The notes under the pieces: generated by a model
The model's database searches: none
What the model saw: only the letters and a program-made list of their open reading frames with translations
What the model was told of the DNA's origin: nothing
Part shown: positions 1 through 32,666 of the stretch, in pieces
Numbering within the stretch: position 1 is the stretch's first letter
Layout: each line of letters opens with the position of its first letter
Position numbers and translations under genes: made by a program
Virus record (IMG/VR): IMGVR_UViG_3300022934_000087
Coordinates: 1-32,666 of that record
Source: a virus
DNA length: 32,666 nt
Strand: one strand, 5' to 3'

Positions 1-1
1 T

Positions 2-14
2 GGTCATCCGAAGG
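2..14. repeat. Left copy of 13-bp terminal repeat (cos end)
   Basis: The 13 bases ggtcatccgaagg here are identical to the last 13 bases of the window (32654-32666). The length suits a cohesive overhang: filling in 5' overhangs during library preparation would copy the overhang at both ends. The neighbouring GpA-family terminase is of the kind that cuts at cos. The leading T at position 1 does not match the right end. An assembly overlap of a circular molecule is the alternative, but 13 bp is short for that. Confidence 0.6.
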
Positions 15-123
15 CTCGCTTTTTCGCTAGCGCCAGAGTTTAGAGGGTGTAAACCGTTGCAGCGCAAGGGATTTGGGCGGTTGGGTGCAGATAATTAGGG
101 CTTAGAGGGTTAACTGGAGTTTA
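15..123 (+). promoter_or_regulatory. Left cos-flanking region with TTAG-n-GGG repeats
   Basis: No gene is seen here. The stretch has an 8-bp palindrome cgctagcg at 25-32 and two exact copies of ttagagggt at 40-48 and 102-110. Related copies are ttaggg at 95-100 and ttagtggga at 121-129, the last running into the terminase small-subunit start. In lambda, repeats beside the cohesive ends (cosB R sites) bind the small terminase subunit. By position these repeats are candidates for that role. A promoter was not convincing. Confidence 0.35.
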
Positions 124-693
124 GTGGGAGTTAAGTTAAGCGCAGTTCTACTTAACTCGGTGCTGATTACGTTCGCAGAACTTGCGATCATCAAAGGTTG
201 TACGAAAGCCGCGGTTACACATGCGAGCAAAAGCAGGATTGCGGCTGCTGTTGTTGAGCAGGATGGGAAGCGGTGGCTAGATCGCGATTTAGCGCTTGAG
301 CTGTGGAATAAGAACACGCTGCGGAATAAGCAGGCGAAGGTGAGCGAGCCGGATCTGATTGATGAACCGCCGAGGGATGCAAAGGAATTAAGAAGGCGAG
401 TTGATGCGCTGCCTGATGATTCGATCCCTGATCTGAATGAGAGCAGGGCAAGGCGTGAGCACTATCAGGCCGAGCTTGCAAAGCTGCAGGTAACTGAGCA
501 GCGCGGGAATCTAGTGCCGGTTGAGGAAGTAAGAAAAGAGAGCTTTGCGTTAGGGCGAAGCGTGCGGGAGGCTTTGGCTAACTTGGCTGACCGTTTAAGC
601 AATCAGCTGGCGGGTGAAACCGACCCGGCGAGGATCCATCAGGTTTTGACAGAAGAACACCGGGCGTGTCTGACGGAGCTGGCCAATGGTTAA
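124..693 (+). CDS. terS: Terminase small subunit (Nu1-like), probable
   Basis: Likely the DNA-recognition subunit of the packaging motor, binding near cos and guiding the large subunit. It has 189 residues, close to lambda Nu1 (181). The N-terminal part (about residues 13-60) reads like a helix-turn-helix that recognises DNA: FAELAIIKGCTKAAVTHA followed by RWLDRDLALELW. A charged coiled-coil-like stretch follows (about 100-135), as in the oligomerising part of small terminases. The start is GTG, with GGAG at 116-119 only 4 bases before it. A second GTG at 160 is possible but has no ribosome binding site. The stop overlaps the large-subunit start by 8 bases. The call rests on position and the HTH; sequence similarity is weak by eye. 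Confidence 0.72.
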   Translation: MGVKLSAVLLNSVLITFAELAIIKGCTKAAVTHASKSRIAAAVVEQDGKRWLDRDLALELWNKNTLRNKQAKVSEPDLIDEPPRDAKELRRRVDALPDDSIPDLNESRARREHYQAELAKLQVTEQRGNLVPVEEVRKESFALGRSVREALANLADRLSNQLAGETDPARIHQVLTEEHRACLTELANG

Positions 694-2536
694 TGCTTGG
701 CGCTCTGGCTTTCTGGAAGGGCTACGGCCTGAAGAACCGCTAACGGTTTCGGAGTGGGCGGATAAGTATCGGAGGTTAAGCAGCAAGGCATCAGCAGAGC
801 CTGGGCCGTGGCGAACTGATCGGACGCCGTACCTGCGGGAGCCGATGGACTGCCTGAGCAGCGACAGCCCGATTCAAAGGGTTGTTTTGATGTTTAGTGC
901 TCAGTCAGGCAAGACGGAGGCCGGCAGCAACTTTCTGGCATACGTGATTGACCATGCGCCGGGGCCAATGCTTTGCGTGCAGCCAACAATTGAGATGGCC
1001 AAGCGCCTGTCGAAACAGCGGCTTGAAAGCATGATTCAAGACACGCCGGTTCTACAGCAAAAGATTGCACCGTCGCGTTCTAGGGATAGCGGCAACACGA
1101 TGTTTGCCAAAGAGTTCCCCGGCGGGATCATGCTGCTGACTGGGGCGAATAGCGCAACGGGTCTGCGGTCTGCGCCTTGCCGCTACCTGTTCATGGATGA
1201 GATCGACGCCATGCAGGAGATACAGGGCGAGGGCGACCCGGTGAGCTTGGCTGAGCGCAGGACCACGACATTTGCACGACGCAAAATCCTGTTGACCTCA
1301 ACGCCAACGGTGCGGGACTTTAGCCGGATTGAGTCTGAGTTTCTAAAAAGCGATCAGCGGCACTTCTACGTTCCGTGCCCTGCCTGTGGTGAGTTTCAAC
1401 ACCTGCAGTGGGCAAGGCTTAAGTGGGAATCAGGCAAGCCTGAGACTGCGAAATATGAGTGTGAGCACTGCGGCGAGCGCTTTGAGGAATACCACAAGAC
1501 AAGGTTTCTGCCGCAGGGTGAATGGCGAGGCCATGCGCCATCCGATGGCAAGACAGCAGGCTTTCAGCTAAACGGCCTCTATAGCCCGCTTGGCTGGGCG
1601 AGCTGGTCACAGTTAGCTGAGGATTTCCTGAGAGCAAAGAACGACCCAGCAGCGTTGCGCACGTTTGTAAACACTCGGCTGGCTGAGACATTCTCTGAGG
1701 ATTACGCGGCCCAGGTGAACGCTGAGGGCCTGATGGCGAAGCGTTTGGAATACAAGCCGGGCACCTGCCCTGATGGCGTTGTGCTGCTGACTGCTGGTGT
1801 TGACGTGCAGGATGACCGCCTAGAGGTTTCTGTCTGGGGCTGGGGTAGTGGTGAGACGGGTTGGCTGATCTGGCATCAAAAGCTGATGGGTGACCCTACG
1901 CAAGTTGAGGTTTGGGGCCAGCTGGATCAGGTGCTGCGGACTCAGTGGGACACCGAGGGGGGCAACACGCTGACGATTGCGCAAATGGCGATTGACTCCG
2001 GCGGTCACTGCACGCATGAGGTTTACAACTACTGCCGCGACAGGATTAAGCAGGGAGTGGTGCCTATCAAAGGCAGCAGCAAACGCAGCAGCCCTGCGCT
2101 CGGCAAGGGGAGCCGTGTGGACGTGAATTGGAGGGGCAGAACCGTCAAAAAGGGCGTGACGCTTTACATGCTCGGCACTGACACGATTAAAACGACCTTG
2201 TTTGGCCGTATGCGCCACTCAGAGGGCCTAAGCAGTCTCAACTTTGGCTTAGCAGCTGATCAGGAGTATTTCCAGCAGCTAACAGCAGAAAAACAACGCT
2301 TACGTTTTCACCGTGGCTTTCCGATCCGTGAATGGGTCAAAAAATCATCTGCGAGAAACGAGGCTCTTGACTGCCTCTGTTACGGCTACGCAGCAATGTT
2401 GCTTTACTCCCGCCGCTTGCCCAAGTTGACGATGTGGGAAAACCTGGCGGAAAAGCTAGAAAAGGGCGACAATCGACAGCTAAAATCTAAGAAGCAGCCG
2501 CCTAAAGCGGCTAATTCCTACGTCAGCAGTTGGTAG
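686..2536 (+). CDS. terL: Terminase large subunit, GpA family
   Basis: ATPase and nuclease of the DNA packaging motor. It cuts concatemers at cos and pumps DNA through the portal. The 616 residues match the usual length of the phage terminase GpA family. Visible motifs: Walker A-like SAQSGKTE at residues 71-78, Walker B RYLFMDEID at 166-174, and a motif III-like LLTSTP near 202-207. A zinc-ribbon-like pair follows, CPAC at 231-234 and CEHC at 259-262. The RNase H-like nuclease starts at AGVDVQDDRLEV (about 370) and has NEALDCLCYGYAA near the C terminus. GGAG at 673-676 lies 9 bases before the ATG. This family is typical of cos-type lambda-like phages, in agreement with the terminal repeats. 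Confidence 0.96.
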   Translation: MVNAWRSGFLEGLRPEEPLTVSEWADKYRRLSSKASAEPGPWRTDRTPYLREPMDCLSSDSPIQRVVLMFSAQSGKTEAGSNFLAYVIDHAPGPMLCVQPTIEMAKRLSKQRLESMIQDTPVLQQKIAPSRSRDSGNTMFAKEFPGGIMLLTGANSATGLRSAPCRYLFMDEIDAMQEIQGEGDPVSLAERRTTTFARRKILLTSTPTVRDFSRIESEFLKSDQRHFYVPCPACGEFQHLQWARLKWESGKPETAKYECEHCGERFEEYHKTRFLPQGEWRGHAPSDGKTAGFQLNGLYSPLGWASWSQLAEDFLRAKNDPAALRTFVNTRLAETFSEDYAAQVNAEGLMAKRLEYKPGTCPDGVVLLTAGVDVQDDRLEVSVWGWGSGETGWLIWHQKLMGDPTQVEVWGQLDQVLRTQWDTEGGNTLTIAQMAIDSGGHCTHEVYNYCRDRIKQGVVPIKGSSKRSSPALGKGSRVDVNWRGRTVKKGVTLYMLGTDTIKTTLFGRMRHSEGLSSLNFGLAADQEYFQQLTAEKQRLRFHRGFPIREWVKKSSARNEALDCLCYGYAAMLLYSRRLPKLTMWENLAEKLEKGDNRQLKSKKQPPKAANSYVSSW

Positions 2537-2537
2537 C

Positions 2538-3110
2538 GTGAACATCCCAAAGAAAATTTACGCAGGCCAAACCATCAAATGGCGTGATGATGGATTCACA
2601 GGACCGTTAAACGAAAGCATTACATCTGGCGATTGGACCCTCACCTATTACTTACGGACTAACACCACGCACGAGGGCCACCAAGTAGCCGGCACGGCAT
2701 ACGGCACAGGTTGGGAATTTACGATTTCTGCCACTGATTCGGCAGATTTTGACGCTGGCGATTGGTTTGTATATGCAGAGGCAACCAAGGACAGTGAGAA
2801 GTTTCCGCTAGGCACTGCACGTTTAGAGGTTTTCTCGACGCTTACCTATGCCAGCGATGCGCAGCCCGCTGCATTTGATGGCCGCACGCAGGCTGAGCAA
2901 GACCTAGACGCAGTAACAAGTGCGATCCGCGCAATCATTGCTGACAAGGCTGCTGAGTACAGCATCGGAAACCGCACCTTTAAGCGTGTTGACCTTGCAG
3001 AGCTAAGGGTTAGGGAAAGTCACCTCAAGGCCGTCGTGGCCCGCGAGCGTAAAGCGGCCATGATTGCCAACGGGTTGGGCGACCCGCACTCCCTTTATGT
3101 GAGGTTTTAG
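2538..3110 (+). CDS. Putative head-tail joining (gpW-like) protein
   Basis: It occupies the place of lambda W, between large terminase and portal. Residues 1-115 look like a beta-rich domain: many Thr, Tyr and Trp residues with alternating hydrophobics, such as WTLTYYLRTNT. The last 65 residues are helical, with SIGNRTFKRVDLAELRVRE, which resembles the end of gpW-type connector proteins (a NGR.v.r.dl.el pattern). This would be a fusion of a virion beta domain to a gpW-like tail, three times the length of lambda W (68 aa). The start is GTG, one base after the terminase stop, without a clear Shine-Dalgarno. The function is inferred from position and the C-terminal pattern. Confidence 0.6.
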   Translation: MNIPKKIYAGQTIKWRDDGFTGPLNESITSGDWTLTYYLRTNTTHEGHQVAGTAYGTGWEFTISATDSADFDAGDWFVYAEATKDSEKFPLGTARLEVFSTLTYASDAQPAAFDGRTQAEQDLDAVTSAIRAIIADKAAEYSIGNRTFKRVDLAELRVRESHLKAVVARERKAAMIANGLGDPHSLYVRF

Positions 3111-3113
3111 AAA

Positions 3114-4697
3114 ATGGGACTGCGTTCTGCATGGCGCGAGCTTTGGCGCTCTAATCCTTCCCCGATGCCGCCGGCACGTAGCCGCATGTTTGCCGGTGCG
3201 CAGGCCAGCCGCCTGACGAATGACTGGGTTACATCCATCACGTCTGCCGACCAAGAGATCAAAGGCAGCCTGAAGCGTTTGCGTTCACGGTCCCGGCAGC
3301 TGGTCAGAGACAACGACTATTGCAGGAGCGCCATCCGGGTTGTCCGTAATTCAGTCGTTGGCACTGGCGTTCGGCTGCAAGCGCAGGTAAAGCGACAGCG
3401 TGGCGGTCGGCTTGATACCAGACTGAATGAGGCGATCGAAAAAGCCTGGTCGGAGTGGAGCAGAAAAGACAGCTGCAACACAGCGGGTCAGCTCTGTTTT
3501 GCCGACATTGAAAAACTGGCCGTTTCGTCGATGTGCGAAAGCGGCGAAGTTTTCATCCGCATCATCCGGCAGAAGTTTGGGCGTTCAAAGGTTAGTTTTG
3601 CCTTGGAGGTGCTGGAGGCGGATCAGCTGGATGAGGATTATCAACACCCTGCTAAGACACCGGGCAACGTCTGGAAGCTTGGTGTAGAGCTAGACAAATT
3701 TGGCCGGCCTGTTAATTACGCCTTTTTGACAAGGCACCCAGGAGACACGGCGTTCCCAACCCATAACCCGGACAGACGCCACATCATCGTTCCGGCCAAG
3801 GATGTAATCCATCTGTTTGATCGCACCTCAGCACGACCAGGCCAGACCCGCGGTGTGCCTTGGCTTGCTAGTGCAATGCAGCGCCTGCATCACCTAGACG
3901 GATGGGAGCAAGCGAGCGTTGTACGCGCCCGCGCAAGCTCTGCACTCATGGGCTTTATTCAGTCGCCCGAAGGTGAGCTAGATCCTGGCGGCGAGATCTT
4001 TGATGAGCAGCGCGTCACTGGGTTTGAGCCTGGGCAATTCAAGTATTTGCAGCCCGGCGAGACGGTCACAATCCCAGATATGGACAGCCCAACCGGCGAA
4101 TATGAGCCGTTTTTGCGGGCGCAGCTGCGGGCCCTGGGCGCAGGCGTTGGCTGTTCCTACGAATTGCTCAGCAACGATTACAGCCAGAGCAACTACAGCA
4201 GCAGCCGCCTAGCGCTTCTGCAGGACCGCGACAACTGGCGCAGCATCCAGCAGATGCTTAAAGATCAGTTCTACCAGCCCGTTTTTGAGGCTTGGCTTGA
4301 GATGGCAGTGCTTAGCGGCGCCTTAAATCTGCCTACTTACGAAACCGAGCCTGAGCGTTATGAGGCCGTTCGGTGGGTGTTCCGTGGTTACTCCTACGTT
4401 GACCCGCAAAAGGAAATCAACGCGCAGAAAGACGCTGTGCGCAGTGGCTTCAAAACGCTGGCTGATTGCGTCGCAGAAAACGGCGGCGATCTCGATGAGC
4501 TGCTGGTGGCCCGTCAGTCAGAACTGGCCAAGCTGGATGAGATGAACATCATCACCGACACCGATCCATCCGCTGTGAATGGCTCTGGCGCCAGCCAGTA
4601 CAAGCCAGTCAACACGGTTGACGCTTTCGGTGACACACCGGCCCCAACGGGCGACGATGCCGAAAACGTAAGCGAGCAGGAAAGTGGCAACTATTGA
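3114..4697 (+). CDS. Portal protein (lambda B family)
   Basis: Forms the dodecameric channel at one capsid vertex through which DNA enters and leaves, and on which the tail is attached. The 527 residues match lambda gpB (533). Family features include LRSRSRQLVRDNDYCRSAIR, then VVGTGVRLQ near residue 80, the LEVLEADQLDEDY stretch, VIHLFDRTSARPGQTRGVPWLA, and a conserved YSSSRLALLQDRDNWR near 365. Lambda B is cleaved near its N terminus during maturation; whether that happens here cannot be seen. GAGG at 3101-3104 precedes the ATG by 9 bases. The 3' end overlaps the GTG start of the capsid gene. Confidence 0.95.
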   Translation: MGLRSAWRELWRSNPSPMPPARSRMFAGAQASRLTNDWVTSITSADQEIKGSLKRLRSRSRQLVRDNDYCRSAIRVVRNSVVGTGVRLQAQVKRQRGGRLDTRLNEAIEKAWSEWSRKDSCNTAGQLCFADIEKLAVSSMCESGEVFIRIIRQKFGRSKVSFALEVLEADQLDEDYQHPAKTPGNVWKLGVELDKFGRPVNYAFLTRHPGDTAFPTHNPDRRHIIVPAKDVIHLFDRTSARPGQTRGVPWLASAMQRLHHLDGWEQASVVRARASSALMGFIQSPEGELDPGGEIFDEQRVTGFEPGQFKYLQPGETVTIPDMDSPTGEYEPFLRAQLRALGAGVGCSYELLSNDYSQSNYSSSRLALLQDRDNWRSIQQMLKDQFYQPVFEAWLEMAVLSGALNLPTYETEPERYEAVRWVFRGYSYVDPQKEINAQKDAVRSGFKTLADCVAENGGDLDELLVARQSELAKLDEMNIITDTDPSAVNGSGASQYKPVNTVDAFGDTPAPTGDDAENVSEQESGNY

Positions 4698-7221
4698 AGG
4701 CGTTGAGATTAACCTGATGCCCACTGAGGGCATGAAGGAAGAGGCGCAGCGTTACCGCGACTGGAAGGAGGAAGGAAACGCAGGCGGCACAGAGGTTGCA
4801 GCACGCAGGGCAACTCAAATCCTGAGCGGCAATGAGTTGGCTGCTGATGTTGTGATCGCCATGGCCGCTTGGTTTGCCCGCCATGAGGTTGATAAGCAGG
4901 GCGAGGGTTTCTCACCTGGAGAGGATGGTTTTCCAAGCCCTGGGCGTGTCGCATGGGCGGCATGGGGCGGAGATCCTGGGCAAGTGTGGGCGTCTAATAA
5001 GGCGGATAGAATCAAAGAAATACGCGACCGAACAATGGCCGACGATTTGGAATTGCGTTTAGATCTACGCGCTGAACCTGGCGATTTGAGTGTCGGCGAT
5101 TATGTCGAGTGGAACAGCTCAGGTGGAATGGCCAAAGGTCAGATTGATCGCATCGAGCGGGATGGCTCAATTAATGTGCCTGACTCTGAGTTCACAGTGA
5201 ATGGCGACGAAGATGACCCGGCCGCACTAATCACAGTGTTTCGGGAGACCGACGAGGGTTGGGAGTCAACAGACGTAAAGGTTGGCCATCGCTTCTCAAC
5301 GCTTACCAAGATTGAGGCACTGCGCCGCGGTCCTGCTCTCTATAAGCGAGCTGGTGAAACCCAGTTTGAGGAACAGGAAGACCGGACGATGGAGTTCAGC
5401 TTCAGCTCTGAGTATCCGGTAGAGCGTTCTTTTGGCTTGGAAGTGCTGAGCCATGACGACGACGCAGCAGACTTTGCCCGCCTAAATGACGGCGCACCGC
5501 TGCTGTTTAATCACGATATGGATCGCCCGATCGGTGTGGTGGAGCGTGCCTACGTTGACAAGGACAAAAAGAAAGGCGTGAGCCGTGTGCGCTTCAGCCG
5601 CAACGCATTTGCCCAAGAAATTTTGGCAGATGTGAAAGATGGAATTATGCGCAACATCTCCGTGGGATACAGGATTAAGGAGATGGAAGAACGCAATAGC
5701 GAGTTTGTAGCGACATCTTGGGAGCCTTACGAAATTTCGGTGGTTTCTGTTCCTGCTGACCCGCAAATTGGTGTTGGAAGATCATTGCTTCCAGACCCTA
5801 TTATTGCTGAAGGAAGTGCCGAACAGGCACCGCCTGCGGCTCGCGTCGCACCACTCACCCAAACCTCAACAGAGAAAATGTCTGAAGCACCCGACCTGAG
5901 CGTGGTGCGCGATGAAGCTTCCAAAAAGGCTGCTTCTTCTGAGCGCACCCGCATCCGTAACATCCAAGAGCTTTGCTCTAAGCACGACCTGCGCGATCTG
6001 GCTGAGCAGCTGATTGACAACGGCAGCAGCATTGACGTTGCCCGCGCCGCAGTTCTGGATCAAATCGGCTCTAAGCCGGTTGAAACCGTTTCCCCTGTGG
6101 ACCTGGACCACGGCACCCAGTCCCGTTACCAGATCATGGATGGCGTTCGCGCCCTGATCACTGGCGACTGGTCTTCCCACGGTGCCGGCCTTGTTCGTGA
6201 ACTCAGCCAAGAAGTTGCCCGTAGCTCCGGCCTCACCGCCACCAGCGAGCGCACTTTCTTTGTTCCGTTCTCTGCTCTGAGCCAACGCGCCACCTATGTG
6301 ACCTCTGGCGCAACCACTGGCGGCAACATTGTTGCTACCGATCTGCTGGCTGATGATTTCATCGAAGCCCTGCGGAACGCTTCCCCTGTGGTTGGCCTGG
6401 GCGTTCGCACCCTGACCGGCCTGATTGGTGATGTAGCAATCCCCCGCCGCTCTGGTGTTGCTTCCACCGCTTACCTGTCATCTGAGACCACTGCAATTAC
6501 GCAGGCTGAGTCCACCTTTGATCAGGTGACGATGAGCCCCAAGAACCTGGCAGCCCTGTCTAAGTACAGCCGCCAGACTCTGCTTCAGGCCACCCCTGGC
6601 ATTGAAGAGCTGATCCGTCGCGATCTCACCGATGGCATCAACACCGCCATCGACGCTGCAATCCTGAACGGCTCCGGTTCCTCCGGCCAACCCACCGGTA
6701 TCCGTAACACCTCCGGCATCGGTAGCGTGGCCATGGGTACGGACGGCGGTTCAATCACCCTTGAGAAGGTGGTTGACCTGGAAACCGAAATCACCCAGGA
6801 CAACGCAGCAGGCCCCAACATGGCCTATGTCACCAACGCCAAGGTGATGGGCGCCCTGAAGAAACTCCGTGCTGGTGGCTCTGCTGCTGGTGATGGCAGC
6901 TTCCTCTATAACGCCGACCTGACCGCTATCGGCCGCGGCCCAACCCCGCTGACCCTGAACGGTTACCCCATTGCCGTCACCAACGCTGTCCCCAGCAACC
7001 TGACTAAGGGCAGTAGCTCCGGCGTGTGCTCTGCACTCGTTGCCGGTGACTTCAGCCAGGCCATGCTTGGTTTCTACGGCAACGGCCTTGAGATCACCGT
7101 AGGCAACGATCAGGATGATTTCTCCAAGGCCCTGACTTCGGTTCGCGGCATCGTCAGCTTTGACGTTGCAGTTCGCCAAGCCACTGCCTTCGGTTCCATC
7201 GAAGACATCACCACCGCCTGA
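4684..7221 (+). CDS. Prohead protease fused to HK97-fold major capsid protein
   Basis: One 845-residue reading frame carries what are usually two or three proteins. Residues 15-115 form an N-terminal domain with GGTE at 34-37 and PSPGRVAWAAWGGDPGQVWA at 84-103. Residues 133-190 resemble a small Tudor/HVA1-like domain (VGDYVEWNSSGG, then DDPAALITVF). Residues 236-365 are an HK97-type (U35) prohead protease: catalytic His in FNHD (277), Ser in NISVGY (326), and YEISVVSVPADP after it. Residues 400-470 are helical and may act as the scaffold (delta domain). Residues 480-845 are the HK97-fold capsid protein. GTG 4684 is chosen as start for its overlap with the portal; ATG 4717 is possible. Internal ATG 5878 (Met399) could give the capsid part alone. 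Self-cleavage is expected but unseen. Confidence 0.9.
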   Translation: MATIEGVEINLMPTEGMKEEAQRYRDWKEEGNAGGTEVAARRATQILSGNELAADVVIAMAAWFARHEVDKQGEGFSPGEDGFPSPGRVAWAAWGGDPGQVWASNKADRIKEIRDRTMADDLELRLDLRAEPGDLSVGDYVEWNSSGGMAKGQIDRIERDGSINVPDSEFTVNGDEDDPAALITVFRETDEGWESTDVKVGHRFSTLTKIEALRRGPALYKRAGETQFEEQEDRTMEFSFSSEYPVERSFGLEVLSHDDDAADFARLNDGAPLLFNHDMDRPIGVVERAYVDKDKKKGVSRVRFSRNAFAQEILADVKDGIMRNISVGYRIKEMEERNSEFVATSWEPYEISVVSVPADPQIGVGRSLLPDPIIAEGSAEQAPPAARVAPLTQTSTEKMSEAPDLSVVRDEASKKAASSERTRIRNIQELCSKHDLRDLAEQLIDNGSSIDVARAAVLDQIGSKPVETVSPVDLDHGTQSRYQIMDGVRALITGDWSSHGAGLVRELSQEVARSSGLTATSERTFFVPFSALSQRATYVTSGATTGGNIVATDLLADDFIEALRNASPVVGLGVRTLTGLIGDVAIPRRSGVASTAYLSSETTAITQAESTFDQVTMSPKNLAALSKYSRQTLLQATPGIEELIRRDLTDGINTAIDAAILNGSGSSGQPTGIRNTSGIGSVAMGTDGGSITLEKVVDLETEITQDNAAGPNMAYVTNAKVMGALKKLRAGGSAAGDGSFLYNADLTAIGRGPTPLTLNGYPIAVTNAVPSNLTKGSSSGVCSALVAGDFSQAMLGFYGNGLEITVGNDQDDFSKALTSVRGIVSFDVAVRQATAFGSIEDITTA

Positions 7222-7231
7222 TGAGGGGGAG

Positions 7232-7256
7232 GGGGCCGGCAACGGCCCCTTTTTTT
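7232..7256 (+). terminator. Rho-independent terminator after capsid gene
   Basis: A 7-bp stem GGGGCCG/CGGCCCC (7232-7238 with 7243-7249), closed by a GCAA tetraloop, is followed directly by seven T. It lies 10 bases after the capsid stop and 5 bases before the next start. It would make capsid mRNA more abundant than that of the downstream genes, with read-through supplying the tail genes. Confidence 0.88.
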
Positions 7257-7260
7257 ACCT

Positions 7261-7461
7261 ATGAAAATTCTTTGCACCCGTAACGTGATGGCCAGCGGCC
7301 AAGCCCTTGAGGCTGGCAGCACCTATGACGTGAGCGACAAAGACGCCCAGATTCTGATCACAATGGGCAAAGCAGAGCTTTCTGCTGAGGTTGCAGAAAC
7401 TGAAGCAGAGCCCGAAACCAAACCCAAGCGCCGGAGGGCCCCTAAAAATGTCAACAGCTAG
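7261..7461 (+). CDS. Small head protein, lambda FI-like by position
   Basis: A 66-residue protein in the place of lambda FI, just after the capsid gene and its terminator. The first 45 residues have a compact alternating pattern (ILCTRNVMASGQALEAGSTYDV, then DAQILITMGKAEL). The rest is an acidic run turning into a basic tail, PKRRRAPKN. Small proteins with this N-terminal pattern are common after major capsid genes and may help head completion or packaging. The function is inferred from position only. Its 3' end overlaps the next gene by 14 bases. Confidence 0.7.
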   Translation: MKILCTRNVMASGQALEAGSTYDVSDKDAQILITMGKAELSAEVAETEAEPETKPKRRRAPKNVNS

Positions 7462-7825
7462 CGTTGCAGGCCGGGCTGAGGTTTTAGACCTTGCCCCCAA
7501 TGACGTTGTTACAACAACAGGCAACGAGACAGGCGTAGATCTGCTCAGTTATGAGGGCAGCATGATTTGCGTTCTTGATGCAGAAGCAGGCGGCAGCGGC
7601 ATTACTTACGCCGTCAAGCTGCAGGACTCTGCCGACAACAGCACCTTTAGCGATTTGTCTGGCGCAGCGTTTGACACCACATCAGCCAACGCCGCATCAG
7701 TGCAAAAAATCGCTGTAGACATTGATAATTGCAAGCGCTATGTGCGTGCAGTTATTACTGTCGCAGGTGGCACAGGCGCGGGCGCTGTCAGCGTCAAAGG
7801 CTTGGCTTTTCCTAAGTACGGCTGA
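7448..7825 (+). CDS. Putative head decoration / virion protein
   Basis: A 125-residue beta-rich protein starting MSTASVAGRAEVLDLAP. The pattern TYAVKLQDSADNSTFSDL, then AAFDTT, then KRYVRAVITV and a C-terminal VSVKGLAFPK matches small phage structural proteins found between capsid and tail genes. The ATG at 7448 is chosen over an in-frame ATG at 7391, because GGAGG at 7433-7437 precedes it by 10 bases and the longer form reads as low-complexity overlap with the previous gene. A decoration or capsid-stabilising role is plausible but not proven. Confidence 0.7.
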   Translation: MSTASVAGRAEVLDLAPNDVVTTTGNETGVDLLSYEGSMICVLDAEAGGSGITYAVKLQDSADNSTFSDLSGAAFDTTSANAASVQKIAVDIDNCKRYVRAVITVAGGTGAGAVSVKGLAFPKYG

Positions 7826-8112
7826 TGGCGTTTGATGCTCTTGCTGATGATCTGGGAGTTTTCCTAGATGACTTTGCTGTGTCTGCGACAGCAGGCGACA
7901 CAACAGCAAACGTAATCCTGGACCAGCCCAGCCAAGTTTTGGCGGGCGATATGGTGCTTAGCACTGACTACCAGATCACAGCAAAAAACTCAGACTTTGG
8001 AACCCTTGTGGCCGGTGACAGCATCACAGTTGATTCAACTGATTACACCGTGCGCGAAACCCGTTTGATTGATGACGGGCTTTTGTGTGAAATCTCGCTG
8101 CAGAAGACATGA
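7825..8112 (+). CDS. Head-tail joining protein, lambda FII-like
   Basis: A 95-residue protein at the site of lambda FII (117 aa), which sits on the head connector and provides the tail-docking surface. The sequence starts MAFDALADDLGVFLDDF and continues with short beta strands (NVILD, GDSITVDSTDYTV), ending LCEISLQKT. FII-family proteins share this plan of a short N-terminal helix and a small beta barrel with a strand-rich C terminus. It begins on the last base of the previous stop (TGATG), so translation is probably coupled. The assignment is by position and pattern. Confidence 0.7.
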   Translation: MAFDALADDLGVFLDDFAVSATAGDTTANVILDQPSQVLAGDMVLSTDYQITAKNSDFGTLVAGDSITVDSTDYTVRETRLIDDGLLCEISLQKT

Positions 8113-8540
8113 CAACGGTTCGCGAAAATATTATTGAGGACATCATCAGCAGCCTGGCGGGCACGGCAAACGTCAGCACGCGAATTTACAGAAACCGGGT
8201 TGTGCCGCTTACCCGTGGCGAAACACCGGCTTTGGTTGTTGAGGTTGTAAGCGACACGCCAGAGCAAGCAACAAGCCTGCCAACGCTTGACTGGTCTTTG
8301 GTTGTGCGGATTGCTGTTGTTGTTCGTGGCGATGAGCCTGATGAGGTTGCAGACCCAATTATTGAAAGCCTGCACCCCAAAATTGTTGCTGACTTGACCC
8401 TGGGCGGTAACGCAATCGACGTTCAGCCGGGCCCTGTGACTTTTGAAATGGGCGACGCAGATCAACCTTATGGGGTTATTTCTTGCGAATATCTCGTGAG
8501 ATACAGAACAGACTTTGACGATTTAACCTCTAGCCCCTAG
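8109..8540 (+). CDS. Tail terminator protein, gpU-like
   Basis: A 143-residue protein in the place of lambda U, which caps the tail tube, stops its growth and presents it to the head. The plan fits: an N-terminal amphipathic helix (VRENIIEDIISSLAG), then strands (TPALVVEV and WSLVVRIAVVVRG), a helix (VADPIIESLHPKIV), and a late strand ending with SCEYLVRYRTDF. It overlaps the previous gene as ATGA. Individual residues do not identify it, but order and fold pattern agree. Confidence 0.75.
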   Translation: MTTVRENIIEDIISSLAGTANVSTRIYRNRVVPLTRGETPALVVEVVSDTPEQATSLPTLDWSLVVRIAVVVRGDEPDEVADPIIESLHPKIVADLTLGGNAIDVQPGPVTFEMGDADQPYGVISCEYLVRYRTDFDDLTSSP

Positions 8541-8575
8541 GTATGATGTGGGCAATGTGTCGCACGGTTTAGGCA

Positions 8576-9511
8576 ATGGCCAAGGTCACACGCAACCGCG
8601 GCGTCTTGGTAGAGATTGAGTCAACCTACGGGACCGACCCAACTCCAACAGGAGCCGCCAACTACATCAGGTGCCGGACTCTAGAGATTGAGCCGCTGCA
8701 AGCTGACACCGTAGAGCGCGAGACGATCCGCCCATATTTTGGCAACTACGACATTCTGCTGGCCAATCAGCGCGTGCAGCTGACCATTGAGGTTGAGCTG
8801 GCTGGCTCTGGCACTGCTGGCACTGCACCGGCTTGGGATCCGCTGATCCGGTCTTGTGGCAACTCAGTCACAACGGTTGCTGATACCTCTGTGACCTATG
8901 CGCCAGAGAGCACGACGCACGAAAGCTGCACCGTGCATTACTTCGATGACGGCATCCGTCACGTTGTTGTTGGTGCTCGCGGTAGCTGGTCATTGACTGG
9001 TGAGGTTGGCCAGATCCCGGTTTTGACTTTTACCATGACCGGCCTGTATGCCACACCGACTGACAACGCCATTGGCAGCGTCACTGAGCAAAACCAAGCC
9101 TCTCCAGTGCTGTTCAAAAACGGCAACACCACAAGCTTTGAGGTGTTTGGCTTCTCTGCTGCTCTGCAGTCTTATTCCTTCGACTGCAACAACGAGACCA
9201 TTTATCGCGAACTTGTAGGCGGCACAAAAGAGGTGCTGATTACTGATCGCAAGCCCGGCGGCACTATGAGCGTTGAGGCTGTGGCGCTTTCTGATCACAA
9301 TTTCTTCACTGATGCCACTGGCAGCAGCACAGGCACCAACACTTTCCAGCACGGCCAAACCGCTGGCAACATCTGCACCTTTAGCGCCCCTCAAACCGAC
9401 ATTGGCACCATCGGTTATGAAGACAGCGACGGGATTCGGATGCTTAGCCTGCCCTATGTGGCCATCCCGACTGCATCGGGGAACGACGAGTATTCATTAG
9501 CCATTACATAA
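8576..9511 (+). CDS. Major tail tube protein
   Basis: A 311-residue protein whose hexamers would stack to form the tail tube. It opens RNRGVLVEIESTYGTDPTPTGAANYI, as in many siphophage tube proteins that start by naming a design value for a tube family, and continues with beta-rich segments: QLTIEVELAGSG, then HYFDDGIRHVVVGARGSWSL, then IPVLTFTMTGLY. It is placed correctly, after the tail terminator and before the tail chaperones. A 35-base gap before the start holds TATGAT at 8542, but without a good -35 box. The call is good from order and length; lambda V is 246 aa, so this one carries extra sequence. Confidence 0.85.
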   Translation: MAKVTRNRGVLVEIESTYGTDPTPTGAANYIRCRTLEIEPLQADTVERETIRPYFGNYDILLANQRVQLTIEVELAGSGTAGTAPAWDPLIRSCGNSVTTVADTSVTYAPESTTHESCTVHYFDDGIRHVVVGARGSWSLTGEVGQIPVLTFTMTGLYATPTDNAIGSVTEQNQASPVLFKNGNTTSFEVFGFSAALQSYSFDCNNETIYRELVGGTKEVLITDRKPGGTMSVEAVALSDHNFFTDATGSSTGTNTFQHGQTAGNICTFSAPQTDIGTIGYEDSDGIRMLSLPYVAIPTASGNDEYSLAIT

Positions 9512-9546
9512 AAAGTCAGCTAGGTTGGCGGCGAGTTAGAGCTTTT

Positions 9547-9891
9547 ATGGCTTTTGTCCTGAAGAAGGCGAACACCTACAAATGGCCTGTGTCCGTAGAT
9601 GTTCCGGTTGATGGCGGCAAGCATGACAAAGTGACGTTTGACGTTGAGTTTAAGGACCTGACTCAAAGCCGCCTTTTAGAGATTGCAGAATTAAGCAGCG
9701 AAGGCGGCCTGTCTGATGTTGACGTAGCCCGTGAAGTAATGACCGGCTGGGCTGGCATTACAGACGAGGATGGCAAGGAACTGCCTTATAGCATCACTAA
9801 GCGGGATGAGCTTTTAGAGGTGCCAATGGTTGCTAGTGCAATCGCTGGGGCTTATCTGGACAGCAAGCAAGGGGCTAAGCGAAAAAACTAA
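9547..9891 (+). CDS. Tail assembly chaperone G-like
   Basis: A 114-residue protein corresponding to lambda gpG. With its frameshifted form (GT) it coats the tape measure protein and recruits tube subunits, and it is absent from the finished virion. The sequence has VTFDVEFKDLTQSRLLEIAEL early, then VAREVMTGWAGITDEDGKELPYS, typical of G-like chaperones that contact the tape measure. The gene ends CGA AAA AAC TAA: the last two sense codons lie in an A AAA AAC slippery heptamer, so part of the ribosomes should continue in the -1 frame into the T part. Confidence 0.88.
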   Translation: MAFVLKKANTYKWPVSVDVPVDGGKHDKVTFDVEFKDLTQSRLLEIAELSSEGGLSDVDVAREVMTGWAGITDEDGKELPYSITKRDELLEVPMVASAIAGAYLDSKQGAKRKN

Positions 9892-9921
9892 GCGAGGCCG
9901 TTGAGTATCTATTTAACGGCC
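9882..9921 (+). promoter_or_regulatory. Programmed -1 ribosomal frameshift signal
   Basis: The heptamer A AAA AAC lies at 9882-9888 in the G frame, just before TAA. Seven bases later is a stem-loop: GGCCGTT (9896-9902) pairs fully with AACGGCC (9915-9921) around a 12-base loop. Heptamer, 7-base spacer and downstream hairpin are the standard parts of a -1 signal. The -1 frame is open from the heptamer to 10211. Confidence 0.9.
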
Positions 9922-10211
9922 CAGAGTCTTTTGATTTGATGGAGCAAGACGCCAAGGCTTTTGGCGTTGCTTTTGAGAAGCCAGACTCCGACGACTTTGA
10001 GGTGTGGCCCGATAACTGGCCTGTTGTCGAAATGTTTTTGCGTTGTCAGACGCAATGGCGCACAACTGCAAGCGGAGTTTGCGGCCTGGACTATTCAGCT
10101 GTTCAATGGCTGTTTAGACTCTATGAAGTGGAAGACTGCCGCGCCATGCTGGAGGGCTTGCAAGTCATGGAAGCTGCGGCGGTCAAGCTTATGAATAAGG
10201 AGCAGGGTTGA
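9888..10211 (+). CDS. T part of tail assembly chaperone GT (-1 frame)
   Basis: The C-terminal half of the frameshift fusion, corresponding to lambda T; the full product would run from 9547. After the slip the reading continues as KKLSEAVEYLFNGPESFDLM. It then has features of the DUF1799-type T domain: VWPDNWPVVEMFLRCQTQWR followed by GLDYSAVQWLF. An independent start (TTG 9936 or ATG 9939) would cut off the conserved first 17 residues and has no ribosome binding site, so translation by frameshift is preferred. The end overlaps the tape measure start as TGATG. Confidence 0.85.
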   Translation, partial: LSEAVEYLFNGPESFDLMEQDAKAFGVAFEKPDSDDFEVWPDNWPVVEMFLRCQTQWRTTASGVCGLDYSAVQWLFRLYEVEDCRAMLEGLQVMEAAAVKLMNKEQG

Positions 10212-12022
10212 TGGCTAAATCAGTTTTTGAAATGCTGGTTGCCGTCAAGACGAAAGGCGCCAACAACATTCGCCGGCTCGGCAACGAACTGCAAGGCGTA
10301 CAGGGCAAGGCCAAAAATCTGTCGATGACGTTTGGCCGCATGGCCGGCAGCATCAAAGGTTTTGCCGCAATCGCTGGTGTTGCTGCTGGCGGTTCATTGC
10401 TTGCCAGTGTTTTTGGGTCAGCTGCAGAGCTACAAAGCCAGACCCGTTCGCTGGAGGTTTTGACTGGTAGCGCAGAAAAGACAAAACAGATTCTTGAGGG
10501 CATCAAGGCTTTTGGCGCAGCGACACCATTTCAGGTTCGCGAGCTCATTGATGTAACCAAAAAGCTCAAGGCATTTGGCATTGAGACTGATTCGCTAGTT
10601 GATACAACTAAGCGGCTTGGGGATGTTGCCGGAGCTACTGGCGCAGATCTCAATGGCATTGCGATGGCCTTTGGCCAGATCAGAGCCAAGGGCAAGTTTG
10701 CGCAAGAGGAAAACCTCCAGCTACTTGAGCGAGGCGTAGACCTGACGGGCGAGCTTCGCAAAATGTATGGCCTCTCAGGCGAGGAACTCGCTAAGGCAAT
10801 GAGCAAAGGCCAGATTAGTTTTGAGGCGGCTAATCAAGCCCTAATCAAGCTGACTAATCAGGGCGGGCAGTATTTCAATGGCGCAATCGCGCAATCAGAC
10901 ACGTTGAGTGGGCGCCTTTCTACGTTGCAAGATGCGTTTACGACTTTGGCGCAAAACATTGGAATGGCATTAGAGCCTGTTTTTAACGGGATCTTGCAGT
11001 TCGTCACTTTCCTGACTAACAGCATCAACAACTTATTTAGAGAGTCAAAACTTACTGAGCAAGCAATTAAAGATCTTGGGTTTGACAAATTGCCACGGGG
11101 CCAGTTGCGTGGGCGCAGGTTTCAGGAGCGCATCGAGGCAAGAAAAGATGTGTTGCGTGAGGAAGGGTTTGGTTTGCCAGCTCCAAGGGTTGATTTAACT
11201 AAGCCTCCTGCCTTGTTGGCGGCAACAGCTGGAGCAGGTGCAGGCAGGGCAGCAAAGATCAAAGAGGAAGTACAGCAAACCGCTGAAATGCGGGATTTGT
11301 TAGCGCAAATCAACGAGGCCAGGGTTTCTGGCAATGTTTTCCAGTTGGCCGGCCTTGAATATGAACGGGATACTCTCAAAATTCTTGAGGCTGGGCTAAC
11401 GGGCAATAACAAAGCCATTGCCATTGATCAAGCCAAAGCAGATCTAAATTTGCGTCTGCAGGGAATTTATGGGGTTAATGTTGAAAAAACAAAAGAGCTC
11501 AACAAAGAAACCAAAAAAACAAGCGATATTTTTACAACCATCAAAGACACAGTTGCAACCGGGCTTTCAAATGCCATTGAAGGTTTAATTGATGGCACCA
11601 AAACACTTGGCGAATCACTAAATGGGATTCTTCGCCAGTTAGGCAGCATGTTTCTGCAGTTTGGGATGAAATCGCTAATCGGCGATTTGTTTGCCAATGG
11701 TGCTGCTTTCCAAAACGGGCGTGTTACGCCTTACGCCTATGGCGGAATTGTCAACCGGCCCACGTTGTTCCCGATGGCCAATGGCATGGGGCTTATGGGT
11801 GAGGCAGGCCCTGAGGCAATCATGCCCCTACGCCGTGGCCGTGGTGGCCGTTTAGGGGTTGAGGCCGCTGGTGGCGTTGGTAACGTGGTTGTGAATGTTG
11901 ACGCCGCAGGCACAACAGCACAAGGCGACCCAGGCCGCGCCAGGCAGCTTGGTGATGCTCTTGGCGCTGCTGTTAGGCAGGAACTGCTGAAACAAAAACG
12001 CCCCGGAGGCTTGCTCGCGTAA
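10211..12022 (+). CDS. Tape measure protein
   Basis: Sets tail length and later leaves the tail ahead of the DNA. The 603 residues start KSVFEMLVAVKTKGANNIRRLG. A helical, membrane-active part follows (IAGVAAGGSLLASVFGSAAE). The tape measure domain is around residues 60-200, with FGAATPFQVRELIDV and GAATGADLNGIAMAFGQI. A coiled-coil-rich region runs to about 480. The C-terminal part is Gly-rich with AYGGIVNRPTLFPMANGMG and GEAGPEAIMPLRRGRGG, a signature of the C terminus of lambda-family tape measures. At about 0.15 nm per residue it predicts a tail near 90 nm. AAGGAG at 10197-10202 supports ATG 10211 rather than the TTG one codon earlier. Confidence 0.95.
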   Translation: MAKSVFEMLVAVKTKGANNIRRLGNELQGVQGKAKNLSMTFGRMAGSIKGFAAIAGVAAGGSLLASVFGSAAELQSQTRSLEVLTGSAEKTKQILEGIKAFGAATPFQVRELIDVTKKLKAFGIETDSLVDTTKRLGDVAGATGADLNGIAMAFGQIRAKGKFAQEENLQLLERGVDLTGELRKMYGLSGEELAKAMSKGQISFEAANQALIKLTNQGGQYFNGAIAQSDTLSGRLSTLQDAFTTLAQNIGMALEPVFNGILQFVTFLTNSINNLFRESKLTEQAIKDLGFDKLPRGQLRGRRFQERIEARKDVLREEGFGLPAPRVDLTKPPALLAATAGAGAGRAAKIKEEVQQTAEMRDLLAQINEARVSGNVFQLAGLEYERDTLKILEAGLTGNNKAIAIDQAKADLNLRLQGIYGVNVEKTKELNKETKKTSDIFTTIKDTVATGLSNAIEGLIDGTKTLGESLNGILRQLGSMFLQFGMKSLIGDLFANGAAFQNGRVTPYAYGGIVNRPTLFPMANGMGLMGEAGPEAIMPLRRGRGGRLGVEAAGGVGNVVVNVDAAGTTAQGDPGRARQLGDALGAAVRQELLKQKRPGGLLA

Positions 12023-12366
12023 TGGCTACCTTTCCCGACATAAGCCCAGATTTTGGGGCATCTAAAAGCAGTGCCCCGGCTGTTCGTGTCACAAAGTTTG
12101 GCGATGGCTATGAGCAGCGGGTCACGTTTGGCATTAATCAAAACCCGAAGGAGTGGCGTTTGCGCTTTGTCAATATCACTGAGGCAAACAGCGACACGAT
12201 CGAAGACTTTTTAGACGCCAGGGCTGCAGATGCGGCATCGTTTGACTGGTCGCCACCTGATGAAACAGATACTTACAAATGGGTTTGTGACAGCTGGAAT
12301 AAGACAATCCCCAGCGCAGGGCTCGCAACAATTGAGGCAACATTCAGACAGGTTTTTGAGGCGTAA
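12022..12366 (+). CDS. Minor tail protein M-like
   Basis: A 114-residue tail-tip protein corresponding to lambda M. The family pattern is clear: VRVTKFGDGYEQRVTFGIN near residue 21, then EWRLRFVNI, FLDARAADAASFDWSPP, and YKWVCDSWNKTI followed by ATIEATFRQVFE. M helps to cap the tape measure-side of the tail tip between the tube and L. The start overlaps the tape measure stop as TAATG, and the stop directly abuts the L start, so the tip genes are translationally linked. Confidence 0.92.
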   Translation: MATFPDISPDFGASKSSAPAVRVTKFGDGYEQRVTFGINQNPKEWRLRFVNITEANSDTIEDFLDARAADAASFDWSPPDETDTYKWVCDSWNKTIPSAGLATIEATFRQVFEA

Positions 12367-13266
12367 ATGGCTTTTACTGCTTGGGCTGCTAGCACTGCAT
12401 TTGTTGTTGGTGATGTTCGTCGCGCAACGACGGTTCAGAGCAGCGGTCTTGTTTTCCGCTGCACGGTCGCTGGCACTAGCGCAGCGTCAGAGCCAAGCCC
12501 TTGGCCGATTGTCCGGGGCATCACGGTTGAAGACGGAACCGTTACCTGGGAAGCGGTTAGTGCTGTCGGTGAAGAGCTGAACAAGCTGGCACCTAGCGCA
12601 ATCATTGAGCTGTTTGAGTTAGACGCAACGGCTTCTTTTCTTGGAGATACGACGGTAAGGCGATTCCATTCAGGGGTAAATGAGGATATTGACGGCGACA
12701 TTGTTTGGAATGGCAACACTTACGAGCGCTATCCGATTATTGCTGAGGGCTTTGAGTATTCAGGGCAGGGCCAGATGCCACGGCCTCAAGTTTCAATCTC
12801 AAACACCTTTAGCTTGGTTACCGCGTTGATGCTGGATTTCAACGACTTGGTTGGTGCAACAGTTACAAGGATTCGGACGCTTAAGAAGTATTTAGACGCC
12901 TCAAACTTTACGAGCGGAACCAACGCCAGCGCTGACCCGTATGCAGAGTTCGCACGCGAGATCTACACAATTGACCGGAAGGTTTTAGAAAACCGCGATC
13001 TCGTTACGTTCGAGCTAGGCGCCAGTTTTGACGTTGCGGGCGTCAAGTTGCCACGCCGGCAGATCATCCAAAACATTTGCCCCTGGACCTATAAAGGCGA
13101 AGGCTGCGGCTATACGGGCACGAATTACTTTGATCACGACGACAACCCGGTGGACACCTCAGATGTTGACGTTTGCGGGCATCGCCTGACTAGCTGCAAG
13201 TTGAGGTTTGGCAGCAATGCTGAACTGCCTTACGGTGGGTTCCCGAGCGCTGGACTCATCGGATGA
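12367..13266 (+). CDS. Tail tip protein L-like with N-terminal extra domain
   Basis: Lambda L is a tail-tip hub protein that carries an iron-sulfur cluster. Here residues 70-299 match it, with YPIIAEGFEYSGQGQMPRPQ and KLPRRQIIQNICPW. Four cysteines are present in the C-terminal part (238, 247, 270, 277), in the contexts NICPW, GEGCGYTG, DVCGH and TSCKLRFG; these are the expected cluster ligands. Residues 1-66 are an added module (WAASTAFVVGDVRRA, then TSAASEPSPW and GTVTWEAV). That module resembles small carbohydrate-binding-like repeats found in many phage tail proteins. Lambda L is 232 aa, so the difference equals this module. The 3' end overlaps K as ATGA. Confidence 0.93.
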   Translation: MAFTAWAASTAFVVGDVRRATTVQSSGLVFRCTVAGTSAASEPSPWPIVRGITVEDGTVTWEAVSAVGEELNKLAPSAIIELFELDATASFLGDTTVRRFHSGVNEDIDGDIVWNGNTYERYPIIAEGFEYSGQGQMPRPQVSISNTFSLVTALMLDFNDLVGATVTRIRTLKKYLDASNFTSGTNASADPYAEFAREIYTIDRKVLENRDLVTFELGASFDVAGVKLPRRQIIQNICPWTYKGEGCGYTGTNYFDHDDNPVDTSDVDVCGHRLTSCKLRFGSNAELPYGGFPSAGLIG

Positions 13267-13973
13267 AGAAAGCAGCGAAGGCGAAAGCCAAGGCGCACGC
13301 AATCGAGCAAGCGCCAACAGAAAGCTGCGGCCTGGTTGTCATCATCAAAGGGCGTGAGCGTTATTGGCCTTGCAAAAATATCGCCACAGAAGAGGACCAT
13401 TTTGTGATGGACCCGGCGGACTATGCCGCGGCCGATGATGCCGGGGAGATTGTCGCCGTTGTTCATAGCCACCCAAACTGCCACCCCGTCGCGAGCATGG
13501 CCGACCGGGCTGCGATGGAGGCCACCAAGCTGCCATGGCATATCTACGGCGTCGCCACTGACACTTGGAACAGCTACGAGCCCGAGGGCTGGAAGGCGCC
13601 TCTAGTGGGCCGTGAATGGTGCTACGGCACGCTTGATTGCTACTCACTAGCCCGTGACTGGTATGCGGAAAACATGGGCCTCAAGCTTGGGGATTATGTG
13701 CGGAATGGCGAGTGGTGGCTTAAAGGTGCGAACACTTTTGTGGAGAACTTTGCCAATGAAGATTTTGTAAGGCTTGAGCCAGAGACGCAGCCGCAGTGGG
13801 GTGATGCCTTGCTGATGCAGCTGCAATCTCCTGTGCCTTCACACGTCGCCATCTGCATCGGTGAGGATTTGATTTTGCACCACATGCGCGACCGTTTATC
13901 TAGTCGTGACGTGCTGTCTGGCTACTATGCAAAGAACACAACGCACATCCTGCGGCACCGGAGCCGGTTATGA
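13263..13973 (+). CDS. Tail assembly protein K-like: JAB/MPN plus NlpC/P60
   Basis: Two enzyme-like domains in the order of lambda K. Residues 15-105 are a JAB/MPN metalloprotease domain with Glu20, the HSHP motif (His68, His70), Ser78 and Asp81 as metal or catalytic residues. Residues 112-236 are an NlpC/P60 cysteine peptidase domain with Cys126 in GTLDCYSLARDWY and His194 in PSHVAICIG. All key residues are present, so both domains may be active. In lambda K is required for tail tip assembly; a role of the NlpC part in opening host peptidoglycan is often proposed. Overlaps of 4 bases with both L and I (ATGA) show tight coupling. Confidence 0.94.
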   Translation: MKKAAKAKAKAHAIEQAPTESCGLVVIIKGRERYWPCKNIATEEDHFVMDPADYAAADDAGEIVAVVHSHPNCHPVASMADRAAMEATKLPWHIYGVATDTWNSYEPEGWKAPLVGREWCYGTLDCYSLARDWYAENMGLKLGDYVRNGEWWLKGANTFVENFANEDFVRLEPETQPQWGDALLMQLQSPVPSHVAICIGEDLILHHMRDRLSSRDVLSGYYAKNTTHILRHRSRL

Positions 13974-14674
13974 AACGGGTGATTCTGCGCGGTGAGCTAG
14001 GCAAAAAGTTTGGCCGCTTTCATAGCTTCGACCTGAATACACCAGCAGAAGCAATCAGGGCGCTTTGTGCCAATTTTGAGGGCTTCCAGCATGAGCTAAC
14101 AGAGGCTGGTGAACGCGGCATCGGCTACATGGTGCAGATCGGCAAGGATGCGATGGCATCACTGGATGAGATCGGCAACCCTACAGGCCAAGCCGAGGCA
14201 ATCAGCATTACGCCGGTTTTGCAAGGTGCAGGTGGTGGCGGTGGTGGCATTGGCAAAATTTTTGCCGGGATTGCCCTTGTTGCGGCGGCAGTTGTTTTGG
14301 GCCCGATTGGTGCGGCTGTTGGTTTAACTGGTGGCGCAGTTTTTGCTGCAGGCACAGGCGTTGCCACTGCGATCGGCTTTGTTGGTGCTTCTTTGGTTTT
14401 GTCCGGCACCTCTCAGCTGTTATCACCGCAGATCACCGCAGATGCTGGTGGCGGCGGTTCGTTTGGTGCTGCAGGTGGCATCACAAGGCAGCGGGCTAGA
14501 GATTCTTTCGCGTCTGAGAACAACGAGGCCGCAGACAGCCGGGCCTCTTACATCTTTAATGGTGTTGTAAACCTAACGGCCCAAGGCTCTTGCGTTCCGA
14601 TCTGTTACGGGAAAATGAGGGTGGGCAGCGTGGTTGTATCCGCTGGCATCACCACGGAGGATATTGATGACTGA
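13970..14674 (+). CDS. Tail assembly protein I-like
   Basis: A 234-residue protein corresponding to lambda I (223 aa), needed for tail tip assembly and usually absent from the virion. It has an N-terminal ubiquitin-like part (VILRGELGKKFGRFHSFDL, then PAEAIRALCANFEGF). A Gly-rich linker follows near residue 85. Then comes a long hydrophobic stretch (GIALVAAAVVLGPIGAAVGL and GVATAIGFVGASLVLSG, about 95-150) and a conserved C terminus (ASYIFNGVVNLTAQGSCVPICYGKMRVGS). These are standard features of the family. It overlaps J by 8 bases. Confidence 0.93.
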   Translation: MKRVILRGELGKKFGRFHSFDLNTPAEAIRALCANFEGFQHELTEAGERGIGYMVQIGKDAMASLDEIGNPTGQAEAISITPVLQGAGGGGGGIGKIFAGIALVAAAVVLGPIGAAVGLTGGAVFAAGTGVATAIGFVGASLVLSGTSQLLSPQITADAGGGGSFGAAGGITRQRARDSFASENNEAADSRASYIFNGVVNLTAQGSCVPICYGKMRVGSVVVSAGITTEDIDD

Positions 14675-17600
14675 TCAAAACATTGCAGGCTCAGGCGGCG
14701 GCAAGAAGAAAAAGAAAAAAAGGTTTATTCCCCCACCGCCTCCACCGCCGGTAACGGTTATTCAACCGGTTCCGGTTCCGACGCAACCAGGCTCAGCGCC
14801 ATCGCCATCAGATGATGCAAATACGCTTTTTAGCAGATCAAGCATCCGCATTATTGATTTAATTAGCGAAGGTGAAATTGAGGGCTTTGTCACTTCAGAC
14901 GAGAGAAAATCTACTTTTTTAGACGACACCGTAATTAGAAACTCTGACGGTACTGACAATTTTATTGTGAGGGGTGTTGAGACTAGGGTTGGCACACAGG
15001 CCCAGAGTTACATATCTGGTTACCCGTCTTCGGAAAATGTTGTACCTGTGAATACAGCAGTCGGCGATGACGCAGGCGATACTGTTACGCGAACAGTCAC
15101 CAATGATGAGGTTGATTCTGTTGTTGTAACGATTGCAATTCCCCAGTTATTTGTCATTAACAATGGCTTAAAAAAGACTGAAATAAGGTATCAAATTGAT
15201 GTGCAACCAAGCGGCGGAAGTTATAGCACAGAGATCGACAAATCAATTAGTGGTAAGTGTACTTCTTCTTATGAGCGCTCCCATAAAATAAATTTAACAG
15301 GTAGCGCCCCGTGGAATATCCGCCTTAAAAGAGTTGCTGGCGAACATGACGGCATCACAAAATTCAAGCAATTAACCTTTCGATCGCTCTCAGAAGTAGT
15401 TGACTCAAAACTACGTTATCCGCTTTCTGCCCTTGTTGGCATGAGGTTTGAGGCCACGCAGTTCCAAGAGGTGCCAACTCGTGGCTACGACATCAAGGGG
15501 ATCAAAGTACAAATCCCAAGTAATGGCACAGTTGACAGCACTACGGGGGCAATTTCTTATGACGGCGTATGGGATGGGACGTTTTCAACTCGTTGGACCA
15601 CTGACCCCGCTTGGATTTTGCGGGATCTAATTGTTTCTGATCGTTATGGCTTGGGTCGTTTTGTTGATAGCTCCCAAATTGATAAGTGGTCGCTTTACGA
15701 AATTTCCAAATACTGTGGCGAGCTTGTTGATGACGGCGAAGGTGGCACAGAGCCCCGCTTTACCTGCAACGTCTATTTGCAGAGCCGTGATGAGGCGTTC
15801 AATGTCATTCAGGACTTTGCCTCAGTGTTTCGCGGAATGGCCTACTGGTCAGCCGGACAGATTGCTTTTTCGCAGGACAAGCCAAGCGACGCTGCGGCCC
15901 TGTTTACCAATGCCAATGTCATTGAGGGAAATTTCAATTACGAAAGCAGCTCATTAAAAGCGCGGCACACCGTTGCGCTTGTGACTTGGAACGACCCTGT
16001 GCAGGCTTATGAGCAGCAGGTGGAATATGTGCAGGATGAGCAAGCCGTCATTGATTACGGCATCCTTGAAACGCGCATTGCGGCCTTTGGCTGCACAAGT
16101 CGGGGCCAGGCGCACAGAATCGGCAAATGGCTGCTGTATCAAGAGCAAAACGAATCAGAGACAGTCACGTTCAAAGTTGGTTTAGACGGCGCGATTGTTC
16201 GGCCTGGTCAGATCATCAAAGTGATGGACAGGATGAAGGCGGGCGCCCGCAAGGCTGGCCGTGTCTCAAGCGTTAGTGGTACTGACATCACGATTGATCA
16301 GGCGATCACAGTTGCCGAGAATGACACCATCAGCGTTGTCCTGCCTGACGGCAGCGTTGAGCAGCAAACGATTGACGCAGCAAGCACAGGCACAACCATT
16401 TCAGTTGGCACTGCCTTTAGTCAAACGCCTGCCGCACAAACTGTTTTCCTGATCGAAACCACCGATCTTGTTACCCAGTTATTCCGCGTTGTTTCTGTTA
16501 CCGAAGAAGAGGAGACTTTTCAAATTGTTGGCCTGAAGCATAACCCAGGCAAATATAATCACATTGAATTAGGCAACGTCTTACAGCCACGCCAAATTTC
16601 TGTTCTTAATGAAGACCCAGACGCCCCAAGTGGGATAGATATTGATGAGCGTTTGGTAGAGAGCGGCAACCGTGTTACTACTGAAGTTACAGTTTCTTGG
16701 AAGTCAGTCCCTAACGCCACTAAATATAAAGTCGCATATAAGCCATCTTTTGCGGATTCGTATGTAAACCTAGAAGACACTACCTATAATTCGATAACAT
16801 TTAAGACTGATTACACCGGCAGCTTCAAGTTTAGGGTTCAGGCATTTACTGCAATCGGTCGCAGATCCAAGATTACACAGATCAAAAAAGATATTACAGG
16901 GAAAACGGCTCGGCCCGGTAATGTGCAGAATCTAAGCTTTGAGGCCATTGACACCAAGAGGGGCACACTGCGCTGGGATGAGACTGTTGACCTTGATGTG
17001 AAAGTTGGCGGCAGCGTCCACATTAAGCACTCAGGCAAGACTGATGGAACAGGGAACTGGAATAACAGCGTCACCCTGATCAAAGCTGTTGCAGGCAGCT
17101 CAACAGAGGCCACGATTCCACTGCTTGAGGGTGAGGTCTGTGTCAAATTCCGTGATGATGGAGGGCGGTTTAGTGAAACAGAGACCAGCATCATTATTGA
17201 TCTGCCGGATACTTTAGGGTCTAAGACAATCCAAACGCGCAGAGAAGATCAAGATTCCCCGCCATTCCAAGGGCAGACAAGCAACACGTTCTACTCAGAC
17301 GAATATGACGCTTTGACGCTGGACGGTTCTGATGACATTGACGATGTAACGGACGATATTGATGACGTTACTAGCATGGACTTTTTAGGTGATATTGAAA
17401 GCAGCGGAACTTATGAATTTGCCAATACCTTAGATTTAGGCGGCATCTTTAGCCTTTCACTGAAGCGTTACTTTGTAACCCGTGCTTTCTTGCCTAATGA
17501 TCTTTGGGACGATCATGCAGACGATATTGACGATTGGGATGATATAGACGGCGATGACATCAGCAGCGTTGACGCAAAATTAATGATCAGGACTACCGAC

Positions 17601-18035
17601 GACGATCCAAACGGCAGCCCAACGTGGAGTGATTACAAGGAATTTGTAAATGGCAATTTTAAGGCCCGTGCTTTTGAGTTCCGTGCTGATTTGAGCAGTG
17701 ACGACACAGTTGAGAGCATTTTGGTTGATGAGCTGGGCTATGACGCAACCTTTGACCGTCGCACAGAAAACAGCGATTCAGCTGTGGCCAGTGGGGCTGG
17801 GGCCAAGGCCATTACCTTTGATGATGCCTTTTTTGTGGGCACTGCCTCGCTAGGCGGTCTCAATTCCTTGCTGCCGTCTGTTGGTATCTCAGCGATGAAT
17901 ATGCAAAGCGGTGACTACTTCGAGCTAAGCAGCATCAGCGCCACCGGCTTCACAGTGCATTTCAAAGACTCAAGTGATGCGAGTGTTGACCGTAATTTCA
18001 GATGGACAGCTGTTGGCTATGGCAAGCAAGGGTAA
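14667..18035 (+). CDS. Tail tip / host specificity protein J-like
   Basis: A 1122-residue central tail-tip protein corresponding to lambda J (1132 aa), which carries receptor binding. After a Lys-rich and Pro-rich start (KKKKKKRFIPPPPPPP) comes the J core: FSRSSIRIIDLISEGEIEGF, then RYPLSALVGMRFEA, and WTTDPAWILRDLIVSDRYGLG. Fibronectin type III-like segments are near residues 650-850. An Asp-rich region follows, with DDIDDVTDDIDDVT from about 889 and DDIDDWDDIDGDD near 950-965. The C terminus is a compact domain. ATG 14667 is chosen because GGAGG at 14656-14660 sits 6 bases before it; an in-frame ATG at 14634 lies deep in gene I. The C-terminal part should decide host range. Confidence 0.95.
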   Translation: MTDQNIAGSGGGKKKKKKRFIPPPPPPPVTVIQPVPVPTQPGSAPSPSDDANTLFSRSSIRIIDLISEGEIEGFVTSDERKSTFLDDTVIRNSDGTDNFIVRGVETRVGTQAQSYISGYPSSENVVPVNTAVGDDAGDTVTRTVTNDEVDSVVVTIAIPQLFVINNGLKKTEIRYQIDVQPSGGSYSTEIDKSISGKCTSSYERSHKINLTGSAPWNIRLKRVAGEHDGITKFKQLTFRSLSEVVDSKLRYPLSALVGMRFEATQFQEVPTRGYDIKGIKVQIPSNGTVDSTTGAISYDGVWDGTFSTRWTTDPAWILRDLIVSDRYGLGRFVDSSQIDKWSLYEISKYCGELVDDGEGGTEPRFTCNVYLQSRDEAFNVIQDFASVFRGMAYWSAGQIAFSQDKPSDAAALFTNANVIEGNFNYESSSLKARHTVALVTWNDPVQAYEQQVEYVQDEQAVIDYGILETRIAAFGCTSRGQAHRIGKWLLYQEQNESETVTFKVGLDGAIVRPGQIIKVMDRMKAGARKAGRVSSVSGTDITIDQAITVAENDTISVVLPDGSVEQQTIDAASTGTTISVGTAFSQTPAAQTVFLIETTDLVTQLFRVVSVTEEEETFQIVGLKHNPGKYNHIELGNVLQPRQISVLNEDPDAPSGIDIDERLVESGNRVTTEVTVSWKSVPNATKYKVAYKPSFADSYVNLEDTTYNSITFKTDYTGSFKFRVQAFTAIGRRSKITQIKKDITGKTARPGNVQNLSFEAIDTKRGTLRWDETVDLDVKVGGSVHIKHSGKTDGTGNWNNSVTLIKAVAGSSTEATIPLLEGEVCVKFRDDGGRFSETETSIIIDLPDTLGSKTIQTRREDQDSPPFQGQTSNTFYSDEYDALTLDGSDDIDDVTDDIDDVTSMDFLGDIESSGTYEFANTLDLGGIFSLSLKRYFVTRAFLPNDLWDDHADDIDDWDDIDGDDISSVDAKLMIRTTDDDPNGSPTWSDYKEFVNGNFKARAFEFRADLSSDDTVESILVDELGYDATFDRRTENSDSAVASGAGAKAITFDDAFFVGTASLGGLNSLLPSVGISAMNMQSGDYFELSSISATGFTVHFKDSSDASVDRNFRWTAVGYGKQG

Positions 18036-18069
18036 AGTGGTGTAAAAGTCACACGGTCCCAGCATAAAA

Positions 18070-19599
18070 ATGGCCCAGCACGACTACGACATCGCCAACC
18101 AGTCTGGCGCGGCATTTAGAACTGATCTAAACAATGCCCTGGATGCCATCGTTACCACTAACAGCGGTGCAACTGAACCCGCGACGACGTTCGCCTTTCA
18201 GTTCTGGGCAGATACGACCGCAAATCAGCTCAAGATGCGAAATGCGGCGAATGATGCCTGGATTGTAATCCTGGAGACTGACGGCGAAGTTCCCGCCAAG
18301 ACTTTCACGGGCAATATCACGCTTAACGCGCAGTCAGATGTTCGCTTTGGTGATTCCGATTCGAGCAATTTTGTTTCATTCCAAGCCCCTGCAACGGTTG
18401 GCAGCGATGTGACCTTTACGTTGCCGGATTCAGATGGCGATGCTAATGATGTTCTGACCACAGATGGATCTGGCACTTTAAGCTTTTCAACAATTGATAC
18501 TGACATAAGAAATGCTGCACCTGAGCAAATTCTCGAAAACACCACTGAGGAGGATTTAGACGACAGGCGCGAAAGTTTAATTACATTTAAGGGCCAACAA
18601 TCAGGCGGTGAAATTAGCACCCTTGCTCAGATTAGAGTTTCACACGAGGGCACAGGTGATGACGAAAAAGGGCAAATCATATTCAAAACAAACGACGGTA
18701 ACGATGGGTCAAGCCCTACAAGTCGCGCAGTAATCGACAGCGCAGGACATGTAGGAATTGGCACCACCGACCCAGGTTATTTATTGGATGTGCAGGCAGA
18801 TGGTGGTGGGGCTGCTGAGCGGATTCGTATTTATAACACCGGCACAACATCTGATGACGACGCAATCTTAATGATTGAAGCGGAGAGCACCACTGCTAAA
18901 AGTCAGATCTGGTTTGGTGATAGCGATGATAATAATGCTGGACAAATTAGATATAACCATAACGGTAATGAACTGGATTTTTTTCAAGACGCTGAGGTAA
19001 GAGCGAGAATTGCAAGCGGAAAGCTGTTTGTCCATAATACCGGCGCTTCTGGCCAAGCGGTGTTTGGAACCATTAACGGAAGTACCTTTGCGAACGCAGA
19101 AAACAATATTATTGTTTATGGGGACGCGGTTAACAATTATGTTCTCCTAAGAGCTTGCAACACAGCAGATGGCACCCCAGTATTTGATGTTTTGATCGAC
19201 AACACGAGAAGGATTGAAATTGAAGCTGATGGCGACATCTACAACACAAATGGCACCTATGGCACAATATCTGACGCAAAGCTAAAAGAAAACATTGTTG
19301 ATGCAGCGTCTCAGTGGGACGACATAAAAGCTTTGCAGGTTAGAAAATACAATTTCACTGAAGCAAGCGGCCTTCCGACAGATACAAAAATTGGCTTTAT
19401 TGCTCAGGAGGTTGAAGAAGTTTCGCCCGGCCTGATCAAGACAAACCCTGATTTAGATAGCGACGGCAACGATCTTGGGACAAGCACCAAGGCAATTAAA
19501 ACCACCATATTGTTCACTAAAGCCGTCAAAGCATTACAGGAGGCAATGGAACGCATCGAAACCCTTGAGGCCAAAGTCGCTGCACTTGAGGCGGCCTGA
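18070..19599 (+). CDS. Tail fibre with C-terminal S74 intramolecular chaperone
   Basis: A 509-residue fibre-like protein. Residues 1-75 form an attachment-like head (MAQHDYDIANQSGAAFRTDLNNALDAIV and FAFQFWADTTANQLKMRN), common in cyanophage fibres. The middle is beta-rich and repetitive, e.g. GHVGIGTTDPGYLLDV and IEIEADGDIYNTNGTYG. Residues 395-509 are a peptidase S74 chaperone: Ser401 in TISDAKLKENI with Lys406 five residues later, the spacing of the catalytic Ser/Lys pair, then GFIAQEVEEV and a final coiled coil (KALQEAMERIETLEAKVAAL). The chaperone trims itself off after trimerisation, so mature fibre would end near residue 400. A 34-base gap separates it from J. Confidence 0.93.
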   Translation: MAQHDYDIANQSGAAFRTDLNNALDAIVTTNSGATEPATTFAFQFWADTTANQLKMRNAANDAWIVILETDGEVPAKTFTGNITLNAQSDVRFGDSDSSNFVSFQAPATVGSDVTFTLPDSDGDANDVLTTDGSGTLSFSTIDTDIRNAAPEQILENTTEEDLDDRRESLITFKGQQSGGEISTLAQIRVSHEGTGDDEKGQIIFKTNDGNDGSSPTSRAVIDSAGHVGIGTTDPGYLLDVQADGGGAAERIRIYNTGTTSDDDAILMIEAESTTAKSQIWFGDSDDNNAGQIRYNHNGNELDFFQDAEVRARIASGKLFVHNTGASGQAVFGTINGSTFANAENNIIVYGDAVNNYVLLRACNTADGTPVFDVLIDNTRRIEIEADGDIYNTNGTYGTISDAKLKENIVDAASQWDDIKALQVRKYNFTEASGLPTDTKIGFIAQEVEEVSPGLIKTNPDLDSDGNDLGTSTKAIKTTILFTKAVKALQEAMERIETLEAKVAALEAA

Positions 19600-19733
19600 T
19601 GGCAGTAAGAGCAAAAAGCGGAATATCGGGGCGGGTGCATACAGAGGGCCCGCCTAAAAAAACACGCCAAGGCAACGGGCAGCACAGCAAGCCAAGGCAC
19701 AACAAAAAGCTGAAGCGTGGCCAAGGCCGTTAG
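19599..19733 (+). CDS. Small basic cyanophage protein, 44 aa
   Basis: A 44-residue, strongly basic protein starting MAVRAKSGISGRVHTEGPPK and ending KKLKRGQGR. Small proteins with the same layout (SG...PPKKTRQG...H.K, ending KKxRGQGx) are frequent near the structural genes of marine cyanophages; their role is unknown to me. The start overlaps the fibre stop by one base (TGATG), which argues that the gene is real although it is short. It may bind nucleic acid or capsid by charge; that is only inference. Confidence 0.75.
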   Translation: MAVRAKSGISGRVHTEGPPKKTRQGNGQHSKPRHNKKLKRGQGR

Positions 19734-19805
19734 GGTCACTGTCACATGCCAGTTAGCGCGTGGTGTGACACGTCGTTACGGTTTCGGCGGTTTTCCTTTT
19801 ATCTA
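19734..19805 (+). promoter_or_regulatory. Leader with 7-bp inverted repeat
   Basis: The 72-base gap between two + genes holds tgtcaca (19740-19746) and its inverse tgtgaca (19764-19770) around a 17-base loop. A pyrimidine-rich stretch (ttttccttttatcta) follows up to the ATG at 19806. It could be an operator or an mRNA 5' structure. There is no T-run directly after the stem, so it is not a simple terminator. No clear promoter was seen. Confidence 0.3.
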
Positions 19806-20183
19806 ATGAAAAGCCTTCTGATTGGCGCTGCTAGTGCCCTGGCTTTCGCCCCTGCTGCGATTGCTTCCCCGTTTATCAACATCGAGAACAACGCTGGATT
19901 CAGCGGCGCTGGTGATGAGGGCCTTGATTTCGTCGGAAGTTCCACAGATTTTCACCTGGGCATTGAGGGCAGCAACAACAACGTGAGCGGCGGCCTTCAG
20001 GCTGGCCCCATGTTGGTGGCCCCTGAGAACGCAGAGACCACCGTTGAGCTGTCCGGTAAGGCTTTCGGTTCTGTGGCCCTGAGCCCCAAGGCTGATCTGT
20101 ATGGCGAAATTAGCTTCGCCACTGCAGAAGAGATGGACTATGCAAACTTTGGCACCAAGGTTGGCGTTAAGTTCAAACTCTGA
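19806..20183 (+). CDS. Secreted / outer-membrane-like cyanophage protein
   Basis: A 125-residue protein with a signal peptide (KSLLIGAASALAFAPAAIAS, cleavage near residue 21), followed by PFINIENNAGFSGAGDEG and alternating beta strands: TTVELSGKAFGSVALS, then YGEISFATAEE, ending GTKVGVKFKL. The strand pattern and terminal Phe-Lys-Leu resemble a small outer-membrane or porin-like barrel fragment. Related short exported proteins are common in marine cyanophages, with no known function. The start at ATG 19806 is chosen over an in-frame ATG at 19746 because the signal peptide begins there. A strong terminator follows, so it closes its transcript. Confidence 0.8.
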   Translation: MKSLLIGAASALAFAPAAIASPFINIENNAGFSGAGDEGLDFVGSSTDFHLGIEGSNNNVSGGLQAGPMLVAPENAETTVELSGKAFGSVALSPKADLYGEISFATAEEMDYANFGTKVGVKFKL

Positions 20184-20216
20184 TTACACTTAGCCCGTCT
20201 TCACACAGAGACCATG

Positions 20217-20244
20217 GCCCCGGAGCGCAAGCCGGGGCTTTTTT
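20217..20244 (+). terminator. Rho-independent terminator
   Basis: A 7-bp stem GCCCCGG/CCGGGGC (20217-20223 with 20232-20238) with an 8-base loop is followed by six T. It separates the exported protein gene from the two membrane-protein genes downstream. It probably ends most late structural transcription. Confidence 0.9.
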
Positions 20245-20250
20245 GTAGCT

Positions 20251-20475
20251 ATGCAAAAAGCCATCAACGCTCTCGCCGTTATTTCTTTTGGCCTGTCGGC
20301 TGGTATGTCGGCCCTGGCGATCTTTGTGGCGTTGAACGCGCCCAAGATGAAAGAGGCGGCGATTGAGAAAATTCAGGCTGAGGTGATGGTCCTAGTGATG
20401 GACGCCACAGCCAAGAAAATGCAGGGCATGATGCCGGTGGAGACTGGCCCCGCCTTGCCATTCAGTGCCCAGTAA
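20251..20475 (+). CDS. Small membrane protein of cyanophage type
   Basis: A 74-residue protein with one N-terminal membrane segment (INALAVISFGLSAGMSALAIFVAL, residues 4-27), then a charged amphipathic helix and a C terminus ending TGPALPFSAQ. Cyanophages often carry a small protein of this shape, with a similar TG.ALP ending, next to the larger membrane protein that follows here. The function is unknown to me. It starts 6 bases after the terminator T-run and overlaps the next gene by 11 bases. Confidence 0.75.
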   Translation: MQKAINALAVISFGLSAGMSALAIFVALNAPKMKEAAIEKIQAEVMVLVMDATAKKMQGMMPVETGPALPFSAQ

Positions 20476-21103
20476 CATTCCAGAAATAAAAATCCGGGAG
20501 ATTCCAACTCCTAAGCCCCCGGTGATTCGGCCGGTTGGATTTCCGCGGCCTGTGATGAACTTGCCCGGCTGCGTTGCAGTGCATCCTGATGCTGGGCTGA
20601 ATCCGTCACTGCTAAAAGACGACCCCAGCCGTACGGGTTTCGCTTGCCCTGATGGTGGCTTTCCTTCGTTCAACCCGATGGACTTCACACCGAGCGAACT
20701 AACAATTTTGGAGCCGCAGGGCGAGGCGAAGCAGCAGAAACCAGAACCACCGGCACCGCAAACGCCAAAGGTGCCGGAGATCCCAAAAGTGCAAGCCCAG
20801 GAGGAACAGCCGCCAGAACCTAAGCGGTCAATTCCTCAGCAGATTGTTGATGGCCTGCCAGAGGTGCCCGCAGTTGTCACCACGGCATCCATTGCGCTTG
20901 TGGCTACGACTTCCGCGCTGCTGGCCAAGCCGTTGGCTGACCTGTTGCTAAAGCTGATAAAACCAGCCATTAAAAAGATCGTCGCCAAGATCAAGGCGTT
21001 GCTAGGGCGTAAGGTTCGCGTTCTTTCTGTTCGTGAACGATGTCTGGCGCAAAGAGATAGGAATCGCGCGGTAATGGCTCTGCGTCGTTCTCTGGGGCGT
21101 TGA
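20465..21103 (+). CDS. Conserved cyanophage membrane protein, 212 aa
   Basis: Recognisable from marine cyanophages, function unknown. The order is an N-terminal Pro-rich segment (EIPTPKPPVIRPVGFPRPV), a compact part with two cysteines (NLPGCVAVH and TGFACPDGG), the signature PSFNPMDFTPSELTILEP, then a Pro/Glu/Lys linker (residues 80-125). A hydrophobic stretch follows (VTTASIALVATTSALLAKPLADLLL, about 138-162) and a very basic tail with RVLSVRERCLAQRDRNRAV. The tail would sit in the cytoplasm or bind nucleic acid. Its last 113 bases overlap, tail to tail, the minus-strand gene ending at 20991. Confidence 0.85.
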   Translation: MPSNIPEIKIREIPTPKPPVIRPVGFPRPVMNLPGCVAVHPDAGLNPSLLKDDPSRTGFACPDGGFPSFNPMDFTPSELTILEPQGEAKQQKPEPPAPQTPKVPEIPKVQAQEEQPPEPKRSIPQQIVDGLPEVPAVVTTASIALVATTSALLAKPLADLLLKLIKPAIKKIVAKIKALLGRKVRVLSVRERCLAQRDRNRAVMALRRSLGR

Positions 21104-21692
21104 CCTCGTGTTTATGTGGCAGCACCTGGCCAGGTTTGGGGATAACCATGACATCGGCACAGATTTGCGCCGCTTGGCTGCCTGGGCGGAAGATAACGCC
21201 TAACTTTGCCTGCTCGCCACAGTGCTTAAGCCGGCCAATCTCGTAGTCAAGTTTGGCGTGCGCCAGCTTTTGCTCCATGAGCTTCTGCTGGGTTTCGCCC
21301 AAGGCTTTACAACGGGCGGCCAGTTTGCCGTCTAGCGGGATGGAAAACGTGGCGCTGACCCCGTAGTTGATGGCGTGGGAATCTTTCTGCCCTGTTGGTG
21401 TCTCTTGCCAAAAGAGAATATCGCCGGGATTGTCCGGCACGTTGTCTTCATTGGCATCGAGCGGGTCATAGTACGGGCTGCGTTGATACTCCCGCCGCGG
21501 CAAGGTGTAGCTGTGGGACTTGGTGACAAACGGCGACACGCTCAGCGTTGGACCTTGGCAACTGATCTGATTTGGCCCCAGGTGATATGACGGCCACGGC
21601 CCGCCGGTCACTTGGATCGCTTGATTTGTTACTGATCCATTACTGACAGAGCTAGGCGCGGCTGTGGCGTTGACCTGGCCCCAGGCGGGCAT
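20991..21692 (-). CDS. Conserved cyanophage secreted protein; start unclear
   Basis: The family is common in marine cyanophages and of unknown function. Typical parts are QVNATAAPSSVSNGSVTNQA, then NQISCQGPTLSVSPFVTKS, YYDPLDANEDNVPDNPGD, GQKDSHAINYGVSATFSIPL, CKALGETQQ and KLDYEIGRLKHCGE, ending FRPGSQAAQICADVMV and VLPHKHEV. Upstream, in the same frame, GLWALALLPMPAWGQ looks like the signal peptide the family normally has, but no ATG, GTG or TTG precedes it. ATG 21692 is the first usable ATG, 11 bases after the stop of the previous gene; TTG 21698 is another option. Past VLPHKHEV, about 45 residues overlap the + gene and look non-conserved. Confidence 0.75.
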   Translation of the reverse strand: MPAWGQVNATAAPSSVSNGSVTNQAIQVTGGPWPSYHLGPNQISCQGPTLSVSPFVTKSHSYTLPRREYQRSPYYDPLDANEDNVPDNPGDILFWQETPTGQKDSHAINYGVSATFSIPLDGKLAARCKALGETQQKLMEQKLAHAKLDYEIGRLKHCGEQAKLGVIFRPGSQAAQICADVMVIPKPGQVLPHKHEVNAPENDAEPLPRDSYLFAPDIVHEQKEREPYALATP

Positions 21693-21703
21693 CGGCAACA
21701 GCG

Positions 21704-22129
21704 CTAGGGCCCAAAGACCGAGGTGGAGTCCGTGACGGTTTCGACCGTCGTGGTGCGCTGAATGGTGGTGATTGTTTGCAGCCCCGGCCCGCTGTAATGC
21801 TCTGTAAGCTGAAATGCTGCGCCCTGGGTTTGCTGCTGATAAGTCGGCTTGCTGCTGAGCGGTAGCCCCTGCCACTGCGACTGAACGCCCTCCATTGTCA
21901 CGCTCTGGGTTGTAGCTGCTTGCGGAATCAGTGCCCCGCTGCTGGTCACTCCGGACCCGCTGACGGAATAGGTGTAGCCAGTGGCGAAGTCTACGGATTT
22001 GATGTTTTCGACCACCTGCGTCGTGCTGCGCGTGTTGCTGGTTTGCGTGCCCGTTCTGAACTGAGGCACAACAGGAACCGCCGCCGCAGGCCCTGCCAGC
22101 AGCAGCAAAATCAGCAGACCGCATTTCAC
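21704..22129 (-). CDS. Secreted cyanophage protein, 141 aa
   Basis: Signal peptide MKCGLLILLLLAGPAAAVP, then VPQFRTGTQTSNTRSTTQVV, SVDFATGYTYSVSGSGVTSS, and AAFQLTEHYSGPGLQTITTI, ending with a Thr/Val repeat TTTVETVTDSTSVFGP. The family (PQF.TGT..S.T..T..V, with PG.....I.RTT near the end) is shared by cyanophages and always seems to travel with the two flanking genes; its function is unknown. It is Ser/Thr-rich and beta-rich, so an extracellular or virion-surface place is likely. It overlaps the upstream gene as ATGA. Confidence 0.85.
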   Translation of the reverse strand: MKCGLLILLLLAGPAAAVPVVPQFRTGTQTSNTRSTTQVVENIKSVDFATGYTYSVSGSGVTSSGALIPQAATTQSVTMEGVQSQWQGLPLSSKPTYQQQTQGAAFQLTEHYSGPGLQTITTIQRTTTVETVTDSTSVFGP

Positions 22130-22632
22130 TGGATTTCTAGGCTTGTGATGGTCTGGCCAATAACGCTTGTGCCAGCCCCGCCAGCTGTAACGGTGACGGC
22201 GTGGCCATTCGTGACAGTGCCGGCCAGGCTGCCCGCAACACCGCCGCCGGTTGTAGTGGTTTGCCCCAGTAACGGCAGGGCAGTTACGGCGCCGCTGGTG
22301 AGGCTTGTGCTTGTGGTGCTTGTGCTGTCGCCTTCGGTGTAGCTCTGGCTAAAACTAAAAGCGTTGCCGCTTGTCGATTGTGAGGCCGTAATGCTGGTGA
22401 TGGCCGGGACGCCGTTAGTGACTGTGCCAAACCCGCCAACGATTCCAGCCGTTGTGCCGTCAGTCGTCGAAACACCGGAACCGGTCACGCTGTAGCTAGA
22501 GCCCAGCCGGGTTGTTTGCGCTGCGGCTGAGTCAACGGTCAGCTGAACGGATGACTGAATTTTGTGGATTAGATCTGCCTTAGCCGGAGCGATTACGCCC
22601 AAGGCCAGCAAAAACAGCAGAGGGCGAATCAT
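22126..22632 (-). CDS. Secreted cyanophage protein with SSVQLTVD motif
   Basis: 168 residues. Signal peptide MIRPLLFLLALGVIAPAKA, then ADLIHKIQSSVQLTVDSAAA and RLGSSYSVTGSGVST, both hallmarks of a protein widespread in marine cyanophages. The rest is a low-complexity Thr/Ser/Gly beta-rich region (NAFSFSQSYTEGD, then LPLLGQTTTTGGGVAGSLAG) ending GTSVIGQTITSLEIQ. The function is unknown; the composition suggests an outer-surface or virion component. It overlaps both neighbours as ATGA, so three genes on this strand form one translationally coupled unit. Confidence 0.87.
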   Translation of the reverse strand: MIRPLLFLLALGVIAPAKADLIHKIQSSVQLTVDSAAAQTTRLGSSYSVTGSGVSTTDGTTAGIVGGFGTVTNGVPAITSITASQSTSGNAFSFSQSYTEGDSTSTTSTSLTSGAVTALPLLGQTTTTGGGVAGSLAGTVTNGHAVTVTAGGAGTSVIGQTITSLEIQ

Positions 22633-22895
22633 GACTGTTGCTTAGTGTTTGATGAGATTTTAGGCGGCTCTTTTTTTGCCGTGTTCCCAGTTTTGCGCTC
22701 AATGCCAAAACCGGCCATCGCGCCGGTAAGCAAAGAAGCCACAAAAGTTGAATCCATTTTCATTCCTGGAAATATGCCCAGATATGAAATTGTCAGCAAG
22801 GTCGCAGACCAGCCCAGAACAATCAACCGCACACCATCGGCAAGCGTTGGCCCGTCTTTCTGCTGTTCCTCGTCGTTGCCTGGTGTGTCTGCCAT
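22629..22895 (-). CDS. Small two-pass membrane protein, holin-like
   Basis: 88 residues with a charged N terminus (ADTPGNDEEQQKDGP). A first membrane segment runs about residues 19-42 (VRLIVLGWSATLLTISYLGIF), a second about 50-65 (FVASLLTGAMAGFGIE), and the tail is basic and polar. Size and topology are holin-like, but it heads the exported-protein operon rather than the peptidase operon, so holin is only one option. Only 23 bases separate its start from the divergent + gene at 22919. Its promoter must therefore lie inside that gene. Confidence 0.72.
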   Translation of the reverse strand: MADTPGNDEEQQKDGPTLADGVRLIVLGWSATLLTISYLGIFPGMKMDSTFVASLLTGAMAGFGIERKTGNTAKKEPPKISSNTKQQS

Positions 22896-22918
22896 GATGC
22901 GATCAAGGGGAGCCGGTC

Positions 22919-23170
22919 ATGATTGAAGTCTGGGCCGCGGTTTGCGGCGCGTCAATAACAGCAGCAGCACTTGGCTTCAGCGGTTTTAGCCGTCAAAACC
23001 AACAGGGCCGCGATTCGCTGGTGAGGCTGACAACGGCCGTTGATAATCTGACCTCAAGGCTCGACATCCTGCACAACGACATCCGATCAAAAGACGTTGA
23101 GGTTTTCGAGCGTTTAAGGAATCTTGAGGCGGCAGTGGCCAGGCTGGAAGGACCGGCAAAAGCTCCTTAA
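22919..23170 (+). CDS. Membrane-anchored coiled-coil protein
   Basis: 83 residues: an N-terminal hydrophobic segment (EVWAAVCGASITAAALGFSGF, residues 3-23) and then a coiled coil with regular heptads (VRLTTAVDNLTSRLDILHN, then VFERLRNLEAAVARLE). Proteins of this plan occur in cyanobacteria and their phages; they could be holin-like, spanin-like or anchor proteins. AGGGGAG at 22906-22912 gives a good ribosome binding site. It heads a chain of closely spaced + genes leading to the C39 peptidase, which fits a lysis role, but nothing proves one. Confidence 0.72.
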   Translation: MIEVWAAVCGASITAAALGFSGFSRQNQQGRDSLVRLTTAVDNLTSRLDILHNDIRSKDVEVFERLRNLEAAVARLEGPAKAP

Positions 23171-23194
23171 CATGCGAGCAACTGTCAGGCCCCA

Positions 23195-23365
23195 ATGATC
23201 CTGCTGCTTAAGCCAGTGATGCTGGCCTTTGTGAAATCAGACGCCGTAAAAAAGCTGATCGTTGATTGCCTTAAAAAGTTGGTGGCAAGCACTGACAACA
23301 CTGTGGACGATCAGGCGGTGGCTTTTATTGAGGCCGCTTTGTTCCCCAAAAAAGAGGGTGAATGA
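23195..23365 (+). CDS. Small conserved phage protein, 56 aa
   Basis: Starts MILLLKPVMLAFVKSDAVKK and continues LIVDCLKKLVASTDNTVDDQAVAFIEAALF. It is hydrophobic at its N terminus and amphipathic after that, with the middle phrase ASTDNTVDD typical of small phage proteins coded next to holin-like genes. It might be membrane-peripheral. The stop overlaps the next start (ATGA), so it belongs to the same translational unit. The function is unknown. Confidence 0.68.
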   Translation: MILLLKPVMLAFVKSDAVKKLIVDCLKKLVASTDNTVDDQAVAFIEAALFPKKEGE

Positions 23366-23508
23366 TGGCCGCATATCTCATCAACGTCTGCACTTTTATG
23401 GTGCTTTGTGGCCTCATGGTTGTTTTGGTTGTCGGTAGTGGCCGCGGCCTTTGGCACAAGGGTTACGTTTACGGTTCAGAAGCCTGCCGGGCTAAATCCC
23501 TAAGGTGA
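23362..23508 (+). CDS. Small single-pass membrane protein, 48 aa
   Basis: Reads MMAAYLINVCTFMVLCGLMV and continues VLVVGSGRGLWHKGYVYGSE, giving one membrane helix (about residues 6-24) and a basic tail. ATGATG at 23362 overlaps the previous stop. The stop in turn overlaps the peptidase start (TGATG). Its place directly before a peptidase makes it a candidate holin or accessory lysis protein; size and single helix would suit a class III-like or pinholin-like protein, which is inference. Confidence 0.65.
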   Translation: MMAAYLINVCTFMVLCGLMVVLVVGSGRGLWHKGYVYGSEACRAKSLR

Positions 23509-24206
23509 TGCAAGCGGTTGCAGCTTTTATGGCGCTAAACCTGCTCCCCTTTTTCCAGCACTTTCAGGGCACCCCGTATCAACTAGCGGCAATTAAGCAG
23601 CTAGAGGAAGCGTTGCCCGCAGAGCTGCTGACCTACGACGCAGAGTGGTTTCAAACCTGGCGGGTAAGCGGCAAGGCTCAAAGCCTGCCTGTGCCGTATT
23701 TCACCCAAAACGATGACGGCCCGGAAGCTGCACGGCGTTGCTTTAGCTCGGCCGCGGCGATGCTGGCAGCTTTTTATGGCGTCGTTAGCTCTGATGATCA
23801 GTACAACCGCAACCGCGAACGGTTTGGCGATACCACCTCAGTAAACGCTCAGATAGACACACTGCGGGATTATGGCCTGCGAGCGGTGTTTATGTCCTAT
23901 GGCAGCACCTCGATGCTGTTCGACCTGTTGGATCAGGGCCGGCCTGTAGCTGTTGGCATCCTGGCCAAAGGTGATTTTTCTAAAGGTGAGCAACCCTGGG
24001 GCCCAGGCCATTGGCTTGTGCTTACGGGCTACACACTCGACAGCTTTGTGGCCCATGACCCCCGCGGGCTGCCTGATTTGCACAAGGGCACGCATGAGCC
24101 AAAACTGAGCGGCGCTTACGTGCGGATTGACCGCAAAGATTTTGAAAAGCGCTGGATGATTGAAGGCCCTGAAAGCGGCTGGCTGATCGTGATCAACGAT
24201 GACTAA
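23508..24206 (+). CDS. C39-family-like cysteine peptidase, candidate endolysin
   Basis: 232 residues. Residues 60-190 show a papain-like C39-type fold: PVPYFTQNDDGP (Gln67 as oxyanion residue), ARRCFSSAAAMLAAFYG (Cys78), PGHWLVLTGY (His168) and FVAHDPRG (Asp184), a full Cys-His-Asp set. C39-like peptidases cleave peptides; in cyanobacterial phages they stand where an endolysin is expected, and no other cell-wall enzyme is seen outside the tail genes. The N-terminal 45 residues are helical and partly hydrophobic, and could export or anchor it. GTG 23505 is one codon earlier; ATG 23508 overlaps the previous stop and is preferred. Confidence 0.8.
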   Translation: MQAVAAFMALNLLPFFQHFQGTPYQLAAIKQLEEALPAELLTYDAEWFQTWRVSGKAQSLPVPYFTQNDDGPEAARRCFSSAAAMLAAFYGVVSSDDQYNRNRERFGDTTSVNAQIDTLRDYGLRAVFMSYGSTSMLFDLLDQGRPVAVGILAKGDFSKGEQPWGPGHWLVLTGYTLDSFVAHDPRGLPDLHKGTHEPKLSGAYVRIDRKDFEKRWMIEGPESGWLIVINDD

Positions 24207-24399
24207 AGCCTGGTTGCTTTGGGTTTATGTCTCGCAGTTTTGGTCTGTAACTGTTTTGAACTGTGCGCGGCCGGTAAATTGGGGCAACTGCTGGCCACCC
24301 CATGCGTGGCTTATTCCTGCGGTTGGTGACCTCTGGCGTGCTCGCACCCCTTACAAGACAGAGCGCGACCTTTTGCAGTCTTTGGAGGGCAAACAGTGA
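24199..24399 (+). CDS. Small Trp-rich protein, 66 aa
   Basis: TKAWLLWVYVSQFWSVTVLN gives a hydrophobic N-terminal segment, followed by NWGNCWPPHAWLIPAVGDLW with eight Trp in the whole protein, and an amphipathic helix at the C terminus. It overlaps the peptidase by 8 bases and the next gene as GTGA, which supports translation. I do not recognise the family. A membrane-associated role is plausible from the first 20 residues. Confidence 0.55.
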   Translation: MTKAWLLWVYVSQFWSVTVLNCARPVNWGNCWPPHAWLIPAVGDLWRARTPYKTERDLLQSLEGKQ

Positions 24400-24608
24400 G
24401 CGATCCCAGCTGGATGCAAATCGAAACCAGCCTAGAAGAAGAGCTAACGCTAGAAAACGCAACCCGCTCGATTGGTAGTGAACCAGACGTTGAGAAAGTG
24501 CGGGAGCTTTGCCTCAGTCTGTTTCGAGCAAACTTTCATCATCGAAAGCTTTTGCTTCAGGCAGTGAACCGCATTGCGGACCTGGAAAACGACGACTGGA
24601 AGCGTTGA
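24396..24608 (+). CDS. Small helical protein, 70 aa
   Basis: Starts with GTG overlapping the previous stop; MQIETSLEEELTLE at residue 7 offers a later ATG (24414). The rest is helical: VEKVRELCLSLFRANFHHRK and LLLQAVNRIADLEND, ending DDWKR. The pattern LC..LFR....LL.QA...I..LE resembles small proteins coded in cyanophages and cyanobacteria; the function is unknown. The last 95 bases overlap, tail to tail, the minus-strand gene ending at 24514. This is where late (+) and early (-) transcription meet, with no terminator visible on either strand. Confidence 0.72.
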   Translation: MSDPSWMQIETSLEEELTLENATRSIGSEPDVEKVRELCLSLFRANFHHRKLLLQAVNRIADLENDDWKR

Positions 24609-24744
24609 GCCGCGTTTCGTATTTTTCCAACATCCGGGTGTAATGCTTCCGCCCAGCCTTGAAAGGGGAAAAGTATTCCCCAGTCAAGATCAGGCCCAGT
24701 TCATCAAGACGCCAAAACGCCTCAAGCTCTGAGCTGGCCATCAA
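24514..24744 (-). CDS. Small early-region protein, 76 aa
   Basis: ASSELEAFWRLDELGLILTG and YFSPFKAGRKHYTRMLEKYE look like real helical protein. After about residue 50 the frame runs antisense to the + gene (24396-24608) and may be unconserved. The ATG overlaps the stop of the upstream gene (ATGA), so it is the last member of the leftward recombination operon. The family is not recognised. A frame end beyond 24608 is not available, so the overlap is built in. Confidence 0.6.
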   Translation of the reverse strand: MMASSELEAFWRLDELGLILTGEYFSPFKAGRKHYTRMLEKYETRLNASSRRFPGPQCGSLPEAKAFDDESLLETD

Positions 24745-25103
24745 AAGGGCATATCAGAGGGGCTTGAGCTGTCGCTGCCCGGCTCAATAAATTTGCCCGG
24801 ATTGATAGACCCAAACCATCCCTCATCGTCCACCTGGCTGGCTTTGCCTTTGTGGTAAATCTCAATGGCAGGCGCTTCCTTTTTGGTTTTTGCCTGCCAG
24901 TCGTAGAAATTGACCATCTTGTGATTCTTGGGGTCATCAGCCAGATCCATCAGATGTTGGGCATAAGCCGCGACAGACTCCACAGGGATCTGCAGGCGCA
25001 GGGCTTTGCCGCCTGGATTGTATTTGTCATCAGCGCCATTGCTGTAGATGTTGAATTTGCCGGCGAGCGGTAGAGAGGCACGCCAATCAGAAAGGTCGGG
25101 CAT
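24741..25103 (-). CDS. Putative single-strand DNA-binding-like protein
   Basis: 120 residues. The start ASLPLAGKFNIYSNGADDKYNP is followed by KALRLQIPVESVAAYAQHLM and then a polar linker. The C terminus is SDSSSPSDMPF. Bacterial SSB proteins end in an acidic tip finishing Pro-Phe, which docks partner enzymes; this tip is of that type. The N-terminal part is beta-like, but I cannot see a standard OB-fold signature. The neighbours are a Rad52-like annealing protein and a RecE-like exonuclease, among which an SSB is expected. The function is inferred. Confidence 0.6.
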   Translation of the reverse strand: MPDLSDWRASLPLAGKFNIYSNGADDKYNPGGKALRLQIPVESVAAYAQHLMDLADDPKNHKMVNFYDWQAKTKKEAPAIEIYHKGKASQVDDEGWFGSINPGKFIEPGSDSSSPSDMPF

Positions 25104-25105
25104 AG

Positions 25106-25318
25106 TCAGTTGAGGGGAGTGATTCCGTGGGTTTCTTCATAGGCCAGCACGTCGGCCAGGTAATACCTAACCAAAGGCAGGCGAGGGCCGCCAGAAACGG
25201 CCGCTTGCTTGTAGAAGGGAGGGCCGAAGCCCTCGCGCCTCCAACGTCTAACCGTGTCAGCGTGTTTGCCCCAGCGTTCGGCTAGTTGCTTTTCAGTGAG
25301 GAAAGGGCCTGAAGTCAT
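25106..25318 (-). CDS. Excisionase/AlpA-like helix-turn-helix protein
   Basis: 70 residues with a MerR/AlpA-type winged HTH: FLTEKQLAERWGKHADTVRR (residues 6-25), then WRREGFGPPFYK, and RYYLADVLAYEETHG. This layout (EKQLAER.G....T...W...G.GP.f.k......Y...D.l.) is that of small HTH_17 proteins that act as excisionases or transcription regulators. No integrase is seen, so a regulatory role, perhaps for the leftward operon, is more likely. It overlaps the annealing protein as ATGA. Confidence 0.82.
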   Translation of the reverse strand: MTSGPFLTEKQLAERWGKHADTVRRWRREGFGPPFYKQAAVSGGPRLPLVRYYLADVLAYEETHGITPLN

Positions 25319-25911
25319 TTTGCTAAAAGGCGTTCTTCAATCATTTGGCGCAGCTCTAGCTTTTGCGCGTCCGTGAGGCCGGTGGCTTTAGCCAGCTTGA
25401 TATTGGCTTCGCCCAAGTCAACTTTGCTGGCTGACTTAATCCATTCCTTTTGCTGCTCAAACTTTGGCTTGGTGGTTTTCTGCTGCATAGGAGGCGCAGA
25501 GGCTGCCACGACATTTGCCTGGGTTTTGTCGTAAAGCGCCAGGCCAAACTGATTGCCAAAGGTCATCAGCGCCCGTTTGCGAGCGTCTGTCTCGGCTTCT
25601 TTAACGGCTGATTCGTGGCGATCACCAGCAGAACCCCCGCGGCCATGACCAGCGCCCCAGCCTTCGCGAATGATGCCGTCAACAGTTACACGCACCTTGC
25701 AGACATAACTGACGGTGCCGCCATCGTTGCCGACGCACTCCATGGAAACGGTTTCACTGGCCCAGCCGTCAAAACCAAAGATCCGGTTGGCTTCTGCAAT
25801 GGCGTGCCAGCCCTCGATATAAGACAGCGACCGGCCACCGCCCCCGCTGCGTTCTTTGACTGCTGACTTTTGCAGTGGCTCTGATAAGAGCTGTTTTTGC
25901 TGTTCGTTCAT
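25315..25911 (-). CDS. Rad52-like single-strand annealing protein
   Basis: Anneals complementary single strands during phage recombination, working with the exonuclease coded just upstream. 198 residues from ATG 25911; an in-frame ATG at 26007 lies inside the exonuclease gene and was rejected. The Rad52/Rad22 core covers residues 12-130: SLSYIEGWHAIAEANRIFGF, DGWASETVSM, the strand pair VSYVCKVRVTVDG, GWGAGHGRGG, and AVKEAETDARKRALMTFGNQ followed by FGLALYD. The last 65 residues are Lys/Ala-rich and helical, as often seen. The start is 7 bases after the exonuclease stop. Confidence 0.92.
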   Translation of the reverse strand: MNEQQKQLLSEPLQKSAVKERSGGGGRSLSYIEGWHAIAEANRIFGFDGWASETVSMECVGNDGGTVSYVCKVRVTVDGIIREGWGAGHGRGGSAGDRHESAVKEAETDARKRALMTFGNQFGLALYDKTQANVVAASAPPMQQKTTKPKFEQQKEWIKSASKVDLGEANIKLAKATGLTDAQKLELRQMIEERLLAK

Positions 25912-25918
25912 TGTGGGT

Positions 25919-26692
25919 TTAGTTGTCGTAGCCCCAGCTCGGGAGGCTGAGGGTTTGGATTTCTGGGGTGTAACCGGGCCAGACCCCGCTTTGCTCGCAA
26001 TCAGCAATCAGCCGCAATGCTTTGCGCCTTAGTGCAGCGCCTTCAGCTAGTGCCGGGGCGTCTAGTTCATAGACCCCGCAGGAAAACGGCCATTCGCGCT
26101 CAACAGCAACAAACACAAAGCGCTCAGCGCCTGCAAGCTGCATGTAGTGCGCGGCCTGCATGTGATATTTGAAATTTGCGATCTGCTTTGCAAAGTTGTG
26201 CGGGCTGGCTTTGCCCTCAGCCACGGTTTTGATGTCAACAATGACGCCATCACCAGTGAGCCAATCAAGGCGGCCCTTGATCTCTAGCCCTGTTTCCTCG
26301 TCTTTATCAAATATGGAAATCTCAGGCTCGCCAGTGCTTAGCAGTTCAGAAATAATTTCATTGTCGCCAATGCGAATGATGATTTCTCCTGCCTTGTAAG
26401 CATGAGCAGCGGTTATGGCTGTTTTGCCCTCTCGCTCGATCTCTGCTGCACGCTCTTTGCCAGCTTTGGTGTTGCGTGGGGGGCACACAACGTAGTCTTG
26501 AAAAAAACGCTCAGTTTCTAAGATTGCGGCGTGATAAATGATGCCGTCAATCATTGCCTGAGATGGTTTGGCCTTGTCTCGGCCGCCGCGAAACTTGTTT
26601 TCATACAGACGCGCAGCAGATTCAAGGGCGGTTTTGCAATCGCTCTGGCTGTAACCAGCGTGCGCTCTGTAAACGTCGAAGGGAATTTGCAT
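25919..26692 (-). CDS. RecE/YqaJ-like PD-(D/E)XK exonuclease
   Basis: Likely resects double-strand ends to give the single strands used by the Rad52-like partner. 257 residues from ATG 26692, which overlaps the upstream stop (TGATG); the longer frame from 26755 was rejected. The nuclease motifs are GIIYHAAILE (His54), KGRLDWL (Asp143), VIVDIKT (Asp153 and Lys155), then FAKQIANFKYHMQAAHYMQL, as in the exonuclease VIII C-terminal (PDDEXK, DUF3799-type) family. A two-gene exonuclease/annealing pair is the usual recombination module of lambda-like phages. Confidence 0.92.
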   Translation of the reverse strand: MQIPFDVYRAHAGYSQSDCKTALESAARLYENKFRGGRDKAKPSQAMIDGIIYHAAILETERFFQDYVVCPPRNTKAGKERAAEIEREGKTAITAAHAYKAGEIIIRIGDNEIISELLSTGEPEISIFDKDEETGLEIKGRLDWLTGDGVIVDIKTVAEGKASPHNFAKQIANFKYHMQAAHYMQLAGAERFVFVAVEREWPFSCGVYELDAPALAEGAALRRKALRLIADCEQSGVWPGYTPEIQTLSLPSWGYDN

Positions 26693-26883
26693 CAGATTCT
26701 CGTTTTTGCATAGAACGCAGTTCCTGGCCCATAGGTGGCCTTTAGCTCGGGCCAAGTGCGCAGGATTTTGCCGATGTTGGCTGGATCAGCAACGATGCCA
26801 GCGCTTGCGAGGGCACGCATGAACGAGCCGCCATGGACTTGGGCAGCCTTGAAGGTATGAAAAACCTCTGATTGGGTAAGCAT
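26692..26883 (-). CDS. Conserved small phage protein, 63 aa
   Basis: HTFKAAQVHGGSFMRALASA and GIVADPANIGKILRTWPELK, ending YGPGTAFYAK. The pattern GGSF.RALA.AG..ADP.N..KIL...PEL...YG recurs in small hypothetical phage proteins near recombination or replication genes; its function is unknown to me. The stop overlaps the exonuclease start by one base, and the start lies two bases after the upstream stop. It is thus a solid member of the operon. Confidence 0.82.
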   Translation of the reverse strand: MLTQSEVFHTFKAAQVHGGSFMRALASAGIVADPANIGKILRTWPELKATYGPGTAFYAKTRI

Positions 26884-26885
26884 GG

Positions 26886-27059
26886 TTATTTAGCCAGTTG
26901 ATCGCAAGCGGCCTGGATGCCGGCTTTGCAGTCGTTCTCAGTCATCACCTGCAGGCTTGCGCTGACGGCAAGAAAACAGGCGCCGCCGAAAGCAAGCATT
27001 GAGCAAAAGAACAGCAGTAGAGACTGCCTAGTTGCTGTTTGTGATTGGGCGCGGGTCAT
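26886..27059 (-). CDS. Small single-pass membrane protein, 57 aa
   Basis: MTRAQSQTATRQ is followed by a hydrophobic segment (SLLLFFCSMLAFGGACFLAV, residues 13-32) and VSASLQVMTENDCKAGIQAA, ending CDQLAK. This gives one helix, a short cytoplasmic start and a two-Cys periplasmic tail. It might be an early host-interaction protein (for instance acting on the membrane or against superinfection); this is a guess. The 16-bp TGTGCA...GTGGGC motif shared by three early genes lies 29-44 bases before its ATG. Confidence 0.62.
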   Translation of the reverse strand: MTRAQSQTATRQSLLLFFCSMLAFGGACFLAVSASLQVMTENDCKAGIQAACDQLAK

Positions 27060-27087
27060 CGCCGGGAAGCTGTTGCCCGTTAAGTAT

Positions 27088-27103
27088 GCCCACCATTTGC
27101 ACA
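27088..27103 (-). promoter_or_regulatory. Shared 16-bp early motif, copy 1
   Basis: On the minus strand it reads TGTGCAAATGGTGGGC. It matches two other copies (29140-29155 and 29398-29413) to the consensus TGTGCARAWRGTGGGC. It lies in the 84-base gap before the 57-aa gene. A -10 box at the distance found in the other copies is not present here; TACTTA at 27081-27086 is the nearest candidate. It may therefore be an operator rather than part of the promoter core. Confidence 0.5.
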
Positions 27104-27143
27104 GGATTCACCCACCCAAGACCAGTGACAGGTTTGGCACAGC

Positions 27144-27365
27144 TCAGCCAGTCAATCCGGGCTGCTCATCCATTTCCTCAATTTGCATGTGCTCAAAAGC
27201 GAGCATCCCTAAAAGGGCGTTCATCCATTCCCCAGCCTGCACGGCCTCTTGCAACAGCGGACGGCCTCGCAATTTGTCGCCTTTTTTGTAAGCAGCCATT
27301 GCCGCATCAAAAAGCGCGTTGTAGCGCCCCCGGTGTTGTTCGATTTCCTCTAGGAGTTTTTCCAT
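27144..27365 (-). CDS. Small helical protein, 73 aa
   Basis: EKLLEEIEQHRGRYNALFDA and AMAAYKKGDKLRGRPLLQEA, then a hydrophobic helix NALLGMLAFEHMQIEEMDEQ. It is almost wholly helical and probably soluble. It follows the previous gene by one base (27367 stop). The family is not recognised; the spacing and clean composition support a real gene. Confidence 0.65.
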   Translation of the reverse strand: MEKLLEEIEQHRGRYNALFDAAMAAYKKGDKLRGRPLLQEAVQAGEWMNALLGMLAFEHMQIEEMDEQPGLTG

Positions 27366-27366
27366 T

Positions 27367-27642
27367 TCAGATAATTGTTTTAGTGTTTTCCTGAGGTTCT
27401 GCGGCTACCTTTCCGGGCCGCTCCCAACCCCAAGACACAAGCCAGTCGCGCAATCTCTCGCCTGTTGGTGTTTTAGCGGGCCACCTAGCGATTTTCAAAA
27501 TCTGGGAGTAGTTATCTCCCATCACTATGCGAGCGCTGTGCGGCTGCCAAATGATCCAAGTCGGGCTAGGGCCATCCTTGTTCCTCTGGCGCTCAATGGA
27601 GAGGCCAGGGCACCGGAAGATCGGGGAGGGCGTGCCGCTCAT
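27367..27642 (-). CDS. Unknown protein, 91 aa
   Basis: From ATG 27642: SGTPSPIFRCPGLSIERQRN, SPTWIIWQPHSARIVMGDNY, then ILKIARWPAKTPTGERLRDW and LVSWGWERPGKV. The Trp and Arg content and the C-terminal LRDWLVSWGWE are unusual. The ATG overlaps the upstream stop (ATGA); the longer frame from 27681 lies in that gene and was rejected. No family is recognised. Confidence 0.65.
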   Translation of the reverse strand: MSGTPSPIFRCPGLSIERQRNKDGPSPTWIIWQPHSARIVMGDNYSQILKIARWPAKTPTGERLRDWLVSWGWERPGKVAAEPQENTKTII

Positions 27643-27866
27643 GCTTTCACAATGTCCGGCCAACATTCTCGCAGCTCCCAAATGGTGCGCACATAAAACT
27701 TGCCACCCGTTTCACCTGTTGCAGGATTACGCCATCCAGGCCGAAGAAACACCCACACATAGAGATCTAGATTTTTATTCCTAGAGCGCATCCGCTCATC
27801 CTCTAGATCTGCGATGCCGGGATGGTTAAGCGCCTCCCGCCAAGTCCTGGGCAGCGGTGGGGTCAT
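27639..27866 (-). CDS. Unknown protein, 75 aa
   Basis: TPPLPRTWREALNHPGIADL, then EDERMRSRNKNLDLYVWVFL, RPGWRNPATGETGGKFYVRT and IWELRECWPDIV. The region DLYVWVFLRPGW is beta-like between two amphipathic helices; the GETGGKFYVR part might bind a ligand or DNA, but there is no known motif. It shares an ATGA overlap with the gene that follows it. Function unknown. Confidence 0.65.
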   Translation of the reverse strand: MTPPLPRTWREALNHPGIADLEDERMRSRNKNLDLYVWVFLRPGWRNPATGETGGKFYVRTIWELRECWPDIVKA

Positions 27867-27899
27867 CGTTTAGCGGTGTTTCTTTCATTGTGTGCGCCG

Positions 27900-28202
27900 C
27901 TAGTGGATCTGCCCCCAGTTGCCCCGTGGCTTGCGTTCGCGCAGCTGAAAAAACCCGTCTAGCTGTGGGTAACGCTCCATAAGCTCACGGGCAGCAAGTG
28001 CCGTGTGGTTGTTGTTGAGCTTGAGCCCGTTGTGGTTGCGGATGACTGTTGCCCGCTGCCAGCGCAAGACGTGGAAAAGGGCATCAATGCTCCAACGCTT
28101 GTGGCCTTGGCCGCGAAGGTCTAAGGCAAGCTTTGCAAGGTCTGGCATTAGCAGTGGGTCATCCTTTTTGGCCTGCTGCCAAGACAACTGGAGTTTGTCC
28201 AT
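27900..28202 (-). CDS. Conserved phage protein, 100 aa
   Basis: DKLQLSWQQAKKDDPLLMPD, then GHKRWSIDALFHVLRWQRAT and LKLNNNHTALAARELMERYP, ending LDGFFQLRER. The pattern rWS.DalFhv.RW......LNNN..A..AR.lm...P.l.gFF..R is familiar from small phage proteins of the recombination and replication area; its function is not known to me. The 146 bases between it and the upstream gene (28203-28348) hold no gene that I can support; a GTG-started 16-codon frame there is too short to call. Confidence 0.78.
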   Translation of the reverse strand: MDKLQLSWQQAKKDDPLLMPDLAKLALDLRGQGHKRWSIDALFHVLRWQRATVIRNHNGLKLNNNHTALAARELMERYPQLDGFFQLRERKPRGNWGQIH

Positions 28203-28348
28203 TTGTTGAATGTTGCGGCGGTGGATTTTGGGGCCGGGGGATGGATCGCGCCACTAACGCGCCCTGCTTTCCCTTAGAGGTTTTTTATGGCTTTCAGCTC
28301 TGGCATATCTCCCAGGAATGTCACAGCATCAGGCTCCCCGGCGGATTG

Positions 28349-28528
28349 TTAGAGAGTGTGGAGAACGATTGCCTTAAGTGCGCTGCCCCTAAGCCATTCA
28401 GGCTCTGAGGCCCCTGGTCTGATCATCTGGTATCTGGCCAAGGTGCGCTTATGCGTGTCTTTGCAGCTGACATAGCGCCACCCGTGACGGACTAGGCGAG
28501 CGATGGCGTGTTCTGCGGTGATTTGCAT
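28349..28528 (-). CDS. Small basic protein, 59 aa
   Basis: QITAEHAIARLVRHGWRYVS, then CKDTHKRTLARYQMIRPGAS, ending EWLRGSALKAIVLHTL. It is basic (many Arg, Lys and His) with a short start helix and an end helix, so nucleic acid binding is possible. It begins 3 bases after the stop of the HTH gene. It is likely real because of that spacing and its clean composition; no family is recognised. Confidence 0.6.
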   Translation of the reverse strand: MQITAEHAIARLVRHGWRYVSCKDTHKRTLARYQMIRPGASEPEWLRGSALKAIVLHTL

Positions 28529-28531
28529 TGA

Positions 28532-28780
28532 TCAGGTTTGGCCTAGATAACGGATGACGGTTGAGCGGGAAACACCGAGCTTTTGCGAGATTGCCAGCTT
28601 TGTCATGCCCTTGATCTTGTAGAGCCGATGGATTTCTGCGGCTGTTTCCTCAGGAATCCTGGGGCAGTATTTTTTGACATCTGAGGGGCGTTCGATCTGC
28701 TGCAGTCGTTGTGGCGGCATCCCGAAAAGCGGGTGCCTGGTGTTTGTTGGCGGATTCCATGGGGGGAGTTTTAAGACCAT
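28532..28780 (-). CDS. Helix-turn-helix DNA-binding protein, 82 aa
   Basis: After a Pro-rich N terminus (WNPPTNTRHPLFGMPPQRLQ) the last 45 residues form a resolvase/Hin-type HTH: PRIPEETAAEIHRLYKIKGM, TKLAISQKLGVS (helix 2 and turn) and RSTVIRYLGQT (recognition helix). Such proteins are often phage regulators. It could bind the early promoter or operator motifs near 29.1-29.4 kb, but nothing in the sequence shows this. It lies 24 bases after the previous gene's stop and a weak hairpin. Confidence 0.8.
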   Translation of the reverse strand: MVLKLPPWNPPTNTRHPLFGMPPQRLQQIERPSDVKKYCPRIPEETAAEIHRLYKIKGMTKLAISQKLGVSRSTVIRYLGQT

Positions 28781-28791
28781 TTGAAGTGAAG

Positions 28792-28804
28792 GGCCCTTAG
28801 GGCC
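28792..28804 (-). terminator. Weak hairpin, possible terminator or attenuator
   Basis: GGCCC (28792-28796) pairs with GGGCC (28800-28804) around TTA, directly after the stop of the 93-aa gene. On the minus strand only a mixed TTCACTTC follows instead of a T-run. It may reduce read-through to the HTH gene, but it is not a strong terminator. Confidence 0.3.
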
Positions 28805-29086
28805 TCAGTCGATGTTGTTGCGGATCAGCTCGCGGGTTACTTCGCAGCCCATATCAGCTTGAAGCCAGCAGGAGCCGTAGCCGCTGACGAAATAGCCCCA
28901 GCCGAGAAGCTCAGAAGCCTGCTCAGCAAGCTTGACGTTGGCCTCACGCTGTTCCCAGGTAGCGCGGCCGTCTGTCAGGTGACCGATCTCGATCTCGCCG
29001 CGGTTTTGCTCGATGATGGCGGCCATATCAAAGCCAGCGTTGCGGAGGCGCTTGAGAACGGAAGGCTTGGAAAGGGTGCGGGTCAT
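28805..29086 (-). CDS. Early-region protein, 93 aa
   Basis: TRTLSKPSVLKRLRNAGFDM, then AAIIEQNRGEIEIGHLTDGR, WEQREANVKLAEQASELLGW and GYFVSGYGSCWLQADMGCE. The first 30 residues are basic and helical; the middle SELLGWGYFVSGYGSCWL is compact and hydrophobic. No family is recognised, although small phage proteins with a similar plan exist. ATG 29086 is chosen because the -10 box at 29126-29131 would place the mRNA start near 29119; a longer frame to 29218 would run through the promoter. Translation starts about 33 bases into that mRNA. Confidence 0.68.
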   Translation of the reverse strand: MTRTLSKPSVLKRLRNAGFDMAAIIEQNRGEIEIGHLTDGRATWEQREANVKLAEQASELLGWGYFVSGYGSCWLQADMGCEVTRELIRNNID

Positions 29087-29125
29087 TGCTTGGAAGGAGT
29101 GGAGCCGTCTCCGGCTGATGTGCAA

Positions 29126-29155
29126 ATCATACACCATTTGCCCACCTTCTGCACA
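29126..29155 (-). promoter_or_regulatory. Minus-strand promoter with 16-bp motif, copy 2
   Basis: On the minus strand TGTGCAGAAGGTGGGC (29155-29140) is followed by a -10 box TATGAT (29131-29126), 18 bases after TGTGCA. The copy at 29.4 kb has the same 18-base spacing. An inverted half-site tgtgcaaat lies at 29119-29127 on the + strand near the expected mRNA start, as an operator might. The -35 hexamer is weak against TTGACA, so an activator or phage-modified polymerase may be needed. Confidence 0.6.
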
Positions 29156-29181
29156 CCTTGGGACAGATGACGGGTTGGCAT

Positions 29182-29203
29182 AAAAAAAGGGCCCGTAGGC
29201 CCT
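29182..29203 (-). terminator. Rho-independent terminator, minus strand
   Basis: A 6-bp stem AGGGCC/GGCCCT with a 4-base loop (29188-29193 with 29198-29203), followed on the minus strand by seven T (29188-29182). It begins at the TAG stop of the 47-aa gene, so that gene is closed off from those downstream. Confidence 0.88.
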
Positions 29204-29345
29204 ATTCCTCATATTCAAGGTCGTCGAGCACGTCGCTGAGGTGGTCAGCTAAGTGCCCGTATAGCTGCAGCTCTGAAATGTCCTCTGGGTTGTCGGCGAG
29301 TGCCTTTCCCAGGGCCTTCAGGGCCGCGATCACGTCTGGATGCAT
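29202..29345 (-). CDS. Small acidic protein, 47 aa, own transcription unit
   Basis: HPDVIAALKALGKALADNPE, then DISELQLYGHLADHLSDVLD and DLEYEE. It is helical and acidic, with a run of Asp/Glu at the end. It has its own promoter (29384-29413), a 5' leader near 32 bases and a terminator at its stop codon, so it is meant to be expressed alone and strongly. Small acidic early phage proteins of this kind often block a host enzyme or regulator; that is only a suggestion. No family is recognised. A Shine-Dalgarno is not obvious, as for several genes here. Confidence 0.68.
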   Translation of the reverse strand: MHPDVIAALKALGKALADNPEDISELQLYGHLADHLSDVLDDLEYEE

Positions 29346-29383
29346 GTTTCAAGGTGCGAGTGGGGCCATCTCTGGCCGGATCC

Positions 29384-29413
29384 ATTGTATCACTGGCGCC
29401 CACTATTTGCACA
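29384..29413 (-). promoter_or_regulatory. Minus-strand promoter with 16-bp motif, copy 3
   Basis: On the minus strand TGTGCAAATAGTGGGC (29413-29398) is followed by TACAAT (29389-29384), 18 bases after TGTGCA. The bases before it are TGA, which makes an extended -10 (TGnTACAAT). Transcription would start near 29377. This is the best promoter in the window. Confidence 0.68.
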
Positions 29414-29422
29414 CCCTGCGCC

Positions 29423-29602
29423 CTAATAGCTGGCCTCCAGAAACGCAGCCCGTGCCCGCTGCTCTACGACTCGGCGCAAGTGGGGAAGCTTGTCATAGAC
29501 CAAGTGCATTGAGGAAACGATGCAGCAGACAGGCCCAACGCCAAAGTCTTCAACGCAGACGCGAATGGCGCCGTCTTCCAGCGTTTGCATGGTTTCCGTC
29601 AT
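29423..29602 (-). CDS. Unknown protein, 59 aa
   Basis: TETMQTLEDGAIRVCVEDFG, then VGPVCCIVSSMHLVYDKLPH and LRRVVEQRARAAFLEASY. A beta pair with three cysteines (VCVEDFGVGPVCCIV) is followed by a basic helix. It lies 24 bases after the RusA stop and ends 10 bases before the next promoter motif, so it is probably cotranscribed with RusA. Not recognised; spacing and composition support it. Confidence 0.58.
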   Translation of the reverse strand: MTETMQTLEDGAIRVCVEDFGVGPVCCIVSSMHLVYDKLPHLRRVVEQRARAAFLEASY

Positions 29603-29626
29603 TGCAGGCCAGCCGATTCTCTGAAG

Positions 29627-30061
29627 CTAGCCCGCTTGATCAATGATGCTCTCAACAATGATCAAAGCACCGGGCCTTTCCCTTGGCCTGCAGTAACGAC
29701 GGATTGCGCGTAGATCAACCACTAAAACATCATCTCTAAATGCAATACCTGTGAGACTGTCAAGAACAGCACGGGCGCCTTTGTCAACGTCCATCTTGAT
29801 TTTGGTGTGATAGATCGGCGCGGACTTGCGCAATTCGCCATTGGGCGCATAATCCGCCAGCGGTCGCCTCATACGAAACTCAATCGCAACCCTGCACGGG
29901 CCATTAATCACATGGTCACAGCTAGCCCTGGCTTCCTTCCTTACCAGTTGACGCCAAGGCTCCAAACGCTTGCAGGTTTCGCGTAGAGCCCCGTATTTGG
30001 TCACAACTTTGCTGCCTTGGGGTGCTGGCTCCATGCCCTCAACAAGGATGGCAAATTTCAT
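29627..30061 (-). CDS. rusA: RusA-family Holliday junction resolvase
   Basis: Cuts four-way DNA junctions made by recombination or by replication of concatemers, keeping DNA fit for packaging. 144 residues from ATG 30061, against 120 for E. coli RusA. Family features: PAPQGSKVV near the start, then KMDVDKGARAVLDSLTGIAF (residues 89-108) with Asp91, Asp93 and Lys94, and RDDVLVVDL with Asp110 and Asp111. The acidic residues expected to bind metal are in place. A terminator-like hairpin ends 3 bases before this start. An alternative start at 30100 would put that hairpin inside the coding region (MRALGREARIFFA). Confidence 0.93.
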   Translation of the reverse strand: MKFAILVEGMEPAPQGSKVVTKYGALRETCKRLEPWRQLVRKEARASCDHVINGPCRVAIEFRMRRPLADYAPNGELRKSAPIYHTKIKMDVDKGARAVLDSLTGIAFRDDVLVVDLRAIRRYCRPRERPGALIIVESIIDQAG

Positions 30062-30064
30062 CGC

Positions 30065-30100
30065 AAAAAAAATGCGGGCTTCCCTTCCAAGGGCCCGCAT
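30065..30100 (-). terminator. Terminator or attenuator directly before rusA
   Basis: ATGCGGGC (30072-30079) pairs fully with GCCCGCAT (30093-30100). On the minus strand the stem is followed by eight T (30072-30065), then GCG and the rusA ATG. It would stop leftward transcription coming from the initiator region. As it touches the rusA start, it could also act as an attenuator of the leftward operon. Confidence 0.8.
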
Positions 30101-30128
30101 CGCTCGACGTGCACCAACAATTTAAGAC

Positions 30129-30950
30129 ATGGGATTGATTCCGCAAGGCATGGTTTTCACAACGCTTCCAACTGCACTAAGGGGCAAATTGCAGCCCAAT
30201 CAGTTGGCAGTTTTGTGGGTTGTTCAAAGTTACGAATTTGGCTGCCGTGGTTGTTGGCCAAGCCTGTCAACAATCGCAGCAGATGCAGGGCTGAGCGTAC
30301 GGAAAGCACGCGAGACGCTCGGGCAGCTTGAAAGCCTTGGATTCCTGCGCCGGCAGAAGCGAGCTAATCCAGATGGCGGCCAGACCTCAAACCTCTATCG
30401 GGTCACGTTTGCGCAGCTTGTGAAGGAGCAAAAGCCAGTGTTTATGCCCCCGGCATCTCGTGCCGCCCCCCCGGCAGAATCTGCCGCCCCCCCCGGCACA
30501 GATCGACAGGGCCCCCCGGCAGGATATGCCGCCAAAGAAGATCCAATAGAAGAAGATCCAATAGAAGAAGGTTTAGTTTCTAACGAAACTAAAGTCGCTA
30601 CAAAACCCAAAAAGCGGACCCGGCCGGAGTACAGCCAGACATTCCTCGGGTTTTGGAGCAGCTATCTCAAAATCCAGAAGCGAGCCAGCAGCCAATCCAA
30701 GCCCAGGGCATGGGATGAGTTCCGCAAGCTCTCCAGAGGCACCCAGGAGGCCCTAGAAGGCGCCTTAAGGGTGGCTATAGGGGCACAGGCCAGGGCAGAG
30801 ACAAACGGGGGCTTTGCAGCGCCTTTCCCGGACTGTTTCCGCTGGATCCGTGATGGACGGTTTGAGCAGCACCTAGAAACCGCCACAATGCACGCCCTAC
30901 GCACCCCATCTGCACGGGATACTCAAGCGCACGACTCCGACCCCTTCTGA
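30129..30950 (+). CDS. Replication initiator (lambda O-like), winged helix
   Basis: 273 residues. Residues 25-95 form a winged helix (HTH_36 type): QLAVLWVVQSYEFGCRGCWP, SLSTIAADAGLSVRKARETL, GQLESLGFLRRQKR and SNLYRVTF. A low-complexity linker follows (residues 105-150, with PPASRAAPPAESAAPP and EDPIEEDPIEE), coded by the repeated palindromes listed separately. The C-terminal domain (about 165-260) has FLGFWSSYLKIQKRASSQ and FRKLSRGTQEALEGALRVAI. In lambda O the N-terminal domain binds origin repeats inside the gene, and the C-terminal domain recruits the helicase loader; the same design is seen here. An in-frame ATG at 30150 is an alternative start. The stop overlaps the next gene (TGATG). 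Confidence 0.85.
   Translation: MGLIPQGMVFTTLPTALRGKLQPNQLAVLWVVQSYEFGCRGCWPSLSTIAADAGLSVRKARETLGQLESLGFLRRQKRANPDGGQTSNLYRVTFAQLVKEQKPVFMPPASRAAPPAESAAPPGTDRQGPPAGYAAKEDPIEEDPIEEGLVSNETKVATKPKKRTRPEYSQTFLGFWSSYLKIQKRASSQSKPRAWDEFRKLSRGTQEALEGALRVAIGAQARAETNGGFAAPFPDCFRWIRDGRFEQHLETATMHALRTPSARDTQAHDSDPF
30451..30570 (+). other. Candidate replication origin (iterons plus AT-rich repeat)
   Basis: Three copies of CGGCA-N5-TGCCG lie at 30451-30465, 30472-30486 and 30517-30531. A half-conserved fourth (CGGCA-N5-CGACA) is at 30494-30508. Starts are 21, 22 and 23 bp apart, about two helix turns, separated by C-runs. The second is perfectly palindromic with 7-base arms. Directly after come two exact 15-bp repeats gaagatccaatagaa (30537-30551 and 30552-30566) plus gaag, purine-rich on this strand. 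Lambda ori also has four palindromic iterons followed by an asymmetric AT-rich stretch, inside gene O. Confidence 0.75.
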
Positions 30951-31450
30951 TGGCGCCCTCTCACAAGCGCACCCAATCTCGGCAAAACACAGACTTCTCA
31001 GCGCCTCGCGTTGAGTGCATGGCCTGTTACGACACAGGCATCGTCAACAACTCCGACGGCCTGGTTTGGAACTATCTGCCCGATTACGACATCGACCCCA
31101 ACACAGGCAAACGCTGTGGCGGCTTAGATCTCGCGATCATCTGCCACTGCTCTGCGGCCTACGACACTTTTGACCACAACAACAGCACCACCCGCACCGG
31201 CTTCCGTACAAGCGACGAGGTGCGCACCACAGAGAACAACGGCCGCAATCAAGCCTTAGGCATCCTGATCAGCAAAGAGCACACCCGCGAAATTCACAGG
31301 GCACGCCGGATCTCTTGGGATCTGAGCGTCAAAGACATGCAGCGCGTGCGACAAACTGCAACGGCTGAGCAAAAGCCCCAGTTGCCTGCATACATTGAAA
31401 ACGTACGGGCTCAGCTGCTCGACGCCAAAAACCTATTGCCTGCGGTCTGA
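30950..31450 (+). CDS. Zinc-ribbon-like replication-region protein
   Basis: 166 residues. Cys23 and Cys26 (VECMACYDTGIV) with Cys65 and Cys67 (AIICHCSAAYD) form a likely zinc ribbon; Cys56 and His66 are nearby. The last 70 residues are helical (REIHRARRISWDLSVKDMQR, then AYIENVRAQLLDAKNLL). Its start is coupled to the initiator stop, the place of lambda P, the helicase loader. It lacks any visible AAA+ motif, and a P-like role is only inferred from position. It could equally be a DNA-binding accessory. Confidence 0.72.
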   Translation: MAPSHKRTQSRQNTDFSAPRVECMACYDTGIVNNSDGLVWNYLPDYDIDPNTGKRCGGLDLAIICHCSAAYDTFDHNNSTTRTGFRTSDEVRTTENNGRNQALGILISKEHTREIHRARRISWDLSVKDMQRVRQTATAEQKPQLPAYIENVRAQLLDAKNLLPAV

Positions 31451-31454
31451 CTGA

Positions 31455-31646
31455 ATGGATTTTGTATCAACCCGGCAGGGCCCCGTAGTGGATCGCCTGC
31501 TGAAGCTTTGCGATGAGACCGGCGCCGTCATGGCTGCCGTACAAGACAACTCACAAGAGGAACAAATCAGAATCCCTCAACGTGTGATTACTAAGCTCAA
31601 CATCCTCAAAAAAGAAATCAACAATGTCCTCTCAGAATCTGTCTAA
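31455..31646 (+). CDS. Small helical protein, 63 aa
   Basis: DFVSTRQGPVVDRLLKLCDE, then TGAVMAAVQDNSQEEQIRIP and QRVITKLNILKKEINNVLSE. It starts 4 bases after the previous stop and overlaps the next gene by 23 bases, so it sits in a tight operon. It is helical and soluble, with a last helix KLNILKKEINNVL that could be a short coiled coil. No family is recognised. Confidence 0.66.
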   Translation: MDFVSTRQGPVVDRLLKLCDETGAVMAAVQDNSQEEQIRIPQRVITKLNILKKEINNVLSESV

Positions 31647-31881
31647 CAAGTTCACCATTCAGCTAACAGATGAGCAGACCGCTGCCATTGATCGCATGGC
31701 TGAACGAAACCAAACAACTAGAGCAGCAGAAATTAGAACTGCTGTAGAGCGTCATGGCACTATCAGCCCTGATCGGTTCAACGCGGTTTCGCGTGCTATT
31801 CATCAGCAGTTTCATGGCTACCTAAGCCAGTCTCAGGCCACGCACATCGCAGCGATAGCCGTAAACGCCATTTACGCTTAG
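31624..31881 (+). CDS. Ribbon-helix-helix-like DNA-binding protein, 85 aa
   Basis: Residues 7-45 have the RHH (Arc/CopG) plan: a strand NKFTIQLTDEQ, then helix TAAIDRMAERN and helix TTRAAEIRTAVERHG. RHH proteins bind DNA as dimers through the N-terminal strand pair and are often autoregulatory repressors or antitoxins; no toxin partner is evident. The C-terminal half (FNAVSRAIHQQFHGYLSQSQ and HIAAIAVNAIYA) is helical and may mediate higher oligomers. It may regulate the rightward replication and late operon. Confidence 0.75.
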   Translation: MSSQNLSNKFTIQLTDEQTAAIDRMAERNQTTRAAEIRTAVERHGTISPDRFNAVSRAIHQQFHGYLSQSQATHIAAIAVNAIYA

Positions 31882-31900
31882 CCAACCTGCAGGGCAGCTC

Positions 31901-32626
31901 ATGACACGTCTACAACTAGACATAAAATCCGAGCTGCCTAAAGCAATCAAGTGGACGAACGAGCACACCAAACAGCTGCCGTTCTCTATATCCCAGGCCA
32001 TTAACGCATCTGTGCAGGGCTCTAAGTTCCTCGCAGGCAGCAAACAAAAGAGCGCACTAAACGCAGCAGCTGGCTCTATGCCACGCTTCCTAGACAAACC
32101 CAAGCCACAAACAGCAAAAGGCTTACGCGCAACAGCTGCAAACAAACGCACGCTGGCATCTTTGATCACGCCTAAGGACAAACCCTGGAATCGCAACCGT
32201 TACATCTCGGGCAACATCTTTGGTGGTAACCGTGCGCCCAAACCGTTTGAGATCGCGTTAGCTGCTAAGTCACGCGGGGAAATCCCACGCGGTTCACGCT
32301 TTGTGCCAACAGGTGCAATCAAACCAAACCAATTCGGCAACATCAGCAAAAGCAACCTCAACAAGATCATCAACAGCATTGGCACCACCAACCAACGCGG
32401 CCAAAACATATTTGTTGGCAAGCCAGTTGGAGGCGGTAGACAGCCAGGCGTTTACAGACGCGAACGCAATGGCAGGCTGCGCCCTCTGTTCCTCACTGAA
32501 TCACAAGTCACCTACACCCCACGTCTGCAGATAGTGCCGGTCATGCAGCAAAAAATATCCACAACCTTTGGCCCCTACCTTCGCTACCTCCTAGCTCGCA
32601 ACGTGCGCCAGGCTCTGGGAAATTAG
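31901..32626 (+). CDS. Putative minor tail / virion protein (Z-like)
   Basis: 241 residues, basic and helical. Features are LPKAIKWTNEHTKQLPFSIS and QAINASVQGSK, then MPRFLDKPKPQTAKGLRATA, NKRTLASLITPKDK and NRYISGNIFGGNRAPKPFEI, followed by PNQFGNISKSNLNKII. The pattern (P..LPFA...alN......mP..fd.PtP.T...l...at...l.a.v..K....r.yl...i.GG.r..K.fE) recalls a family of phage proteins annotated as tail or structural. In lambda the analogous Z lies among tail genes; here it is at the right end, 27 bases before the cos repeat. The function is uncertain. Confidence 0.6.
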   Translation: MTRLQLDIKSELPKAIKWTNEHTKQLPFSISQAINASVQGSKFLAGSKQKSALNAAAGSMPRFLDKPKPQTAKGLRATAANKRTLASLITPKDKPWNRNRYISGNIFGGNRAPKPFEIALAAKSRGEIPRGSRFVPTGAIKPNQFGNISKSNLNKIINSIGTTNQRGQNIFVGKPVGGGRQPGVYRRERNGRLRPLFLTESQVTYTPRLQIVPVMQQKISTTFGPYLRYLLARNVRQALGN

Positions 32627-32653
32627 CGGGTCCTTCTGGGGCAAACTCTCGCG

Positions 32654-32666
32654 GGTCATCCGAAGG
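32654..32666. repeat. Right copy of 13-bp terminal repeat (cos end)
   Basis: Identical to positions 2-14. The preceding 27 bases (32627-32653) hold no gene. When the ends are joined through this repeat, the rightward operon (30129-32626) is followed without interruption by the terminase genes. Confidence 0.6.

Follow-up and report, generated by a model that had tools for sequence, protein, structure and literature searches.

The DNA analysed in this study (hereafter the window) covers positions 1 to 32,666 of IMG/VR virus record IMGVR_UViG_3300022934_000087. Judged from its sequence and from that of its relatives, it very probably contains a lambda-type replication origin, in which a winged-helix initiator carries iterons in the DNA coding for its own linker and an AT-rich region for strand opening lies adjacent to them. 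The features of the locus are collected in Table 1.

Table 1. Positions of the features of the putative origin, its initiator and the neighboring genes in the window.
Feature	Position	Strand	Evidence
O-like gene for the replication initiator (273 aa), comprising an N-terminal winged helix, a linker (disordered) and a helical domain at the C terminus	30129-30950	+	Pfam, PHROG, AlphaFold2
Winged-helix DNA-binding domain, aa 23-92	30195-30404	+	AlphaFold2, pLDDT mostly >80; fold comparison
Predicted recognition helix, aa 57-70	30297-30338	+	Partial Mantel, tree, residue table
Low-confidence (presumed disordered) linker, aa 96-158, with the putative origin as its coding DNA	30414-30602	+	pLDDT <50
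Iteron 1, CGGCATCTCGTGCCG	30451-30465	.	Sequence, motif search, array score
Iteron 2, CGGCAGAATCTGCCG	30472-30486	.	Sequence, motif search, array score
Iteron 3, CGGCACAGATCGACA, right arm degenerate, different reading frame	30494-30508	.	Sequence, array score
Iteron 4, CGGCAGGATATGCCG	30517-30531	.	Sequence, motif search, array score
Three inter-iteron spacers, C/G tracts, family-wide	30466-30471, 30487-30493, 30509-30516 (in 30466-30516)	.	Run length vs shuffles
AT-rich, A-strand-asymmetric block with tandem 15-bp repeats, presumed unwinding element	30534-30573	+	Composition, shuffles
Two exact AAGAAGATCCAATAG repeats, 15 bp, A-rich	30535-30549 and 30550-30564
Next gene, phrog_35089, CxxC...CxC motif	30950-31450	+	1-nt overlap with initiator stop (TGATG)
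RusA-like resolvase, divergent from initiator	29627-30100	-	Pfam RusA E 2.6e-10

The initiator gene and its product

Profile searches place the product of the gene among phage replication initiators. It matched Pfam HTH_36 (E 4.4e-9), PHROG 270, a replication initiation protein family (E 1.6e-21), and the O-like PHROGs 391 (E 8.7e-17), 678 (E 2e-12) and 345 (E 1.7e-6). The last three profiles are common to the window initiator and lambda O, which matched them with E-values of 2.7e-39, 1.7e-35 and 5.2e-17, respectively, and both proteins thus fall into the O-like family. At a threshold of E 0.1, HTH_36 was the only Pfam match of the window initiator and Phage_rep_O (PF04492), the family matched by lambda O, was not among its hits.

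In the AlphaFold2 model, the N-terminal domain has helices at residues 23-38, 46-53 and 57-70 and wing strands at 73-79 and 86-92, and a C-terminal helical domain spans residues 170-254. Fold comparison placed the first domain among winged helices, with the N-terminal domain of DnaD (2v79) at Foldseek rank 1 (Z 9.7). The iterons are encoded by approximately residues 108-135, within the low-confidence linker of the model. As in lambdoid origins, the array therefore sits in the initiator gene between the DNA-binding and C-terminal domains, which is where the earlier note on this DNA had put it.

The gap between the divergent rusA and initiator genes is 28 bp in the window (30101-30128) and 5 bp in the Prochlorococcus phage MED4-184. 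Given such a short gap, the initiator promoter would lie inside rusA or transcription would come from elsewhere. In phage MED4-117 (NC_020857.1, locus 5001-5769), the initiator is annotated as two ORFs (161 aa and a second frame). The split is due to a frameshift downstream of the array, either a sequencing error or a real break, and the gene of the near-twin MED4-184 is intact.

A phased array of inverted repeats

Three dyads that match CGGCA-N5-TGCCG perfectly and one that is degenerate follow one another in steps of 21, 22 and 23 bp and are succeeded by two 15-bp repeats, exactly at the coordinates at which the earlier note had reported three palindromes and a half-conserved copy. The whole array lies inside the initiator gene together with the A-rich repeats. 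Searching the 32.7-kb window for CCGGCA-N5-TGCCG returned the three array dyads as the perfect matches and none elsewhere. The iteron centers contain no A-tracts. Iteron plasmids such as P1, F and RK2 resemble the window in having phased initiator sites that adjoin an AT-rich region, but they are characterized by direct, non-palindromic repeats, whereas the iterons of the window are inverted-repeat dyads. About four hyphenated inverted repeats in a regular, phased array, as seen here, are the arrangement of lambdoid origins.

As the array score we took that of the best run of four 5-N5-5 dyads with one common half-site and steps of 20-25 bp (maximum 40), and compared it with the scores of synonymous codon shuffles, in which protein and codon usage are preserved. 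The window reached 37 out of 40, as compared to a mean of 29.5 (sd 1.1) and a maximum of 35 among 800 shuffles. Lambda gene O, which served as a positive control, scored 35 by the same measure with a maximum of 30 in 200 shuffles, and the scoring recovered positions within the annotated ITN1-4. Neither ORF contains a chain with a higher score than its array, which starts at ORF nt 351 in lambda O versus 323 in the window. The proposal of the earlier note that the locus follows the plan of lambda ori is supported by this control, by the shared 5-N5-5 geometry and by the A-rich block on the same strand.

Relatives keep the DNA and not the peptide

Relatives were drawn from viral contigs and a few public phage records and comprise 154 distinct initiator genes that are complete or almost so. 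A total of 114 of the 154 scored above all 12 of their own synonymous shuffles, and in these the array mostly starts at ORF nt 310-346 (0-based) with steps of 20-23 bp. The remaining 40 fail the shuffle test, their dyads being too degenerate or, by eye, having a shorter first step; an array is plausible in these genes as well. Distant relatives retain the architecture with other half-sites, and the half-sites found by clade are CGGCA, TRGCA, GGGCA, GTGCA, GTGTC, RTGAC, GTMGT and GTNCA. When bacterial genomes were searched for the initiator, the single match was a 10-kb contig in a Flavobacteriaceae MAG (PACV01000065.1), which is probably viral and was misassigned in binning.

The clade of the window consists of 24 sequences of CGGCA type with 96 iteron copies. 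Conservation is 95-100% at the ten arm positions (84% for the outermost right base) while the five central positions are variable. Of the 71 perfect motifs present in 136.7 kb of this clade, every one is located inside an array. The copies occupy all three reading phases (47, 26 and 23 copies) and the peptides that they encode, such as PAGDAA, PGRKCR and RQMVPD, are unrelated. The earlier note had suggested weighing the palindrome bases against the Pro/Ala linker in homologues; the peptide turned out to be lost and the palindrome bases kept across the three frames, with 325 of 335 arm bases in third codon positions matching.

This result bears directly on a different explanation, namely that the repeat exists at the protein level as a Pro/Ala linker repeat (or is a slipped-strand repeat) and that the palindromes are a by-product of coding. 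Copies 1, 2 and 4 of the window do share a frame and read PPAxxAA, and the earlier note had described a PPA.xAA repeat that must serve as both protein linker and site. That part of the note does not hold in general, since copy 3 of the window lies in another frame (PPGTDRQG), relatives with 22-bp spacing read successive copies of the same DNA in all three frames as unrelated peptides, and other clades combine the same architecture with other linkers. There is no conserved peptide which such a dual duty could serve. The array is also lost in synonymous shuffles. Frame rotation and the shuffles together rule out the protein repeat, to which we attach next to no probability.

The AT-rich block and the spacers

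An adjoining block of ~40 bp that is AT-rich and strand-asymmetric is a further property which the locus shares with lambdoid origins. Its AT content lies above that of synonymous shuffles, in the window at 67.5% versus 51% (maximum 62.5%). Across 76 sequences, the 40 bp past iteron 4 average 82% AT and are AT-richer than the array and the gene in every case (76/76), and the relatives carry A on the coding strand, like lambda. A 15-bp tandem repeat is present in the block of several clades (GAACTAAATACAAAA and variants). The exact 15-bp repeat of the window was considered as independent proof and rejected as such; it was reached in 19 of 2000 synonymous shuffles, is only mildly unusual alone and is given a supporting role.

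The spacers between the iterons are enriched in uninterrupted C/G runs. In 28 representatives, the longest run per spacer is 4.80, compared to 3.42 in synonymous shuffles, and the runs consist of C in some clades and of G in others. The linkers of two relatives (L110 and L150) mix C-run and G-run spacers inside one array and, from these two, the strand of the tract seems to be of no apparent importance.

The position of the array and of the block can also be set against the possibility that the dyads are an operator array used by the initiator, or by some other protein of winged-helix type, to repress the initiator gene, with the origin located elsewhere. Palindromic operators are common targets of winged-helix proteins, and the top structural neighbors of the initiator include the MarR and LexA repressors. 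However, the array begins ~320 bp into the gene, not at a promoter, and further perfect copies are absent both from the window and from the clade loci. In addition, sequences with clear arrays always have an AT-rich block beyond coding need 3′ of the array, and the protein family is one of replication initiation. We therefore regard an operator array as improbable.

Half-sites track the recognition helix

Differences in iteron sequence follow differences in the predicted recognition helix of the initiator. In a partial Mantel test with the remainder of the N-terminal domain and the whole C-terminal domain as controls, iteron distance correlated with distance over residues 56-64 (partial r 0.476), while the maximum in 300 permutations was 0.061. 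The best stretch of nine residues outside the linker was 58-66 and the best single column was residue 58. Residues 57, 58 and 61, with which the predicted helix begins, track the half-site type: Arg61 is found with CGGCA (24/24), Gln61 with T[AG]GCA (17/17), His61 with GGGCA (3/3) and Ser58 with GTGTC (30/30), and Asp58 goes with GT[CA]G-type sites. These pairings suggest a code in which Arg61 would specify C, Gln61 T and His61 G at half-site position 1, with Asp, Ser or Arg58 possibly specifying the inner bases.

On a tree from which the helix residues and the linker were omitted, the half-site type changes at least 14 times. Phylogenetically independent pairs went in the expected direction in 5/5 (or 4/5 plus one tie), 3/3, 5/5, 2/2 and 2/2 cases with none against, numbers which should be read with the caveat that the helix residues were chosen after data inspection and that each single pair set is too small for p 0.05. 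Individual relatives illustrate the switch. L010 and L016 do not differ over aa 1-50 and share 97% identity in the C domain, and L010 has Asp58 with a GTCGT half-site versus Arg58 with a GTGCA half-site in L016. L059 belongs inside the CGGCA clade (its C domain is 85% identical to that of L055), yet it has Arg57-Arg58 and GTGCA iterons. The GTGCA half-site arose twice on unrelated backgrounds, in L059 and, in a distant clade, in L016, both times with Arg57-Arg58. Since only ~130 bp separate the helix and the array, co-transfer by recombination is expected to contribute to joint switching, but the recurrence of one residue-base pairing on both backgrounds is not what co-transfer alone would predict.

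The same pattern speaks to a role of the repeats in RNA, as a row of short mRNA hairpins that might, for example, slow translation between the domains. Each dyad could fold into a stem of 5 bp closed by a loop of 5 nt, but a role in RNA leaves unexplained why each phage has a single half-site that tracks the residues of the recognition helix, and we consider hairpins very improbable.

Neighboring genes and genome setting

In the window as in lambda, the initiator gene lies directly upstream of a second small gene, which is P (phrog_109) in lambda and phrog_35089 in the window; no P-type helicase loader was found downstream of the initiator. A gene of the phrog_35089 family is located 3′ of the initiator in nearly all of 45 representatives. 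Its product has four invariant cysteines (C23, C26, C65 and C67) and a predicted fold with a pLDDT of 85. No relative was detected in Pfam, PDB sequences or PDB folds, and comparison with predicted viral structures gave three close matches, none of them named. By its position, this protein is a candidate for the part that lambda P plays in recruiting the helicase.

The genes scanned in the 32.7-kb record include lambda-type packaging and tail genes, an exonuclease, a Rad52-like annealing protein and RusA, and no DnaB, primase or polymerase was recognisable among them. The portal (3114-4694) is 53-54% identical to those of the Synechococcus phages S-CBS1, S-CBS3 and S-LBS1. For the replication pair (30129-31450), close matches among named phages were limited to MED4-184, P-HS2 and MED4-117, and the pair was not found in S-CBS phages. 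Because both sets of matches are cyanophages, we infer a cyanobacterial host, living in the ocean or in a lake. The window is a mosaic, with a Synechococcus-phage-like portal and a Prochlorococcus-phage-like initiator pair.

The record also carries a phrog_568 ‘plasmid stability’ gene (20251-20475), a name also given to a gene in MED4-184, and Pfam identifies a ribbon-helix-helix protein near the origin (31624-31881). Both are possible partition or regulatory parts, and their presence would fit a reading of the array as a parS-like partition or centromere site for stable inheritance. Against a partition site, the iterons co-vary with the recognition helix of the initiator itself and no ParA was found among the genes scanned, which makes it extremely unlikely.

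GC skew was also considered, as the earlier note had looked to a skew change near the array, and proved uninformative. The cumulative maximum falls at 29365 in the window, but the curve of MED4-184 rises throughout. Skew gave no consistent signal, probably follows gene strand and was discarded as origin evidence.

Comparison with known origins

The closest parallel is the ori of phage lambda, which lies in gene O and has four hyphenated 5-N5-5 dyads at 20-24 bp steps in linker-coding DNA and an A-rich block of ~40 bp 3′ of the iterons on the same strand (PMC5043065; PMC6022878). The iteron sequences are unrelated. In lambda, the half-sites are joined by adenines, which are held to bend the DNA (PMC6022878), whereas the window has variable centers and C/G-tract spacers instead of adenine joints. 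The Stx phages P27 and 933W likewise have iterons and an AT-rich tract inside the O gene (PMC7466680) but differ from the window in having six iterons, a lambda-family O and an enterobacterial host.

Among phages with a homologous pair, the Prochlorococcus siphoviruses MED4-184, P-HS2 and MED4-117 have the initiator and the downstream gene in the same order as in the window. Initiator identity to the window is ~31% over 92% for MED4-184 and P-HS2, and 41% over the aligned 66% for MED4-117. Their linkers contain weaker GTNCA-type dyads, with a half-site unlike that of the window, and an AT-rich block. No description of the origin of these three phages was found in the literature searched.

Discussion

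None of the operator, centromere, hairpin and peptide-repeat readings accounts for all observations. Under the lambda-type origin that we favor, theta replication would start within the coding sequence of the phage's own initiator, presumably as the sole origin. The N-terminal winged helix would bind the four hyphenated 15-bp palindromes, probably as a dimer with one subunit per half-site. The co-variation of iterons and recognition helix gives indirect support to such specific binding. With palindrome centers approximately two helical turns apart (21-23 bp), the bound subunits could wrap the DNA into an O-some-like complex which would strain and open the A-rich block directly downstream. The C-terminal domain and the product of the next gene may then recruit host DnaB at the opened block; recruitment from the host is proposed because the phage lacks a recognisable replicative helicase, primase or polymerase. 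In lambda, the pathway likewise runs from dimers on dyads through the O-some and strand opening to helicase loading (PMC5043065; PMC7466680).

That an origin can lie inside its initiator gene is already known from lambda and its relatives. What is new, as far as the literature searched shows, is its presence in small cyanophages, the many switched specificities which can be read against the helix, the C/G-tract spacers and the unrelated partner gene. Like the earlier note, which knew of no such case, we found no iteron origin described in a small cyanophage in a literature search that included the S-LBS1 cyanosiphovirus paper and covered subscription journals thinly; the literature match for cyanophage and iteron origin concerns the Vibrio phage ICP1. 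A broader proposition, to which we would give about an even chance, is that these loci make up a large and as yet undescribed group of lambda-type origins among the siphoviruses of picocyanobacteria, where three to four helix residues and the four iterons are re-specified together according to a readable code and phrog_35089 replaces lambda P.

As far as our searches show, the start of replication in the small siphoviruses of Prochlorococcus and Synechococcus is undescribed. The window provides an exact target of 120 bp, and comparable targets exist in P-HS2, a virulent phage available in culture, and in the relatives of P-HS2. The relatives also form a natural series of initiator-origin pairs, some of them near-identical outside the helix, and this series would allow origin specificity to be read without design. 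The cyanobacterial replicative helicase may be recruited by a new route, for which the conserved partner gene is a candidate. The findings suggest that the origin-in-initiator plan, in which both travel together, is used and has been repeatedly re-specified in abundant aquatic phages.
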